The notes under the pieces: model-generated
What the model was told of the DNA's origin: nothing
Databases searched by the model: none
Seen by the model: only the letters and a program-made list of their open reading frames with translations
Shown: piece by piece, positions 1 to 64,000 of the stretch
Layout: each line of letters begins with the position of its first letter
How positions within the stretch are numbered: position 1 is the first letter of the stretch
Position numbers and translations under genes: made by a program
Assembly: GCA_004379135.1 (NCBI GenBank)
Contig: NBNI01000007.1
Span: 917,501-981,500, forward strand
Length of the DNA: 64,000 nucleotides
Direction: 5' to 3'
From: Acidimicrobiales bacterium mtb01
GTDB lineage: Bacteria > Actinomycetota > Acidimicrobiia > Acidimicrobiales > Ilumatobacteraceae

Positions 1-409
1 GGCCGTCCTCGCCGCCCGATTCGATGAGCAGGTCGCCGGCCTTGATGACCCTCTCGAAGATGCTCTGGTTGAAGCTCACGTTGTTGACGCGCTCGAGGGG
101 AATCTCGATGCCGCTCTTGGCGATGATCCCCTTGCGGGCGATGAGGCGATCGGACGTGATGACGAAGTGGGTCGTACGCCACGCCAACCACCGAACGGCG
201 AGCCACAGCAACGACACGATCGCCGCCGCTCCGAGCACCCACTTCAGGCCCCTCTCCCACGACTCGTCTCCCAACGCCACCGCCGACCACAAGAAGAGGA
301 CCGACGAGAACACGGTGGCAGCGGCCGACTTGGCGAAGAACCACCAGTGGGGATGGATGTCGAGTGCGACCTCTTCACCGTCGTTGAGCAGGCGTTGCGG
401 GTAGGGCAT
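1..409 (-). CDS. PH-domain (bPH2) membrane protein, 3' end cut off
   Basis: Partial gene running off the left edge; 136 codons are visible from ATG at 409. Two hydrophobic segments (about residues 24-45 and 56-74) precede a stretch typical of bacterial PH domains: THFVITSDRLIARKGII, then IPLERVNNVSFNQSIFERV and a GDLLIES strand. Such short membrane-anchored PH proteins are common in actinobacteria and their exact role is unknown; envelope association is inferred. It is divergent from uvrD2. A TAATGT hexamer sits exactly 6 bases upstream of the ATG, so the mRNA is probably leaderless. The missing C-terminus cannot be judged. Confidence 0.85.
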   Translation of the reverse strand, partial: MPYPQRLLNDGEEVALDIHPHWWFFAKSAAATVFSSVLFLWSAVALGDESWERGLKWVLGAAAIVSLLWLAVRWLAWRTTHFVITSDRLIARKGIIAKSGIEIPLERVNNVSFNQSIFERVIKAGDLLIESGGEDG

Positions 410-463
410 GGGGGGACATTACCGCCCACGACCGATGCCGCACCGACCGCCTACTCTCGAGGC
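410..463. promoter_or_regulatory. Bidirectional leaderless promoter region
   Basis: The 54-base gap holds two opposed -10 hexamers. TACTCT at 452-457 ends 6 bases before the GTG of uvrD2. On the other strand TAATGT (421-416) ends 6 bases before the ATG of the PH gene. I see no Shine-Dalgarno motif for either gene. Confidence 0.6.
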
Positions 464-2353
464 GTGCCCACCACGACCGATGATCTCCTGCTCGGACTCG
501 ACGAGCAGCAACGATCGGCCGTGTTGTCGACGGCACCCCTCCTCGCCGTCATCGCCGGCGCGGGCTCGGGAAAGACCGCCGTGCTCACTCGTCGCCTGGC
601 CCATCGGGCTCTGAGCGAATCGATCGACCCGCAACACACCGTGGTGCTCACGTTCACACGACAAGCAGCCGACGAGTTGCGCCGACGCGTCGCCGGTTTC
701 GGCCTGAGCGACAAGCCGATCGCCGGCACGTTCCACTCGGTCGCCCTGTTGCTGTTGCGCCAGTTCTGGGACGATCGCGGGCGACGCCACCCCACCGTCG
801 TGTCCGATCGCGGTCGCCTGGTGGCCGAACTCCTCGGCGCCGACGCGCGGGGCCGCGTGTTCGACACCGTCGCCGATATCGACTGGATCCGTGCTCGCAA
901 TCTGTCGATCGAGCACATCGAGAAGGCCGAACTCACGCGCTCGTTGCGCCGCCCGATCGGCGAGCTCGCCCAGGTGATCGCCGATTACGAGGCCCTCAAG
1001 CGCAAGCGCGGCGTACTCGACCTCGACGACCTCCTTCTGCAGTCGTTGCGCCTCGTGAACGAAGACGGCAAGTTCTCCGCCGCCGTGCAGTGGCGGTTGC
1101 GTCACTTCTTCGTCGACGAAGCCCAGGATCTCAACCCGCTGCAGTTGGCCGTCCTCCAGGCCTGGCGCGGCGACCGCGACGATGCGACCATCGTTGGCGA
1201 TCCGGCGCAGGCCATCTACGGCTTCAACGGATCCGACCCGGGCATTCTCCTCGAACTCGAAAAGCACTTCGCCGGCGTCGAGGTCGTTCGACTCGACACG
1301 AACTATCGCTGCACACCCGAGATCGTCTTCGCCGGTCTCCGAGTTCTCCAACGCCTCGATGCGCCGCTTCCCGCGCTGCGCTCGGCGCGTTCGTCGGGCC
1401 GTCAACCGCTCGTCATCGAATACGCCGACGAATCGGCCGAGGCCGGTGGCGTGGCCGCATTCGTCGAACGCATGCGGGTCGAGCAGTGGCGCGACACCGC
1501 CATCCTGGCGCGTACCAACGCGCAACTTCCGGCGTTCCGAGCCGCGCTCGAAGCGGCCGGCGTGCCGTCGAGCCTGAACGCAAGCGCGTCGGCCGACCCG
1601 GTGCAGCGCGCCGTTCGCGAAGCCGCCGAACGCACCAACCGGCACCAACTCGCGGCCTGGAGCCGCGATGCCCGTGAACCGAGCGATGAGTCGGACGACG
1701 ACATCATGGCGCGTCGTCAGGTGGCCGATGCGGTCGACGAATTCCTGCGCGAGGGCGGCAAGGACGGGCTCGGGTTCTCCGCCTGGGCCCGCATCAACCG
1801 GCCCTTCCGCCGCGAGGACGACGGTGTCGAGTTGCTCACGTTCCACGCCGCCAAGGGCCGCGAGTGGTCGACCGTCATCGTGGTGGGAGCCGAGGACGGA
1901 CTCGTTCCCCACTCGTCGGCGCGCACCGGGGCCGAAGTCGCCGAGGAGATGCGCCTGTCGTACGTCGCGATCACGCGGGCATCCGATCGCCTCGTCGTCA
2001 CTCGAGCCGAATCCCGTCGGGGCCGACGAACCTCGCCGAGTCCGTATCTCGACGCGTTTCCACCCGACCCAGATCGCGAGGCGCCATCTCCCGAGTTCCT
2101 CGCCGGGCAGGTGGCCCGTCGAATCGAGCCGACACCGTCCGATCCGATCGCCGCTCGGTTGTTCGAGTGGCGCGATCAGGCGGCTCGATCGTCGCGCGTC
2201 GACCCGCGGCTCATCTGCAGCGATGCGACCATCGAACTCATCGCCCGAACCAAGCCTTCCACGATCGACGAACTGGCCGAGATCCCAGGAGTGGGCCGGC
2301 CGCTCGCCCACCGCGCGGGAACGCGAATTCTCGACGCGATCAGTCGGCGCTGA
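464..2353 (+). CDS. uvrD2: UvrD2-type superfamily 1 DNA helicase with HRDC domain
   Basis: A 629-residue ATP-dependent 3'-5' DNA helicase of the UvrD/Rep family. Visible motifs in order: Walker A AGAGSGKT (about residues 31-38), FTRQAADEL, FVDEAQDLNPLQ (motif II), GDPAQAIYGFNGSDP (motif III), TNYRC (motif IV), LLTFHAAKGREWSTV (motif V) and SYVAITRASDRL (motif VI). The last 70 or so residues form an HRDC domain ending in IDELAEIPGVG. This architecture matches actinobacterial UvrD2. Mycobacterial UvrD2 has a tetracysteine motif before its HRDC; only one Cys is visible in the C-terminal part here, so that motif is absent. GTG 464 was chosen because TACTCT lies 6 bases upstream; the open frame extends further 5' but into the divergent PH gene. 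The 3' end overlaps the convergent thioesterase by 14 bases. Confidence 0.92.
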   Translation: MPTTTDDLLLGLDEQQRSAVLSTAPLLAVIAGAGSGKTAVLTRRLAHRALSESIDPQHTVVLTFTRQAADELRRRVAGFGLSDKPIAGTFHSVALLLLRQFWDDRGRRHPTVVSDRGRLVAELLGADARGRVFDTVADIDWIRARNLSIEHIEKAELTRSLRRPIGELAQVIADYEALKRKRGVLDLDDLLLQSLRLVNEDGKFSAAVQWRLRHFFVDEAQDLNPLQLAVLQAWRGDRDDATIVGDPAQAIYGFNGSDPGILLELEKHFAGVEVVRLDTNYRCTPEIVFAGLRVLQRLDAPLPALRSARSSGRQPLVIEYADESAEAGGVAAFVERMRVEQWRDTAILARTNAQLPAFRAALEAAGVPSSLNASASADPVQRAVREAAERTNRHQLAAWSRDAREPSDESDDDIMARRQVADAVDEFLREGGKDGLGFSAWARINRPFRREDDGVELLTFHAAKGREWSTVIVVGAEDGLVPHSSARTGAEVAEEMRLSYVAITRASDRLVVTRAESRRGRRTSPSPYLDAFPPDPDREAPSPEFLAGQVARRIEPTPSDPIAARLFEWRDQAARSSRVDPRLICSDATIELIARTKPSTIDELAEIPGVGRPLAHRAGTRILDAISRR

Positions 2354-3047
2354 ACGCGCGTCCGCCGGCTTGGCCCAACTTCGCGAAGTCGATCGTGATG
2401 AAGAGCCCGACGGCCTCGGCGCACAGACGATCCCCGGCCATCACTTCGCCCGATGTGTAGATCTTGCGACCCTCCACCCGATCGAATCGACCGACCACCC
2501 GAAGTGGTGTGTGCAGCGGAGTCGGCGAGCGATACGAGATCTCCAGTCGACCGGTCATACCCGGGTTTCCCGACAACGCTTGAGCCAACCCGAGCACCTC
2601 GTCGAACAACGCGGCGATCACTCCGCCGTGCACATGTCCGGGAGGCCCTTCATAGGCGTCGCCGTAGGTGACCTCGGCGATCACTTCGCGTTCACTCGCC
2701 GTGAGGCGCACCGGCCCGGCCAACGGGTTCAACGGACCGGTCACCGGACTGTGGCTCTGGAACCCGGAGGGAACGCCACCCAGCGAACCTTCGGCCGTCC
2801 CGTGATAGGCGCGCCCGTGCGGACCGGCGGCGAGTTCACGGGCCGCGCGCTCCACGAGTTCGGCGATCGACGACACCGTCGCGTCGTCGGCCGTGGACGT
2901 GGCGATGTTCTGCATGACCGCTCGCACCGAATGCGCCAGGCGTACTCGCGGATGCTCGGACGGATACAGCTCGTCACGATTGGCCGGAAGACCCAGGACA
3001 CGGGCCGCCGACGAATCGTCGAAGTTCGACTTGTCGCGATCAGTCAT
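2340..3047 (-). CDS. PaaI-family hotdog-fold thioesterase
   Basis: A 235-residue protein whose C-terminal half is a hotdog acyl-CoA thioesterase: PPGHVHGGVIAALFDEVLG carries the HGG active-site signature, followed by RLEISYRSPTPLHTPLRV and a core strand GRFDRVEGRKIYTSG. The N-terminal 100 residues are less conserved and hydrophilic. The substrate is unknown, probably an acyl- or aryl-CoA. It is last in a three-gene reverse operon; its ATG overlaps the end of xthA by 8 bases, so translation is likely coupled. Its own stop overlaps the uvrD2 stop region by 14 bases. Confidence 0.82.
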   Translation of the reverse strand: MTDRDKSNFDDSSAARVLGLPANRDELYPSEHPRVRLAHSVRAVMQNIATSTADDATVSSIAELVERAARELAAGPHGRAYHGTAEGSLGGVPSGFQSHSPVTGPLNPLAGPVRLTASEREVIAEVTYGDAYEGPPGHVHGGVIAALFDEVLGLAQALSGNPGMTGRLEISYRSPTPLHTPLRVVGRFDRVEGRKIYTSGEVMAGDRLCAEAVGLFITIDFAKLGQAGGRAFSAD

Positions 3048-3813
3048 CGATGTCCACCAGAACCGGAGCGTGGTCGCTCGGTTGCTGACCCTTCCGGGCG
3101 TTGCGGTCGACGATCGTCCAACGGGTGCGATCGGCGATCGACGCCGTGACCATCAGGAGATCGATGCGCAGACCACGGCCCTGATGGAAGTCGCCCGAGC
3201 GGTAATCCCACCACGAAAACAGTCGATCCTGATCGTGCAAACGACGAAACACGTCGACGAGACCCCAGTTCTCGAGGGCGGCCAGCGCGTCGCGCTCGGC
3301 CGGGCTGACGTGGGTGGCACCCACGAACTTCTTCGGGTCGTACACATCGCGGTCGTCGGGGGCAATGTTGAAGTCCCCGGCCACCACCACCGCATCGGTG
3401 GGTTTCTGGTTCCGCTCGAGGTGGGCCAGCAGACGCTTCAGCCAGGCCAACTTGTAGGTGTAATGATCGTTGTCGAGCGCACGACCGTTGGGGACGTACA
3501 CCGAACTCACACGCACTCCCCCGCACGTTGCCGTCACCAAGCGGGCCTCGGGATCGGCCGCGGCGCCATCGGCGAATCCACGGACCTCATCGGTCAAGCC
3601 GACCCGCGACGCGATGGCGACTCCGTTCCACTGACCTTGGCCGTGGTGCACGGTGTCGTAGCCGAGTTCGGCGAACGCCATGTGCGGAAAGGCGTCCTCG
3701 GCGAGTTTGGTCTCCTGCATGCAGAGGACGTCGGGGCGGACGTCGGCCAGCCATTCCTGGACACGCGGAAGCCTCGCGCGCAGCGAGTTCACGTTCCAGG
3801 TCGCGATGCGCAC
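3040..3813 (-). CDS. xthA: Exodeoxyribonuclease III
   Basis: A 257-residue endonuclease/exonuclease/phosphatase-fold enzyme that cuts abasic sites and trims 3' ends in base excision repair. Diagnostic motifs: MRIATWNVNSLRAR at the N-terminus, VLCMQETKL with the metal-binding Glu, VYVPNGR, VVAGDFNIAPDDRDVY with the catalytic Asp and Asn, RIDLLMV, and the C-terminal SDHAPV with the catalytic Asp-His pair. Length is normal for the family. The start is 2 bases after the stop of the NYN-S1 gene, so they are almost certainly cotranscribed. That links a DNA repair enzyme with a predicted RNase. Confidence 0.95.
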   Translation of the reverse strand: MRIATWNVNSLRARLPRVQEWLADVRPDVLCMQETKLAEDAFPHMAFAELGYDTVHHGQGQWNGVAIASRVGLTDEVRGFADGAAADPEARLVTATCGGVRVSSVYVPNGRALDNDHYTYKLAWLKRLLAHLERNQKPTDAVVVAGDFNIAPDDRDVYDPKKFVGATHVSPAERDALAALENWGLVDVFRRLHDQDRLFSWWDYRSGDFHQGRGLRIDLLMVTASIADRTRWTIVDRNARKGQQPSDHAPVLVDIDD

Positions 3814-3815
3814 GA

Positions 3816-4943
3816 CTACTTCTTCGCGCCGGCGGCCTTGGTTGCCGACTTCTTCGTCGGCGGGTTCTTCTTGGCGGCCGTCTTCTTGGGCGTCGTCACC
3901 TTCTTGACGGCGGCTTTTTTGGCGACCGCCTTCTTGGGTGTCGCAACCTTCTTGGGCGCCGCCGTCTTCTTCGCGTCGGTCTTCTTCACAGCCGGCTTCT
4001 TCTCTGGTGCCTTCTTCGCCGGTGTCTTCTTCGCCGGCGCCTTCTTCTGAGCCGCACTCTTCGCCGGTGCCTTCTTCGTGCTCGGCTTCAGGTCGATGCT
4101 GCGTCGCGAAGCCACCACGGAGACCACCTCGAGCGTGACCTCCTGGCCGAGCCCCATGACTTCCCGTGCCGAGCGCGGCGGCGGTTCGCCCATCAGCCTC
4201 AGCGGGACGTAACCCCGCACCGATCCGAGGTCGACGTACGCACCGTGCGACGAGTAGCTCTCGACCTTGCCCACCACCACTGCACCCACGGGATGGTGTT
4301 CGACGAACTGGAGGAAGGGAAGGATCTCGTTCACCGTGCGACCCGACCCCGCGGACTCCGCGACCTGCTTCTTCGCGACCGGAGCCGACTCCTTCTTCTT
4401 CGGCATGACCGCGCCAGGCGGGGGCGCCTTCGGAACCGGCATGGGCTTCAGGGCCGCCGCCGACGGCTTGGGCGACTTCTTCTTCGTGTCACCCTTGGCC
4501 GCACTGGTGGCGCGCCGACTCTTCTCGCCGCGAACCGGCGTGCGAGTGACGAAGACCCACCCGACGTGGGGAACAGGCTTGCCGCCGATCAGGCGACCAT
4601 CGTCGAAGAGCCACGGGTAGTCGGCGTGGAACTCCTGGTAGCTGTCATTGGAGAGGATGCAGCCCTTCACTTTCTGAGCGATGCTCAGAACGAAGGCGTC
4701 ACCGCGACCCACCGTGCCGGCTGGTGGAGCGACCAACTCGTTGTTGTTGACCGCTTCGTCGAACTCGGCCACTTCCTTCTTGTCGATCCGGTGTCCGAAG
4801 GTGGCGTCGACGATGACCGTGATCAGGTCCTTGGGGTTCTCGGCCATGTATGCGGTCACGGCCTCGCTGAGTTGCTTGAGGCTCGGCTTCGACCGCCCTT
4901 CGGTGGCGATGTTCGAACCGTCGACGATCACGTGGCGAGCCAT
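3816..4943 (-). CDS. Zc3h12a-like NYN ribonuclease domain fused to S1 domain and histone H1-like tail
   Basis: A 375-residue three-part protein. Residues 1-155 look like an NYN/PIN (Zc3h12a-like) ribonuclease: HVIVDGSN at the start, ITVIVDATFGH, GRGDAFVLSIAQ, and CILSNDSYQEF, giving the set of acidic residues expected to bind metal. Residues about 218-288 form an S1 RNA-binding domain (VGAVVVGKVESYSSHGAYVDLG). The last 85 or so residues are KKAPAKK/KKTPAKK-type repeats like the tails of eukaryotic H1 and actinobacterial HupB. I infer a nucleic-acid-bound RNase. ATG 4943 was chosen over an upstream TTG because AGGAGG lies just before it (spacing 3 bases) and the protein then begins directly with the first beta strand. 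It leads the operon with xthA and the thioesterase. Confidence 0.75.
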   Translation of the reverse strand: MARHVIVDGSNIATEGRSKPSLKQLSEAVTAYMAENPKDLITVIVDATFGHRIDKKEVAEFDEAVNNNELVAPPAGTVGRGDAFVLSIAQKVKGCILSNDSYQEFHADYPWLFDDGRLIGGKPVPHVGWVFVTRTPVRGEKSRRATSAAKGDTKKKSPKPSAAALKPMPVPKAPPPGAVMPKKKESAPVAKKQVAESAGSGRTVNEILPFLQFVEHHPVGAVVVGKVESYSSHGAYVDLGSVRGYVPLRLMGEPPPRSAREVMGLGQEVTLEVVSVVASRRSIDLKPSTKKAPAKSAAQKKAPAKKTPAKKAPEKKPAVKKTDAKKTAAPKKVATPKKAVAKKAAVKKVTTPKKTAAKKNPPTKKSATKAAGAKK

Positions 4944-4990
4944 GGACCTCCTAGTCAACCATCCAGGGGGTGCCGGCGGCCGGTTCCCTC

Positions 4991-4996
4991 TACGAT
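4991..4996 (+). promoter_or_regulatory. -10 hexamer TACGAT of leaderless HAD gene
   Basis: TACGAT ends 6 bases before GTG 5003, the recurring leaderless spacing in this window. No Shine-Dalgarno sequence is present. Confidence 0.55.
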
Positions 4997-5002
4997 CGGG
5001 CC

Positions 5003-5674
5003 GTGACCCTTTCCGCGCAACCCGAAGCCCAGGTCAGAGCCGTCTTCTGGGATTTCGGCGGAGTGGTGCTCACCAGCCCGTTCGAGGCCTTCAACCGGTT
5101 CGAACGCGAGCGGGGCCTGCCCCCCGACACCATCCGAACGATCAACGCCACCAACCCCGACGACAACGCCTGGGCTCGCTTCGAGCGATCCGACATCGAT
5201 GCCGCCGGATTCGACGCGGCCTTCGCGGCGGACGCCCAGCGGGCGGGGCACAGCATCCGCGGCGCCGAGGTTCTGGCCCTCCTTCGCGGCGACATCCGGC
5301 CCGAGATGGTGCGTGCGCTCGACCAGGTGCGCGCCGCCGGCTACCTCATGGCCTGCCTCACGAACAACATGTCGGGCGGCGACGGTCGCACCGACTCGAC
5401 GGTCGATCCGCGGCAGAACGAGATCAATGCGGTGATGGCTCGATTCCACGCGGTGATCGAGAGTTCGAAGGTGGGCGTCCGCAAACCCGAGACCCGCTTC
5501 TACGAGATCGCGTGCGAATCGGTGGGGGTCGCGCCGAACGAGTGCGTGTTCCTCGACGACCTCGGCATCAATCTCAAGCCGGCCGCCGCAATGGGAATGC
5601 GAACGATCAAGGTCGTTTCGGCGCGTCAGGCTCTCGACGAACTCTCGTCGATTCTCGGTCTGACTCTCGGTTGA
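5003..5674 (+). CDS. HAD-IA family hydrolase
   Basis: A 223-residue haloacid dehalogenase-superfamily enzyme. Motif I is VFWDFGGVV (nucleophile Asp; the usual acidic residue two positions on is Gly), motif II CLTNN, motif III the Lys in VGVRKPETRFY, motif IV VFLDDLGINL. The pattern is that of the sEH/ACAD10 N-terminal phosphatase-like subgroup; the substrate cannot be predicted. GTG 5003 is preferred to the GTG at 4970 because of the TACGAT hexamer 6 bases before it. A second member of the same subgroup lies at 36562-37206. Convergent with kgd, 18 bases apart with no terminator visible. Confidence 0.85.
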   Translation: MTLSAQPEAQVRAVFWDFGGVVLTSPFEAFNRFERERGLPPDTIRTINATNPDDNAWARFERSDIDAAGFDAAFAADAQRAGHSIRGAEVLALLRGDIRPEMVRALDQVRAAGYLMACLTNNMSGGDGRTDSTVDPRQNEINAVMARFHAVIESSKVGVRKPETRFYEIACESVGVAPNECVFLDDLGINLKPAAAMGMRTIKVVSARQALDELSSILGLTLG

Positions 5675-5692
5675 TCGGGGAACGACGACCGA

Positions 5693-8600
5693 TCAGAGAC
5701 CGTCGAAGGTCTCGTCCATCAGATCGGCGAGTTCCTGATCGTGAACGGTCTTCGAGCCGGTGGCCGGGCTACCGCTGGCCACTCGGGCCACGTGGCGCAG
5801 GTCGTAGCCCTGCTCCTTCACGCGCCACGTGCGGTGTTCGACGAAGTGCCACGGACCCATGTTGCTCGGCTCTTCCTGCAACCAGACCACTTCGCGCGCG
5901 TTCGGGTAGCGCGACAGCAGATTGAACATCTGCTCGATCGGGAACGGGTAGAGCTGCTCGACGCGGATCACGGCGACCGGGGCCTTCCGCTTGTCGCGTT
6001 CGGCCATGGCGTCCCACGCCACCTTGCCCGAGCAGAACACCAAACGGCGCACTGACGACGGATCGGCGACGTTCGGATCGTCGAGGACCTCCTGGAACGA
6101 GCCCTTCTCGAGTTCGGACACCGGTGAGCGGCTCTCCTTCATGCGCAACGGCTGCTTGGGCGTGAAGATCACGAGCGGCTTGCGCACTTCGCGGTGCATC
6201 TGTCGACGCAGCACGTGGAAGTACTGCGACGCCGTCGTCGCGTTGACGACCTGGATGTTGTCCTCGGCGCACAAGGTGAGGAATCGTTCGATGCGGGCCG
6301 ACGAGTGTTCGGGACCCTGGCCCTCGTAGCCGTGCGGCAGCAGCATGACGAGACCGTTGCGCTGACCCCACTTGTCCTCGGCGGCCACCAGATACTGGTC
6401 GATGATGATCTGCGCACCGTTCACGAAGTCGCCGAACTGGGCTTCCCACAGAACCAGCGCTTCGGAATTGGCGTGGGCATAGCCGTACTCGAATCCGAGT
6501 GCGGCGTACTCGCTCAGCAACGAGTCGTACACCCAGAACTTCTCGGCACCGGGAAGTTCGGAGAGCGGAATCCAGACCCGTTCGGTCTCGTAGTCGATGA
6601 GCGCCGCGTGGCGATGGCTGAACGTGCCGCGTCGCGAATCCTCGCCGGCCAGACGAACCGGCACACCTTCGAGCACCAATGATCCGAAGGCAAGGGATTC
6701 GGCGGTGGCCCACTCGACCTCGCCGCTTTCGTAGAGCTTGGTTCGCTGCTCGAACTGACGTCCGAGCTTTGGGTGCACGGTGAAGCCGCTCGGATAGTTG
6801 GTGAGTTGTGCGAACACCTTGTCGAGGACCGGGCGAGCGACGCCCGTTTCGACGTGCGGCAGAACGCCGACCGGTCGTGGCGGTTTGGCCACCTTGGTGG
6901 GTGCCGGCGCGTGGGCCCGTGTGTCGTCGAGGGCTTGCTGCAACTTCGACTGGAAGTCGTCGAGAGCGCTTTCGGCCTCCTCGACCGTGATGTCGCCACG
7001 ACCGACGAGTGCCTCGACGTACAACTTGCGAACGCTGCGCTTCTCGGCGATGGCCTTGTACATGAGCGGCTGCGTGTAGCTCGGGTCGTCGCCTTCGTTG
7101 TGACCGTGGCGGCGGTAGCACACCATGTCGATGACGACGTCCTTGTGGAACCGCTGGCGGTACTCGAACGCGAGACGTGCGACGCGCAGACACGCCTCGG
7201 GGTCGTCTCCGTTCACGTGGAAGATCGGGGCCTGGATGGTCTTGGCCACGTCCGAGCAGTACAGCGACGACCGCGCGAACTGGGGTGCCGTCGTGAATCC
7301 GATCTGGTTGTTGATGATCAGGTGGATGGTTCCGCCGACCCGGTAGCCCATGATGTCGCTCATCGCGAGGCACTCGGGCACCACTCCCTGACCGGCGAAG
7401 GCCGCGTCGCCGTGGATGAGGATCGGCAACGCCGGGAACGAACCGGGCGGATCGATCTGATCCTGCTGCGCGCGAATCATGCCCAGAACGATGGGGTCGA
7501 CGGTCTCGAGGTGACTCGGGTTGGACGCCAACTCGATCTTGATGGAGTTGCCGCTCGGGCTGGTGTGCGTTCCCGACGCACCGAGGTGGTACTTCACGTC
7601 GCCCGAACCCTGCACGGTGTCGGGATCGACGTGGCCTTCGAATTGCTTGAACAGCGATTCGAGGCTCTTGCCCATCACGTTGGCGAGAACGTTGAGACGC
7701 CCGCGGTGGGCCATTCCGATGACCGACGACACCTGTCCCGAGTTGGCGGCCAGCGACAGGATCTCATCGAGGATGGGCACCGCACTCTCGGCGCCTTCGA
7801 GACCGAACCGCTTGGTTCCGACGTACTTCGTGGCCAGGAACTTCTCGAAGGCCTCGGCGGCATTGAGCCGCTCGACGAGATGACGCTTCTCCTCCTTGGA
7901 GAGTTGGAACTCGACACCCTCGAAATGCGACTGGATCCAACGCTGTTCGTCGGTGTCCTGGATGTGCATGTACTCGACGCCGATCGTGCGGCAGTACGCG
8001 TCGCGCAGAACACCGAGCAAGTCGCCGAGCGACATGCGATCGCGGCCGGCCACACTGCCCGTTCCGGACACGGCACCGGTGAGGAACTCGCGGTCGAGAT
8101 CCCAGATGGTGAAGCCGTACGTGGCCGGGTCGAGTTCGACCGGCATCTTCGGCTCCTTCCAGCGCAGCGGATCGATGTCGGCGATGAGGTGGCCGCGGAC
8201 GCGGTGCACGCGGATGAGGGTGGCGATCTGCATCTGCTTCTGCAGGCGGGCCTCGTCGCTGTCGAGCGGGTTGACGTCGGAGCGCCACTTGACCGCTTCG
8301 TACGGGACACCGAGGCTTCGGAAGACGTCTTCGTAGAAGCCGTGATCGCCGATCAGCAACTCGTGGACGCGCTTCAGGAACAGGCCGCTCTCGGCGCCCT
8401 GGATGACGCGATGGTCGTACGTGCTCGTGACCGTGACGACCTTCGACACACCGAGCGTTCCGAGCGCGCGCTCGTCGGCGCCCTGGAACTCGGCTGGATA
8501 GTCGATGCTGCCCACCCCGACGATGACGCCCTGGCCCGGCATCAGGCGCGGAACGCTCTGAACGGTTCCGATGGTGCCCGGATTGGTGATGCTGACCGTC

Positions 8601-9358
8601 GCGCCTTGGAAATCGGACACTTGCAGTTTGTTCTGCTTGACCTTGCGGACGAGTTCGTCGTACGCGACCACGAACTCGGCGAAGTTGAGGGTGCCGGCGT
8701 CGCGCAGGACCGGCACGACCAGCGTCCGGCTGCCGTCGGACTTGGCGACGTCGACCGCCAGACCCACGTTCACGTGAGCGTGGCGTACGACGCGGGGCTT
8801 GCCGTCGGGTCCCTCGACGAACGACGAGTTCATGACCGGCACCGCGTCGGCGATGGCGCGAACGATGGCGTAGCCGATCACATGGGTGAACGAGACCTTG
8901 TTCTGGCCCGAACGGGTGCGGTAGCCGTTGATGACCTTGCGATTGACCTCGAGCAACTTGGCCGGAACGTTGCGGAAACTCGTGGCGGTGGGAACCGTCA
9001 GACTGCGTTCCATGTTGGCGACGATGGCCACACCCGCACCCTTGATCGGTTCGCCGAGCGCGTCGGTGGGGGCGAGCACGGAGGCGGGCGGCGCGGCCGG
9101 AGTGGCGGCGCCATTCGACGATGATCCGTTGCCCGCGGCGGCCGCCGCAACGGGGGCGGCTGTCGCCGCAGCCACGACAGGCCGGGGCGGTGCGGCCGCG
9201 ACTTCGGCGCGGGACTTGTAATCGGAGAAGAACTCACGCCAGGACTCGCCGACCGAGGCGGGGTCGAGCCGGTACTGCTCGAACATCTCCTCGACGAGCC
9301 AGCTGTTGGCTCCGAAGTCGGCCGAGCCGTTGGCAGCGCTGGCAACGGTGTCGGTCAC
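5693..9358 (-). CDS. kgd: Multifunctional 2-oxoglutarate metabolism enzyme (KGD/OGDH E1 with E2-like domain)
   Basis: A 1221-residue, ThDP-dependent enzyme that decarboxylates 2-oxoglutarate in the TCA cycle, with the fused architecture known from mycobacteria (about 1230 residues). The N-terminal segment has SWLVEEMFEQYRLDP. A succinyltransferase-like domain follows, with the catalytic TYDHRVIQG near residue 315. The E1 part carries GMAHRGRLNVL, GDAAFAGQGVV, the ThDP region NGDDPEACLRVARLAF with YRRHGHNEGDDP, and a C-terminal transketolase-like PYR domain (FVNGAQIIIDQY, LPHGYEGQGPEHSSAR). No lipoyl domain is visible, as in the mycobacterial form. The frame is open far upstream, but GTG 9358 is preferred: TACAGT lies 7 bases upstream and the length then matches the family. 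An alternative ATG at 9418 overlaps the start of the divergent cupredoxin gene. Confidence 0.95.
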   Translation of the reverse strand: MTDTVASAANGSADFGANSWLVEEMFEQYRLDPASVGESWREFFSDYKSRAEVAAAPPRPVVAAATAAPVAAAAAGNGSSSNGAATPAAPPASVLAPTDALGEPIKGAGVAIVANMERSLTVPTATSFRNVPAKLLEVNRKVINGYRTRSGQNKVSFTHVIGYAIVRAIADAVPVMNSSFVEGPDGKPRVVRHAHVNVGLAVDVAKSDGSRTLVVPVLRDAGTLNFAEFVVAYDELVRKVKQNKLQVSDFQGATVSITNPGTIGTVQSVPRLMPGQGVIVGVGSIDYPAEFQGADERALGTLGVSKVVTVTSTYDHRVIQGAESGLFLKRVHELLIGDHGFYEDVFRSLGVPYEAVKWRSDVNPLDSDEARLQKQMQIATLIRVHRVRGHLIADIDPLRWKEPKMPVELDPATYGFTIWDLDREFLTGAVSGTGSVAGRDRMSLGDLLGVLRDAYCRTIGVEYMHIQDTDEQRWIQSHFEGVEFQLSKEEKRHLVERLNAAEAFEKFLATKYVGTKRFGLEGAESAVPILDEILSLAANSGQVSSVIGMAHRGRLNVLANVMGKSLESLFKQFEGHVDPDTVQGSGDVKYHLGASGTHTSPSGNSIKIELASNPSHLETVDPIVLGMIRAQQDQIDPPGSFPALPILIHGDAAFAGQGVVPECLAMSDIMGYRVGGTIHLIINNQIGFTTAPQFARSSLYCSDVAKTIQAPIFHVNGDDPEACLRVARLAFEYRQRFHKDVVIDMVCYRRHGHNEGDDPSYTQPLMYKAIAEKRSVRKLYVEALVGRGDITVEEAESALDDFQSKLQQALDDTRAHAPAPTKVAKPPRPVGVLPHVETGVARPVLDKVFAQLTNYPSGFTVHPKLGRQFEQRTKLYESGEVEWATAESLAFGSLVLEGVPVRLAGEDSRRGTFSHRHAALIDYETERVWIPLSELPGAEKFWVYDSLLSEYAALGFEYGYAHANSEALVLWEAQFGDFVNGAQIIIDQYLVAAEDKWGQRNGLVMLLPHGYEGQGPEHSSARIERFLTLCAEDNIQVVNATTASQYFHVLRRQMHREVRKPLVIFTPKQPLRMKESRSPVSELEKGSFQEVLDDPNVADPSSVRRLVFCSGKVAWDAMAERDKRKAPVAVIRVEQLYPFPIEQMFNLLSRYPNAREVVWLQEEPSNMGPWHFVEHRTWRVKEQGYDLRHVARVASGSPATGSKTVHDQELADLMDETFDGL

Positions 9359-9416
9359 ATCGGAAACTGTACCCCTGCTGACCTGCGACGGGAGAACGGC
9401 TTGTAGATTTTCGGCC
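9359..9416. promoter_or_regulatory. Bidirectional leaderless promoter, kgd / cupredoxin
   Basis: Only 58 bases separate the two starts. On the minus strand TACAGT (9371-9366) ends 7 bases before GTG 9358; on the plus strand TAGATT (9404-9409) ends 7 bases before ATG 9417. Neither start has a clear Shine-Dalgarno sequence in this gap. Confidence 0.6.
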
Positions 9417-9788
9417 ATGCGCCGCACCCCCCTGGCCCTCGTGTCATTCGCCGTTCTCGCTTCCTGCGGAGGCGGCGAATCGGCCCCCGAAACCACCGTC
9501 CCCGCCGGTGTCGACCTGGTCGTGAAGGCCGTCCCCACCATCCGTTGGGACGCCTCGTCGTACACGGCTCCGGCCGGCGAGATCGACGTGTTCCTCGCCA
9601 ACGACGACAACGTGAAGCACGACCTCGTGATCCTGAAGGACGACAAGGCCGTGGGCGACTTCGAATTGAAGGTCCAGAAGCGTGGTGACACGGATCAGGG
9701 GACCATCACCCTCGAACCGGGTGAGTACCGCATCTACTGCATCGTGCCCGGCCACGGTTCGATGGACTCGACCCTCACCGTGTCCTGA
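9417..9788 (+). CDS. Cupredoxin-domain lipoprotein
   Basis: A 123-residue exported copper-binding protein. The first 17 residues form a lipoprotein signal with lipobox LASC followed by GGGES. The rest is a plastocyanin/azurin-like fold: PAGEIDVFLANDDNVKHDLVI gives the first His ligand, and YCIVPGHGSM near the C-terminus supplies the Cys, second His and Met of a type 1 copper site. It probably sits on the outer face of the membrane as an electron carrier; no oxidase gene is adjacent, so the partner is unknown. ATG 9417 follows the TAGATT hexamer by 7 bases. Confidence 0.85.
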   Translation: MRRTPLALVSFAVLASCGGGESAPETTVPAGVDLVVKAVPTIRWDASSYTAPAGEIDVFLANDDNVKHDLVILKDDKAVGDFELKVQKRGDTDQGTITLEPGEYRIYCIVPGHGSMDSTLTVS

Positions 9789-9807
9789 CCGACGAATACG
9801 TCGAGAT

Positions 9808-9870
9808 AAAGAAACTGGCCGCCCCGAGGGGCGAGAAAAAGAAACTGGCCGCCCCGAGGGGCGGCCAGTT
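9808..9870 (-). terminator. Tandemly duplicated intrinsic terminator of the PuuD-like gene
   Basis: A 26-base segment occurs twice (9808-9833 and 9838-9863, offset 30). The copy nearest the gene extends into a perfect 13-bp stem (9843-9855 with 9858-9870). Read on the minus strand, the stem is followed by TTTCTTTTTCTC, a classic terminator tail; a shorter stem and second T-rich tail follow. It terminates the gene ending at 9895. On the plus strand no T tract follows, so it serves mainly the minus strand. Confidence 0.8.
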
Positions 9871-9894
9871 CACTTCGCGTGACGAGAGGGCCGA

Positions 9895-10653
9895 TCAGGC
9901 CTTCAAGAAGATCTCACCGAGGATGTAGAGCACGACCCACAGCGCGACGGCCGAAATGATCGCGTTCTTGTGGCTCTCGTAGGGCCACAGCAACTTGTTC
10001 GTGTTGGCGGTGCCGCCGAGCTTGCCGAGGCAGTTGAGCTCGAGGATCGCACCGATCACCACGGCAATGATCACGAAGGTCCACGCCTTGCCAGCCGAAT
10101 CGCCGTTGTACAACGGGCCGAAGAAGTGCGAAGCACCGACCATGTAGAACAGCATCGAGATCGAGAAGATCAAGTTCTGGCGGCTGGCCAGCAACGCGCG
10201 GCGACCGGCACCGGCGGCGTTGGGGTCGGCCTCGCCGCCCGACAACACATTGGCCGCGTTGGCCAGGACGACCTTCTGGTTCTTCCAGATGACCATCCAC
10301 ACGTTGGCGGCCATCAGGATGCCCATGAGCATGCCGACGAAGATCGCCGAGTTGTGGGGCAGACCGAACGCCGAGTCCTCCGACATGAAGTTCTGCATGT
10401 AGTTCTCGGTCACACCGATGATCAGCAGTCCGAGCACGAGGGTCACGACGGCCGCCCAGCGGAACCACCACAGCGCGCGGCGAGCCAACTTGTCGATCGA
10501 GATGTTGCGGGCCTTGCCCTCGTCGCCGTAGGCGGCGAAAGCCGGAACCTGCACGAGGTTGAAGTAATAGAGCAAGCCGATCCAGGCGATGCCAGCCAGC
10601 ACGTGGAGCCAGCGCAACGCGAACGACAGACCCTCTTGATTGAAGAGTTCCAT
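9895..10653 (-). CDS. PuuD-like urate hydroxylase membrane domain protein
   Basis: A 252-residue integral membrane protein with about seven to eight hydrophobic segments, beginning with LRWLHVLAGIAWIGLLYYFN. This N-terminus and the later HNSAIFVGMLMGILMAANVW resemble the urate oxidase N-terminal/PuuD family (PF06181). Characterised PuuD oxidises urate and carries a C-terminal cytochrome c domain; here no CxxCH is present and the protein stops after the membrane part. No other purine-catabolism gene is nearby, so urate activity is not assured. The start at ATG 10653 is set by GGAGG 6 bases upstream. Two terminators in tandem follow the gene. Confidence 0.65.
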   Translation of the reverse strand: MELFNQEGLSFALRWLHVLAGIAWIGLLYYFNLVQVPAFAAYGDEGKARNISIDKLARRALWWFRWAAVVTLVLGLLIIGVTENYMQNFMSEDSAFGLPHNSAIFVGMLMGILMAANVWMVIWKNQKVVLANAANVLSGGEADPNAAGAGRRALLASRQNLIFSISMLFYMVGASHFFGPLYNGDSAGKAWTFVIIAVVIGAILELNCLGKLGGTANTNKLLWPYESHKNAIISAVALWVVLYILGEIFLKA

Positions 10654-10806
10654 GAGTTTCCTCCTTCGGGGGGCGTCCGTAACCGGACGCACACCTGGTC
10701 AAGGTACCAAGCACCGAGTGTTCAGTCAGCGATCGTGCCCGGACCCGCCACGCTCCCCCGCCACTAACCTGAAGAAGCCCGAACCCCTGGAGAACGTCGA
10801 CCTCTC
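10654..10806. other. Divergent intergenic region, PuuD-like gene / ettA
   Basis: This 153-base gap holds a plausible minus-strand -10 (TACCTT, complement of 10702-10707) with a leader of about 40 bases and a strong GGAGG for the PuuD-like gene. A plausible plus-strand -10 (TAACCT near 10764-10769) would give a short leader for ettA. I see no other feature. Confidence 0.3.
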
Positions 10807-12482
<1,676 letters not shown>

Positions 12483-12483
<1 letters not shown>

Positions 12484-12800
12484 TGCAGTCGCCGCTCTTC
12501 ACCCGCATCCGGATCGTCACCGGCGTCATGTTCGTCGCCTCGATCGCCGGCCTGATCATCTCGTCGATCGCCGGTAACAACGAGGGTTGGGTCGTCACGA
12601 TCGGCGTCGTGAGCGCGATCACCGCCGTCGTGTTGATCGTCGGTTCGGCAGTGGCGTCATCCAAGCGCATTCCGGCGTTCTCCGAGGTCGAGGCCGAACG
12701 CATCGAGGAGCAGGTCCGGCGGCTCGTCTCCGCCGGAGCCGACGAGAACGACGTTCGCGAATTGGTCAAGACTTCCATCCGCCTCGGCCGAGGACTCTGA
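12483..12800 (+). CDS. Small two-TM membrane protein, unknown function
   Basis: A 105-residue protein not recognised as a named family. Two hydrophobic segments (about residues 10-30 and 37-60) are followed by a charged, probably helical C-terminal part with many Glu/Arg residues (VEAERIEEQVRRLVSAGADE) that should face the cytoplasm. ATG 12483 shares its A with the ettA stop codon (TGATG), indicating translational coupling. The next gene starts 2 bases after its stop. The coupling suggests a link to the EttA neighbour, but nothing more can be said. Confidence 0.7.
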
Positions 12801-12802
12801 CC

Positions 12803-13558
12803 ATGACCGTTGCCGAGTCCGATCAGGACCTCGCGACGCGGGTGGCAACCGAAGCCGGGGTCATGCTCAACGATCTGCGGCGCGAACTCGACGACGTCGG
12901 CACCACGTACTGGGAGATGAAGGACGAGGGCGATGTCGCCGGACACCGTTTCCTGGTGAATGCTCTCCTGGCTGCGCGTCCCGACGACGTCATCCTCTCC
13001 GAGGAAGCGGCCGACAACCGCCGACGACTTTCCGCCGATCGCGTCTGGATCATCGATCCGATCGACGGCACGAGCGAGTTCGCCGACCCGCCCCGTTGGG
13101 ACTGGGCGGTTCACGTCGCGCTCTGGGAACGCGGCCATCTGACCGCGGCCGCGGTGGCCATGCCCGCGATCGGTCGCACCTTCACGATGGGTCCGGCCGA
13201 GACGGTGCCAGCACAGAAGAATGACAAACCCGTTCTCGTGACGTCCCGCAATCGCAACACGTATTCGGCGGTCGCCATCGCCCACGGTCTCGATTGCCTC
13301 GTCGGCCGACTCGGATCGGCTGGTGCGAAGACCATGGCGGTGGTCATGGGCGAGGCCGACATCTACGTCCACGACGGCGGCATGTACCAGTGGGACACCG
13401 CGGCCCCGGCCGCCGTGGCCGCCGCGGCCGGACTGCACGTGAGTCGTATCGACGGCTCGCCACTCGTCTACAACGCGCCCGATCTCTGGCTCCCCGACTT
13501 CCTCGTGTGTCGCCTCGAACTCGCCGAGCCGTGCCTTCGCGCTCTGGGCGCTCTCTGA
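12803..13558 (+). CDS. Inositol monophosphatase-family / CysQ-like phosphatase
   Basis: A 251-residue Mg-dependent phosphatase of the IMPase/CysQ/FBPase family. Metal-binding motifs are ILSEEAAD (Glu pair), WIIDPIDGTSEFA (DPxDGT) and the C-terminal YQWDTAAPAAVAAAAG (WDxxAP variant). The family includes 3'(2'),5'-bisphosphate nucleotidases and inositol phosphatases; the substrate cannot be decided from sequence, though the early 'KDEGDVAGH' region and length favour a CysQ-type nucleotidase. It is third in the ettA run. Confidence 0.85.
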   Translation: MTVAESDQDLATRVATEAGVMLNDLRRELDDVGTTYWEMKDEGDVAGHRFLVNALLAARPDDVILSEEAADNRRRLSADRVWIIDPIDGTSEFADPPRWDWAVHVALWERGHLTAAAVAMPAIGRTFTMGPAETVPAQKNDKPVLVTSRNRNTYSAVAIAHGLDCLVGRLGSAGAKTMAVVMGEADIYVHDGGMYQWDTAAPAAVAAAAGLHVSRIDGSPLVYNAPDLWLPDFLVCRLELAEPCLRALGAL

Positions 13559-13583
13559 GCCGAAGTCGACTTCCGCCCTCGGG

Positions 13584-13589
13584 TAGTTT
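13584..13589 (+). promoter_or_regulatory. -10 hexamer TAGTTT of leaderless gene
   Basis: TAGTTT ends 7 bases before ATG 13597. It supports this internal ATG as the true start although the frame is open upstream through the preceding gene. Confidence 0.55.
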
Positions 13590-13596
13590 CCACTCC

Positions 13597-15462
13597 ATGC
13601 ACAAGCCGTCGGGACACCTTTTGGCGGGGTTCTCCGCCCTCGGCGCCGGTGCGCTGCACGCCAGCGCCATCGGACTCCACGCCGAGACTCCGCAGCTCGC
13701 TCGCGTCTTCGTCGTCCTGGCGCTCCTGCAGTTGGGCGTCGGCGTGGCCCTGGTTCTTCGTCCCCGGGCCACGTTCCTGGTCGCCAGCCTCGTGGTGAAC
13801 TCCGCCGCGGTGGGTGGATGGCTTCTCACTCGCCTCGTGGGCATCTCCTGGATCGACGGACTCGAGGTGCGCGAGGGACCCCAGATCGCCGACACGGTGT
13901 GCGCCGGCCTCGGCGCGTTGTCGGCCGCACTCGCCTTGGGTCTTCTCGTCGTCGGCTCCACTCCCCTCGCGTCGCCCCGTTCACTGCATGCCGCTCTTCC
14001 ACTCATCGGAGTCGGCTTCGCCGTCGTGATCGGCATGTGGAACGGCGCGACGCACGTGCACGATCACGGAGGCGATCACGCGGCCGGCGCCGATCATCAT
14101 GCGGGCTCGGAAACCGCGAGCGATGGCCACGATCATTCGTCATCCGGAGTCGCCCTCGCCGGCGGCGAGAACGCCGATGCCGCCGCGCATGACCACTCCA
14201 CTGATTGGCCGCGGCCGTACGATCCGGCCGTCGGCATCGACATCAGCGGTGTTGACGGCGTGTCGGCCGAACAGGAGGCGCGGGCCCGCGAACTCATCCT
14301 CGCGACGCAGCGCGAACTCCCGCGGTGGGCCGATTACGACGAGGCAGTCGCCCAGGGATGGATCTCGATCGGTGACGAATCGACGGGCCACGAGCACCTC
14401 GTGAACCGACGACTGATCGTCGACGGCAAGTTCCTCGACCCCACCGCCCCCGAGTCGCTCGTCTACGAGGTGAAGGGTTCGACCAAGACGCTCGTCTCGG
14501 CGATGTTCATGGCCAATCTCGGCGTGGGCGTCGACGATCCGACGCTCACCGATTACGCCGGTCCGCTGATGCAGTGGCACGTGCACGACAACCTGTGCTT
14601 CCGCAACAACGCCGAAGGACGCTCAGTCGTGGCCGGAGTGCTCGACGCCCAGGGCAACTGCCCGCCCGGATCGATTCTGGGTGGCATCGGTATCGCCATG
14701 GTGCACGTCTGGATCTCCGCGCATCCGTGCGGTCCGTTCGCCGCACTCGAGGGCGAAGGTGCCGGTCGCGCGGCGGTCTCGGAAGATGAGCGCGTCGACA
14801 TGTGCGCCCACGACCACGGCACCGAGACCGCTTCGCTGTCGATCGCCGCGTCGGCCAAGGACACGGGTGCCGCCCGCATCGATCTGTCGGGCATGCCGGG
14901 CGTGGCGGCCGACGAGCGTCGTCGCGCCGAGGACCTGCTGTACAACACCCGCACGGTGCTGCCGAAGTTCGCCGACCCGGCCACCGCCGAGGCCGCCGGC
15001 TTTTCCACCATCGGCGACGGCGCCACCGGCTACGAGCACTACATCAATTGGAAGTACATCAACGACGAGTACGAACTCGATCCCCGGTACCCCGAGAGCC
15101 TCGTGTATCAGATCGACGCGGCCACCCGTCAGAAGAAGCTCGTGTCAGCCATGTTCATGATGGGCGACGAATACACCCTCGACAATGTTCCCAACGTCGG
15201 CGGCCCGCTCACGCAATGGCACATCCACAACAATCTGTGCTTCAGTCGCGATCCGGCGATCTTCGGTTCGACCCGCGTGGTCGGCGTGACCTCCGAGAAC
15301 GGTCCGTGCCAATTCGGTGTCAAGTTGCGCGAGAACCCGATGATCCACGTGTGGATCGTGCCGCACAAGTGCGGACCCTTCGCCGCGCTCGAAGGCGTGG
15401 GTGCCGGACAGGTGCGTGCTGGCGAAGAGCAACACTGCGATCACGCGCACGCCGGAACCTGA
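13597..15462 (+). CDS. Membrane protein with duplicated His/Cys-rich extracytoplasmic domain, unknown function
   Basis: A 621-residue protein of no family I recognise. About five hydrophobic segments (roughly residues 7-150) are followed by a His-rich linker (HVHDHGGDHAAGADHH, further HDH clusters to about 205). Then the same domain appears twice, at about 212-395 and 426-610. Landmarks are exactly 214 residues apart: I-D-x-S-G at 214/428, QWHxHxNLCF at 326/540, M-x-HVWIxxHxCGPFAALEG at 368/582. Both copies also share IGDxxTGxEH and PESLVY. The invariant His and Cys residues suggest a metal site in each copy; the linker may buffer or deliver metal. That is inference. The domain is probably outside the cell. 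Transcription starts from its own TAGTTT promoter. Confidence 0.75.
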   Translation: MHKPSGHLLAGFSALGAGALHASAIGLHAETPQLARVFVVLALLQLGVGVALVLRPRATFLVASLVVNSAAVGGWLLTRLVGISWIDGLEVREGPQIADTVCAGLGALSAALALGLLVVGSTPLASPRSLHAALPLIGVGFAVVIGMWNGATHVHDHGGDHAAGADHHAGSETASDGHDHSSSGVALAGGENADAAAHDHSTDWPRPYDPAVGIDISGVDGVSAEQEARARELILATQRELPRWADYDEAVAQGWISIGDESTGHEHLVNRRLIVDGKFLDPTAPESLVYEVKGSTKTLVSAMFMANLGVGVDDPTLTDYAGPLMQWHVHDNLCFRNNAEGRSVVAGVLDAQGNCPPGSILGGIGIAMVHVWISAHPCGPFAALEGEGAGRAAVSEDERVDMCAHDHGTETASLSIAASAKDTGAARIDLSGMPGVAADERRRAEDLLYNTRTVLPKFADPATAEAAGFSTIGDGATGYEHYINWKYINDEYELDPRYPESLVYQIDAATRQKKLVSAMFMMGDEYTLDNVPNVGGPLTQWHIHNNLCFSRDPAIFGSTRVVGVTSENGPCQFGVKLRENPMIHVWIVPHKCGPFAALEGVGAGQVRAGEEQHCDHAHAGT

Positions 15463-15480
15463 CCGCGTTCACCCGCCGAG

Positions 15481-17139
15481 TCAGGGCAACGACACCACCG
15501 TGACGGTGCCGGTGGTTCCATCCACCGTGATGGTCGCGCCGTCGGGAATCCGCTCGGTCGCATCGGTGACGCTCACGACGCACGGGATCCCCAATTCGCG
15601 GCTGACGATGATCGCGTGGCTCACGAGTGCGCCCACGTTCACCACGACCGCGCCAGCCGGAACGAACAAGGGCGTCCAAGCCGGATCGGTGAGCGGTGCG
15701 ATCAGCACCTCACCCGGCTCGAGTGCGAGCGGATCGGCCGGGTCGAGGATCACCCGTGCCTTGCCCGTGTAGGTGCCCGGCGCCCCCGACATACCGGTGA
15801 GCACCTCGCCCTTCGTGACGACCGCCGCGCGCGATTCGCCTTTGCGCGACCACTCGGACAACGGCGGCACGGAGCGGTGGACGATGAACGGCGGATCGAG
15901 TTTGAACAACTCCAGGTACTGGCGCTCGCGTTGAGCCAGACGGGCGCGGAACTCGTCGGGGTCGTTGGCGAACGCGTCCAGTTCGTCGTTCAGCAGCATG
16001 CAGATCTGCGAGTTCGTGTATCCGGTGCGGGCCGCGAGAGCGAACGCGGCCATGCGCACCTCGTGCAGAACCTTGATGATGTTGGTCTTGGCCCGCTCGC
16101 GTCCGGCCAGGAAGACATGGGACGAGCGCAACGCCATCTCGAACTGCCCCAACACTTCGGGCTGACCGGCCAGCGCTTCGCGCACCTTGGCTTCGGCGGC
16201 GCGGCGAGTGGCGGCATTTCGCTCGTTGCGGATCTCGGGGCTCTCCGAATCGGGGGCGGCGCGCATGGCGTCGATCAGGGCGGTGGCGAGAGCGGGCTTG
16301 GTCTCCCACACATCGGAGCGAATGTCCCACTCGTTGGGTCCGCGGCTGCCGAACTCGTCGATGAACGCGGCGAATCCGGCCTGATACTCGGCCGAGCCGG
16401 CCGGCAGTCGCGACAACTTCCACATCGCATTGCTCGGCGCCGCGGAATCGACATCGCCGATCGACGTGATGAGAGTGAGTGCGAGACTCGGATCTCCGAG
16501 TGCGGCCGCGATCTGACCGAGCGCACCCGGTCCGATCGAGGTGCCGGCGGTCGTGTCGAGATGGTGCTTGAACATCCGCCGCATCGCGGGAATGAACGAG
16601 CGCATGCGAGCGATCAAGGCTGCTTCGTCGGTCGACGCGAGGTCGGGGCGCGATGCCCGGGCCGCCTTCGACTCGGCCTGGTCGGCCATGAGGTGGGGCA
16701 ACGAGTCGGCTGTCATCACGCCGACCATCCACTCGCCCAGTTTGGCGGTGTTGGACGGGCTGTCGTGCCACGGCTCGGCAACGTAGGGCGGCACATCGGG
16801 ATGCGTGCCGAAGTAGACGGCGTCGATCATCTCGGGTGAGAGGCCCGGCCCGCGCGCACCGAACAAACGGGCCATCGAACCGTTGATGTAGAGGTATCCG
16901 CCGAACGAACCGACCACCTCGGGATGCACCACGTCGACTTCATGCTCGTCGCACGTGCCGGCTCCCACCTGCGAGTCGCGCCAACCGAGAATCACTCCGG
17001 GCTCCCAGCACACGGTCCACCCGAGCGGACTGCAGGGGTCGGGCAGGACCTCGCCCGCATTGGCCCGCGTGTACACCGGGAAGCGATCGCTCGTCTCCCA
17101 GTCGGTGATCCAGCGGTCGCTGATCCGAGAATCGGTCAT
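15481..17139 (-). CDS. PEP-utilising mobile-domain protein lacking an ATP-grasp domain
   Basis: A 552-residue protein. The C-terminal 120 residues are a PEP-utiliser swivelling domain: GVLIAPL-like EVLIAPLTDPAWTPLF, then GALVSHAIIVSREL, whose His (about residue 508) is the usual phosphoryl carrier. The middle, from about residue 30 to 430, resembles the substrate-binding part of rifampin phosphotransferase/PEP synthase-like proteins. The N-terminal ATP-grasp (PPDK_N) module of those enzymes is missing. It therefore needs an ATP-binding partner encoded elsewhere, or works by another route. ATG 17139 has a G-rich GGGGGA 5-6 bases upstream; ATG 17151 is an alternative. Divergent from ubiB. Confidence 0.72.
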   Translation of the reverse strand: MTDSRISDRWITDWETSDRFPVYTRANAGEVLPDPCSPLGWTVCWEPGVILGWRDSQVGAGTCDEHEVDVVHPEVVGSFGGYLYINGSMARLFGARGPGLSPEMIDAVYFGTHPDVPPYVAEPWHDSPSNTAKLGEWMVGVMTADSLPHLMADQAESKAARASRPDLASTDEAALIARMRSFIPAMRRMFKHHLDTTAGTSIGPGALGQIAAALGDPSLALTLITSIGDVDSAAPSNAMWKLSRLPAGSAEYQAGFAAFIDEFGSRGPNEWDIRSDVWETKPALATALIDAMRAAPDSESPEIRNERNAATRRAAEAKVREALAGQPEVLGQFEMALRSSHVFLAGRERAKTNIIKVLHEVRMAAFALAARTGYTNSQICMLLNDELDAFANDPDEFRARLAQRERQYLELFKLDPPFIVHRSVPPLSEWSRKGESRAAVVTKGEVLTGMSGAPGTYTGKARVILDPADPLALEPGEVLIAPLTDPAWTPLFVPAGAVVVNVGALVSHAIIVSRELGIPCVVSVTDATERIPDGATITVDGTTGTVTVVSLP

Positions 17140-17241
17140 GTCATCCCCCATGCGGTGATCGAATGCTGCGAGGGACAATAGTCACCCCACCTCGGCCGAC
17201 TCCGAAGCGACATCACCGACTGTCGCGGGCAAACTCGTCCC

Positions 17242-18831
17242 GTGACGAAGCAGGATCGCGAATGGGGTGCATTCACCGAATCGGCCCCCTGGAACATCGA
17301 GCGCGCGGCCGTCACCTGGCTCCCACTTGCCCCCGAACTTCGGTCCCGCGCCCGCGCCGAGGTTCCGCGTCTCACCACTCCCTCCAAGGTCCCGCCCGGA
17401 TCACGAGTCGTCACGGTTGCGCGTCATCTCGGCGGTGCTCTCGGCCCGTGGTTCTGGCGCAAGAAGCGCAACCGACACGCCGACCCCGCCGAGAGCCGCG
17501 GCGATCTGTCGCTGCGTCTGCGTCGGGCCGTCGAGACTCTCGGCCCGACCTACATCAAGTTGGGTCAGATCATTTCCTCGGGCGAAGGCCTCTTCCCCGC
17601 CGAACTCGTGGCGCAGTTCAAGATGTGTCGCGACCAGGTTCCGGCCGAACCCTTCGACACCGTTCGCCTCACCGTCGAACAAGACCTCGGCGCCCGCCTC
17701 GAAGACGTGTTCGAATGGTTCGACACCCGCGCACTCGCCGCCGCCTCGATCGCCCAGGTGCACGCGGCTCGTCTGCGAACCGGCGAGGACGTGGTGGTGA
17801 AAGTGCAGCGACCCCGGGTCGCCGAACTCGTCCGCAAGGACCTCCGCGTCATGTCGTGGATCGCCCCGCACCTCATCGGACGTATTCCCATCGCCGCGCT
17901 CGCCAATCCGCCGGCACTGGTCGAGTTGTTCGCCGAGACCATCGTGGAAGAACTCGACTTCCGTCTCGAAGCCGCCAACATGCTCGACGTCGCAGCCATG
18001 CTCAAGGAACTCGGCCAGGACGGCTACGTGGTTCCTCGTCCGCATCCCACGCTCGTGACACCGCGTGTTCTGGTGATGGAGCGCGTCTCGGGTTTCAACT
18101 TCGACGACGTCGCCGGCATGAAGAACGCCGGAATCGACACCGAGTCGGTGATCCGCACCGGAATGATCGCGTTCATGGAAGGCGCCATGATCCACGGCAT
18201 CTTCCACGGCGACCTGCACGGTGGCAACCTGTTCGTTCTCGCCGATGGACGCACCGCTCTCCTCGACTTCGGGATCGTGGCCCGCTTGTCACAGGAACGG
18301 AGACTCGCCTTCCTGCGCCTCATGCTGTCGGCCACCACCAACGACGTGAAGGGTCAGATCGCGGCCTTGCGCGATCTCGGTGCACTTCCGCGTGACACCG
18401 ATCTCGATGCGGTGATTCGCGACCTACGACTCGATCAACCTCCGCTCGACCCGACCAAGCTGTCGGGTGAGCAGATGGTCGCCGAGGTGCAGCGGGTGGT
18501 CAAAGCATTGCTCGGGTACGGGGCCCGCCTGCCCAAGGAACTCATGCTCTACGTCAAGAACATGGTGTTCGTCGACGGGGCGATCGCCCGTCTCGCTCCC
18601 GATCTCGACATCCTCGCCGAGATCGCCAACATCTCGATGCTCTTCGCCGAGCGCCACGGAGAACGACTCGGACGCGAACTCGGCATCGACCCGACCGCCG
18701 TCGAGTTCGATATGACCGGCGTGAAGGCGCAGTTGGGCCTGGAAGCCGATGTCGACCAACTCACCTACAAGGATCTCCAGGCTCGCCGCGATCTGATCCA
18801 GAAGCGCATGCGCGAGCACATCGGCCGCTGA
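17242..18831 (+). CDS. AarF/UbiB-family atypical kinase
   Basis: A 529-residue member of the UbiB/ADCK protein-kinase-like family, which supports isoprenoid quinone synthesis or lipid homeostasis. Motifs: TYIKLGQIISS (KxGQ), AAASIAQVHAARL (Ala-rich loop), VVVKVQRP (catalytic Lys), HGDLHGGNLFVL (catalytic loop) and ALLDFGIVAR (DFG). Family-typical C-terminal hydrophobic helices are not obvious. GTG 17242 is the start; a CAAACT hexamer sits 6 bases upstream, a weaker version of the leaderless pattern. menB at 26582 shows that menaquinone is made, a plausible pathway link. Confidence 0.9.
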   Translation: MTKQDREWGAFTESAPWNIERAAVTWLPLAPELRSRARAEVPRLTTPSKVPPGSRVVTVARHLGGALGPWFWRKKRNRHADPAESRGDLSLRLRRAVETLGPTYIKLGQIISSGEGLFPAELVAQFKMCRDQVPAEPFDTVRLTVEQDLGARLEDVFEWFDTRALAAASIAQVHAARLRTGEDVVVKVQRPRVAELVRKDLRVMSWIAPHLIGRIPIAALANPPALVELFAETIVEELDFRLEAANMLDVAAMLKELGQDGYVVPRPHPTLVTPRVLVMERVSGFNFDDVAGMKNAGIDTESVIRTGMIAFMEGAMIHGIFHGDLHGGNLFVLADGRTALLDFGIVARLSQERRLAFLRLMLSATTNDVKGQIAALRDLGALPRDTDLDAVIRDLRLDQPPLDPTKLSGEQMVAEVQRVVKALLGYGARLPKELMLYVKNMVFVDGAIARLAPDLDILAEIANISMLFAERHGERLGRELGIDPTAVEFDMTGVKAQLGLEADVDQLTYKDLQARRDLIQKRMREHIGR

Positions 18832-18844
18832 GTCGCCGATTCGG

Positions 18845-19477
18845 TCAATTCGCGAAGATCTCGTCGAGCAGCCGGTGCGTGCGCCGTTCGTGGCCTGATT
18901 CGTCGTCACGGAGCGACTCCCACATGCCTCGCCACGCACTGTCGTCGACGCCGAAGGCACGCGCGAGGCGTTCGACGATGTCGCTCGTGAACTCGACGTG
19001 GGGCTGAACACCCCACGCCCGACCGACCCGGAAAGCGGCATCGGCGTGAGGCAGCGCGGCGACGATTCGTCCGGGTGCCGAGATCGCGTCCTCGTGCCAC
19101 AGCGCCCAACGACCGCCGAGACTCGACTGCTGTGTCGTCACTTCGGTGTAGGCGCGGAACGTCTCGTCCATACGTCGCACCGATCCGCCGGCCGCGCAGG
19201 CCAGGGCCTGGGCCCCGAAGCACACGCCCAGATACGGACGATCGTCGGCGATCCACGATGCGACCAGTTCGATTTCTCGTCGAGCCGGCGCCTGGCAGTG
19301 GCCCTCGGCCACCGACGTGGGTGAACCGAGAACGATGAGGGCGTCCGCATCGGGAAGTTCGAGGGAGTCCTCGCGGAAGACGCGGGTCACCCGCGCGTCG
19401 CGCGATTCGAGCCAGGTGCCGATGTGGCCGAGCTCGGCCGCGACGTCACGATGCGAGAGAACAGCGAACGACGTCAT
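18845..19477 (-). CDS. Class I glutamine amidotransferase-like protein
   Basis: A 210-residue GATase-1 domain protein, similar to stand-alone GMP synthase-like amidotransferases. The nucleophile elbow is YLGVCFGAQALA, with the catalytic Cys; GVQPHVEFT gives the catalytic His and Glu. It lacks the ATP-pyrophosphatase part of GuaA, so it is not GMP synthase itself. The acceptor is unknown. It is last in a reverse run with an SDR protein and an alpha/beta hydrolase, 7 bases downstream of the SDR stop. Convergent with ubiB, 13 bases apart. Confidence 0.82.
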   Translation of the reverse strand: MTSFAVLSHRDVAAELGHIGTWLESRDARVTRVFREDSLELPDADALIVLGSPTSVAEGHCQAPARREIELVASWIADDRPYLGVCFGAQALACAAGGSVRRMDETFRAYTEVTTQQSSLGGRWALWHEDAISAPGRIVAALPHADAAFRVGRAWGVQPHVEFTSDIVERLARAFGVDDSAWRGMWESLRDDESGHERRTHRLLDEIFAN

Positions 19478-19484
19478 CGCCGAA

Positions 19485-20351
19485 TCAGATTCCGAACGAG
19501 ACCCCGGTGGCGCGTTCGCTCAGCGACCACAGATCGACCGCGAGCCGCGTGTCGCGGGCGCGACCCGACGGAGTCTCGACGACCGTGGAGCCGAAGGCCA
19601 TGAAACGAGGGCCGAGATACTCGCCGCCCCGCAACGCGCCATCGGTCGCTCCGCGCACCAGCGGATCCGATCCGCTCTCCGACGAACGGAACGTCAGCCA
19701 TCCCATCCGGCGGGTGACCGAATTGATGAACGACGAACCGTCGCGCCCGAGAGCGGTGGACGCGATTCCGGGGTGCGCCCCGACGGAGATCTGGCTGCGT
19801 CCCGCCGACTTCAGTCTCCGATCGAGTTCGAGTGCGAACAGCAAGTTGGCCAACTTGCTCTGCGAATACGCGTCCCACCGGTTGTACTTGCGTCGCTCGA
19901 AGTGCGGATCGTCGAGATCGACGCGACCCTGCCGGTGGGCGATCGACGAAACGGTGACCACTCTCCCTCCGTCGGCCAACAGAGGAAGGAGACGGGCCGT
20001 GAGGGCGAAGTGTCCGAGATGATTGGTGCCGAACTGCCCCTCGTATCCGTCGCTCGTTCTGGTCTCGTCGAGACCCATGACACCGGCGTTGTTCACGAGG
20101 GCATCGATCGGACGTCCGCTCGTCTTCATCTCGTCGGCGAACCGCGCGATCGACGACTGATCGGCCAGATCGAGTCGTGCGACCGACACACGAGCCGATC
20201 CGAGTTGCTCCTGCGCGGCGGTCGCTTTCGCCTCGTTGCGACAGGCCATGAGCACGTCGGCTCCGCGCTCGGCGAGTCGACGCGTCGCCTCCAGACCGAT
20301 ACCGCTGTTGGCACCGGTGATCACGATGAAGCGTCCGGCTTGGTCGGTCAC
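19485..20351 (-). CDS. Short-chain dehydrogenase/reductase
   Basis: A 288-residue classical SDR of the retinol dehydrogenase/protochlorophyllide reductase-like group. The nucleotide-binding motif is ITGANSGIGLEATRRLA, with NNAGVMG, the Ser in VVTVSSIAH and the catalytic YSQSK (Tyr and Lys present). An Arg after the second strand (MACRNEAKA) favours NADP. GTG 20351 forms a GTGA overlap of 4 bases with the upstream hydrolase stop, which decides the start and indicates coupled translation. Substrate unknown. Confidence 0.9.
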   Translation of the reverse strand: MTDQAGRFIVITGANSGIGLEATRRLAERGADVLMACRNEAKATAAQEQLGSARVSVARLDLADQSSIARFADEMKTSGRPIDALVNNAGVMGLDETRTSDGYEGQFGTNHLGHFALTARLLPLLADGGRVVTVSSIAHRQGRVDLDDPHFERRKYNRWDAYSQSKLANLLFALELDRRLKSAGRSQISVGAHPGIASTALGRDGSSFINSVTRRMGWLTFRSSESGSDPLVRGATDGALRGGEYLGPRFMAFGSTVVETPSGRARDTRLAVDLWSLSERATGVSFGI

Positions 20352-21109
20352 GACTCGATCTCCTTCCAGAACGCCACCAGAGCGGCGGCGGCGGCTTCGG
20401 GTGCTTCGATCATCCACCAATGGCCGCGGTCGGCCAACTCGATCGTGGTCGCTCCGAGGCGGGAGGCCACCTCGCGAGCCATGGCCGGTGTTCCCGGATA
20501 CGGATCGGCGGTGGGCACGATGACCGCGCCCCGACCGGGCGGCCGGCTCGCGAGTCGGTCACCCAACTCCCGCATCGCCGGTTGAGCAGCCGATCGATAG
20601 AGCGCGAGGATGCAGCGGCCCATCGTGTCGTCGACCCACGACGCGACCTCGGCCGCGATGGATTCGGTCATACCGAGCGCGGCGAAGGCCGCGGTCTTGT
20701 CGGCGACGGGCAACGACACCAGACCAGCCACCATCTCCTCGCCGACATCGGGCGTCTGCCAACCCTGGGCCGCGTCGTGCCACTCGTAGTCGGGGTGGAT
20801 CAAGCCGCCGCAATCGGCCGCCCACGACGCGAACAATTCGGGGCGCACCGAGATGGCGCCGTACACATGACCGGCACCCCAATCGTGTCCGACGATGTGC
20901 ACCGGCCGCCCGATCGACTCGATCTCCGCCACGAGCCACGACCGGTAGTCGACCTGCGATGCGCTCCAGCCTTCGGGGCAACGCGATCCGAACCCCGGCG
21001 GTGTCAGTCGAATCACATCCGACGCTCCCCGGGCGGAGAGCGCCTCGACCAACGGCGTCCAGATCGCCGACGTCTCGGGATTGCCGTGGACCAGAACGAC
21101 GGACTTCAT
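20348..21109 (-). CDS. Alpha/beta hydrolase
   Basis: A 253-residue alpha/beta hydrolase. VLVHGNPETSAIW is the oxyanion-hole region and IVGHDWGAGH the nucleophile elbow with Asp, as in epoxide hydrolases and haloalkane dehalogenases; RGHWWMIEAP carries the catalytic His. An Asp nucleophile excludes a simple serine esterase. It starts the reverse run with the SDR and the amidotransferase. CAACGT (21121-21116 on the minus strand) lies 6 bases before the ATG, a weak leaderless -10 match. Confidence 0.85.
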   Translation of the reverse strand: MKSVVLVHGNPETSAIWTPLVEALSARGASDVIRLTPPGFGSRCPEGWSASQVDYRSWLVAEIESIGRPVHIVGHDWGAGHVYGAISVRPELFASWAADCGGLIHPDYEWHDAAQGWQTPDVGEEMVAGLVSLPVADKTAAFAALGMTESIAAEVASWVDDTMGRCILALYRSAAQPAMRELGDRLASRPPGRGAVIVPTADPYPGTPAMAREVASRLGATTIELADRGHWWMIEAPEAAAAALVAFWKEIES

Positions 21110-21193
21110 GCCTTCACGTTGTCACGATCATCACAAGCGGGCCGAATCGGCTGCCCCGAACGCCGCAGGCGCGGTCGGTAATCTGACCATCCG

Positions 21194-22204
21194 ATGCTCG
21201 CCCCTCGTCATCGATCCGCCGTGATCGTCTCCATCGTCGTGATCGCCGCGATCTGCCTCGGAATCGGTGTGGTGTCCTCCGGGTCCGGCTCCGAGTCGAA
21301 GGCCATCTCCGACGCGGTGGCGACTTCGGAGACAACAGCGAATTCCGAACCAGTCGACACCCTGCCGATCATCGGTCAGCCCGGCGAATCGTCGACGGTT
21401 CCCGGCTCCGACAGTTCTCTTCCCCAGGCCGCCGCCGAAGACGTGGTGGGAGCCGACCCGGCCGCGACCGAGGAGTGCACCATCAACGAGCGCTCGCTGG
21501 GCGGAGGGTCGAGCGGCCCCGACGTGGTGTGTCTGCAAGAAGCACTCCGCGAAGCCGGCCTGTACTCGGGGACCATCTCGGGCGTGTATGACAACGCCAC
21601 CGCCGCGTCGGTGGAGAAGTTGCAGACCGAGCGCGACCTCTTCGTCGACGGCAAGGTCGGACGCGAGACGGCTCTGTCGCTCGGTATCTGGCCCGACGAG
21701 CAATCGATGATCGTGCGCACTCCTCCCCCGCCGCCTGGTGCGGTCGACATCTACGGCTACCCGTTGTCGACGGTCGCCACGAGCGGACCCGATGCTCCTC
21801 CTATTCCGATCAACTCCGGTTCGGGCCGTCGTGTCGTGTACGACCGAATGGGCCAGCGGGTGTGGGCGGTCGACGAGAACGACGTCGTGATCCGCTCATG
21901 GTTGATCTCGGGCAGCAAGTACGACAACGAGACGCCCGGCACCCACGTGGTGTACAGCCGATCCGACGTGTCGACGGCATGGAACGGCAAGGCCTTCCTG
22001 CCGAAGATGGTGCGCTGGCTGAAGACCGACATCGGGAACATCGGCTTCCACGCGATTCCGATTCGCCGCAGCGACAATCAGCCGTACCAGACCGAAGCGG
22101 AACTCGGCCAGCGACTGAGCGGAGGTTGCCAACGGCAGGCCAATGCCGACGCCGACTTCCTGTGGGATTTCGCCCAGGTGGGCACCAAAGTCGTCGTGAT
22201 CTGA
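21194..22204 (+). CDS. Exported L,D-transpeptidase-like protein with peptidoglycan-binding domain
   Basis: A 336-residue envelope protein. One N-terminal membrane anchor (about residues 9-28) is followed by a Ser/Thr/acidic linker, a peptidoglycan-binding domain (GPDVVCLQEALREAGLY, VYDNATAASVEKLQ, about 105-165) and a YkuD-type catalytic domain. The YkuD active site appears as GFHAIP and LSGGCQR, with the catalytic Cys in SxGCxR context. It should cross-link or remodel peptidoglycan, or attach ligands to it. TAATCT ends 9 bases before the ATG, so the leader is very short or absent. A second, different L,D-transpeptidase is at 24850-25827. Confidence 0.85.
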   Translation: MLAPRHRSAVIVSIVVIAAICLGIGVVSSGSGSESKAISDAVATSETTANSEPVDTLPIIGQPGESSTVPGSDSSLPQAAAEDVVGADPAATEECTINERSLGGGSSGPDVVCLQEALREAGLYSGTISGVYDNATAASVEKLQTERDLFVDGKVGRETALSLGIWPDEQSMIVRTPPPPPGAVDIYGYPLSTVATSGPDAPPIPINSGSGRRVVYDRMGQRVWAVDENDVVIRSWLISGSKYDNETPGTHVVYSRSDVSTAWNGKAFLPKMVRWLKTDIGNIGFHAIPIRRSDNQPYQTEAELGQRLSGGCQRQANADADFLWDFAQVGTKVVVI

Positions 22205-22211
22205 ACGTCGC

Positions 22212-23036
22212 TCAGCGGTCGAAGAGTCGCTCGAGGTGCTTCTCGGCCATCTCCATGTCGAGACGCGGTTCGTGAGCGAGTGCCGAGAGGTAGCTGACCG
22301 ACACGTAATCGGACTCGACCAGACCACCGTCGGTGTCGGCCGGCAAAGACACCGCGTCACCCCATTGCATCCGTACGTAGTACGAACCGGCGTGACCTTC
22401 CTTGGGTTCGAGAACGGCCGTGCTCATGCGGCGCGGCGGTTCATGGCCGACGCGAGCGACGCGCCAACCCTTCATCTCGGCGACGTCTTTGTTGGGGACG
22501 TTGATGTTGACGACGACCGGCTGGGCCGGCATGGCCGACACCAGACCTTCGACGAACGACGCCGCGACTTCAGCGGCCGATTCCCACTTCTGGCCCACGA
22601 GCATCTCGTCCCAACCCTGGCCTTCGACGCCGAAGCCGGTGACGGCCTGACTCACGGCCACACCGGAGATGAGGCCGTTGCGACCGGACAGCGCCGCACC
22701 CACGGTTCCGGAGTGATACACCGAGCGACCCACGTTGACTCCCGGGTTGATACCCGACACCACCAGATCGAACGGCGCACCGAACGCGCCGAGCCGCGCG
22801 AACATCACGCACAGCGCGGGCGGGCCGGTGATGGCCCAGGCCTCGTCGATCCCGTCGACGTGCGCCTTGTGCACCTCGGGTTGGATGAGGTGAAGAGCAC
22901 CGAGGGCGGCGCCGGCTCCGGAGAACTCGCGATCGGGTGCCGCGATCACCACCTCGCCGAACGGCTTCATCGCCCGGGCGAGGATGTGCAGGCCGACCGA
23001 GTCGATGCCGTCGTCGTTGGTCAGGAGGATGCGCAC
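22212..23036 (-). CDS. surE: 5'/3'-nucleotidase SurE
   Basis: A 274-residue metal-dependent nucleotidase that dephosphorylates nucleoside monophosphates. Signature: VRILLTNDDGIDSVGLHIL at the N-terminus (metal-binding Asp pair), APDREFSGAGAA, LVVSGINPGVNVG and YHSGTVGAA. GTG 23036 gives the typical SurE N-terminus, with GAGGGA about 10 bases upstream. ATG 23054 in the same frame would add six residues and cannot be excluded. Sits 68 bases downstream of an enoyl-CoA hydratase gene on the same strand. Confidence 0.9.
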   Translation of the reverse strand: MRILLTNDDGIDSVGLHILARAMKPFGEVVIAAPDREFSGAGAALGALHLIQPEVHKAHVDGIDEAWAITGPPALCVMFARLGAFGAPFDLVVSGINPGVNVGRSVYHSGTVGAALSGRNGLISGVAVSQAVTGFGVEGQGWDEMLVGQKWESAAEVAASFVEGLVSAMPAQPVVVNINVPNKDVAEMKGWRVARVGHEPPRRMSTAVLEPKEGHAGSYYVRMQWGDAVSLPADTDGGLVESDYVSVSYLSALAHEPRLDMEMAEKHLERLFDR

Positions 23037-23104
23037 GGGAACATCTTCCCTCATCGACGGTCCGGGGTTCGCATCACCCCGTGGAAGCCGGGATGAAATC
23101 GTGG

Positions 23105-23887
23105 TCAACGTCCGGTGAACCGCGCCGGACGACGTTCGAGGAAGGCCGCCACGCCCTCGCGGTGGTCCTCGCTGCGGAAACTCGCCGACATCGCAGCCGT
23201 GTGGCGAGCCATGTGTTCGGGAACCGATGCCGTGAGGCCCTCGTACGCGAGGGATTTGATGAGGCGATGCGAGTGCGGTGAACCCGCGGCCACCGCGTCG
23301 GCCAACTCGTGCACACGACCGGCCAACTGATCGGGTTCGACGACATCGAGGACGTACCCGAGACGCAGGGCCTCCGGCGCGTCGATCATCGATCCGGTGT
23401 AGAGGAGACGCAACGCGTTCTGGAGACCGATGATGCGAGGAAGGAGCCAGGTGCCCGCCCCGGTGTCGGGCACGAGTCCGCGGTGCACGAAGTTCCACGC
23501 GAAGCGCGCGTTCGTGGTGGCGATGCGCAGGTCGCACTGCGACGTGAACTCGGCTCCCATGCCCACCGCCGGGCCGTCGATCGCGCAAATCGTCGGCTTC
23601 GAGCACTGCACGAGCGGCCACCACTTCTCGGTCTCCTCCGCCGAGCCGCGCAGTCCGCGCTGTTCGCCCGGAATCGTCGAGAGATCGGCCAGGTCGGTGC
23701 CGGCGCAGAACGCACCCGGCACGCCGGTGACGATGAGGACCGCGGTCGATTCGTCGCGACCGGCCTCGTGAACGGCCTGGATGAAGTCACCCAACATCGC
23801 GAAAGTCATGGCGTTCTTCTTGGCCGGACGATCGATCGTGATCGTGCCGATTCGGCCGTCGCGCGTGTATCGGATGTACTCACCCAT
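23105..23887 (-). CDS. Enoyl-CoA hydratase/isomerase family protein
   Basis: A 260-residue crotonase-fold protein. Features are GTITIDRPAKKNAMTFAM, the oxyanion-hole GAFCAGTDLADL, and the CDLRIA and DGPAVGMGAEF region. Crotonase members hydrate or isomerise enoyl-CoA esters in fatty acid or aromatic degradation; the exact substrate is unclear. ATG 23887 was chosen over the longer frame because it gives a normal family N-terminus and has GAGG 6 bases upstream. Related paralogues are at 26582 (menB) and 30089. Confidence 0.87.
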   Translation of the reverse strand: MGEYIRYTRDGRIGTITIDRPAKKNAMTFAMLGDFIQAVHEAGRDESTAVLIVTGVPGAFCAGTDLADLSTIPGEQRGLRGSAEETEKWWPLVQCSKPTICAIDGPAVGMGAEFTSQCDLRIATTNARFAWNFVHRGLVPDTGAGTWLLPRIIGLQNALRLLYTGSMIDAPEALRLGYVLDVVEPDQLAGRVHELADAVAAGSPHSHRLIKSLAYEGLTASVPEHMARHTAAMSASFRSEDHREGVAAFLERRPARFTGR

Positions 23888-23997
23888 GGTCGTCCTCGTC
23901 GGTGTCGGGCCGGCCGTGGGGCCGGGCCATCGCATCGATGGGGAGCGTATTCGTCGAGCCGGGCTACCGTGGCAGCGAAACCGACACAGGAGTCGTC

Positions 23998-24840
23998 ATG
24001 CGCATCGGAGCCCTGATCTTCCCGACCGATCTCTCGATCCGAGTCGATCGTCTGGCCCGCGAACTCGAGGACCGGGGCTTCGAATCGCTCTGGGTCACCG
24101 AGCACACGCACATCCCCACCAGCCGGCGGACACCGTGGCCCGGTGGACGCGAGTTGCCCGAGGAGTACAAGCGCACGCTCGATCCGTACGTCGCGTTGGC
24201 GGCGGCCGGGGCGGTCACGAAGAACCTCGTCCTCGGCACCGGTGTCTCGCTCGTGGCGCAGCACCATGCGATCACGCTCGCCAAACAAGTCGCCTCGGTC
24301 GACTACTTGTCGAACGGCCGTTTCGCGTTCGGCATCGGCGTCGGCTGGAACGAGGACGAAATGGAACACCACGGCGTCGACCCCGCCACTCGCCGCGGTC
24401 GGGTCCGCGAGACGATCCTCGCGATGAAGGAGCTCTGGACCAAGGAAGCCGGTGAGTTCTCCGGCCAGCACGTCTCGTTCTCTCCGAGTTGGAGTTGGCC
24501 CAAGCCGGCGCACAAGCCCCACCCGCCGATCCTCATGGGTGGCGCTGGCGGCCCGGTCACGTTCCGCCACGTGGCCGAGTACTGCGACGGCTGGATGCCC
24601 ATTCACGGCCGTCGCGACATCGCCGAGAAACTGCCCCTTCTGCACGAAGCCTGGGACGCGGCCGGTCGCGCCCGCTCCGATCTCGATCTCGGTGTGTTCG
24701 GCTGCCCCGGCGACGCGGCCACGATCGACGCGTACGCCGAACTGGGTTTCGACCGTTGCGTCCTCGGCTTGCCACCCACGTCGGAGGCAGCGGCGCTCAA
24801 GGCGCTCGACTCCTACGCCGCCATCATCGAGCGGTACTGA
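23998..24840 (+). CDS. LLM-class F420-dependent oxidoreductase
   Basis: A 280-residue luciferase-like TIM-barrel flavin/F420 oxidoreductase. Motifs MRIGALIFPTD, ESLWVTEHTHIP, LVLGTGVSLVAQHH and RFAFGIGVGWNEDEMEHHG are those of the actinobacterial 'probable F420-dependent oxidoreductase' subgroup (TIGR03619-like). F420 would come from the pathway that includes cofD and cofE at 61354-63059. ATG 23998 has AGGAG 5-6 bases upstream, and TACCGT about 27 bases before the start is a reasonable -10, making this one of the few leadered genes in the window. Confidence 0.88.
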   Translation: MRIGALIFPTDLSIRVDRLARELEDRGFESLWVTEHTHIPTSRRTPWPGGRELPEEYKRTLDPYVALAAAGAVTKNLVLGTGVSLVAQHHAITLAKQVASVDYLSNGRFAFGIGVGWNEDEMEHHGVDPATRRGRVRETILAMKELWTKEAGEFSGQHVSFSPSWSWPKPAHKPHPPILMGGAGGPVTFRHVAEYCDGWMPIHGRRDIAEKLPLLHEAWDAAGRARSDLDLGVFGCPGDAATIDAYAELGFDRCVLGLPPTSEAAALKALDSYAAIIERY

Positions 24841-24849
24841 CGCCGTCGA

Positions 24850-25827
24850 TTACGGGGCGACGACGGTGGTCGTCGACTCGAGTGGCGGAACCGTCGTCGA
24901 CGTCGTGGTGGTCGGCATCTCCGGCTTCTCGTTCTCGGCCTCGACATCGTCACCGTAGACCCACACCGTAGTTCCCTTCGGAAGGATGCCGGTCTCCCAG
25001 ATCATGTCCATGGCCGCCGTGCTCACACGGACGCAACCATGCGACGCGGGATAGTTGGGAATGCTGCGCGATCCGTGGATCGCGATGCCGCCGTTGAAGT
25101 ACTTCGGGCGATAGATCTCGCCGAGGTCGCCGGCCCACCAACCGTTGGAGCGCTCGCGATTGATCTTGAACCGACCCGAATCGGTGATCGAGCGCCCCAA
25201 TTCCCACTTGGTGAGGTCCTTCTGGTTCTGCTCGAGGTACCACTGGCCGCTTCCCGTCGACGTGTTGAACACCCACAGCACGCGACCATTGACGACCACC
25301 ATCAGGATCTGGCGATCCTTGTCGACTTCGACGATTGTCCCCGCGTCGGTCGAGCGGGCCTGCGGCCACGTGGACACCTGCGTCAACGCGAGTGCGGTCG
25401 TGTCGTCGACCTTTCCGGTGGCCTTCAGCCCGTAGTACTTCTGGAAAGCCATGACCGCCTGCTTGGTGGTGTGGCCGTAGTCGCCGTCGACCGCCACCAA
25501 CCAGAACCCGGCTTCGAGCAGCCGCTGCTGGACGCGGGCCGTCTCCTCGCCGTCGCGCGTGCCCACCGCCGCGATGGCCCGATCGAGAAGCGGGACGGCC
25601 AACGTCGTGCTGGTCGTGGTGGATGTCGTGGTCGGAGGCACGGTGGTGGTCGTCGTGGTCGGAGGCACGGTCGTGCTCGTCGTCGAGGAGATCGTCGATG
25701 GCGCCGTCGACAAGGTCGTGCTGGCCGTCGATGACGGCGTCTCGGCCTCGGCGGCCGAACAAGCGACCAGAAGCAACGCCGCACCAGCGACGAGAACGTT
25801 TCGGTCGGGCATCAGTCGTCTGAACAT
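24850..25827 (-). CDS. L,D-transpeptidase lipoprotein with peptidoglycan-binding domain
   Basis: A 325-residue exported enzyme. The lipobox LLVACS follows a short hydrophobic signal. A low-complexity Thr/Ser/Pro linker of TTTTTVPP type comes next, then a peptidoglycan-binding domain (about residues 75-140, GDYGHTTKQAVMAFQKYYGL) and a YkuD domain with AIHGSRSIPNYPASHGCVR, the complete HxxxSxGCxR active site. A short Thr-rich tail follows. It forms 3-3 cross-links in peptidoglycan or links proteins to it. ATG 25827 or ATG 25812 could be the start; both give a lipoprotein signal. TACCTT lies 11 bases before 25827. Confidence 0.9.
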   Translation of the reverse strand: MFRRLMPDRNVLVAGAALLLVACSAAEAETPSSTASTTLSTAPSTISSTTSTTVPPTTTTTTVPPTTTSTTTSTTLAVPLLDRAIAAVGTRDGEETARVQQRLLEAGFWLVAVDGDYGHTTKQAVMAFQKYYGLKATGKVDDTTALALTQVSTWPQARSTDAGTIVEVDKDRQILMVVVNGRVLWVFNTSTGSGQWYLEQNQKDLTKWELGRSITDSGRFKINRERSNGWWAGDLGEIYRPKYFNGGIAIHGSRSIPNYPASHGCVRVSTAAMDMIWETGILPKGTTVWVYGDDVEAENEKPEMPTTTTSTTVPPLESTTTVVAP

Positions 25828-25942
25828 GAGCAACGATCAAGGTACCGATTCGCCGCGACGCGGTGTCATCGCCCCAAAGCCTGGTCTCGGGCGATCGGAA
25901 TTCATAGCGTGATCGTCGTCACCACGAAGCGAGGACGATCCC

Positions 25943-26500
25943 ATGACCCAGGCACTATTCACCGTCGAGTACACCGCCGAACGGAGCCGGTTGACCAACC
26001 TGTTCCGCGCGATCCTCGTGATCCCGCACATGATCCTGGTTCAGGCCTGGCAGTACCTGATCCAATTCGTCACGCTCTTCCAGTGGTTCATCATCCTCTT
26101 CACCGGCAAGCGCAATCAGGCCATCTGGAAACTCCAGAACGACTGGCTCGCCTACGCATCGCGGGCCTGGAGCTATTACAGCGTGATGTTCGACAAATGG
26201 CCCAACTTCGGGGCCGAGCCGAACGGCGAACCCACGTCGTACTCGTTCGAGTACTCCGAGACCGCGAATCGGCTCACCAACTTCTTCCGGATCCTCTGGC
26301 TCATTCCGTCGATCATCGTCGGCTTCTTCGTGCTCATCGGGGCGGTCGTCTGCACCGTTCTCGCGTGGTTCGCCATCGTGATCACCGGTCGTCATCCGCG
26401 GGGACTGTTCGACTTCGTGATGAAGACTCACCTGTTCGTGATCCGCGTGCAGAGCTGCGCCCTCTTGATGACCGACACCCGACCCAAGTTCGGCGCCTGA
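25943..26500 (+). CDS. DUF4389-domain membrane protein
   Basis: A 185-residue protein made of two related halves, each with R(S/N)RLTN(L/F)FR followed by hydrophobic helices: ERSRLTNLFRAILVIPHMI and ETANRLTNFFRILWLIPS. This is the DUF4389 pattern of actinobacterial membrane proteins of unknown function; about four membrane segments are likely. GAGGA stands 7 bases before ATG 25943, and TAGCGT at 25905-25910 is a plausible -10. Divergent from the L,D-transpeptidase gene. Confidence 0.8.
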   Translation: MTQALFTVEYTAERSRLTNLFRAILVIPHMILVQAWQYLIQFVTLFQWFIILFTGKRNQAIWKLQNDWLAYASRAWSYYSVMFDKWPNFGAEPNGEPTSYSFEYSETANRLTNFFRILWLIPSIIVGFFVLIGAVVCTVLAWFAIVITGRHPRGLFDFVMKTHLFVIRVQSCALLMTDTRPKFGA

Positions 26501-26581
26501 ACCGGGTCGGCCGCACCAGTCGGCGACGGAATTCGCACCGCGGGAGGGTGAATTCAGTCCGGTCGCTGGCACGATAGGGAC

Positions 26582-27493
26582 GTGAGTTCGACCCAGGTTT
26601 CGGAGATCTTCGACCCGTCCCAGTGGACCTCGGTTCCGGGCTTCTCGTTCACCGACATCACGTACCACCGGGCCAAGGCGCACGGAACCGTGCGGGTGGC
26701 GTTCAACCGACCCGAGGTCCGCAACGCGTTCCGTCCGCACACCGTCGACGAACTGTTCACCGCCCTCGAACACGCTCGCCAGAGCACCGATGTGGGCTGC
26801 GTCCTCCTCACCGGCAACGGCCCGTCGCCGCGGGACGGGGGCTGGGCGTTCTGCAGCGGCGGCGATCAGCGAATCCGCGGTCGCGACGGGTACAAGTACG
26901 CCGAGGGCGAGACCGCGGAGACGATCGACGCCGGCAAGAGCGGACGCCTCCACATCCTCGAGGTGCAGCGTCTCATCCGCTTCATGCCCAAGGTGGTCAT
27001 CTGCGTGGTTCCCGGCTGGGCGGCCGGCGGCGGCCACAGTCTCCACGTCGTTTCCGACCTCACGCTCGCGAGTCGCGAACACGCGCGGTTCAAGCAGACC
27101 GACGCCGACGTCGCCAGTTTCGACGGCGGCTTCGGTTCGGCTTATCTCGCGCGCCAGGTCGGGCAGAAGTTCGCGCGCGAGATCTTCTTCCTCGGTCGCG
27201 AGTACTCGGCCGACGACGCGCACCGCATGGGAATGGTGAACGCGGTGGTGCCTCACGCCGAACTCGAGGCGACGGCTCTGCAGTGGGCCGCCGAGATCAA
27301 CGGCAAGAGTCCCACCGCGCAACGCATGCTGAAGTTCTCGTTCAATCTCATCGACGACGGACTGGTGGGTCAGCAGGTGTTCGCGGGCGAGGCCACTCGC
27401 CTCGCGTACATGACCGACGAGGCCCAGGAGGGCCGGCTGTCGTTCCTCGAGAAGCGCGACCCCGACTGGTCGCCCTTCCCCTGGTACTACTGA
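26582..27493 (+). CDS. menB: 1,4-dihydroxy-2-naphthoyl-CoA synthase MenB
   Basis: A 303-residue crotonase-fold enzyme that closes the ring of o-succinylbenzoyl-CoA in menaquinone synthesis. Support: FNRPEVRNAFRPHTVDEL, AFCSGGDQRIRGRDGY, GWAAGGGHSLHVVSDLTLAS, KQTDADVASFDGGFGSAYLA and the C-terminus FLEKRDPDWSPFPWYY, typical of actinobacterial MenB. It makes the lineage a menaquinone user. GTG 26582 follows a CACGAT hexamer by 6 bases. The trmH-type gene follows 18 bases downstream and may share the transcript. Confidence 0.92.
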   Translation: MSSTQVSEIFDPSQWTSVPGFSFTDITYHRAKAHGTVRVAFNRPEVRNAFRPHTVDELFTALEHARQSTDVGCVLLTGNGPSPRDGGWAFCSGGDQRIRGRDGYKYAEGETAETIDAGKSGRLHILEVQRLIRFMPKVVICVVPGWAAGGGHSLHVVSDLTLASREHARFKQTDADVASFDGGFGSAYLARQVGQKFAREIFFLGREYSADDAHRMGMVNAVVPHAELEATALQWAAEINGKSPTAQRMLKFSFNLIDDGLVGQQVFAGEATRLAYMTDEAQEGRLSFLEKRDPDWSPFPWYY

Positions 27494-27511
27494 TCCGGCG
27501 ACCGAATCGGC

Positions 27512-28381
27512 ATGAGCGATCGCTACGTCGTCGTCGATTCACCCGACGACCCGCGACTCGACCAGTTCCGTCTGCGCGAACGCGAACTCCGGCCGAAACG
27601 CGTTCCGGCGCGAGTCACGAAGAATATGCCGTTCCACGAGGTCGAGCGGGTCGCGTCCGGCTCCTTCGTGGCCGAAGGCGATCTGGTGGTCGAACGAGCA
27701 CTGGCGGCAGGCTGCCAAGTGCAGGCCGTCCTCACCGATGCCGACGAACCGGCGAGCGTGTGCGATCTGGTCGGCGACGACGTGCCCATGTACGCGGCCA
27801 CCAGTGAGGCCCGGCGCATGCTGACCGGTCTCGGGGTCGCGCTCGACGTGATCGCACTGTTCGAAAGGCCGTCTTCCCGTGCACTCCCCGACGTCGTGCG
27901 CGCCGCTCGTCATGTCCTCGTGCTCGAGGACGTCGACAATCCAACCAACGTTGGAGCCATCGTCCGCAGTGCGGTCGCCCTCGGCGCACACGGTCTGATC
28001 CTCGATCGCAACTCGGCCGACCCGCTGTCGCGGCGCGCGCTGCGGGTCTCGATGGGAACCGCGTTGTCGCTTCCGACCGCGCGGGTCGACGACCTCGGTG
28101 ACGCTCTGGCCGCGTTGAAGTCCGACGGCTTCACCTCGTTCGGCCTGACTCCCGCTCCGGATTCGCTCGATCTCGACGAGGCGGCCCTCGCCGCCCGCGG
28201 GCGACTGGCACTCGTCATGGGATCGGAACGCGACGGTCTGAGCGGCCGGCTGATGGCCGCCGTCGATCATCGCGTGCGGATTCCAATGAGCGAGGGAGTC
28301 GACTCGCTCAACGTCGCCGCGGCCGCCGCCGTGGCCTGTTACGCGTTGCTTGGGCGATCACGCACCGAACTCGACGACTGA
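27512..28381 (+). CDS. TrmH/SpoU-family RNA 2'-O-methyltransferase
   Basis: A 289-residue SPOUT-class methyltransferase. The N-terminal part (about 1-120) is a substrate-binding domain like that of 23S rRNA methyltransferases. The C-terminal SpoU domain has VLVLEDVDNPTNVGAIVRSA (motif 1), LALVMGSERDGLS (motif 2) and VRIPMSEGVDSLNVAAAAAV (motif 3), which form the SAM-binding knot. The RNA target (tRNA or rRNA) is not determined. Its 3' end overlaps a convergent gene by 24 bases. Confidence 0.9.
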   Translation: MSDRYVVVDSPDDPRLDQFRLRERELRPKRVPARVTKNMPFHEVERVASGSFVAEGDLVVERALAAGCQVQAVLTDADEPASVCDLVGDDVPMYAATSEARRMLTGLGVALDVIALFERPSSRALPDVVRAARHVLVLEDVDNPTNVGAIVRSAVALGAHGLILDRNSADPLSRRALRVSMGTALSLPTARVDDLGDALAALKSDGFTSFGLTPAPDSLDLDEAALAARGRLALVMGSERDGLSGRLMAAVDHRVRIPMSEGVDSLNVAAAAAVACYALLGRSRTELDD

Positions 28382-28807
28382 ACGCAACGCATCCGGATCC
28401 ACGTCGACACCGAGCCAGCCGCGCTCGCTCCCGTCGTCACCGTCGACGGTGAACGCGAACACCAGACATCCGGTGTCGGCGGCCAGCCGCAACAAGTCGG
28501 TGTAAGCCGGCAGATGGAGAACGACCGTCCACGAAATCTCCGCGGGTTCCGTCATCGACACGCGCAACCTCACGACGCGACGCCCATCGGCGAGCAATGC
28601 CACGTCGGCCGCGGTGCTCAGATCGCCGACGCCCTGGAGCGCCACGATCTCGGGAAGAACCGCCACGTCGGGGCGATCGGTCGCGTCGACCTTGAGCGTC
28701 GGGAAAATCACGGCCCGATCGTCGAGCAGCGTGCCGGCCGACCTGATCACGAGCGGCGGTTCGTCCTGGAGCACGGCACGAGTTTCGGCGAGGTGTGATC
28801 CGGGCAC
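28358..28807 (-). CDS. Hypothetical protein
   Basis: A 149-residue protein I do not recognise. It is acidic, with Val/Ala/Asp-rich beta-type stretches (VVRLRVSMTEPAEISWTVVL) and no membrane segment or metal motif. It reads as a compact beta-rich domain that could bind a small molecule, but this is speculation. It is squeezed between trmH (24-base convergent overlap) and purU (GTG 28828, 20 bases apart and divergent). GTG 28807 is the likely start. It is kept as real because, if absent, the interval would be an unusually long gap for this window. Confidence 0.5.
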   Translation of the reverse strand: MPGSHLAETRAVLQDEPPLVIRSAGTLLDDRAVIFPTLKVDATDRPDVAVLPEIVALQGVGDLSTAADVALLADGRRVVRLRVSMTEPAEISWTVVLHLPAYTDLLRLAADTGCLVFAFTVDGDDGSERGWLGVDVDPDALRSVVEFGA

Positions 28808-28827
28808 AAATCCAGCAGACTCTCGGG

Positions 28828-29682
28828 GTGTCCGCGACAGGCGTTCTGCTTCTCTCGTGCCCCGACCAGCGGGGCGTGGTCGCGGCCGTGGCCGACTTCA
28901 TCGCCTCCCACAACGGCAACATCGTCCATGCCGAGCAGCACACCGACGACGTCGAGAAAGTCTTCTTCCAGCGCGTCGAATTCGAGATCGACGGCTTCGA
29001 TCTCCCCCGCGAGCGCATTCGGTCCGCGTTCGACGCGGTGGCCGTTCGTTTCGGCATGACGGCCGACCTGAAGTTCACCGATGTGCGCCCGCGGGTCGCG
29101 ATCATGGCGAGCAAGCAGCCCCACTGCCTTTTCGATCTGCTGACGCGGTGGCGTTCGGGAGAACTTCCGGCCGACGTGGTCGCGGTCATCGACAATCATC
29201 CCGACCACGCCGACCTCGTCGAGCACATGGGTGTTCCGTACGTCCACATCCCGGTCACGCCCGAGACCAAGGCCGCTCAGGAGGCCAAGGTCCTCGACAC
29301 GTTGCGTGCGCACGACGTCGACCTGGTCGTGCTCGCCCGCTACATGCAGATCCTCTCCCCCATGCTGGTGACGGCGTTCCCGTCGCGGATCATCAACATC
29401 CATCACTCCTTCCTTCCGGCGTTCATCGGCGCCAACCCGTATCGCCAGGCGCACGATCGCGGCGTGAAGATCATCGGTGCCACGGCGCACTACGTGACCG
29501 AAGAACTCGACGAGGGGCCCATCCTCGATCAGGAAGTCACGCGCGTGACGCACCGCGATTCGGTCGCCGAACTCACGCGCAAGGGCCGCGATCTCGAGAC
29601 GATCGTGCTCGCGCGCGCGGTGCGGGCGCACCTCGAGAACCGCGTTTTGGTCTACGGGCGCAAGACCGTCGTCTTCGGCTGA
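28828..29682 (+). CDS. purU: Formyltetrahydrofolate deformylase PurU
   Basis: A 284-residue enzyme that hydrolyses 10-formyl-THF to formate and THF. The N-terminal ACT domain has LLLSCPDQRGVVAAVADFI. The C-terminal formyltransferase-like domain has VAIMASKQPHCLFDLL, VVAVIDNHPD, LARYMQILS, and INIHHSFLPAFIGANPY with the catalytic His, plus GATAHYVTEELDEGPIL. GTG 28828 gives the usual length and has CAGACT 6 bases upstream; a GTG at 28795 in frame is an alternative but overlaps the divergent gene. Confidence 0.93.
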   Translation: MSATGVLLLSCPDQRGVVAAVADFIASHNGNIVHAEQHTDDVEKVFFQRVEFEIDGFDLPRERIRSAFDAVAVRFGMTADLKFTDVRPRVAIMASKQPHCLFDLLTRWRSGELPADVVAVIDNHPDHADLVEHMGVPYVHIPVTPETKAAQEAKVLDTLRAHDVDLVVLARYMQILSPMLVTAFPSRIINIHHSFLPAFIGANPYRQAHDRGVKIIGATAHYVTEELDEGPILDQEVTRVTHRDSVAELTRKGRDLETIVLARAVRAHLENRVLVYGRKTVVFG

Positions 29683-29687
29683 TCGAT

Positions 29688-30092
29688 TCAGCGCGGACCG
29701 CTGATGGGCAGGCCGGTGTCGTTGCGTAAGTGTTCGGCCGCCTTCACGAAGTAGGCGGTCATCTCGGCCCGAGCGTCGTCGTCGGTGCACACCCGGTCGA
29801 TGGCCGCTGCCATGTGCACCAACCACCGGTCGCGTTCACGCGGTCCGACCCCGAACCCCATGTGCCGCATGCGCAGTCGCGGGTGTCCGCGTTCCTCGAG
29901 GTACGTCGTGAGTCCGCCCCAGTAATGCGCCAAGAAGAGGGCCAACCGGCGCTTGGCCCCGACCAGATCGGATTGGTCGGGGTACAGGGGCCACAGCACT
30001 TCGTCGGTGACCACACCGGCATAGAACTCGTCGACCAGCCGTTCGAAGAAGGGCAGACCGCCCACGCGGTCGTACAGGGACTCGTCGCTCAC
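29688..30092 (-). CDS. glbO: Group II truncated haemoglobin
   Basis: A 134-residue 2-over-2 globin. SLYDRVGGLPFFERLVDEFY is the typical helix B region, LALFLAHYWGGLTTY the E region, and GHPRLRMRHMGFGV carries the proximal His of helix F. The Trp in RDRWLVHM matches the G8 Trp of group II (trHbO). Proposed roles are O2 delivery or NO detoxification. GTG 30092 makes a 4-base GTGA overlap with the stop of the enoyl-CoA hydratase gene, which sets the start. The frame upstream is only a shadow of that gene. Confidence 0.9.
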   Translation of the reverse strand: MSDESLYDRVGGLPFFERLVDEFYAGVVTDEVLWPLYPDQSDLVGAKRRLALFLAHYWGGLTTYLEERGHPRLRMRHMGFGVGPRERDRWLVHMAAAIDRVCTDDDARAEMTAYFVKAAEHLRNDTGLPISGPR

Positions 30093-30949
30093 GAGAACGA
30101 AGGGTTCTCCCAATCGGGGAAGACGTCGGGAAGACCATCGCTGACCTTGACCGGGAAATCGGCCGGACGCTTCTCGAGGAAACTCAGGACACCCTCGCGA
30201 GCGTCGTCGCTCGCGCCGCGCGAATTGATGGCGCGCGAGTCGACGCGATGCGCTTCCATCGGATGGTCGGCACCGAGCATGCGCCACAGCATCTGACGCG
30301 TGAGGGCCACCGACACCGGTGCCGTACCGCTGGCGATCTCCAGGGCGATGGCCCGGGCGGCCGGCAGGAGTTCGTCGGCGGCGTGGACGCTGCGGACGAG
30401 ACGACCGTCGAGTGCCTCGCGTGCGGTGAGGATGCGGCCGGTGTAGCACCACTCGGCGGCCTGCGAGATTCCGACGATGCGCGGCAGGAACCAGCTGCTC
30501 GCCGCCTCGGGAACGATTCCCCGCTTGGCGAAGACGAAACCGAACTTTGCGTGTTCGCTCGCCAGGCGGATGTCCATGGGCAGAGTCATCGTGACACCGA
30601 CACCGACCGCCGCTCCGTTGATGGCTCCGATGACGGGCTTCTTGCTCTCGAAGATGCGAAGAGTGACGAGTCCGCCGCCGTCGCGCACGACCCCCGAGCG
30701 GGCGGCGACGTCGCTGCCGCCCTTGGCGAACGTTTCTCCACCACCCGACAAGTCGGCCCCGGCACAGAACGCCTTGCCCGAACCGGTCACGATCACCGCG
30801 CGCACCGAGTCGTCGGCGTCCGTGAGATCGAAGGCGGCGATGATCTCCTTCAACATCGTGTTGGTGAAGGCGTTCATCTTGTCGGGACGATGGAGCGTGA
30901 TGGTGGCCACCGGCCCGTCGACGGAGTACTGGATCTCGCTGAAGTTCAC
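30089..30949 (-). CDS. Enoyl-CoA hydratase/isomerase
   Basis: A 286-residue crotonase-family enzyme with VATITLHRPDKMNAFTNTM, GKAFCAGADLSGGGE (oxyanion hole) and GAINGAAVGVGVTM plus GIVPEAASSWFLPRI. The Glu in IVPEAASSW corresponds to the catalytic Glu of hydratases/isomerases. Substrate unknown. The start GTG 30949 is supported by TAGGGT 6 bases upstream on the minus strand (leaderless). Translationally coupled to glbO, an unusual pairing. Confidence 0.88.
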   Translation of the reverse strand: MNFSEIQYSVDGPVATITLHRPDKMNAFTNTMLKEIIAAFDLTDADDSVRAVIVTGSGKAFCAGADLSGGGETFAKGGSDVAARSGVVRDGGGLVTLRIFESKKPVIGAINGAAVGVGVTMTLPMDIRLASEHAKFGFVFAKRGIVPEAASSWFLPRIVGISQAAEWCYTGRILTAREALDGRLVRSVHAADELLPAARAIALEIASGTAPVSVALTRQMLWRMLGADHPMEAHRVDSRAINSRGASDDAREGVLSFLEKRPADFPVKVSDGLPDVFPDWENPSFS

Positions 30950-30955
30950 GACTCG

Positions 30956-30961
30956 ACCCTA
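30956..30961 (-). promoter_or_regulatory. -10 hexamer TAGGGT of leaderless enoyl-CoA hydratase gene
   Basis: On the minus strand TAGGGT is separated by 6 bases from GTG 30949. It implies a leaderless mRNA covering the hydratase and glbO. Confidence 0.55.
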
Positions 30962-30993
30962 ATCAGCACCCGCGAAGGGCCGCCGATCGTGCG

Positions 30994-31896
30994 TCAGACG
31001 TCGAGGAATCGAGAAGCCGCGATGCCCGAACCCACCGCACCGGCCAGCGCACCGATCCCCAGCAGAAGCACCATGACCCAGCTGGCATAACCATCGGTCA
31101 CGACCAGAGCCGCCAATTCGGTGTCGTTGAAGTCGGTGACCGCATTGGTCCAGGCGGTGTTGAGGCCCCACAGGCCCAGACACGACAGGACACCGCCGAC
31201 GAGACCCTGCACGAGACCCTCGAGCATGAACGGGATGCGGATGAACCAGTTGGTGGCGCCGACCAGTTTCATGACCTCGATCTCTCGTCGGCGTGCGAAC
31301 ATGGCCGTTCGAATTGTGTTCCAGATGAGGCCCACTGCGACCACGAGAAGGATGATGGACATGGCGGTGGTGGCCACGCGGATGAACTGCGACACTCGCG
31401 ACACGACGTCGAACACGTCCTGCGCGTACGCCACTTCCTTCACACCCGCCAGTTGTCGGAACTGCTCACCTAGTTCGCGTACCAACGCGGAATCCTCGGC
31501 GATCGGCACCACCTTGAACTGCGACGGGATGTTCTCGGGAGTGAGGAGTCGGAGCGTTCCGGGGTCGCCGGCGAAGAGGCGCTCGGCTTCGGCGTAGCTC
31601 TCGGCCTGGTTGAGGTAGCGCAGGCGGTCGACGTCGATGATCGATGGTTGTGACTTCAAGGCGCCTTCGATGAGCTGGACCTGCTCGAGCGTCGCATCGG
31701 ACCGGACGTAGACGATGAGTTCGACGTCCCCCTTCCAACGGGTGAGGAGGTTGTCGAAGGCGCGCTGGATGAGGAACGTGGTACCCACCAGGAGCAACGA
31801 GACGGCCGAGGTGATGATGGCCGCGGCGGTGAGGGTGACGTTGCGGCGGAAGCCGGCGGCCGTTTCGCGGAGGGCATAACTGATTTTGGACAGCAT
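30994..31896 (-). CDS. ftsX: Cell division protein FtsX
   Basis: A 300-residue membrane component of the FtsEX complex that controls wall hydrolases during division. The first helix (about 22-42) is followed by a 110-residue extracytoplasmic loop. Three C-terminal helices follow, with the family signature IRTAMFARRREIEVMKLVGA before the second. The start ATG 31896 shares one base with the ftsE stop (TGATG), so translation is coupled. Last gene of the secA-prfB-ftsE-ftsX series. Confidence 0.93.
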   Translation of the reverse strand: MLSKISYALRETAAGFRRNVTLTAAAIITSAVSLLLVGTTFLIQRAFDNLLTRWKGDVELIVYVRSDATLEQVQLIEGALKSQPSIIDVDRLRYLNQAESYAEAERLFAGDPGTLRLLTPENIPSQFKVVPIAEDSALVRELGEQFRQLAGVKEVAYAQDVFDVVSRVSQFIRVATTAMSIILLVVAVGLIWNTIRTAMFARRREIEVMKLVGATNWFIRIPFMLEGLVQGLVGGVLSCLGLWGLNTAWTNAVTDFNDTELAALVVTDGYASWVMVLLLGIGALAGAVGSGIAASRFLDV

Positions 31897-32573
31897 CAGT
31901 CGTACACCCCACGTTCCTGGTCGCGGACGATCACGCCGCGGTCGAGCTGGACCACGCGACGACGCATCATGTTGACGACACGCGTGTCGTGGGTGGCCAT
32001 CACCACGGTCGTGCCCGTGGAGTTGATGCGGTCGAGCAGTCGCATGATGCCCTCGCCCGTTCCGGGATCGAGGTTTCCGGTGGGCTCGTCGGCCAACAGG
32101 ATGAGCGGTCGATTCACGAACGCCCGCGCGATGGAAACGCGCTGCTGCTCGCCACCCGACAACTGGTGCGGAAAGCGGTCCTCCTTGTCGGCCAGACCCA
32201 CCAATTCGAGCACGGCCGGGACCTGCTGCCGGATGACGTGGCGGGGCCGGCCGATCACTTCGAGTGCGAAGGCCACGTTCTCGAAGACCGTCTTGTTGGG
32301 CAGGAGCTTGTAGTCCTGGAAGATGTTGCCGATGGTGCGACGGAGATACGGCACCTTCGACTCGGGCATGTCGTTGATGTCCTTGCCGGCCACCCACACG
32401 GTGCCGCGCTCGGGCTGTTCCTGGCGGTTCATGAGGCGCAGCAAGGTGGACTTGCCCGAACCAGACGGGCCCACGAGGAAGACGAACTCGCCCTTGGCGA
32501 TTTCGAAGGATGCGTCGCGCACGGCGATGACATCGCTGCTGTACGACTTGGTGACGGTCTCGAGCCTGATCAT
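31896..32573 (-). CDS. ftsE: Cell division ATP-binding protein FtsE
   Basis: A 225-residue ABC ATPase partner of FtsX. Walker A is GPSGSGKST, with [20 protein letters not shown] (Q-loop), [16 protein letters not shown] (signature) and [13 protein letters not shown] (Walker B), then MATHD (switch His). ATG 32573 starts 41 bases after the prfB stop. That gap contains TAGCCT about 20 bases upstream and a GGGGA near the start, so an additional internal promoter is possible. Confidence 0.95.
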
Positions 32574-32614
32574 GGTTGTCCCCGCAGGATCGCCAGGCTA
32601 CCAGTGGGCCGAAT

Positions 32615-33718
32615 TCAGTTGCCGTCACCCGCGCGCCGCCAGCGCAGGTAACCCTCCATGAAACGATCGAGATCTCCGTCGAGTACGGCTTCCACACTGC
32701 TCGTTTCGACTTCGGTGCGCAGATCCTTCACCATCTGATAAGGCTGCAACACGTAGCTGCGGATCTGGCTTCCCCAACCCACCGTGGCCTGTTTGCCGGC
32801 GATGCGATCGAGTTCGGCCTGATGCTCTTCTTCGATCTTCGCCGCGACCATCGCGCGCAGACGGTTCATCGCCTTCTCGCGGTTCTGCAGCTGACTGCGC
32901 TCCTCTTGCGACGACGCGACGAGGCCGGTCGGTTCGTGAATGAGTCGCACGGCCGACGACGTCTTGTTGACGTGCTGTCCACCGGCGCCCGACGCGCGGA
33001 ACACCTCCATGCGGATGTCGCTCTCGTTGATCTCCACATCGGGGTCGTCCATCACCGGCCACACCTGAACGGCCGAGAAACTGGTCTGGCGACGCCCCTG
33101 GTTGTCGAACGGGCTGATGCGCACCAAGCGATGGGTGCCGCGCTCGGAGGTCATGAGTCCGTAGGCGTAGCGACCTTTGATGGTGAACTCGGCCGACATG
33201 ATGCCGGCCTCGGTTCCGGGCGACACGTCGTCGACTTCGATCTCGAAGCCGCGGCGCTCGGCCCAGCGCGAATACATGCGCAGCAGGACCTCGCTCCAGT
33301 CCTGGGCGTCGACACCGCCGTCCTTGGTGTTGATGTGGACGATGCAGTCGGCCTCGTCGTGCTCTCCCGTGAAGAGGCTCCGCAATTCGAGGCCGTCGAG
33401 GCGCAACGAGATCGACTCGATGGCCGACTGGATGTCGGGCTCCTGGCTCGCGTCATCCACTTCGCGGGCCAACTCGTGCAGGACATCGGCGTCCTCGAGG
33501 TCGCCCGAAAGCTTGTCGTACTGATCGAGGTCGCCCTTGCCGTTGGCGTACTCGGCGTTCAGGCGCTTGGCGCGATCCTGGTCGTCCCACAGATCGGGGC
33601 GCGAGATCTCGATCTCGAGTTCGGCAACTCGGGCGCGCAACTCGTCGACGCGAAGATAGCCGCGCGCCTCGTCGAGGCGACGCGAGAGATCACGAAGGTC
33701 GTCGGTGAAGTCGCGCAT
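32615..33718 (-). CDS. prfB: Peptide chain release factor 2
   Basis: A 367-residue class I release factor for UGA/UAA. It has the SPF tripeptide in VRISPFDNQGRRQTSF (RF2 stop-codon recognition) and GAGGQHVNKTSSAVRL with the catalytic GGQ. The whole protein is in one frame with no in-frame UGA near codon 25, so the programmed frameshift autoregulation of E. coli prfB is absent. Starts 9 bases after the secA stop. Confidence 0.96.
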   Translation of the reverse strand: MRDFTDDLRDLSRRLDEARGYLRVDELRARVAELEIEISRPDLWDDQDRAKRLNAEYANGKGDLDQYDKLSGDLEDADVLHELAREVDDASQEPDIQSAIESISLRLDGLELRSLFTGEHDEADCIVHINTKDGGVDAQDWSEVLLRMYSRWAERRGFEIEVDDVSPGTEAGIMSAEFTIKGRYAYGLMTSERGTHRLVRISPFDNQGRRQTSFSAVQVWPVMDDPDVEINESDIRMEVFRASGAGGQHVNKTSSAVRLIHEPTGLVASSQEERSQLQNREKAMNRLRAMVAAKIEEEHQAELDRIAGKQATVGWGSQIRSYVLQPYQMVKDLRTEVETSSVEAVLDGDLDRFMEGYLRWRRAGDGN

Positions 33719-33727
33719 GCCGGGCCG

Positions 33728-36475
33728 TCAATTGGCGCCGTGACACATCTTGAACTTCTTGCCCGAACCGCACGGACACGGCGCGTTGCGCGGCGTCTTC
33801 GAGAACTCGTCCTTCACGACGGTCTGCTGCTTGGTGGGCGCCGGAGCGGCCGGAGCCGCCGGAAGATCGGACGGCATCGGAGCCGGAGCCTCCGACTTGG
33901 TCTGCTGGACGTTCTTGACCGCGAGATCGGGAGCATCGTTGCGCACGACCTGTACATGCATGACATAGCGCACGAAGTCCTGGGCGATTCCCTTCATCAT
34001 CGCGCCGAACATCTCGTAGCCCTCGCGCTGCCACTCGGAGAGCGGGTCCTTCTGGCCCATGGCGCGCAGGTTGATGCCCTCCTGGAGGTAGTCCATCTCC
34101 TCGAGGTGCTCGCGCCAGCGTTGATCGATGATTCGCAGCATCACCTGACGTTCGACGTCGCGCATGACGGTGGGCGTGAGCTCGGCCTCGCGACGCTCGT
34201 AGTACGCCGATGCGTCGGCCATGACGATGTCGTACATGTCGTCGGTGTCGCGGCAGTTCGACAGTGACGCCGATTCGACCTGAGCGGGCCAGAACGTCTT
34301 GAGTTCCTTGGCCAGACCCTCGAGATCCCATTCGTCGTCGGCTTCGCTCACACAGTGCGTCTCGATGAGCGAATCGACGGCTTCGGCAAGATATTCCATG
34401 GCCGCGGCCTTGAGGTCGAGTCCTTCGAGGATCTGATCGCGACGCTGATAGATCACCTTGCGCTGCTCGTTCATGACCTCGTCGTACTTGAGCACGTTCT
34501 TGCGGATTTCACCATTGCGCTGCTCGACCGTGCTCTGCGCGCGCTCGATGGCCTTGGTGACCATCTTGTGCTCGATCGCCTCGTCGTCGGGAAGGGCCCG
34601 CCCCATCACCCAACTGAGCGCACCGGTGGCGAACAGGCGCATGAGTTCGTCCTCGAGCGACAAGTAGAAGCGACTCTCGCCCGGATCGCCCTGACGACCC
34701 GAACGGCCTCGCAACTGGTTGTCGATTCGACGGCTCTCGTGGCGCTCGGAACCGATGACGTAGAGGCCGCCGAGATCACGAACCTTGTCGCCCTCGGCGC
34801 GGCATTCGGCCGTGATGGAGCCGAGCAGTTCGGCGTAACGCGCCTGGGCCACCCGTCGCGCCGCCTGGTAGTCGGCTGGCATCTGATCGAGCGGCATCGG
34901 CAATGCGAATTCGTCGGTGAGCGTCTCGGGCGAATGGCCTTCGGCGAGCAGAGCGCGGCGAGCCAGACCTTCGGGGTTGCCACCGAGGAGAATGTCGACG
35001 CCGCGGCCGGCCATGTTGGTGGCCACCGTGACCGAACCCAGGCGACCTGCCTGCGCCACGACCTCGGCTTCGCGCGTGTGCTGCTTCGCGTTCAGCACCT
35101 CGTGGGTGATTCCGCGCCTCGTCAACGCCTTCGACAGCGCTTCGCTCTTCTCGACGCTCACCGTTCCGATGAGGATCGGCTGGCCCTTCGCGTTGCGCTC
35201 CTCGACGTCGTCGACGATGGAATCGAACTTGGCGGCTTCCGACTTGTAGATGAGATCGGCTTGATCGACGCGCTGGTTGGTGCGGTTGGTCGGGATCGGC
35301 ACGACCTGCAAGCCGTACGTGTTCATGAGTTCGGCGGCTTCGGTCTGAGCCGTACCGGTCATGCCGGCCAACTTCTCGTACATGCGGAAGTAGTTCTGGA
35401 GGGTGATCGTGGCGAGGGTCTGGTTCTCCTCTTTGATCTTCACGCCCTCCTTGGCTTCGACAGCCTGGTGGATGCCTTCGCTCCACCGACGACCTTCGAG
35501 GATGCGTCCGGTGAACTCGTCGACGATCTTCACCTCACCGGCCTGGACGATGTAATCCTTGTCGCGGCGGTAGAGCTCCTTGGCCTTGAGGGCCACCTGC
35601 AACTGGTGTACGAGATTGCGCTGAACTTCGTCGTACAAGTTGTCGAGGCCGAGTTCCTGTTCGACGCGTTCGATGCCCGCTTCGGTGGGCATGACGACCC
35701 GCTTGTCCTCTTCGACTTCGTAGTGCTCGTCGCGCTTGAGCCCGCGCACGATGGACGCGAAGCGGTAGTAGAGCTGCGCGGCGTCGGCCACGCGGCCCGA
35801 GATGATGAGCGGGGTTCGCGCCTCGTCGATGAGGATCGAGTCGACTTCGTCGACGATGGCGAACACGTGGCCGCGCTGCACCTTGGTTTCCTTGGTGCCG
35901 GCCATGTTGTCGCGCAAGTAGTCGAAGCCGAATTCGTTGTTGGTGCCGTACGTGACGTCGGCGGCGTAGTTGGCCCGCTTCTGTTCGGGTCGATCCTGGA
36001 CGCCCGGGATCACGAGACCCACGTTGAGACCGAGCCAGCGATGGATCTGGCCCATCCATTCGGAGTCGCGTCGGGCCAGATAGTCGTTGGTGGTGATCTG
36101 GTGGACCCCGCGACCCGAGAGCCCGTTGAGATACACCGGGAGCGTGGAGACCAAGGTCTTTCCTTCACCGGTCTTCATTTCGGCGATCCAGCCGAAGTGC
36201 AGCGCGGCGCCGCCCATCATCTGCACGTCGTAGTGGCGCTGTCCGATGGTGCGTCGACCCGCTTCGCGAACCACGGCGAAGGCCTCGATCAGGAGGTCGT
36301 CGAGCGACTCGCCGCGCTCGAGCCGCTGCCGGAACTCGGCCGTCTTGGCGCGCAGGGCGTCGTCGCTAAGCGCCGTGAGGGCAGCTTCTTCGGCGTTGAT
36401 GTCGGGAACCAGACCTTCGAGGGCCTTGAGCTTCTTGCCTTCACCGGCCCGGAGAATGCGGTCGAGGATCGCCAT
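33728..36475 (-). CDS. secA: Preprotein translocase ATPase SecA
   Basis: A 915-residue motor of the Sec translocon. Seen: MAILDRILRAGEGKKL at the N-terminus, MKTGEGKTLVSTLP (Walker A), IVDEVDSILIDEARTPLI (DEAD-box), GTAQTEAAELMNTYGL, TNMAGRGVDILLGGNP, RGRSGRQGDPGESRFYLSLED, and the C-terminal zinc-binding SEC-C motif PCPCGSGKKFKMCHG preceded by an Ala/Pro-rich linker. ATG 36475 is the family-typical start; TAGGCT lies 10 bases upstream, giving a very short leader. It leads the secA-prfB-ftsE-ftsX run. Confidence 0.97.
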   Translation of the reverse strand: MAILDRILRAGEGKKLKALEGLVPDINAEEAALTALSDDALRAKTAEFRQRLERGESLDDLLIEAFAVVREAGRRTIGQRHYDVQMMGGAALHFGWIAEMKTGEGKTLVSTLPVYLNGLSGRGVHQITTNDYLARRDSEWMGQIHRWLGLNVGLVIPGVQDRPEQKRANYAADVTYGTNNEFGFDYLRDNMAGTKETKVQRGHVFAIVDEVDSILIDEARTPLIISGRVADAAQLYYRFASIVRGLKRDEHYEVEEDKRVVMPTEAGIERVEQELGLDNLYDEVQRNLVHQLQVALKAKELYRRDKDYIVQAGEVKIVDEFTGRILEGRRWSEGIHQAVEAKEGVKIKEENQTLATITLQNYFRMYEKLAGMTGTAQTEAAELMNTYGLQVVPIPTNRTNQRVDQADLIYKSEAAKFDSIVDDVEERNAKGQPILIGTVSVEKSEALSKALTRRGITHEVLNAKQHTREAEVVAQAGRLGSVTVATNMAGRGVDILLGGNPEGLARRALLAEGHSPETLTDEFALPMPLDQMPADYQAARRVAQARYAELLGSITAECRAEGDKVRDLGGLYVIGSERHESRRIDNQLRGRSGRQGDPGESRFYLSLEDELMRLFATGALSWVMGRALPDDEAIEHKMVTKAIERAQSTVEQRNGEIRKNVLKYDEVMNEQRKVIYQRRDQILEGLDLKAAAMEYLAEAVDSLIETHCVSEADDEWDLEGLAKELKTFWPAQVESASLSNCRDTDDMYDIVMADASAYYERREAELTPTVMRDVERQVMLRIIDQRWREHLEEMDYLQEGINLRAMGQKDPLSEWQREGYEMFGAMMKGIAQDFVRYVMHVQVVRNDAPDLAVKNVQQTKSEAPAPMPSDLPAAPAAPAPTKQQTVVKDEFSKTPRNAPCPCGSGKKFKMCHGAN

Positions 36476-36561
36476 GCGGAGGTCGAGCCTACCTTTCGAG
36501 CTGGTCGGACCGGGGTCCGCCCATGTGGCGCCCGGCCGCGCCGACACACCAAACTGCCCTG

Positions 36562-37206
36562 GTGGGACGCATCGACACCGTCATCTTCGACTTGGGCGGC
36601 GTGCTGTCGTTGTCGGGTCGGGCCATCGACATGGCCCGCCGATTCCCGAGTCATCCGCCCGAGGTCGTGATGAACGTCCTGATGGGCGATTACGCGAGCG
36701 ACCACGACCACCCGTGGCACCGACTCGAGCGCGGCGAGATCTCGATGAACGAATACCGCGAGGCTGTGGCACCCCTCATCGCCGAGGCCGGACTGGTGGC
36801 GGCCGAGCCTCCGCCCGAAATCAAGAAGGGCTCCGGTGTGAACTTCGCCTTCGTGCGCAGCGAGCCGATGTTCGCCCTCGTCGACGATTTGCGTGCGAAT
36901 GGGCTGCGCGTCGGGGTGCTCACCAACAACGTGCGCGAGCTGCGGTCGCGTTGGTGGGATCTCGTGGACTTCCCGAGTTTGTTCGACGACATCGTCGACA
37001 GCCACGAAGTCGGATTGCGCAAACCCAATGCGGCCATTTACCACTTGGCCCTGGATCGTCTAGGAGCCGCAGCCGAGCGAACCGCGTTCCTGGACGACAT
37101 GGTGGTGAACGTGGACGCCGCCCGCGCGGTGGGCATGCACGGCGTGCTGGTGGAGGACGATCAGTCGGGAGCGATCGCCACGGTGCGCGACCTCGCCGGC
37201 GTCTGA
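36562..37206 (+). CDS. HAD-IA family hydrolase
   Basis: A 214-residue HAD hydrolase of the same subgroup as the one at 5003. Motif I is VIFDLGGVLSL, motif II VLTNNVRELR, motif III VGLRKPNAAIY, motif IV AFLDDMVVNVDAA. As in its paralogue, Gly replaces the usual second Asp of motif I. GTG 36562 is preferred over ATG 36523 because CAAACT lies 6 bases before it and the protein then begins just before motif I. Its 3' end overlaps the convergent comF-like gene by 46 bases, the longest coding overlap in the window. Confidence 0.83.
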   Translation: MGRIDTVIFDLGGVLSLSGRAIDMARRFPSHPPEVVMNVLMGDYASDHDHPWHRLERGEISMNEYREAVAPLIAEAGLVAAEPPPEIKKGSGVNFAFVRSEPMFALVDDLRANGLRVGVLTNNVRELRSRWWDLVDFPSLFDDIVDSHEVGLRKPNAAIYHLALDRLGAAAERTAFLDDMVVNVDAARAVGMHGVLVEDDQSGAIATVRDLAGV

Positions 37207-37817
37207 CGACGATCGGGTGTGGCGGCCGCGGCGAGCGTCGCGACGTCGGCCCAACCGGCCGAACCGAGTGCGTGAGCGGCCGCGCGCAGCGTGGCACCGG
37301 TGGTGACCACGTCGTCGATGACGAGAACGTTGAGAGGCGCGCGGGTGGGTCGGGCGCGGAACGTCGGGCCGCTCAGGCGAGCATGACGCGTGCGCCCGGT
37401 TTGGGCCGGACCCGACTCGCGCACGAGCAGGCACCGACACGGGATCCGCAGGTCGCGCGCGACCAGCCGAGCTATCAACTCGGATTGATCGAAACCGCGA
37501 CGACGGCGGCGGGATGTCGAGGTGGGCGCCCACGTGACCACTTCGAACATTCGCCCATCGGCGCGAACCGAACGAGCGAGTTCGGCAGCGAGGGCGCGGG
37601 CCGCCGACTGACGTCCGCGGAACTTGAGATCGGACACGAGTCGACGCGTGGAGCCCTCGTACACCAGGGCGGCGTTGTCGACCGAAACGACGGCGGCGGG
37701 AAGTCCGCGGCAGTCGGGGCACAGGCGCGTGAGCGAACCCGACCAGGTATCGCGGTCGCGGTGGGGTTGAACCCGGAACATGTGGTGGCAGTGCGGGCAG
37801 CGCAGGGCGGTGAACAT
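37161..37817 (-). CDS. ComF/GntX-family phosphoribosyltransferase-like protein
   Basis: A 218-residue protein. An N-terminal zinc-ribbon is suggested by CPHCHH and CPDC (Cys pairs about 25 residues apart), followed by a type I PRTase domain with PRPP loop VLVIDDVVTTGATLRAAA. The middle has RRRRGFDQSELIARLVAR and QTGRTRHARL, typical of ComF. In other bacteria ComF assists DNA uptake. No com genes are nearby, so competence is not implied. Start ATG 37817. The C-terminal 15 codons overlap the end of the HAD gene. Confidence 0.85.
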   Translation of the reverse strand: MFTALRCPHCHHMFRVQPHRDRDTWSGSLTRLCPDCRGLPAAVVSVDNAALVYEGSTRRLVSDLKFRGRQSAARALAAELARSVRADGRMFEVVTWAPTSTSRRRRRGFDQSELIARLVARDLRIPCRCLLVRESGPAQTGRTRHARLSGPTFRARPTRAPLNVLVIDDVVTTGATLRAAAHALGSAGWADVATLAAAATPDRRQTPARSRTVAIAPD

Positions 37818-37865
37818 GCCTTCACCCGACCACAGGGGTGTGGCACGGAAGCCGACGACGAATTC

Positions 37866-39332
37866 TCAGTTGCTCCAGAGGGTGCGGAGGCGGGGTTCGG
37901 GGTCGGCGATCTCGCTGCACTCGACATCGAACCGCCACGTACTGCGGCGATCGAGGTCGTACGGCGACCACGCCAGCGACCCGTCCGTCGCGAACGACAG
38001 CACCTGAGCGGCCACTTGATCGGCCACGACCGCGCGGTCGGCTCCGTCACCGGTGAACAAACCCACGCCGGGCTGATCGAGGTTGTGGAACGTGAACGGA
38101 ATGTCGATCGCGTGGCACGACCCGAGCACTCCGCCGAAGGCCGGACTGGCCCACGTGAACCAATACATGTGCGTGGGCGTACCGGAATTCGCGCGCTTCT
38201 CGGCCAGGCGAATCGCCCGCTGTCGGAATCCCTCATCGGTTTGTGCCGCCATCACCAACTGCGCGTCGCTCTCGCCCGGCCGATGTTCGCGATACAACGC
38301 GATCGCCTCGTCGACGCGGTCGGGCAGCATCCCGGCGAAGAACGTGCGCATCTTGTCGTCGTCCATCGACGCCGCTTCGGGTGAGAACGCCCCGAAGAGA
38401 CGATTCTCGTCGCGCGTGGTCCCGACCACGAGATGAGCCGAATGGTCGGCCGCCGCACCCACGATCTCGTGCGGAAGACCGGAGCCGGGCCAGGTGGGAG
38501 CGAAGTAGTCGAAGGCTCGGCCGTTCTCGGCCAACAACACTCCTTGCGCGGCGAGCAATTGATCGCTCGACAAAGCGAGCAGTTCATCGTCGGTCGACAC
38601 TCCGGCCGCCTTCAGGAACTTGTCGGCGAGTTCGTGGCCGCGTTCCGCGTTCCGATACTGGCCGATCGACGGACTCATCGACCACACCTTGTGGAAGAGC
38701 CCGGCCGACAACGGTGACGCCATCAACGCGACGACGCTGGATCCGCCGGCCGACTCGCCGAAGATCGTGACGTTGTTCGGATCGCCTCCGAACGACGCGA
38801 TGTGCGACTGGACCCAGCGCAACGCCTCGATCTGATCGAGCAGACCGAGGTTGTTGTCGCGGAAGAAACCGAAGACCCCGAGCCGATAGTTGATCGACAC
38901 CACGATCACGTCGCCGCGACGGGCCAGCGACGATCCGTCGTACCAAGGAGTCGATCCTGACCCGTTCACGTAGGCCCCGCCGTGGATCCACACCAGAACC
39001 GGACGTGGCGTCGCCGAACCGGCAACGACCGACGGCGGAACGAACACGCCGAGGCTGAGGCAGTCCTCGCTCATGGGCGGAAGTGCGGCGCCCATCGTGG
39101 ATTCGAGGAGGCCGGGCGCCTGCGGGCAGATGGGGCCGTGGTTCGTCGCGTCCCGCTCGCCGGACCACGGTGCTTCGGGAACTGCGGGGGCGAACCGGTC
39201 GGCCCGAGCGTAGCGAAGTCCCAGGAAGGCACCGGTTCCGTCGGGTCGGGCCAGACCTTTCACCTTCCCGGAGGGGGTGTCGATCAGGAGGGTCGCGGGC
39301 ATTTCCACATCAGTCGTCGAAATCTGGGTCAC
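37866..39332 (-). CDS. Type B carboxylesterase
   Basis: A 488-residue carboxylesterase/lipase of the type B (acetylcholinesterase-like) family. VLVWIHGGAYVNGSGS is the oxyanion hole, SINYRLGVFGFF and GLLDQIEALRWVQ follow, and NVTIFGESAGGSSVVALMA carries the nucleophile Ser. The C-terminal GSCHAIDIPFTFHN holds the catalytic His. No signal peptide is visible, so it is probably cytoplasmic. GTG 39332 is supported by a TACTGT hexamer exactly 6 bases upstream on the minus strand. Confidence 0.9.
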   Translation of the reverse strand: MTQISTTDVEMPATLLIDTPSGKVKGLARPDGTGAFLGLRYARADRFAPAVPEAPWSGERDATNHGPICPQAPGLLESTMGAALPPMSEDCLSLGVFVPPSVVAGSATPRPVLVWIHGGAYVNGSGSTPWYDGSSLARRGDVIVVSINYRLGVFGFFRDNNLGLLDQIEALRWVQSHIASFGGDPNNVTIFGESAGGSSVVALMASPLSAGLFHKVWSMSPSIGQYRNAERGHELADKFLKAAGVSTDDELLALSSDQLLAAQGVLLAENGRAFDYFAPTWPGSGLPHEIVGAAADHSAHLVVGTTRDENRLFGAFSPEAASMDDDKMRTFFAGMLPDRVDEAIALYREHRPGESDAQLVMAAQTDEGFRQRAIRLAEKRANSGTPTHMYWFTWASPAFGGVLGSCHAIDIPFTFHNLDQPGVGLFTGDGADRAVVADQVAAQVLSFATDGSLAWSPYDLDRRSTWRFDVECSEIADPEPRLRTLWSN

Positions 39333-39338
39333 CGGCGA

Positions 39339-39344
39339 ACAGTA
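39339..39344 (-). promoter_or_regulatory. -10 hexamer TACTGT of leaderless carboxylesterase gene
   Basis: Reading minus, TACTGT then TCGCCG then GTG 39332. This is the 6-base leaderless arrangement, and no Shine-Dalgarno motif is seen. Confidence 0.55.
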
Positions 39345-39429
39345 ACGCGATCGAAAAGTGCCAGGTTCGCCCGGCCGGTTGCAGTCGAATCCCAGGAACC
39401 AGGGAATCCGCTACGACAAGATTTTAATC

Positions 39430-39457
39430 GAATGTAGTTCAATTCTTTGCTACATTC
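39430..39457 (+). promoter_or_regulatory. Promoter of the giant repeat lipoprotein with an overlapping dyad
   Basis: In an unusually AT-rich stretch, GAATGTAG (39430-39437) and its exact reverse complement CTACATTC (39450-39457) flank a 12-base spacer. The right arm contains TACATT (39451-39456), a good -10 for the lipoprotein gene. TSS would fall near 39463, giving a leader of about 48 bases with AGGAG at 39503-39507. A dyad over a -10 is a typical repressor site. Confidence 0.5.
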
Positions 39458-39510
39458 GCCCCGTCGGCCTCTCGGGATGAACCCCGGGCCACGAGGAAAG
39501 CGAGGAGACC

Positions 39511-42500
39511 ATGCGTCGCATCTGGTCGGCCACCGTCATGGCTGGAGTTCTGTTGATCGGCGCCGCGTGCAGCGGTGGTGACAAGGACAGCGAGAGTTCG
39601 AGCGGGGACGGACGCAAGTTGTTCCAGCCCGCCGGCGTGGTGGGCCCCGACTCGTTCGCCCCCACCTTCGAGCTCACCCAGTACGACGTCGATCTGTCGG
39701 CGTTGTCGGAGGGTTCGGTCGACGGTTCGGCTCCCGGACTGTACGCCGGTCGCACGTACGGCGGTACCGGTACGAACATCTGCGACGTCGAGGCGATGAT
39801 TCGCTTCCTCACCTACTACGAAGAGCGCGGGCGTGCCTGGGCCGATGTCCAGGGCATCCCGTTCGAACAACTCCCCGACTATCTCCGCAGCCTCACGCCG
39901 GTCTACGCGCTGCAGAACCTGAACGTGCAGATGTTCGGGTTCAAGAACGACCAGGCCTACGGCTACGACGCCGTGATTGCGGCCGGCACGGCGATCCTGA
40001 TCGACGATCAGGGCATGCCGCGCGCTCGCTGTGCCTGCGGCAACCCTTTGCTGGCGCCGAGCGAGGAACCGCCCACCGAAGATTCGACTCCCTCCGGCGA
40101 CTCGAGGCCCGATATCACCACCGGTGAAGAGCCCCTGGGTTCCGACCAGCCCGGCGGTGGCGACCAGCCCGGCGGCGGCGACCAACCCGGCGGCGGCGAC
40201 CAACCCGGCGGCGGCGACCAACCCGGCGGCGGCGACCAACCCGGCGGCGGCGACCAACCCGGCGGCGGCGACCAACCCGGCGGCGGCGACCAACCCGGCG
40301 ATCCTCAGCAGCCAGCCTGCCCCGAGCTTTTGGTTGCCGGCTGGACCGATTACGGCGCACCCAACGGCGATGTGTGGCATTACGACCAGGCCGTGGGCGC
40401 CTGGATCAATCTCTCCGATCCGGCCGCTGATCCTGTTCCGAACGTCGTCGACCTTCCCGGGTGGCGCGACAACTGCGACGACGGCCGTCAGCGGCAGGTC
40501 GATCCGATCTGCCCGCAATTGCTGATCGGTGGCGGTTGGACGCCGTACATCGACACCAACGGCGACGAGTGGCAGTTCGACCCCGCCAACAACTGGTGGA
40601 AGAACGTCACCGCGGTCCCGACTCCCGATCCCGTCACCGACATGAACGACATGCCGGGCTGGACCGAACTGTGCGGCGACGATCAGCCTCGCCAGCCCAA
40701 CAGCGAGTGCCCGCCCAACAAGGCGAACGTCGGCGACATCTGGAACGCACCTGACGGTCGTCAGTGGCAGCTCTGGCTCGACGGTCTCGCCCTCGTGTGG
40801 GACGAGATCACGACCCCCGACATCCAAGAAGGCGTTCCGTACGCCGATCTGGTGATCCTCTACGACTGCGCACCGCCGTTCGACGAAGGCCAACCCGAGT
40901 GCCCGCCGTCGAAGCCGATCGCCGGTCAGACCTGGATCGACACCCTCGGCAACCTGTGGCTGTTCGACAACCACACGGGTGGCGCGTACGCCTGGGACAA
41001 CCAGGCCACCGCCGACGTCGAGATGGTGAAGACGGAAGCACTCCCCAACCAACCCGAAGGTTGCCAACCCGAACTCTGGCAGGACCCGTGCCCCGAACTG
41101 CAGCCCCGCCCGGGTGCCGTGTGGGTGAACCCCAACAACGGCGACCTGTGGGTGTGGTTGTTCGATCAGGGTCACTGGTTCAACGACTCCGATCCCACGC
41201 AGCCGACGATCTCCAACACGGCGCTGTTGCCCGGATACCGCGAACTGTGCATGCCTCCTTGTCCGCCCATCAACATCGGGCCAAACGAGACCGCGCACTG
41301 GATCGATCCCGTCACCGGAAACGTGTGGGTCTGGTTCGAGGGCCAGTGGGTCAATTCCGACGACAAGTCGCAGACGGTCGCGCAAACCTCCGATCTGCCC
41401 GGCTGGCTCGAACTCTGCGCCCCGCCGTGTCTGCCCGGACTCATCGAGCCGCTGAACAGCTTCATCCTCGATGACAACGGTCAGCCCGAGTCGAACCCCG
41501 AAACCGACGACCAGGTCGGCGACTCGGGCGACAAGGCCGTGACGGTGGAGCCGGCCAAGGGTGACATCGAGATCGTTCCCATCAACGAAGATCAGGTGAA
41601 CGGCACCATCGCACCTCTCGACCTCTGCAATCCCGTCGGCTGCGTCGAGTTGGGAGCCGCACCCGAGATCGGTCACGTGTACACCGACAACCGCGGAGTT
41701 CGCTGGACCTACGTGGCCGAAGGGTCATGGCAGTCGGCACTCGGCGAGAGCGTCGCTGATGCTCTGCTGATCCCCGGCTACCGCGAGAACTGCCTGCCCG
41801 AGGACGACCCGTCGGACGATCCGTGCCCACCGGAGTTCGAAGGAGCGGTCTACGTCGACTCCAACGGAATCCAGTGGACCTGGGTCGGCGCTAACTCCGA
41901 CGCAGCGGAATCCGATCACGGCCGCCGTTGGTACTCCGAGGCGAGTGGGTCACCGGAATACCGGGCAACCATCGAACTCGAAACATGGTTCGACGACTGT
42001 CCGCCTCCGACCGATCCCGAGATCGTTCCGTTGGCATCGAGCATCGACGTCGATGTTCGGGTCCAGGGCCCGGTGTGCGTCGGCGACACGGTGCAGATCG
42101 TGATGTTCGCGACTCCCTCCGACGGTGAACGCATCACCGAGTACAAGATCACCATCAACGGCAATGGCGACGGAACCGAACAGGAGAACGCAACCACCTT
42201 CACCGAGACGTTCGTGCCCGAGCAGACGGGCGAATACGAGATCCTCGGACAGGCTTCCGACTCGAGCGGCAAATCGGGCCAGGACACCGAATTCGTGAAG
42301 GCGATCGATTGCGCCGACCCGCAGGATCAGGGCCAGCCGTCCGAACCGGGTGTCACGACCACCGTGGTGGCGACTCCCAATCAGTCGAGCACGTCAACGG
42401 CTCCGAAGAAGAACACTCCCCCGACAATCACGCTCAGCACCAAGCAGTTGTGCGTGGAGGCCATGTCGGAGGCGCCGACCAAGGTGTCGGTGACGGTGAG

Positions 42501-43191
42501 CGTCAGCGATGCCGACAACGACGCGCTCAGCGTCACCGTCAAGGGTGGTTCGTCGACCCGGACGATTCCTTCCCAGACCGCGCAGGTCCAAGGATCCGGA
42601 ACGTCGACCTACAACTTCACCGTCGACTACAAGGATCGTGGAACCACCATCACGATCGATGGACAAGTCGACGACGGGCAAGCCCGCGCCAACGCGAGCG
42701 TGAGCATCAGGGTGGTCAACCCCGGTGGCTGTGGTCAGAGCACCACGACCACCGCGGCACAGCCGACCACGACCGCACCGCCGAAGACCACGACGACGTT
42801 GAAGCCGACGCAAACGACGACAACGTTGAAGCCGGCCCAGACGACAACGACGTTGAAGCCGACCCAAACGACGACGACGTCGAAGCCGGCTCAGACCCCG
42901 ACCACCGTGGCGGCCAACACTCCGGGTCGTCTGGACCTGACGACCAAGTGCGTCCAGCTCAATGCCCAAGGCACCGGAGTCGTCACCTTCACGGTGGTCG
43001 ATGCGGATGGCTTGAAGAAGGTCACTGCATCGCCGACGACACTGACCCTGAAGGGCGATCTGCAAAGCGGCAGGTTCGAAGTCGGCCCGATCACGAAGGC
43101 CGACGCTGGCAAGACCATCACCATCGACGTGCTGGACGGCAAGGGCGTCGCCGGCTCGTACAGGTTGATCGTGCCGGCGATCTGCAAATGA
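39511..43191 (+). CDS. Large secreted lipoprotein: DUF6777 head, eight Cys/Trp repeats, Ig-like and Thr-rich segments
   Basis: A 1226-residue exported protein. Signal with lipobox GAACSGG; residues about 36-195 match the DUF6777 pattern (GLYAGRTYGG, ICDVEAMIRFL, PDYLRSLTPVYALQ, AGTAILIDDQGMPRARCACG). Next come an acidic linker and eight tandem GGGDQP units (about 215-262). Eight Cys-bracketed repeats of 50-65 residues then start near 270, 333, 400, 464, 527, 584, 711 and 771. Each runs CP-x(n)-G-x-x-W-x-D-x-x-G-x-x-W-x-W-x(n)-W-x-N to LPGW/LPGY-x-x-x-C; repeats 6 and 7 are separated by an extra acidic linker. Two Ig/PKD-like domains (about 845-935 and 965-1070), a TTTTLKP linker and a last Ig-like domain with terminal Cys complete it. 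This is a modular surface protein, perhaps for adhesion or carbohydrate binding (inference). Starts at ATG 39511 behind GAGGAGA. Confidence 0.85.
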   Translation: MRRIWSATVMAGVLLIGAACSGGDKDSESSSGDGRKLFQPAGVVGPDSFAPTFELTQYDVDLSALSEGSVDGSAPGLYAGRTYGGTGTNICDVEAMIRFLTYYEERGRAWADVQGIPFEQLPDYLRSLTPVYALQNLNVQMFGFKNDQAYGYDAVIAAGTAILIDDQGMPRARCACGNPLLAPSEEPPTEDSTPSGDSRPDITTGEEPLGSDQPGGGDQPGGGDQPGGGDQPGGGDQPGGGDQPGGGDQPGGGDQPGGGDQPGDPQQPACPELLVAGWTDYGAPNGDVWHYDQAVGAWINLSDPAADPVPNVVDLPGWRDNCDDGRQRQVDPICPQLLIGGGWTPYIDTNGDEWQFDPANNWWKNVTAVPTPDPVTDMNDMPGWTELCGDDQPRQPNSECPPNKANVGDIWNAPDGRQWQLWLDGLALVWDEITTPDIQEGVPYADLVILYDCAPPFDEGQPECPPSKPIAGQTWIDTLGNLWLFDNHTGGAYAWDNQATADVEMVKTEALPNQPEGCQPELWQDPCPELQPRPGAVWVNPNNGDLWVWLFDQGHWFNDSDPTQPTISNTALLPGYRELCMPPCPPINIGPNETAHWIDPVTGNVWVWFEGQWVNSDDKSQTVAQTSDLPGWLELCAPPCLPGLIEPLNSFILDDNGQPESNPETDDQVGDSGDKAVTVEPAKGDIEIVPINEDQVNGTIAPLDLCNPVGCVELGAAPEIGHVYTDNRGVRWTYVAEGSWQSALGESVADALLIPGYRENCLPEDDPSDDPCPPEFEGAVYVDSNGIQWTWVGANSDAAESDHGRRWYSEASGSPEYRATIELETWFDDCPPPTDPEIVPLASSIDVDVRVQGPVCVGDTVQIVMFATPSDGERITEYKITINGNGDGTEQENATTFTETFVPEQTGEYEILGQASDSSGKSGQDTEFVKAIDCADPQDQGQPSEPGVTTTVVATPNQSSTSTAPKKNTPPTITLSTKQLCVEAMSEAPTKVSVTVSVSDADNDALSVTVKGGSSTRTIPSQTAQVQGSGTSTYNFTVDYKDRGTTITIDGQVDDGQARANASVSIRVVNPGGCGQSTTTTAAQPTTTAPPKTTTTLKPTQTTTTLKPAQTTTTLKPTQTTTTSKPAQTPTTVAANTPGRLDLTTKCVQLNAQGTGVVTFTVVDADGLKKVTASPTTLTLKGDLQSGRFEVGPITKADAGKTITIDVLDGKGVAGSYRLIVPAICK
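40153..40296 (+). repeat. Eight tandem 18-bp units encoding GGGDQP
   Basis: The 18-base unit GGCGGCGGCGACCAACCC repeats eight times, nearly perfectly; only the first unit differs, at two bases. It encodes a flexible acidic-Gly/Pro linker between the DUF6777 head and the Cys/Trp repeats. Perfect DNA identity suggests recent slippage-driven expansion. Confidence 0.9.
42790..42896 (+). repeat. Tandem repeats encoding TTTTLKP(T/A)Q linker
   Basis: Four units of about 24-27 bases encode a Thr/Lys/Pro stalk (TTTTLKPTQ, TTTTLKPAQ, TTTTLKPTQ, TTTTSKPAQ) before the last Ig-like domain. Such stalks are usually extended and often O-glycosylated. Confidence 0.8.
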
Positions 43192-43215
43192 TCGCTCCGA
43201 CCGAGCAATCATTTG

Positions 43216-43252
43216 CTGAGGGCCCGGGCAACCGGGCCCTCAGTGCTTTTTC
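43216..43252 (+). terminator. Intrinsic terminator of the repeat lipoprotein gene
   Basis: A 12-bp stem (43216-43227 with 43232-43243) with GCAA loop is followed by GCTTTTTC. The right arm includes the stop codon of the convergent yczE-like gene. On the opposite strand no T tract follows, so it acts for the plus strand. Confidence 0.85.
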
Positions 43253-43851
43253 ACTTCGATCGTCACGCTCGACCTCTTGTCGAACAATGGCAGGAATCGC
43301 TGCACCAGCGGCCCGATCCCGAACGTGAACGCGATGGTGCCGAGGCCCACCGGTCCGCCCAGTGCGACACCCGCGATCAACACCGTGATCTCCACGCAGG
43401 TGCGCGCGAGTCGGATACTGATCCCCCGCTCCGACAGGCCGAGCATCAGCCCGTCGCGCGGACCCGGACCGAGACCGGCGCCGATGTAGAGCGCCGAACC
43501 CAACGCGACGATCAACAAGCCGGCAAACATCAGACCGAGTCGGGCGACGATGTCGTCGGGCTCACCGATGATCGGCTTGGTCAGGTTCACCACCAGGCCG
43601 ATCTCGATGGCGTTGAGGATCGTGCCCAGGCCGGGTCGCTGACGCAACGGGATCCAGAGGAGAAGCAACAGCACTCCGACACCGATGATCACGTTGCCGA
43701 TCGGAACATCGAGCTTCTCGGACAATCCCTTGTGGAAGACGTCCCACGGTGCCAGACCCAACTGCGCCCGGATGAAGAACGTGATCCCGAGCCCGAACAG
43801 GAACAGTCCGGCGATGCACCGGACGATCCGTTCGGGGAACGACACGCGCAT
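43240..43851 (-). CDS. YczE/YyaS/YitT-family membrane protein
   Basis: A 203-residue integral membrane protein with about five hydrophobic segments. FLFGLGITFFIRAQLGLAPWDVFHKGLS and a related second copy LGSALYIGAGLGPGPRDGLMLGLS show the internal repeat of the YitT/YczE family (DUF161). The molecular role is unknown, though YczE is linked to secondary metabolism in Bacillus. ATG 43851 overlaps the ahcY stop by one base (TGATG), so it is coupled to ahcY translation. Its stop lies inside the facing terminator stem. Confidence 0.85.
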   Translation of the reverse strand: MRVSFPERIVRCIAGLFLFGLGITFFIRAQLGLAPWDVFHKGLSEKLDVPIGNVIIGVGVLLLLLWIPLRQRPGLGTILNAIEIGLVVNLTKPIIGEPDDIVARLGLMFAGLLIVALGSALYIGAGLGPGPRDGLMLGLSERGISIRLARTCVEITVLIAGVALGGPVGLGTIAFTFGIGPLVQRFLPLFDKRSSVTIEVKKH

Positions 43852-45296
43852 CAGTAGCGGTAGTGATCGGGCTTGAACGGGCCCGACGGACTCACACCGA
43901 GGTAGTCGGCCTGCTCGTCGGTGAGCTTGGTCAACTTCACGCCCAGAGCGTCGAGGTGCAGCGATGCGACCTTCTCGTCGAGATGCTTCGGAAGCACGTA
44001 CACACCAAGCGGATACTTGGCCAGGTTGTTGAACAACTCGATCTGCGCGATCACCTGATTGGAGAACGAGCACGACATCACGAAACTCGGATGACCCGTC
44101 GCGCATCCGAGGTTCACCAGTCGGCCCTCGGCCAGGACGATGACCGAGTGACCGTCGGGGAACGACCACAGGTCGGTGCCCGGCTTGAGTTCGTCGCGGG
44201 TCGCCCCGCTGCGGGCCAGACCGGCCATGTCGATTTCCGAGTCGAAGTGGCCGATGTTGCACACGATCGCGTTGTGCTTCATCTTCCCCATGTGCTCGAC
44301 CGTGATGATGTGGTCGTTGCCGGTGGCCGAGACGAAGATGTCGGCGGTGCGGCACACGTCGTCGAGCGTCGTGACCTGGTAGCCCTCCATCGCCGCCTGG
44401 AGTGCGTTGATCGGATCGATCTCGGTGACGATGACACGTGCACCCTGGCCGCTCAGCGCCTGCGCGCAACCCTTGCCCACGTCGCCGTATCCGCACACCA
44501 CGGCGACCTTGCCGGCCAGCATCACGTCGGTCGCGCGGCAGATGGCGTCGACGAGCGAGTGGCGGCAGCCGTAGAGGTTGTCGAACTTCGACTTGGTGAC
44601 CGAATCGTTCACGTTGATGGCCGGGAACAGCAATTCGCCGCGCTCGTGCATCTTGTAGAGGCGCATCACGCCGGTGGTGGTCTCCTCGGTGACGCCACGA
44701 ATGCCCTTGGCCATGCGCGTCCACTTGGTCGGATCCTGCTTCAAGCCACGCTGAAGAAGTCCGAGCACGATCGCCAACTCGGCGTTCGAGGCGGTGGTCG
44801 GGTCGGGAACCTCGCCCGACTTCTCGTACTCCACGCCCTTGTGCAGGAGGAGGGTGGCGTCGCCACCGTCGTCGAGGATCATGTTGGGGCCGTCGCCGTC
44901 GGGCCACGTCATCATCTGGTCGGTGCACCACCAGTACTCCTCGAGCGTCTCGCCCTTCCACGCGAACACCGGGACGCCTTGCGGGTCGTCGGGTGTTCCA
45001 TTCGGACCCACCACCACGGCCGCGGCCGCGTGGTCCTGGGTGGAGAAGATGTTGCACGACGCCCAGCGCACCTCGGCGCCGAGTTCGACGAGGGTCTCGA
45101 TGAGCACGGCCGTCTGGATCGTCATGTGCAGCGATCCGGAGATGCGCGCACCCTTCAGCGGCTTGGAAGCACCGAACTCCTTGCGCAGGGCGCGCAGGCC
45201 GGGCATCTCGTGCTCGGCCAAGTGGATCTCCTTGCGGCCGAATGATGCCATCGACACGTCGGCGACGCGGTAGTCCTTGCGGGCGGCGAGAGACAT
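43851..45296 (-). CDS. ahcY: S-adenosylhomocysteine hydrolase
   Basis: A 481-residue NAD-dependent enzyme that splits SAH to adenosine and homocysteine, closing the methyl cycle. Features: [59 protein letters not shown] (NAD fold), and the C-terminal KPDHYRY tail. The start ATG 45296 has AGAGG about 7 bases upstream; this is a leadered mRNA with an apparent 112-base structured 5' region. The length agrees with actinobacterial SahH. Confidence 0.97.
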
Positions 45297-45420
45297 GGGT
45301 GAACCTCTTTCAGGGGAATGCGGTTGATGGAGTCGTTCGGGGACGCGAAAAATCCGCGTCACCTCGGGCCGGGGCCTGCTGGCACCGCTCACATCAGCCC
45401 GATGGGACGAGCCGAGTGTA
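45297..45420 (-). promoter_or_regulatory. Promoter and structured 5' leader of ahcY, candidate riboregulator
   Basis: TACACT (45420-45415, minus strand) suggests transcription from near 45408 and a leader of about 112 bases, rare in this window. Predicted helices by eye: 45404-45395 with 45371-45360 (10 pairs, 2-base bulge), and 45360-45355 with 45347-45342 (GACGCG/CGCGUC, loop GAUUUUU). A ribosome site near the start follows. The consensus of known SAH and SAM riboswitches is not obvious, so the class is unresolved. Confidence 0.4.
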
Positions 45421-45461
45421 ATCGCCGGCCTCGAGCCGGCGCTCGATCTCGAGCTCGACGG

Positions 45462-45704
45462 TCAGGCGGCGGCCGAACCGGTCGGCCGGGCCTCGCCACG
45501 CGCGATGCGGCCGGCCAGACGCTCGTGTTCGGAGTCGGATACCACGTCCGACTCGTCGACGAGCATGACCGCGATGCCTTCGCGGATGGCGTAGCGCCGC
45601 TTGAGACGGGGGTTGTAGATGCAGTTCTCGTCGTCGAACACGAACAACTGGCCGTGGTCGATCGGGCAGGCCAGGACGCTCACGAGATCCGGGTCGAGTG
45701 ACAT
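45462..45704 (-). CDS. Trm112-family small protein
   Basis: An 80-residue protein of the Trm112/UPF0434 family: LVSVLACPIDHGQLFVFDDE and RRYAIREGIAVML. In eukaryotes Trm112 activates methyltransferases; bacterial members are uncharacterised. Only one Cys of the usual zinc-binding four is seen (CPIDHG, with a later isolated Cys), so zinc binding is doubtful. AGGGAA lies 8 bases before ATG 45704. It follows manB by 30 bases, as part of an actinobacterial conserved neighbourhood near ahcY. Confidence 0.82.
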   Translation of the reverse strand: MSLDPDLVSVLACPIDHGQLFVFDDENCIYNPRLKRRYAIREGIAVMLVDESDVVSDSEHERLAGRIARGEARPTGSAAA

Positions 45705-45734
45705 GGTGATTCCCTTCGGGTGGTGCCGGTCGGT

Positions 45735-47099
45735 TCAGACGGCGGTGATCAGGGCCAGGACTTCGGCGACATGATCGTCGCATTCGTTCCGGGTGGGGGC
45801 TTCGAGATTGAGACGCAGGAGCGGCTCGGTGTTGGAGGGACGCAGATTGAACCACCACGGCCCGCAATCGACGGTGAGCCCGTCGAGCCGATCCTGTTGA
45901 TGGCCCTGGTAGTGGGCGGCGATGGCCTCGATCACCGCCGAGGTGTCCGCCACTTGGGTGTTGATCTCACCGCTCGACGAGTAGCGCTCGAACGGCTTGC
46001 GGAGATCGGACAATACGTCGTTCGATTCGGACAGCGCCTCGAGAACGAGCATCGTTGCGATGAGACCGCTGTCGGCGCGATAGTTGTCGGCGAAGTAGTA
46101 GTGCGCGGAATGCTCGCCACCGAACACCGCACCGGTCTCGGCCATCTGCTGCTTGATGAACGAGTGGCCGACCTTGGTGCGCACCGGAGTTCCGCCGCTC
46201 TCGCGCACCACTTCGGGCACCGAGCGACTGCAGATGAGGTTGTGCAGGATCGTCGCACCGGGATGCTTGGCCAGCATGCGCGAAGCCAGGATCGCGGTGG
46301 TGGTGGAGCCCGACAGGCCTCTCCCCTGCTCGTCGACGACGAACACGCGGTCGGCGTCGCCGTCGAACGCGAGGCCGATGTCGAATCCACCGGCCACGAC
46401 CCGGGCCTGCAGGTCGCGCTGGTTGGCCGACTGCAGAGGGTCGGCGGGGTGATTGGGGAACGTCCCGTCGAGTTCGGGGTACATCACCTCGAGTTCGAGG
46501 CGCGGAAGCCGCTCGAAGACGGCCGGCACCACGAGCCCGCCCATGCCGTTGGCCGTGTCGGCGACGACCCGCATCGGGCGCAGCGAGGCCGGGTCGACGA
46601 ACGACACGACGTGATCGGCGAAGGCGGACAGCAAGTCGCGCTCGGTGGTTCGACCGACCCGTCCCGCGGGCGTCGGCCCGCGGCCGTCGAGAACGTTCCG
46701 AGCCGTCTCCTTGACGTCGAGAAGTCCGGTGTCGACCCCGACCGGTCGAGCACCCGAGAGGCACAACTTGACGCCGTTGTACTGCGCCGGGTTGTGCGAC
46801 GCCGTGAACATGGCACCGGGTGCATCGAGCTTCCCGGCCGCGAAGTACATCAGGTCGGTGGAGGCCAGACCGATGTCGATGACATCGACCCCATGTTCCA
46901 TGAGACCGCGAGCGAACGCATCGGCGAGTTCGGGTCCGGACGGCCGCATGTCGCGCGCGACGATCGCCACCGACGATCGGGTGAAGCGGGCGAACCCGAC
47001 TCCGAGCGCGTACGCGACGTCGGAGTCCAGTTGATCGGGAACCGTGCCACGGATGTCGTAGGCCTTGACGATGGCATCGAGAGCGTCAGAAGCCGACAT
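45735..47099 (-). CDS. manB: Phosphomannomutase/phosphoglucomutase ManB
   Basis: A 454-residue alpha-D-phosphohexomutase. YDIRGTVPDQLD at the N-terminus, FTASHNPAQYNGVK with the phosphoserine loop, FDGDADRVFVVDE (metal-binding DGDxDR) and GGEHSAHYYFADNY (sugar loop) mark the four domains; the C-terminal RPSNTEPLLRLNLEA is the phosphate-binding loop. It supplies mannose-1-phosphate for GDP-mannose, the substrate of the GMD at 59162. Follows the large membrane protein gene by 14 bases. TAGCGT lies 11 bases before the ATG. Confidence 0.94.
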   Translation of the reverse strand: MSASDALDAIVKAYDIRGTVPDQLDSDVAYALGVGFARFTRSSVAIVARDMRPSGPELADAFARGLMEHGVDVIDIGLASTDLMYFAAGKLDAPGAMFTASHNPAQYNGVKLCLSGARPVGVDTGLLDVKETARNVLDGRGPTPAGRVGRTTERDLLSAFADHVVSFVDPASLRPMRVVADTANGMGGLVVPAVFERLPRLELEVMYPELDGTFPNHPADPLQSANQRDLQARVVAGGFDIGLAFDGDADRVFVVDEQGRGLSGSTTTAILASRMLAKHPGATILHNLICSRSVPEVVRESGGTPVRTKVGHSFIKQQMAETGAVFGGEHSAHYYFADNYRADSGLIATMLVLEALSESNDVLSDLRKPFERYSSSGEINTQVADTSAVIEAIAAHYQGHQQDRLDGLTVDCGPWWFNLRPSNTEPLLRLNLEAPTRNECDDHVAEVLALITAV

Positions 47100-47113
47100 A
47101 GCGCCTCACCACG

Positions 47114-49657
47114 CTAGCGGTGGTCGGTCTCGCCCTCCTGCGGAATTCGCCGTCGAATGCGATTCTGTCGGGCGATCACGAACACGAGCACGATGCCTAC
47201 CAGTGTGAGGAAATACGCGAAGCGGTCGATCCAACCGGCGCGGAAATCCATGCTCACCTGGTTCTCGGTCGGAATCACGACCATCATGTTCGGCGCAACG
47301 CGATACGGACCGTCACCTCCCGACACCTTCCAGTTGGGGAAGTAGCTCACCCGGACCAGCACCGGCACCCCGGTTCGGTCGACGTGGAAGTCGACCGAAT
47401 CCTCGCCGATCACCACATTCGTCACGGCAACGGAGGGCAAGGCGATTGCTTCGATCGATTCGGTCGGGGTGACGATGTCGACCTTGCGCGAATCGGAGCC
47501 GGGTTCGCCGTCGCGTCTCGGCAAGTCGATCTCGACGTCGGTGCGTTGCCACGAAGCGGGTCCGTCGTCGACGGGGACCGTCGGCCACTCGGATCGGTTC
47601 TGCAGCCAACTGGTGCCGATTTCGAGCCAGCGCTCGCGCTGATCGCCGTCCCGTCCGTTCACGACCACCGGCTCGGCCTCCAGAGGGACGACGACATCGG
47701 ACTTCGACACCTCGTACATCTTCCACGGACCCGAGGACGCGATCTCGGTGAGTCCGCCGTCGTTCACCACGAGCTCGGCTGCTTCGCGCTGGGCCTCGGG
47801 CGTGACCGCGAGGTAGTAGCGGATTCCCAACGCGCGCAGGTAATCGATGCCGATCGATGCGTCGTTGTTGATGTAGCGAAGTTCGCGCACGGGGTTCGAA
47901 CTCTGCTTCGACATCGCGCCGGCCGCGAGGAAGTGATACGGCGTCGTGCCGGCCGCTTCGAAGAACAGTCCTTCGCTCGAACCGATGCAGCCGTCGGTCC
48001 AGAACGGAAGGAGCATCAACGCCATGGTCGTGCCGTACTTGTCGTTGTCGCCGTAGTTCTCCCAGAGTGCGCGGCCGCAACCGCGCTCCTCGCCGATCGA
48101 CTTCATGGTCTGAACGACGCCGTAGTACTCGCCGTAAGCCGAGCGACCTTCGTAACCCGAGAAGTTCCAGCGGGCCCAACCATCGACGAAACCCTTGTCG
48201 CTCGCCTGTGTCTCGAAGGGCCCCCACGCGTACTCGGCACCATCACCCTCGTCGACGATGTTCCCGCCGGGGAGCACTTGGAACCGGAAGCCCAGGACGA
48301 TCAACGCGGCCAGAGCGCACCCCACGGCGGTGAGCGAGCGGGCCTTGAACAACGCCCGCTGCGACCTCGCGTCCTCGTCGATCCGGATGGCGGAGAACCG
48401 TCGATCGAGCCGCTCGTGCTGGGCCAGACGAACGATCGCGTGAACCGTCTCGACGATGCCGATCGCGGCCAGCAGGTACCGGCACATGTTGAGCATCGGC
48501 AACAGGCGAGGATTCCAGAGCAATCCGATCACGGGCAGGCTGTCGTTGAAGAGGTAGACGAACGCGGTGAACACCAGACCCGTCACACCCAGCCAGGCTC
48601 CGGTCGTGTGTCGGCGCACGAGCATCGCCACGAAGCCGATCGCCGCGAAGGCGGCGAAGAACACGTTCCAGAACGGCGGCAGGGCGAAGAACATCCCCCA
48701 GTACGAAGTGAACGAACCGTTGCCCGGTTCGCCCTTGTACTTCATGTCCGTCATGTAGGCGTGATTCAGAAGGAACGGCACGATCCAGAACGCCGACAGC
48801 AGTGAACCCAGGCCGACCGTGGTGGCGAACCAGCGCAGGCGTTGGCGATCGAGCCAGAGCAGAGCCATGAGAAGAAGGCCGACCGCCACGTAGATGGCGA
48901 CGATGCCGTGGCAGAGAATCGCCAGGGCCATGAAGATGGCCGCCTTGAGTCGATGACGCCCGGTCTGCAAGCCGTTGGCGAAGTATCCGAACGCGAGCAT
49001 GGCGAAGGAGAGCGAGATCGAGAACGAGAACTCACCGGCCATCGTCGAGGCGACGTTGCCGCCGTAGATCGTGTAGCTCTCGTCGAGAAGGAACACCAGA
49101 CCGACCACCGCGAACAATTCGGGGATCGGGTAGGCGAAACGGGCCAGACGGCCAAAGGCCCAACAACACACGGGCAGCGTGACGATCCCGAGCACCGCGA
49201 CGATCTTGAACGCGATTCCATACGGAAGCAGCACGTCGAGCAGCACGATCATGAGCGCCGGAACCACCATGTAGAAGCGGTAGATCGGGAAACCCGAGTA
49301 CCAGTCCATGCTCCAGCCGTTGAGTTTGAAGGGAAGGAGATGATCGCGGAGGTAGGCCGGACCCCACACGTGGGCCCCCATGTCACCGCCGGTGGGTGTG
49401 GAGTTGCGGAAGATCAGCGACGGTTGGACGACCTTGACCGCGACGGCGGTGGAGACCCCGACGAGGGCGACACGCACCCAGAAGACGACCAGTCGTTCGC
49501 GGCTCCGGCCGCGGAACGGATTCCAACGAGTGCGCAGGACGTCGACGGCATCGACCGCTTCTCTGGGCTCGCCGGGCTCGCCGGGCTCGCCGGGCTCGAC
49601 GGGCTCGAGATTCTGAGCGGCTTCGACTCCAGCCTCGTGCTCCGTCACGTCGTTCAT
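47114..49657 (-). CDS. Large GT-C-like integral membrane protein, possible glycosyltransferase
   Basis: An 847-residue protein with an N-terminal cytoplasmic tail containing GEPGEPGEP repeats, then about eleven hydrophobic helices to residue 480. A large extracytoplasmic part (about 480-810) and a last helix follow. The first loop contains GGDMGAHVWGPAYLRDHLLP and WYSGFPIYRFYMVVP, acidic and aromatic residues in the position expected of GT-C enzymes and of 6-pyruvoyl-tetrahydropterin synthase-related membrane proteins. Function is inferred as transfer of a sugar from a polyprenyl carrier outside the cell. ATG 49657 has no clear ribosome site. Positioned between CPBP and manB. Confidence 0.65.
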   Translation of the reverse strand: MNDVTEHEAGVEAAQNLEPVEPGEPGEPGEPREAVDAVDVLRTRWNPFRGRSRERLVVFWVRVALVGVSTAVAVKVVQPSLIFRNSTPTGGDMGAHVWGPAYLRDHLLPFKLNGWSMDWYSGFPIYRFYMVVPALMIVLLDVLLPYGIAFKIVAVLGIVTLPVCCWAFGRLARFAYPIPELFAVVGLVFLLDESYTIYGGNVASTMAGEFSFSISLSFAMLAFGYFANGLQTGRHRLKAAIFMALAILCHGIVAIYVAVGLLLMALLWLDRQRLRWFATTVGLGSLLSAFWIVPFLLNHAYMTDMKYKGEPGNGSFTSYWGMFFALPPFWNVFFAAFAAIGFVAMLVRRHTTGAWLGVTGLVFTAFVYLFNDSLPVIGLLWNPRLLPMLNMCRYLLAAIGIVETVHAIVRLAQHERLDRRFSAIRIDEDARSQRALFKARSLTAVGCALAALIVLGFRFQVLPGGNIVDEGDGAEYAWGPFETQASDKGFVDGWARWNFSGYEGRSAYGEYYGVVQTMKSIGEERGCGRALWENYGDNDKYGTTMALMLLPFWTDGCIGSSEGLFFEAAGTTPYHFLAAGAMSKQSSNPVRELRYINNDASIGIDYLRALGIRYYLAVTPEAQREAAELVVNDGGLTEIASSGPWKMYEVSKSDVVVPLEAEPVVVNGRDGDQRERWLEIGTSWLQNRSEWPTVPVDDGPASWQRTDVEIDLPRRDGEPGSDSRKVDIVTPTESIEAIALPSVAVTNVVIGEDSVDFHVDRTGVPVLVRVSYFPNWKVSGGDGPYRVAPNMMVVIPTENQVSMDFRAGWIDRFAYFLTLVGIVLVFVIARQNRIRRRIPQEGETDHR
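49565..49609 (-). repeat. Five 9-bp repeats in the N-terminus of the GT-C-like protein
   Basis: The unit GGGCTCGCC (plus strand; last two units end GAC and GAG) repeats five times without interruption, encoding the GEPGEPGEP segment. It is probably a length-variable, non-essential linker. Confidence 0.75.
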
Positions 49658-49675
49658 TGTGCCACCGGGAGACGG

Positions 49676-50386
49676 TCAGCGACTGGCGATCAGGAGCCCG
49701 GCCGCGTTGAACCCGATGTGCGCCAGGATCGGCATGGCGATTCGACCGGTTCTCTGCCAGCACGAGCCGAACACGAGACCGACCAAGAACAATCCGGGCA
49801 ACTCGACGGGTTGCAAGTGGATCGCGGCGAACCACGCCGCCGACAGCACCAGCGAGATGGCGTCGTTGAATCGCCCTTCGAGCGACTGGAGGATCAGGCC
49901 TCGGTACACGAACTCCTCGATGAGCGGAGCTCCGATCGCCACGATCAGCACGAGGACGAGGATCCACGCTCCTGAGGCCCGGTCCCAGAGCTCGTTCGCG
50001 CGACGCTCGACATCGTCCGGATCGAACGCGCCGGGGAACAGGTTCGACAGCGGCCAGTACAGAAGCGGCACGAGCACGAACTGGGCCGCCAGTCCGATCG
50101 GAAGACCGGCCAGGTCGATCGGACGGAACCCCACCCGGTAATCCCGAGCGAACGAGGTTCCCCCGCGCCGCCGGCTGATGATGATCAGTCCCGCCACGAA
50201 CGGAATCCAGAGACAGAGAATCGACACCGCCGTGACCGATGTCGGCCACGTGTCGGGATCGTCACCATTCCGACCGAACGCCGCGATCACCGCGGCCTGC
50301 AAAGGAAGAGCCGCGACGTATGCCCCGACCCACACCGCCACGGCGGCGCCGACCGAGAAGCGGGCGTCGTTGGTGGCCGGACGCAC
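49676..50386 (-). CDS. CPBP-family intramembrane metalloprotease
   Basis: A 236-residue membrane protein of the CAAX protease/bacteriocin-processing (CPBP/Abi) family. Motif 1 is LIEEFVYRGLIL (EExxxR), motif 2 AAIHLQPVELPGLFLVGLV (His) and motif 3 ILAHIGFNAAG (HxxxN). About seven membrane helices. GTG 50386 is suggested; the frame is open upstream to the DUF3499 stop 8 bases away. Targets unknown. Part of the DUF3499-CPBP-GT-C-manB reverse operon. Confidence 0.82.
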   Translation of the reverse strand: MRPATNDARFSVGAAVAVWVGAYVAALPLQAAVIAAFGRNGDDPDTWPTSVTAVSILCLWIPFVAGLIIISRRRGGTSFARDYRVGFRPIDLAGLPIGLAAQFVLVPLLYWPLSNLFPGAFDPDDVERRANELWDRASGAWILVLVLIVAIGAPLIEEFVYRGLILQSLEGRFNDAISLVLSAAWFAAIHLQPVELPGLFLVGLVFGSCWQRTGRIAMPILAHIGFNAAGLLIASR

Positions 50387-50394
50387 GGAGTCGA

Positions 50395-50634
50395 TCAGCC
50401 GGCCAGGCGGTGCACGAAAGGCAGCACGACCGTGCGGCGACGATCTTCGAGAGTCCAACCCGTCGGCGGGGCGAAACGATTCCAATGGATCTCGCAGAAC
50501 TCGTACACCTGCGGGCGACGTTCGTCACTCAGGTGATCGACCCAGATCACCGAATTCGCATACTGAAAAGTGAGAGCGACTCGGGCCTCCTCACGACACC
50601 CGTTTCGCGTGCACAACCGCTGGTCCGAACGCAT
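50395..50634 (-). CDS. DUF3499 family protein
   Basis: A 79-residue actinobacterial protein with four likely metal ligands: CTRNGC near the N-terminus and CEIHW towards the end. DUF3499 members sit beside manB in many actinobacteria, but their function is unknown. ATG 50634 is preferred over the GTG at 50655 because TACCTT lies 7 bases upstream, the leaderless spacing. It heads the reverse operon that continues to manB. Confidence 0.85.
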   Translation of the reverse strand: MRSDQRLCTRNGCREEARVALTFQYANSVIWVDHLSDERRPQVYEFCEIHWNRFAPPTGWTLEDRRRTVVLPFVHRLAG

Positions 50635-50701
50635 GGCGAACAAGGTACGGGACACATCCTGCGACAGGGTGGATAGTCGGGACCGGTCCTAGCATGACGC
50701 C
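50635..50701. promoter_or_regulatory. Bidirectional leaderless promoter, DUF3499 / ftsH
   Basis: Minus strand TACCTT (50647-50642) ends 7 bases before ATG 50634. Plus strand TAGCAT (50690-50695) ends 6 bases before ATG 50702. It divides two oppositely transcribed operons within 67 bases. Confidence 0.6.
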
Positions 50702-52666
50702 ATGAGCGAGCCGCCTCCGCCTCCCCCGCCTCCCCCCTCCGGAGACCGCCGGCCGCGTCCGTTCAAGTCGACCAACAAGTTGCGCGGCAGCAATGACGGC
50801 AAGAACGACGGCAAGAACGACGGCCGTTCGGGTCGTCCGGCCATGCCCAAGTGGTCGCCCTGGATCCTCCTTGCAATCGTCATGCTCCTCATCTTCGGAC
50901 CACAACTCCTGCCCGGGCCCAACCGCGAGAAAATCGGTTTCGAGGAGTTCGTGACACAAGTGGAGGCCGGTCGCGTCGACGAGGTCAAACTCAACAACAC
51001 GACTCTCGGCATCACCGGAACATTCGTCGACGGCAGCGAATTCTCCACGACCGCACCTCCGGGCTTCCCCAACGAGGTCGACCGCGAATTGCTGCGCACC
51101 AAGGGTGTCGACTTCCAGCCGAACACCCCGCAGTCCAACTGGTTCGTCAGCCTGATCCCGCTGCTGTTGCCCTTCTTCCTCATCATCGGGTTCCTCATGT
51201 GGATGAACCGCCGCGCGTCGGGGCAGATGGGCAACGTGATGTCCATTGGTCGCAGTCGCGCCAAGGCCTACACCACTGATCGTCCGTCCACCACGTTCGC
51301 CGACGTGGCCGGCTACGAAGGTGTGAAGACGGAGATCAAGGAAGTCGTCGACTTCCTGCGCATGCCCGAGCGATTCAAGGAAATCGGGGCTCGGGTTCCG
51401 AAGGGCATCCTTCTCGTGGGCCCTCCGGGCACCGGCAAGACGCTGTTCGCCCGCGCGGTGGCCGGTGAGGCCGGAGTCGGCTTCCTCTCGGTCACCGGAT
51501 CCGACTTCATGGAGATGTTCGTCGGTGTCGGCGCGAGCCGAGTTCGCGACCTGTTCCAGCAGGCGCGCAAGATGGGGCGCGCCATCATCTTCATCGACGA
51601 GATCGACTCCATCGGCCGCAAGCGCGGCGCCGGACTCGGCGGCGGACACGACGAGCGCGAGCAGACGCTCAATCAGATGCTCGCCGAGATGGACGGGTTC
51701 GAGACGTCCGAGGGCATCGTGATCATGGCGGCCACCAACCGACCCGACATTCTCGACCCGGCGTTGCTGCGTCCTGGTCGATTCGACCGCCAGATCGTCG
51801 TGCCGCTCCCCGAATACGAGGAGCGTCTGGCGATCCTCAAGGTCCACAGCCGTGACAAGCGCATGGGACCCGATGTCGATCTCGAGGTGATGGCCAAGGG
51901 AACTCCCGGAATGAGCGGAGCCGATCTGGCCAATCTGGTCAACGAGTCCGCCCTCTTCGCGGTTCGCCGAGGTTCGTCGCAGATCGAACGCATCGACTTC
52001 GAGTCGGCACGCGATCGCATCATGATGGGCGCTCGTCGCGATTCGCTCGTGCTGTCGGTCGAAGAGAAGCGCACGACCGCGTACCACGAAGGCGGTCATG
52101 CCGTTCTCGCCGCGGTGCTCCCCAACGGGGATCCGCTCCACAAGGTCACGATCCTTCCGCGCGGAATGGCCCTCGGTGTCACGCAGACGCTTCCGGAAGA
52201 ACGCCACAGTTACTCGCGCGAGTACATCCTCGATCGGATCTGCATGGCTCTCGGCGGTCGGGCCGCCGAGGAACTGGTGTTCAATCAGCAGACCACCGGC
52301 GCGGCCAACGACCTCGAAGTCGTGACCGGCCTGGCTCGCCGCATGGTGCGCGAGTGGGGCATGAGCGACAAGGTCGGTCCCATGGCGTGGGCCGGACAGC
52401 AGCAGGTGTTCCTGGGCGAGGACCTCATGTCGAGTGGACGCGAGTACTCCGACGACACCGCCCGCGTCGTCGACGAGGAGATCAATCGCATCCTGCGCAG
52501 TCAGGAGACGCGGGCGATGGAACTCCTCGCCAAGCACCGCACCGGGCTCGACCTAGTGGCCGAAGCGCTCCTCGAGCACGAGACGATCGATGGTGCCGAA
52601 GTCGCCAAGCTCGTGCAGCGGGGCCTCGATTCGTCGGCACCTCAGGCGCCGTCGCTCACCGACTAG
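50702..52666 (+). CDS. ftsH: ATP-dependent zinc metalloprotease FtsH
   Basis: A 654-residue membrane AAA+ protease that degrades misfolded membrane proteins. A Pro-rich N-terminus (nine Pro in a row) precedes two membrane helices (about 43-63 and 143-160). The AAA+ domain has [19 protein letters not shown] (near residue 240) and [15 protein letters not shown]. The SRH region is [18 protein letters not shown], and the protease active site is [11 protein letters not shown] (HExxH, near 462). Start ATG 50702 follows TAGCAT by 6 bases. Its end overlaps the convergent thioredoxin-like gene by 11 bases. Confidence 0.97.
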
Positions 52667-53117
52667 AGCAGTCGTCGACCGAGTCGACCGCCGGGTCACG
52701 CGTTTGCGCGACCGCGGCCCACAGATCGGTGGCCGTGACCGGTCCGAGGAAGTGACGACGAACCACGCCCTCCGAATCGAGCACGACCAAAGTCGGCACG
52801 GCATCGATCCGATACTTGTCGTGCATCGCCCGATGTGCGCCGTACTCGAATTCGATCACTCTCACCTGTGAACTCTGGAGAACGCGCGCCTTGGCCACGA
52901 CGTCGGAACAGACGTGGCAACTCGCCGACGTGAAAATCGCGATCGACCAGGACGACGACGTGGTGTACGAACCGCCGACGAGGTCGGTCGGATCGATCTG
53001 CGTCGGAACGGTCCATTCCTTCTGACTGGGAGCGTCCACCACCGCGCGACGACGCAGAACCACGGCCGCGGCGCCGACCACGACGATGATTCCGAGCGCG
53101 ATGAGAAGGTTCGTCAC
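52656..53117 (-). CDS. Membrane-anchored thioredoxin-like protein
   Basis: A 153-residue protein. One N-terminal membrane anchor (about 4-22) is followed by a thioredoxin fold with SCHVCSDVVAKARVL (CxxC) and the cis-Pro region IDAVPTLVVLDSEG. The CHVC active site is not that of a typical Trx (CGPC), suggesting a specialised reductant or a sensor. It starts with GTG 53117 that overlaps the DUF5719 gene's stop by 4 bases (GTGA), hence translational coupling. Expected to face the extracytoplasmic side or the cytoplasm; orientation is unclear. Confidence 0.78.
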   Translation of the reverse strand: MTNLLIALGIIVVVGAAAVVLRRRAVVDAPSQKEWTVPTQIDPTDLVGGSYTTSSSWSIAIFTSASCHVCSDVVAKARVLQSSQVRVIEFEYGAHRAMHDKYRIDAVPTLVVLDSEGVVRRHFLGPVTATDLWAAVAQTRDPAVDSVDDCSSR

Positions 53118-54559
53118 GGCGGATCAGGGAATGCGAGGGCGGCCGAGGTTCCCGAACCGCGTTGGTTCCGCTCGATTCGGCGCTCGACAAGGATCGGCTG
53201 ATCGGATCGCACCACGATGGGTCGCCCGAGGCTCACCGCGTCGACGAGATCGATCGCCCGCCATCCATTGGCCGGGATCGCGATGTCGGACAACTGCGGA
53301 ATCGGATCTTCTCCACCGGGACCGACCGACAGCACGTCGACGTTGGCCGGGTTCGGCGACACATTGAGAACCACCAGTGCTCCCTCGAGAGCGACCGTCG
53401 GCGTGACGGAAGCCAACCAACGGGTCGACAAAGACGCGCCCTCGGCGCCGAGAAGAACCGACGTGGACACCGACTCGCCAGTGGGCCGAGTGATGACCCG
53501 TTCGACCACCAGCGCAGGTTCGGACAGCGTGGAGACGAGCAGACCGTGGCGACCGTCTGGCAGAGCCGCGATGGCAGACGTGTCGTACACCACCACCTCG
53601 CGCGACGGCACGGTGAGCGTGGTCGGCTCGATCACTCCCGCGGTTTCGTCGAGGCCGAGGACGATCACATCGGCTTCGACGTCGGCCTCCGTGGGGTTGA
53701 AGATCACCAAACGCTCGGTGACACCCTCCCCCTTCTCACCATCGGCGAACCACCACTCGTCTCCGAGCGCGGGCGCGCCCAGTGACGTCACATGACCGAG
53801 GCGTCCACTGCCGAGGAAATGCTGGTCCTTGGCGACGAGGATGCGCCCGCTCGTGGCAAGCACACTGGCCGCCACCACCGGCTCGTCGCGGAATCCGGCC
53901 TCTTCGAGGTTCAACACGCGCAACGAACGCGGCGGGATCACGTAGCCCTGCAACTCGCTCGGAGATCGTGGGCCCTGGGCGGTGGAGATCGTGATGTCGA
54001 CGATGGCCGGCGAGAGGTACGGATTGGACATCAGCAAACGCAGATCGGAGTCGGACGCGGTGAAGCCGTCGGCCAGGTACCACTCGGAGGACGTGGTGTT
54101 GGCGCACGGCGACAACACGTCGCCGGCTGGGTGGAGAGAGCGTTGCTCGACGGCCACCTCGACCCGGTCGACTTCGACGACCGCACTCACGTAGTTGGCG
54201 GTGACGATCTCGTCGAGATCGATGGTGGACTGTGAGCGAGGTTCGATCGAGAACGGAACGACCACCGGGTCACGATCGATCGTGAGAATCGTGACGGTGC
54301 CCGTGGCCGCCGTCTCGCCGGGATTGGTCGCGACCACGTCACCGCCGTACTCGCCGTTGTCGGCCGCGCCCAGAGCCGCGGTTCCACCGCAGAACCACGT
54401 CGCGCTGACGACATCGTCTCCCACGGCCAGGCGTGGCGTACCCGGCCGCGGCGACTCGGCGAAGGTCACCGTCGCCCTTTTGACGTCATTCGCCGAGGTG
54501 CCGACCACGACGAGTGCGGCCAGCACGAGGAGTGCGAGGGCGACGACTCGTCTGGTCAC
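53114..54559 (-). CDS. DUF5719 family exported protein
   Basis: A 481-residue protein with an N-terminal signal/anchor (VVALALLVLAALVVVGTSA) and a mostly beta-sheet exported body with repeats of VVVLNVSPNPANVDV and LVIFNPTEADVEADV type. This is the pattern of actinobacterial DUF5719 proteins, which usually lie directly downstream of a large family-2 glycosyltransferase, as here. The function is unknown. Two Cys are in the N-terminal half (CGGTAAL and PCAN). GTG 54559 makes a GTGA overlap of 4 bases with the glycosyltransferase stop. Confidence 0.85.
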   Translation of the reverse strand: MTRRVVALALLVLAALVVVGTSANDVKRATVTFAESPRPGTPRLAVGDDVVSATWFCGGTAALGAADNGEYGGDVVATNPGETAATGTVTILTIDRDPVVVPFSIEPRSQSTIDLDEIVTANYVSAVVEVDRVEVAVEQRSLHPAGDVLSPCANTTSSEWYLADGFTASDSDLRLLMSNPYLSPAIVDITISTAQGPRSPSELQGYVIPPRSLRVLNLEEAGFRDEPVVAASVLATSGRILVAKDQHFLGSGRLGHVTSLGAPALGDEWWFADGEKGEGVTERLVIFNPTEADVEADVIVLGLDETAGVIEPTTLTVPSREVVVYDTSAIAALPDGRHGLLVSTLSEPALVVERVITRPTGESVSTSVLLGAEGASLSTRWLASVTPTVALEGALVVLNVSPNPANVDVLSVGPGGEDPIPQLSDIAIPANGWRAIDLVDAVSLGRPIVVRSDQPILVERRIERNQRGSGTSAALAFPDPP

Positions 54560-57500
54560 GAAACGATCTCCGAGGACGACAACGACATGACCGGCGAATC
54601 GACGTTCTCGGCACGGCCACGTCGGCGGCGCGCCGGTTGCAGAACTCCGACGAACACCGCGATCCAGAGCGCGATGTGAACGATGATCCAGAGAAGCCGC
54701 GTGATCGGGGAGGAGTAAGCGAGCGAAACGTTGCCTCCCGCCGATGCATCGAACGACATGACCGAGCCGAACGAACCTCTCCCCTCGACCGACTCGCCGT
54801 CGACCCGAAGCGTCCAGCGGTCGTCAAAGGGAACGCCCAGATGCACGACCCCGCCGGCGATCCGCTGAGTGCTCTCGCTCCAGGCCGAAGCGCCTTCGAG
54901 AATCGGTTGGGCGCCACCGACATCGGAGCGGACGAGCGCTCCGGCGCCGCCTTCCACGCTGTTCGCGGCCGCCTCCACGCCGAGCACCGCGGTCAGGGGA
55001 ATCCATTGCGTGTTCTCGAACACGGTGAGGCTGGACGGGCTGTACACCGACGTGAAATCGAGCTGTTCGGCGAACGATGAAACGAGTCCATCGGCCACCG
55101 GCAACGGCGAGTCGGCCGTCGAGCGGACGCGATCGTATTTCGGAATCACCACGTACCGAATACCGAAGGGCGCCATGAGGCGGCCGACGCGCGTGGTCGT
55201 GCGTTGCGACAAGGCGTCGAGGAGGTCGGCCATGGTGCGTTCCTCGAGATCGGAGGGCGAGTACCACATCGAGCCGATGTCGAACGTACCGTTGCTCGTG
55301 ACCGAGTACGCCACGCCATCCGAATAGGGAACCTCGGCGCCCGGAACCAGGTCGGGATCGCCGACGACGAGTACGCGGTAGTCGCCGCCACTCGACGGCT
55401 CGGCGAGGAGTTCGTCGAGTTGTTCGACGATGGACGCGGAGGGCTGATCCCACGATCCGTCGACAGCCACGCTCACGACGGGCAGAACGGCCGACGAGAT
55501 CGCGAGCAGACCGAGAAGCGTGATGGGTTGACGCAGACCGAAACGGCCACCACGAACGTCGACCGAGAAGGACGCCACGAGCAACGTCGCTCCGAGTGCG
55601 AGCCCAACTGCCACCGGAGCAAGGAGAACTCCGATCTCGGGCAGATCGATCGGGCCGCTCGACGTGCTGGACGCACTGGCCAGAGCGAGGAAGACCGCGG
55701 ACAGAAGAATGGCCCGAATCGCCCACACGTACCGCCATCGTCGGGCCACGAACACCACCACGACGAGTGGAATGAACGCGCCGATGATGAGGCCGCCGAG
55801 TGCCGAGGGACCCACGCCGAATCGGAGGATCTCCCACACGTCGAGTCCGACCGTTCCGCCACCGGGCCGCCCGACGATGCGCGCCCATCCATCACCACTC
55901 ACGTACTGGAGGGACCACGGAACGTTGAGAACGAACGCACCCACCGCGCCCACCACGGCGGACGCCGCCGTCGAGCCCGCCGCCCGTAGATCTCCGCCTC
56001 CGACCACTCCCCCGAGGGCGAGAACGAGCAGCGCGAGCACGATGACCACAGCCGCCGACGGGCTGAAGGCGAACGCGATCGCCACGACCAGAGTGAGGCG
56101 AGCGACCAGCGACAGTCGCATCGCGGCGGACGGGTGATCGATCACCTCGTTGCGCCGCATGACCGGATCGCCCACGATCGAACCACCCAAGCCGGAGAGC
56201 CGTCGCGCGAAGTGCAACGCCCACGGAACGAGTGCGTAGGCGACGAGAACCGCCGAACGTCCGGATGCAACCGCTGCGTAGGGCAACGGCACCGCCGCGT
56301 ACACGACCAGACCGGCGGCCCGCGCACGAGGATCGGCGCTGATCGCCACCAGGCGGGCAACGCCCAGCCAGCCGACGAGCACTGCGCCGACGACGGCGAA
56401 CGTCTCGAGCCAGGCCATCTGAGCGAAGGCGATCAACCCGGCGACACCCACCGTGAAGAGGCCACTCGGCTGGGCCTTGGTGCCACCCAGCCCTCGCTCC
56501 CACCATCCGCTCGCGTACGAGCGCAACGCATCGATCGGGGACTCCGGCAACGGCAGGATCTCACCGATCGGCCGAACGCCCGACGACCAGAGTTGTCGCG
56601 ACCCGACCAGAAGAAGGAGCACGAGCAACGACCACGCGACCACGATGACGGGCGAGCGAGTCTCGTTGCTGACGCGGCGACGGGCGCGCCGGGCCGTCGA
56701 GCGACGCCGCGTGAATCGTGCGACGCGGACGCTTCCGCTCGTCTGCATGGCCGCCACTTCGGCCGGGGGGACGAGCCGCAGTCGCGCGATCCGACGGCGA
56801 CGACGACGTATCGAGGGCGCACTCGTCACCAAGGATGCGAGTGAGCCGAAGCGGGCCAACGCCATGGCGCCGCGCCCGCGGACGATCGATGTGATCGCAG
56901 CGGCGAGATTGACGAGGATGAGCACGGGCACGATCAGCCAACTCCGGCCACTGAGAGACGCCACAGTCATCACTCGTTGGCGTTCGATCTCGAAGTCGTC
57001 GACGAGATCGGGACGGCGCTCGTGGAACCGACCACGGTGTCGAGCGACCGCCGACGGAACGACGACGACTCGCCCACCGAGAAGGTGGGCTCGCCAGCAC
57101 AGGTCGAGCCCTTCGCCGTGGAACCGGATCGACGGATCGAAACCTTTCAGTTGCCGGAAGACATCGGCGCGAATCAAGAGGCAGGCCGACGACAGTGCGA
57201 ACACGTCGCGGATGGCATCGTGCTGCTCCTGATCGAGTTCGCGGGGTTCGAGTCCGTCGTCCAGTTCGCCGAATCGATCGACCGCGAAGCCGACCGACTG
57301 CAGGATCCGGGCGTCGTCCCAGTCGACGATCTTCGGGCCGACCATGGCCGCGTTCGAACGAAAGATCTCCTCGACCAGGCGCGACACCGCATCGGGCATC
57401 AAGGCCACGTCGTCGTGCATCAACAAGAAGAAGCCGCTGTCGCCTTCGACGAGACCCAGGACCTGATTGGCGGTGGGCCCGAACCCGAGATCGGCACCGG

Positions 57501-57720
57501 CGGCCCGGATATGGGCAGCGGGCAGGTGTGCACGAACCACCGCCGCGACCTCGTCGACCGCCGAACCCGGAGCGTCGGCGACCAGGACCAAAACCTGCAG
57601 GTTGGGGTAATCCTGGGCAGCCAACGAGGCGGCCAGCTCGGCCAGGTGGGGCTGCGGGGGGTGGACCACGATCGTGGCGACGACACCGGGGGCGCCAGAG
57701 GGGTTGGACCGCGACTCCAC
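54556..57720 (-). CDS. Family 2 glycosyltransferase with multi-TM C-terminal region
   Basis: A 1054-residue fusion. The first 250 residues are a GT-A domain: YPNLQVLVLVADA, LGFGPTANQVL, LLMHDDVALMPDAV (metal-binding acidic motif) and FHGEGLDLCWRAHLLGG (acceptor-side acid), like rhamnosyl/galactofuranosyl-type transferases. The rest has about twelve membrane helices and a periplasmic C-terminal domain ending in a last helix. It should elongate a lipid-linked or wall glycan. GTG 57720 starts 9 bases after TAGCCT. It forms an operon with DUF5719 and the thioredoxin-like gene (all overlapping). Confidence 0.85.
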   Translation of the reverse strand: MESRSNPSGAPGVVATIVVHPPQPHLAELAASLAAQDYPNLQVLVLVADAPGSAVDEVAAVVRAHLPAAHIRAAGADLGFGPTANQVLGLVEGDSGFFLLMHDDVALMPDAVSRLVEEIFRSNAAMVGPKIVDWDDARILQSVGFAVDRFGELDDGLEPRELDQEQHDAIRDVFALSSACLLIRADVFRQLKGFDPSIRFHGEGLDLCWRAHLLGGRVVVVPSAVARHRGRFHERRPDLVDDFEIERQRVMTVASLSGRSWLIVPVLILVNLAAAITSIVRGRGAMALARFGSLASLVTSAPSIRRRRRRIARLRLVPPAEVAAMQTSGSVRVARFTRRRSTARRARRRVSNETRSPVIVVAWSLLVLLLLVGSRQLWSSGVRPIGEILPLPESPIDALRSYASGWWERGLGGTKAQPSGLFTVGVAGLIAFAQMAWLETFAVVGAVLVGWLGVARLVAISADPRARAAGLVVYAAVPLPYAAVASGRSAVLVAYALVPWALHFARRLSGLGGSIVGDPVMRRNEVIDHPSAAMRLSLVARLTLVVAIAFAFSPSAAVVIVLALLVLALGGVVGGGDLRAAGSTAASAVVGAVGAFVLNVPWSLQYVSGDGWARIVGRPGGGTVGLDVWEILRFGVGPSALGGLIIGAFIPLVVVVFVARRWRYVWAIRAILLSAVFLALASASSTSSGPIDLPEIGVLLAPVAVGLALGATLLVASFSVDVRGGRFGLRQPITLLGLLAISSAVLPVVSVAVDGSWDQPSASIVEQLDELLAEPSSGGDYRVLVVGDPDLVPGAEVPYSDGVAYSVTSNGTFDIGSMWYSPSDLEERTMADLLDALSQRTTTRVGRLMAPFGIRYVVIPKYDRVRSTADSPLPVADGLVSSFAEQLDFTSVYSPSSLTVFENTQWIPLTAVLGVEAAANSVEGGAGALVRSDVGGAQPILEGASAWSESTQRIAGGVVHLGVPFDDRWTLRVDGESVEGRGSFGSVMSFDASAGGNVSLAYSSPITRLLWIIVHIALWIAVFVGVLQPARRRRGRAENVDSPVMSLSSSEIVS

Positions 57721-57848
57721 GATGGGCGAAGGCTACTCGTTACGGTCGGTTCGACCAGGGCGCCCGATCGCCGCTGCGGGGCGACAAAGACTCGTCACGC
57801 TGGGGTGATCGCTCGGCGCATCGACAGCGATGGGTAGCGTGATCAGTC
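57721..57848. promoter_or_regulatory. Divergent promoter region, family 2 glycosyltransferase / flippase
   Basis: A 128-base gap. TAGCGT at 57835-57840 lies 8 bases before TTG 57849 on the plus strand; TAGCCT lies 9 bases before GTG 57720 on the minus strand. Spacing is slightly longer than in the leaderless cases. I see nothing else. Confidence 0.45.
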
Positions 57849-59165
57849 TTGGCGACGACTGAACGAGACCCCCGCGCGCCCCTTCCGGAGGGCACCGTCG
57901 CCGTCGGCATCGGTCTGCTCATCGCCGGTCTGTCGAGTTACGCCTTCTTCAAGGTGGGCCAGGAGGCGCTCGGCAAGGACGACTTCAAACCGATCGTCGC
58001 GCTGTGGTTCGCCACCTTCGTTCTGGCCCCGGGCTTCTTCCTGCCACTCGAACAGGAAATGGGTCGCGCACTCGCCCACCGCCGGGCACTCGGCCGCGGC
58101 GGACGACCGATCGTCATGCGCATCGTGCCGTTGGGTTTGGTGATGGCGGCGGTCGTCATCGCCGTGATCGCCGGACTGAGTTCGATCGCGACACGCGAGT
58201 TCTTCGAGGGCTACGGGCTCGTCACCGCCGCGCTGATCATCGCCTTCATGTCGTACGCACCCACGCACCTGGCCCGCGGGATCTGCTCGGGCGAGGGCCG
58301 CTTCGCCGCGTACGGCATCGTCATGGGGGCCGACGGTTTCGTCCGGGTGGTCGGTTGCGTGATCCTGTGGCAACTCGACGTGACGAACGTGGGCGCGTAC
58401 GCGCTGCTCGTGGCCTTGTCTCCGCTGTCGGGTGTGCTCATCGTGTGGGCCCGTCGACAACTCGTCACGAGCCCGGGCCCCGAAGCACCCTGGAGCGAGG
58501 TCACACCCAACCTGGGCTGGCTCCTCCTCGGTTCGGTGATGGGGGCCGGATTGGTCAACGCCGGACCGATCGCCATCGACGTTCTCGCGTCCAACGGTGA
58601 AGCCGAGAAGGTCACGCGGTTCGGCAACGGCGTTCTCCTGGCGCGCGTCCCGCTCTTCTTGTTCCAAGCCGTGCAGGCCGCACTCCTGCCACGACTGGCC
58701 CGACTCGCGGCGCAGAACGATCTCGACGAGTTCCGCGACGGGTTCCGTCGACTGATGCTCGTGGTGGTCGCCGTCGGCTCGTTCGGCACCATCGCGTCGT
58801 TCGCGTTCGGACCGGCGGTGCTCGACGTGGTCTACGACGGCGGACTCGATCGACGCACGCTCACTCTTCTGGCGTTGGGCAGCGCGCTCTACATGGTTGC
58901 GTTGGCCACGGCGCAGGCAGTGATCGCGCTCCACGGCCACGCGCGCGTCGGCATCGGCTGGCTCGCGTCGATGATCGTGTTTCTGCTCTGCGCATGGCTG
59001 TCGGCCGACGATCTGTATCTGCGCGTCGAGATCGGCTTGGTGGCGAGTTCGGTCGCGGCGCTTGTCTACTTCGCGTGGTCACTGCGCGAGCTGCTCAAGA
59101 AGGGGGCCCGACCCGACCGCGACTCGGCGCTCGAGGCGTTCATCGGCAACCCGATCGAGGGTTAG
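57849..59165 (+). CDS. Polysaccharide flippase-like membrane protein (MOP superfamily)
   Basis: A 438-residue protein with about twelve membrane helices, resembling Wzx/MATE-type oligosaccharide flippases: [20 protein letters not shown] at the start, and [20 protein letters not shown] in the middle, a motif common in these carriers. The likely role is export of a polyprenyl-linked glycan made by neighbouring transferases. TTG 57849 is the only start available: an in-frame stop (57840-57842) lies just upstream. Ends overlapping the convergent GMD gene by 4 bases. Confidence 0.82.
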
Positions 59166-60154
59166 AGCGCCATGCCCGCGCGGGCCGCTTCGCGCTTGAG
59201 GTCGTGCGCCACCATCATCTTCACGAGTTCGGGGAACGAGACCTCGGGCTTCCAGCCCAGCTTCTCGCGGGCCTTGGTGGCGTCACCGATGAGGAGGTCG
59301 ACTTCGGCCGGACGGAAGAACTTGGGATCCTGGCGGACGAACTTCTTCCAGTCGGAGATTCCGACCTCGGCGAAGGATCGCTCGACGAGTTCTTCGATGG
59401 TGTGGGTCTCGCCAGTTGCGATCACGTAGTCGTCGGGCTCGTCCTGCTGGAGCATGAGCCACATCGCCTTGACGTAATCGCCGGCGTATCCCCAGTCGCG
59501 CTTGGCGTCGAGATTGCCCATGACGACTTCGTTCTGGAGGCCCAACTTGATGCGAGCGGCGGCGTTGGTGACCTTGCGCGTGACGAACTCGACTCCGCGC
59601 CGCGGACCCTCGTGATTGAAGAGGATGCCCGAGCACGCGTACAAGCCGTAGCTCTCGCGGTAGTTCACGGTGATGTGATGCCCGAAGACCTTCGCGCATC
59701 CGTATGGGGAGCGCGGATGGAATGGCGTCTTCTCCGATTGCGGGATCTCGCGCACCTTCCCGAACATTTCGGACGACGAGGCTTGGTAAAAGCGAATGGT
59801 GTTGTTCTCGGCCCCACCCACCATGCGGACGGCTTCGAGCATGCGCAGAACGCCCGTTCCGGTGAGGTTGGAGGTGAGCTCGGCCTGGTTCCACGACAGC
59901 GCCACGAACGAGATGGCGGCCAGGTTGTAGACCTCGTGGGGCTGAGCGACTTCGAGGGCCTTGACGAGTGACGGCAGGTCGGCCAGGTCGCCGGGGACCA
60001 CTTCGACGAAGGGGAACTCGTCGCGGAGCATCTCGAGTTTCGGATTGTTCTGTCCCTTGACGACCCCGAAGACTTGGTAGCCCTTCTCGTGCAGGAACTG
60101 AGCCAAGTGCTGACCATCCTGGCCAGTGACTCCGGTGATGAGGGCGCGACGCAT
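59162..60154 (-). CDS. gmd: GDP-mannose 4,6-dehydratase
   Basis: A 330-residue extended SDR making GDP-4-keto-6-deoxymannose, precursor of GDP-fucose, rhamnose and perosamine-type sugars. It has [49 protein letters not shown] with the catalytic Tyr-Lys pair, [10 protein letters not shown] and the GMD-typical [24 protein letters not shown] stands 4 bases before ATG 60154. No fucose synthase (GER) or other second-step enzyme lies nearby, so the end sugar is unknown. Depends on GDP-mannose made via ManB. Confidence 0.9.
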
Positions 60155-60236
60155 GGTACTCCTTGGGCGCCCACGAGATGAGCGTGCCGACAGTCTAGGG
60201 AGAACGACGCTCTGACCCCGGTCCTTCTCGCGCCCG

Positions 60237-60242
60237 TACACT
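60237..60242 (+). promoter_or_regulatory. -10 hexamer TACACT of leaderless glycosyltransferase gene
   Basis: TACACT, 6 bases, then GTG 60249. This promoter probably drives the glycosyltransferase-cofD-cofE run. Confidence 0.55.
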
Positions 60243-60248
60243 CGCTGC

Positions 60249-61343
60249 GTGCTGACCGTTGCCTGCGACACCGGGCCCCTGCACGGACCGGCCACCGGCA
60301 TCGCCCGCGCCACCGCCGGACTCGTCGATGGGTTGGCCGAGCACGACGTCGCGGTCATTCCGTACGTGGTGAGCTACCGAGCACAATTGAGCGCCGGAAC
60401 TCGTCGTCTGGCTCTCCCCGCTTCGCTGGCGCTGCGGGCGTGGGGGCGCTTCGATCGTCCGCGCGCCGATCGGTTCGTGTGCGGCGCCGATCTCGTGCAC
60501 GGCACCAACTACGTGGTTCCGCCGTCGTCGCTGCCGCGTGTCGTGAGCGTCTATGACTGCTGGGCGCTCGATCATCCCGATCTCGTCCACTCCGATGTGC
60601 GATTGGCCATGCGTGTCCTTCGACGCAGCATCGCCACGGGAGCCGTTGTGCACACTTCGTCGCAAGCGACCGCCGAACGATTGCGAGCCCACTTTCCCCA
60701 CGCCGACGTGGAAGTGATCCACCTCGGATCCACGCCTCTGGCCGCTCCCCCGGCCGCACCCAGCCGCCGACTCGCCGACCTCGTCGGCTCGCGCCCATTC
60801 GTCCTGGCGATGGGAACGATCGAAGTCCGCAAGAACCTTCCCCGGTTCGTCCGGGCGTTCGCCTCCGCGAACCTGCCCGACACGTCGCTCGTGATCGCCG
60901 GTGGTGACGGCAACGATCGTCCCGCGCTCGACGCCGCGTTGGCCGAACTCGCGCCCGACATCCGTTCTCGCGTCGTGCTCACGGGTCGGGTCGACGACGG
61001 TGATGCATCGTGGCTCGTCCACCGCGCGCGCGTTCTCGCCTATCCATCGCTGGACGAAGGCTTCGGCTTTCCGATCCTCGAGGCCTTCGCGGCCGGCGTC
61101 CCGGTCGTCGCGAGCACCGAGGGCTCGATCCCCGAAGTGGCCGGCGACGGTGCACTGCTCGTCGATGCGCTCGACACCGACCGACTCGCGGCCGCCCTCA
61201 CTCGGGCCGTCGTCGACGACTCCGAGCGAACCCGTCTCGTCGCGGCCGGTCGGGTTCGCGTCGGGGCATTCGATTGGGCGAACACGGCCGAGCGAATGGT
61301 CGCGCTCTACCGCCGAGTCGTCGCCGACTCGGCTCGATCGTGA
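60249..61343 (+). CDS. Glycosyltransferase family 4 protein
   Basis: A 364-residue GT-B retaining glycosyltransferase. The N-terminal half has [21 protein letters not shown] and the C-terminal half the family 4 donor site [20 protein letters not shown] with the E-x(7)-E element, as well as [15 protein letters not shown]. It uses a nucleotide sugar, with mannose or a derivative plausible given ManB/GMD. It is the first gene of a forward run with cofD, which begins 10 bases after its stop. A functional tie with F420 synthesis is not obvious. Confidence 0.88.
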
Positions 61344-61353
61344 GAATGGCGTC

Positions 61354-62322
61354 GTGACGTCGAAGTACACCGTGATCGCCGGCGGGGTCGGTGCGGCCCG
61401 ATTCCTGCGCGGCTTGGCGGCCGCGGTCGATCCGAGCGGCATCACCGCCGTGGTCAACACCGGCGACGACGGTTGGATCAACGGCCTCTGGGTGTCACCC
61501 GATCTCGACACCGTCACGTACACCGTCTCGGGTGCGATCGACGGCGAGCGCGGCTGGGGACTCGGCGACGAATCGTGGCGCGTGATGGAGTCGGTGGGTC
61601 GCTACGCGACGGTGCGACCCGAGGGATCGAGCGCGGCCAACACGTGGTTCAATCTGGGCGACCGCGATCTGGCCACTCACCTCTACCGCACGGCCCGTCT
61701 CCGCGAGGGTGCGTCGCTCACCGCGCTCACCGACGAGATCCGGCGGGCCTGGAATCTCTCGCTGCGCATCGTTCCGATGTGCGACGAACCCGTCGCAACA
61801 CTCGTCGACATCGTCGACACCGACGGGTCGCAACGCCGAGTGTCGTTCCAGGAGTACTTCGTCCAACGCCGTCACGCGGTTCCGGTTCGCGCCGTGCACT
61901 TCGACGGTGCCACCGAGGCCGTTCCCGCGTTCCTTGCCGAAGTCGCCGCGGCCGACTGCGTCGTGATCGCCCCGTCGAATCCGATCGTGTCCATCGGACC
62001 CATCCGCGCGTTGGCCGGAGTGGACGCGGCCCTGGCGGCTCGTCGCGACTCGGTCGTCGCAATCTCGCCCATCATCGCGGGAGCCGCCCTCAAGGGCCCG
62101 GCCGACCGAATGCTCGTCGAACTCGGACACGAAGCGTCCGTGGTGGGCGTGGCCCGTTTGTACGCGCCGATCTGCTCAACCCTGGTGATCGACCGACGCG
62201 ACGCCGACTCGGTCGCGCGTGTGGAGGCCGAAGGGATGCGGTGCGTCGTGGCCGACACGATCATGTCGTCGCCCGACGTGGCGCGCGCGCTCGCCCTGAC
62301 GACCATCGGAGCGGTGGCATGA
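61354..62322 (+). CDS. cofD: 2-phospho-L-lactate transferase CofD (FbiA)
   Basis: A 322-residue enzyme that joins a lactyl/phosphoenolpyruvyl guanylate to Fo in F420 synthesis. VIAGGVGAARFLRGLA, VVNTGDDGWINGLWVSPDLD (binding of the deazaflavin and substrate), GRYATVRPEGSSAANTWFNLGDRDLATHL, and PSNPIVSIGPIRAL are characteristic. GTG 61354 begins 10 bases after the glycosyltransferase stop. The end overlaps cofE by 4 bases (ATGA), so the two are coupled. The actinobacterial name is fbiA. Confidence 0.95.
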   Translation: MTSKYTVIAGGVGAARFLRGLAAAVDPSGITAVVNTGDDGWINGLWVSPDLDTVTYTVSGAIDGERGWGLGDESWRVMESVGRYATVRPEGSSAANTWFNLGDRDLATHLYRTARLREGASLTALTDEIRRAWNLSLRIVPMCDEPVATLVDIVDTDGSQRRVSFQEYFVQRRHAVPVRAVHFDGATEAVPAFLAEVAAADCVVIAPSNPIVSIGPIRALAGVDAALAARRDSVVAISPIIAGAALKGPADRMLVELGHEASVVGVARLYAPICSTLVIDRRDADSVARVEAEGMRCVVADTIMSSPDVARALALTTIGAVA

Positions 62323-63059
62323 TGGATGCGATGAGCAATACGGGCCAACTCCGCCTCACCGCGTGGGGTGTCACGGGCATCGGCGAGATCAAGCCGGGCG
62401 ATCAACTCGGCGACGTGATCGTCGACGCATGTTGCGACGAACCCAACGGCCCGCTGGCCGACGGCGACGTCCTCGTCGTCACGCAGAAGATCGTCTCGAA
62501 GGCCGAGGGCCGCATGGTCGAGATCGATCCGACCGACCCGCTCTCGCACAAGGTCCTCGTTGAGCAAGAGGGTGTCCGGGTCGTGCGGCGACGCGGCGAC
62601 CTGATCATCACCGAGACCACGCACGGATTCATTTGCGCCAACAGCGGCATCGATCTGTCGAACGTCGAACGCGGATGGGCCGCGTTGCTGCCCATCGACA
62701 GCGACCGTTCGGCGCGACGCATCCGCGACATCGTTCGCGCGAAACTGGGCGTGAACGTGGGCGTCATCGTGTCCGACACGTTCGGCCGCCCCTGGCGCAA
62801 GGGCCTCACCGACGTCGCCATCGGCGTGGCTGGCATCGCCGCCGTCGTCGACCTGCGCGGAACGCCCGATGCGCTCGGTCGCGTGATGCAGGTGACCGAG
62901 GTGTGCGTCGCCGACGAGATCGCCTCCGCCGGCGAACTGGTGATGGGCAAGTCGAACGGAGTACCGGTGGCCGTGGTGCGCGGATGCGATCCGGAGTGGT
63001 TCCGCGAGTCGTCGATCGGCGAAATCGTGCGGCCGGCCAACGAAGACCTGTTCCGCTGA
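62319..63059 (+). CDS. cofE: Coenzyme F420:L-glutamate ligase CofE, stand-alone
   Basis: A 246-residue ligase that adds glutamates to F420. Motifs: GIGEIKPGDQLGDVIV, VVTQKIVSKAEGRMVEI, HGFICANSGIDLSNVERGW and IVSDTFGRPWRKGLTDVAIG. Mycobacterial FbiB has an extra C-terminal nitroreductase-like domain of about 200 residues; this protein ends right after the ligase part, so F420 dehydro-precursor reduction must be done by another protein. ATG 62319 (first of an ATGATG pair) overlaps the cofD stop. Confidence 0.92.
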   Translation: MMDAMSNTGQLRLTAWGVTGIGEIKPGDQLGDVIVDACCDEPNGPLADGDVLVVTQKIVSKAEGRMVEIDPTDPLSHKVLVEQEGVRVVRRRGDLIITETTHGFICANSGIDLSNVERGWAALLPIDSDRSARRIRDIVRAKLGVNVGVIVSDTFGRPWRKGLTDVAIGVAGIAAVVDLRGTPDALGRVMQVTEVCVADEIASAGELVMGKSNGVPVAVVRGCDPEWFRESSIGEIVRPANEDLFR

Positions 63060-63066
63060 CCACGGG

Positions 63067-63996
63067 TCAGCCGAGGAGTCGAGCCAGGCCCTCGTCGACG
63101 CTGGTGAACGACGACCAGCCCAGATGGAGACGGGCTCGAGCGGCCGACAACGCAACCCGAGACACGTGGTGCGTGCGCTTGGGTGCATCGGTGGCCGGGA
63201 CTCCCGCACCGATCGCCCGCCAGATGTCGCGCACCGAGGTCTGCACGCCGGTTCCGATGTTGAGAGCGAGTCCGCCGCCCTTCCCGGCTGCTCGAACCAA
63301 CGCGTCGACGGCATCGTCGATCCAGAGAAGGTCGCGCGTCTGACGTCCATCGCCGTGGAGCATGAATCCGGAGCCGGTGTCGCGGGCGGCGAGAGCCGCC
63401 GCCACCACGTTGCTCTCGGGGCGCATGCGCGTTCCGTACACGGTGGGCATGACCAGTGCGGTGTACTCGACCGCGTGACGATCGCGATATCCGGCCAACA
63501 CGTCGAGCATCGAGTTGGCGATGATTCCGCTCACGGTGACCGGCGTGCGTTCGTGATCCTCCCGCACCGGAAGGTCGCGCAACGGAATCTCGCCGTAGAC
63601 CTGGCTGGCCGGTAGGACGGCCACGACCTTCGACTTGGGCGACACCGAGCGAACCGCTTCGAGACACGCCACGAGAACGGCCAGGGCTTCGACGGCGAGC
63701 AAAGGTTGTCGGGCGTCGGATCCGAGGCCGCGGGAGAGGTACAGCACTTCGGGCGTTCGTCGTTCGAGCAGGGTCGACAGTTCGGGTGCGGCGGCGTCGA
63801 GCTGTTGAATCGAAAGCCGTGCGCCCCGTGCGCGGGCCTCGGCCAAGTTGGCCAGCGATCCGGTGGTGAAGTCGTCGATCACATCGACCGCGACGTCGTT
63901 GTCGAGCAATCGGTCGACGAGATGCGAACCGATGAATCCGGCACCGCCGATCACGACAGCCGACGACGGGGCGGCGACGGACGGTTTGCGGGGCAC
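63067..63996 (-). CDS. NAD-dependent epimerase/dehydratase-like protein with degenerate active site
   Basis: A 309-residue extended SDR. The Rossmann motif is VVIGGAGFIGSHLVDRLL, then VIDDFTTGSLANL and TRDLLWIDDAVDALV near the substrate side. The family's catalytic YGxSK region reads PVTVSGIIANSM: neither Tyr nor Lys is present, so the usual epimerase/dehydratase chemistry is not expected. It might bind a nucleotide sugar as a regulator, or have an altered chemistry. GTG 63996 is at the window edge; a stop-like TGA lies 1 base upstream on this strand. Last gene seen; convergent with cofE. Confidence 0.7.
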   Translation of the reverse strand: MPRKPSVAAPSSAVVIGGAGFIGSHLVDRLLDNDVAVDVIDDFTTGSLANLAEARARGARLSIQQLDAAAPELSTLLERRTPEVLYLSRGLGSDARQPLLAVEALAVLVACLEAVRSVSPKSKVVAVLPASQVYGEIPLRDLPVREDHERTPVTVSGIIANSMLDVLAGYRDRHAVEYTALVMPTVYGTRMRPESNVVAAALAARDTGSGFMLHGDGRQTRDLLWIDDAVDALVRAAGKGGGLALNIGTGVQTSVRDIWRAIGAGVPATDAPKRTHHVSRVALSAARARLHLGWSSFTSVDEGLARLLG

Positions 63997-64000
63997 GTCA

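Follow-up and report, generated by a model that had tools for sequence, protein, structure and literature searches.

A cysteine-edged, tryptophan-rich repeat module in place of the DUF6777 tail in a putative surface lipoprotein of Acidimicrobiales bacterium mtb01

In the window analysed here, the whole 64,000-nucleotide stretch of contig NBNI01000007.1, an open reading frame on the plus strand at 39,511–43,191 begins with ATG, is preceded by the ribosome-binding site GAGGAGA at 39,502–39,508 (+), and encodes a protein of 1226 amino acids. A dN/dS ratio of 0.157, obtained over 1208 codons in comparison with the related locus L002, indicates purifying selection on the whole protein and supports the assignment as a real gene. 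Note that the minus strand also carries long open reading frames. From the N- to the C-terminus we find a lipobox-like signal, a DUF6777 head, a GGGDQP tract, eight copies of a repeat that we term the W-unit, Ig-like domains and a Thr/Lys/Pro stalk, the same modular layout that the initial annotation had read from the sequence. The GGGDQP spacer (40,143–40,300, +) is encoded by an 18-bp minisatellite of 8.8 copies, and the stalk (42,739–42,921, +) by 27-bp repeats, with repeat arrays within 42,746–42,897. Downstream, between the gene and its convergent neighbor, lies a terminator-like hairpin of 14 pairs (43,214–43,245, +), which has the longest stem of the three such sites seen, compared with 2.5 expected by chance. 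A search of positions 37,000–45,500 against Rfam gave no match, nor did PADLOC.

The signal peptide (39,511–39,570, +) ends in LLIGAAC with Cys20 as its last residue. Lipobox patterns exist in a loose, PROSITE-type form and in a stricter form that asks for Leu, Val or Ile at position –3; the protein fits the former, with Gly at –3, and the same holds within the genus, where the loose pattern is found in 10 of 10 N-termini and the stricter one in none of the 10. Four repeat proteins from a second genus and from other families lack a lipobox, though a hydrophobic segment is present. Judging from this pattern, Cys20 is probably lipidated and would anchor the protein to the membrane, so that the remainder may be displayed on the cell surface.

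The head (residues 69–188; 39,715–40,074, +) matches DUF6777 (PF20568) with 122.5 bits against a curated cut-off of 27 (E 1.8e-35), and this is the sole Pfam family that scores above its cut-off in the whole protein. The match extends only over positions 2–117 of the 163 in the model; positions from about 118 to 163 are missing, and the array of W-units stands in their place. In 22 aligned heads (alignment A7) a Cys and the motif CxCGNPL are invariant, and the profile of these 22 heads retrieved no solved homolog below E 1.2. Plasmids yielded only DUF6777 heads (7 records), and none of 23 pattern matches for heads in viral contigs was a relative. In the literature, we found nothing on DUF6777 by name, and searches for Ilumatobacteraceae lipoproteins and wider terms gave nothing relevant as judged by title. 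Work on the head might also assign a function to DUF6777.

The W-units occupy residues 270–322 (unit 1; 40,318–40,476), 334–388 (unit 2; 40,510–40,674), 400–453 (unit 3; 40,708–40,869), 464–518 (unit 4; 40,900–41,064), 527–580 (unit 5; 41,089–41,250), 584–636 (unit 6; 41,260–41,418), 711–761 (unit 7; 41,641–41,793) and 772–830 (unit 8; 41,824–42,000), all on the plus strand. As evidenced by profiles built from the units of orthologs, the eight copies counted in the initial annotation are all distinguishable from chance: they score 10.0–42.6 bits with a profile of nine units from L007, where the best of 1000 shuffles reached 8.0, and 9.8–43.5 bits with one of nine units from L009, where the best of 1000 reached 8.9. 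Units 2 and 3 exceed the best shuffle only narrowly. The test is not fully independent, as the ortholog units were excised with a profile seeded from the queried protein's own units. Unit 3, the most divergent copy, is nevertheless matched with E 0.014 by profile A2, which comprises 40 units and was built without it. With a weak profile of six units from L039, a member of the second genus, only units 7 and 8 (21.4 and 18.2) rise above the best shuffle of 10.7.

The motif initially ascribed to the unit, a Cys-Pro start and an LPGW- or LPGY-type end with a final Cys, is present, but it is looser than described: seven of the eight copies start with Cys-Pro, and five end in [LMI]PG[WY]xxxC. Tryptophan is concentrated in the array, with 32 of the protein's 34 residues lying between positions 270 and 830, and the eight units pooled are strongly acidic (64 Asp/Glu versus 15 Lys/Arg). 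Of 95 units, 94 have a Cys close to each end, counted with about 12 residues of slack in units that were located by a profile itself containing the Cys and with the near-copies L004 and L008 left out; the single unit lacking the pair is in L011, where the array is split over two frames. Each W-unit may be closed by a disulfide bond. Against this, VKOR and Thioredoxin_4 gave no match in the genome, which is 97.66% complete, the top-scoring DSBA candidate shows no recognizable leader and the DsbD_TM match stays under its cut-off. Matches to the W-unit in G498 and G517 were set aside, as these are RHS-type proteins by reading and do not have the Cys bracket.

No family in the searched libraries explains the unit. 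When 40 W-units were run singly against Pfam, the best E value was 0.0026 and no family recurred in more than two of the 40; PHROGs likewise gave a best E of 0.0026 and no family in more than one of the 40, and neither NCBIfam, searched with the whole protein, nor the PDB supplied an explanation. An AlphaFold2 model of unit 5 alone, based on 17 alignment rows, has a pLDDT of 94.0 and a pTM of 0.76 and shows three strands and a helix, and the tandem of units 5 and 6 was modeled from eight rows with a pLDDT of 85.0 and a pTM of 0.60. The W-unit is thus predicted to fold on its own. A Pfam family covering the repeats and a model without independent folding were the two outcomes that the initial annotation had named as speaking against it, and we obtained neither; its statement that no named domain shows this pattern stands. 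On the strength of these searches the module seems genuine and novel, and we regard it as an undescribed, Cys-edged building block that no curated family appears to cover.

The initial annotation had also remarked on a resemblance to phage tail proteins. For the unit model, the closest solved structure in Foldseek scored only E 1.1, and in VIA-align the best overlay, with a Z score of 3.5 and an rmsd of 2.8 over 41 aligned residues, was 6nw9_C, a part of the C-terminal portion of the phage tailspike CBA120 TSP3; the tandem model reached a Z of 3.3. The top structural match is part of a tailspike, but these scores are within noise and the phage matches by sequence are at E 0.1 or worse, which leaves the resemblance as a lead. 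A viral library gave a best E of 0.26 among matches that include tail-fiber and collagen-repeat proteins, at E 0.01 the whole protein had no match among phage records, searches of phages with unit 5 or unit 6 alone reached at best E 2 and E 0.1, respectively, and viral contigs, searched for exact peptide patterns only, held no close relative of the protein. Weak matches to solved structures of this kind do not show a new fold.

A different assembly would result if the eight units formed one closed, eight-bladed beta-propeller instead of separate modules. The unit shares the short signature G..Y.D..G..W......W with propeller blades, designed 'Cake' propellers are matched with E 1.2e-9, a value summed from stretches of about 7 bits each, there are scattered matches to Kelch, BNR and RHS repeats, and WD40 and other propellers occur among the weak fold matches. 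A propeller nevertheless consists of four-stranded blades in a ring, whereas a lone W-unit is confidently predicted to fold singly into three strands and a helix and has Cys at both ends; moreover, the number of units varies, a further segment interrupts the array, and the linkers between units, 3–11 residues in length, reach up to 11 residues. We consider this arrangement highly improbable.

Comparison of the heads connects the array to the absence of the DUF6777 tail. The match to the DUF6777 profile ends at positions 113–121 in 11 repeat-bearing genomes versus 159–163 in eight others, and no W-units were found in the six of those eight that were scanned. Conversely, full W-units are preceded by a tail-less head in every case where upstream sequence is available. 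In a head tree of 33 rows, the 13 repeat-bearing heads form one side of a single branch with a support of 96/93; the tree was calculated without L017, L018, L036–L038, L045 and L046, whose heads lack the search motif, without the near-copies L003, L004 and L008, and without L005 and L006, whose heads are cut off by the contig. With tail-less heads ahead of the full units and confined to a single side of the tree, a one-time replacement of the tail by the array is probable. This gives a clear case of domain replacement, as the tail is missing from one group of DUF6777 proteins and modules in variable number stand there instead. A derivation of the W-unit from the tail itself was rejected, since the alignment of profile A2 with 19 tails by hhalign gave a probability of 0.02 and a score of –0.7, while the best of 100 column-shuffled decoys scored 3.9.

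The array might be a mere spacer, a semi-rigid rod that holds the Ig-like end clear of the cell wall and binds nothing. Its length does vary: the queried protein has eight units, L002, L006 and L007 have nine, and L058 and L059, from other families, show four to five matches each (overlapping copies L001, L019–L022 and L040 were dropped from the scan). It is the N-terminal part of the array that is variable, and the linkers flanking unit 6 are the short MPP and APP. Set against this, when units 4–8 are compared with L006, L007, L009 and L013, the best match in 17 of 20 cases is the unit one array place further on, which has an identical position if one counts back from the end of the array; all three exceptions are in L009. 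Furthermore, the dN/dS of the units, determined for one species pair, is low at 0.033–0.279, compared with 0.052 for the signal and head and 0.371 for the C-terminal domain; the rise toward the C-terminus is not monotonic, with unit 4 at 0.279 and unit 8 at 0.051. Both the preserved order and the low dN/dS suggest individual roles that interchangeable spacer elements would not need, and we hold a pure spacer to be rather unlikely.

Between units 6 and 7 the array is interrupted by a ninth Cys-bracketed part that the initial annotation had overlooked. This X segment (residues 640–706; 41,428–41,628, +) is free of Trp and conserved in the genus, where a five-row model finds P0001 (13.1) and L006 (15.0) above a best shuffle of 7.1. 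Outside the genus, a model of nine same-genus rows reaches 7.4 bits for L059 against a best shuffle of 5.8, while L063 (3.0), L058 (0.6), L014 (–0.5) and L057 (below 0) do not reach that shuffle; once L014 is included in the model, L063 rises to 6.6 against a shuffle of 5.8 and L059 falls to 4.1. A pattern was used to delimit nine of the rows, whereas L063, L057, L058, L059 and L014 were delimited by eye. Tentatively, and with less than even confidence, we propose that the W-unit represents a novel family of small domains that arose once in one order of the Actinomycetota, that its closed, three-stranded Trp core makes up a tandem, position-specialized ligand-binding array that replaced the native DUF6777 tail, and that the X segment adds another conserved module to the same fiber, with a role of its own.

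The outer end of the protein contains the Ig-like parts already noted in the initial annotation, for which profile searches now add support. For domain 1 (42,034–42,312, +; Cys856 and Cys934), profile A8 of six rows matches chain 2yn3, which we take to be the giant adhesin SiiE, with E 1.5e-5. Domain 2 (42,412–42,732, +; Cys981 and Cys1074) matches Pfam Big_9 with E 3.9e-4, at 21.7 bits just under the cut-off of 23.6, and PDB profiles at best with E 0.31. The C-terminal domain (42,922–43,188, +; Cys1147 and Cys1225) is possibly Ig-like, its match to Pfam Cadherin at residues 1151–1202 being not significant (E 0.15). The likeness to bacterial Ig domains concerns these flanking domains only and leaves the W-unit unmatched, and here, unlike in those families, each Ig-like domain has Cys at both ends.

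Taken as a whole, we see about an even chance that the protein is a large, modular, membrane-anchored surface fiber with a conserved membrane-side head, separately folding modules and a faster-evolving outer end. The lipid on Cys20 would fix it to the membrane beside the slowly evolving head; eight small acidic beta modules, built on Trp-rich strands and each bracketed by Cys, would take the place of the usual tail; and beyond them the Ig-like domains, the Thr-rich stalk and the faster-evolving C-terminal domain would face outward. The array and the Ig-like end might then hold or contact an extracellular partner, be it a glycan, a wall polymer or another cell, and the protein may be the surface adhesin or glycan binder proposed in the initial annotation. 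With the W-unit, the surface proteins of actinobacteria would gain an undescribed extracellular module that probably folds by itself, and as independently folding units of about 54 residues should be easily expressed, their structure, disulfides and ligand are directly testable.

DUF6777 proteins could instead be the ectodomains of signaling systems, with the W-units as a lineage-specific sensor. A Ser/Thr kinase is encoded in the fetched stretch of seven of 20 DUF6777 loci, including one fusion (L102), and on a Rhodococcus plasmid a kinase annotated as PknD is convergent with DUF6777. All six loci with a neighboring kinase (L092–L095, L097 and L108) nevertheless come from one genus, g61, and no such kinase is found within the 64-kb window, so that we judge a sensor role improbable.

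No match to the protein is found in 12 of the 24 genomes of the genus, including G003, G004, G008 and G010 with a completeness of 91–97%, and the protein is therefore dispensable. Where it could be compared, its surroundings are conserved: among the eight informative genomes, that is, other members of the genus whose contigs show neighbors, seven share neighbors with the window (G001, G005, G007, G011, G012, G015 and G017), G013 being the only one that does not. These host actinobacteria are known here largely from metagenome assemblies, and L002 and L003 are such contigs.

The protein encoded at 39511-43191 (+), 1226 residues in length, carries a real and undescribed module, a Trp-rich repeat bracketed by cysteines (W-unit), in a new architecture of DUF6777 (PF20568), a family that is known but unexplained. 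The layout given in the initial annotation, a modular lipoprotein, largely held: a DUF6777 head identified by Pfam is followed by a GGGDQP spacer (40143-40300, recognized as an 18-bp minisatellite by tandem-repeat finding), eight W-units, two domains with Ig-like matches C-terminal to the array, and a Thr/Lys/Pro stalk leading into a C-terminal domain. The lipobox stood less firmly, as the pattern match at the N-terminus is of a loose, atypical type; Cys20 is presumed to carry the lipid. Within the array lies a Cys-bracketed stretch without Trp, the X segment (41428-41628), which follows a V-T-V...I pattern, was recovered by pattern in nine same-genus rows and could represent another type of module, though unproven for other families. 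Of the 28 cysteines, three are located in the head, 18 enclose the nine segments formed by W-units and X segment, with none in their interior, and six mark the edges of three C-terminal domains. Note that the spacer minisatellite varies among species in copy number and unit length.

Two alignments of W-units, one comprising 40 units, yield the pattern C-P-P, loop, G-x-x-[WY]-x-D-x-x-G-x-x-W-x-[WY], loop, W-x-N, loop, T-x-x-L-P-G-[YW]-x-x-x-C. In line with the initial annotation, which knew of no named domain with the full pattern, neither Pfam nor PHROGs, each scanned with the 40 units, provided a name, and NCBIfam, queried with the whole protein, returned no family naming the unit. In a profile search of the PDB, the hit to designed propellers was made up solely of many stretches worth about 7-9 bits each. 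The AlphaFold2 model of unit 5, calculated from 17 rows of the window protein and the orthologue L002, consists of three strands plus a short helix at the C-terminus (pLDDT 94.0, pTM 0.76), and its best overlay on solved structures (Z 3.5) is compatible with a known or a new fold. Modelled alone, the W-unit is predicted to fold by itself; the scores for the tandem of units 5 and 6 (pLDDT 85.0, pTM 0.60) do not fix their relative orientation.

The eight copies claimed initially were also recovered against chance, as with unit profiles from two same-genus orthologues, L007 and L009, whose units were excised using a profile seeded by the window protein's own units, all eight exceed the best domain from 1000 shuffles. 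The margin is narrow for unit 3 (10.0 vs 8.0 with the L007 profile, 11.9 vs 8.9 with L009) and, under the L009 profile, for unit 2 (9.8 vs 8.9). With a profile of six second-genus units, only units 7 and 8 surpass the best shuffle. Compared with L002, dN/dS is 0.157 for the gene (1208 codons), 0.052 for signal plus head, 0.033-0.279 for the W-units and 0.371 for the C-terminal domain; in this one species pair, the values lying between head and C-terminal domain follow no monotonic trend.

In the host genome (G000; 2.56 Mb, 97.66% complete, the window being G000:C1:917501-981500) the open reading frame itself is the sole match to the whole protein, and the unit profile detects W-units in it alone. 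The whole protein found matches in 16 of 41 genomes, among them 12 of the 24 from the genus, the host counted in, and four from outside the genus that match through the head alone. Some absences may be artefacts, as assemblies are often broken at this gene; in G001, for instance, the break between two contigs falls within the GGDQP tract. In the orthologue L011 (G012:C91) the array is spread across two reading frames, by a frameshift or an assembly error. Among 296 genomes of the class, seven matched the unit profile. In five of these the W-units stand behind a DUF6777 head; these genomes belong to a single taxonomic order, being spread over one family with two genera and two additional families. 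The remaining two matches are RHS-type proteins that lack the Cys bracket and were set aside. Across the phylum, unit matches occur in 2 of 396 genomes, both from the host's family, and DUF6777 is present in 18 of 296.

Outside the repeat-bearing group, DUF6777 is extended by a tail about 45 residues long. In the phylum scan the best match per genome reaches position 146 or beyond of the 163-position profile, save in G000 and G108, which both carry W-units, and in 11 repeat-bearing genomes the match ends at position 113-121. On reading, no tail was seen in L058 and L059, loci from other families. In a tree of 33 heads, the 13 repeat-bearing rows fall on one side of a single branch (support 96/93), and the simplest account of these sequences would be a single replacement of the tail by the array. 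Within the genus, unit order in the C-terminal half of the array is kept in 17 of 20 comparisons and the N-terminal half is variable; the extra unit of L002 adjoins the spacer and is most like the last-unit type (0.55 and 0.54 to the last units of L007 and L002).

The protein is modular and conserved, and its array is linked to tail-less heads. As a whole this is best explained by an anchored surface fibre of head, modules predicted to fold by themselves, and outer end, a reading to which we assign even chances and no more because the lipobox is atypical. The lipid anchor would fix the fibre, exposing the protein at the surface, the Cys pairs of the W-units would close as disulphides, and the array or outer part may bind a partner. 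Given the nearly fixed head and the faster C-terminal domain in the one species pair compared, the base might meet a constant partner and the outer end variable ones. Counting against disulphides, VKOR and Thioredoxin_4 have no match in the whole host genome, its best DSBA match is without a visible leader, and DsbD_TM scores under its cut-off. The absence of the former two contrasts with 28 cysteines in an apparently exported protein.

In other lineages, a Ser/Thr kinase is fused to DUF6777 (L102:1528-3879), and such kinases lie near it in six of 20 genome loci (L092-L095, L097, L108) and in a plasmid case (L090:5593-8877). DUF6777 proteins could accordingly be ectodomains of signalling systems, with the W-units as a lineage-specific sensor; all six neighbour cases, however, stem from one genus, and we consider this improbable. 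Kinase proximity hints at a lead towards envelope signalling for the DUF6777 family only.

The window's gene order is SecA, HAD hydrolase, phosphoribosyltransferase, esterase, the DUF6777/W-unit gene, a membrane protein at 43240-43851 (-) that we take to be YczE-like, SAHH and phosphomannomutase. A Pfam query across the YczE-like frame gave no family; a YczE-like gene is also nearby in two genomes from a second genus of the family (L084 and L085, 48 and 46% identity). Neighbours of this set are kept in place in seven other same-genus genomes with the gene, the esterase is absent from the neighbourhood in G007 and G017, and in G013 (L083) none of the set lies beside the gene; the contigs of G002, G016 and G023 are too short to be informative. 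The gene is followed by a hairpin resembling a terminator, with 14 pairs in its stem, and is therefore probably transcribed alone. Its leader contains an inverted repeat, CGAATGTAG/CTACATTCG (39429-39458), that is kept just partly in L002 and L003.
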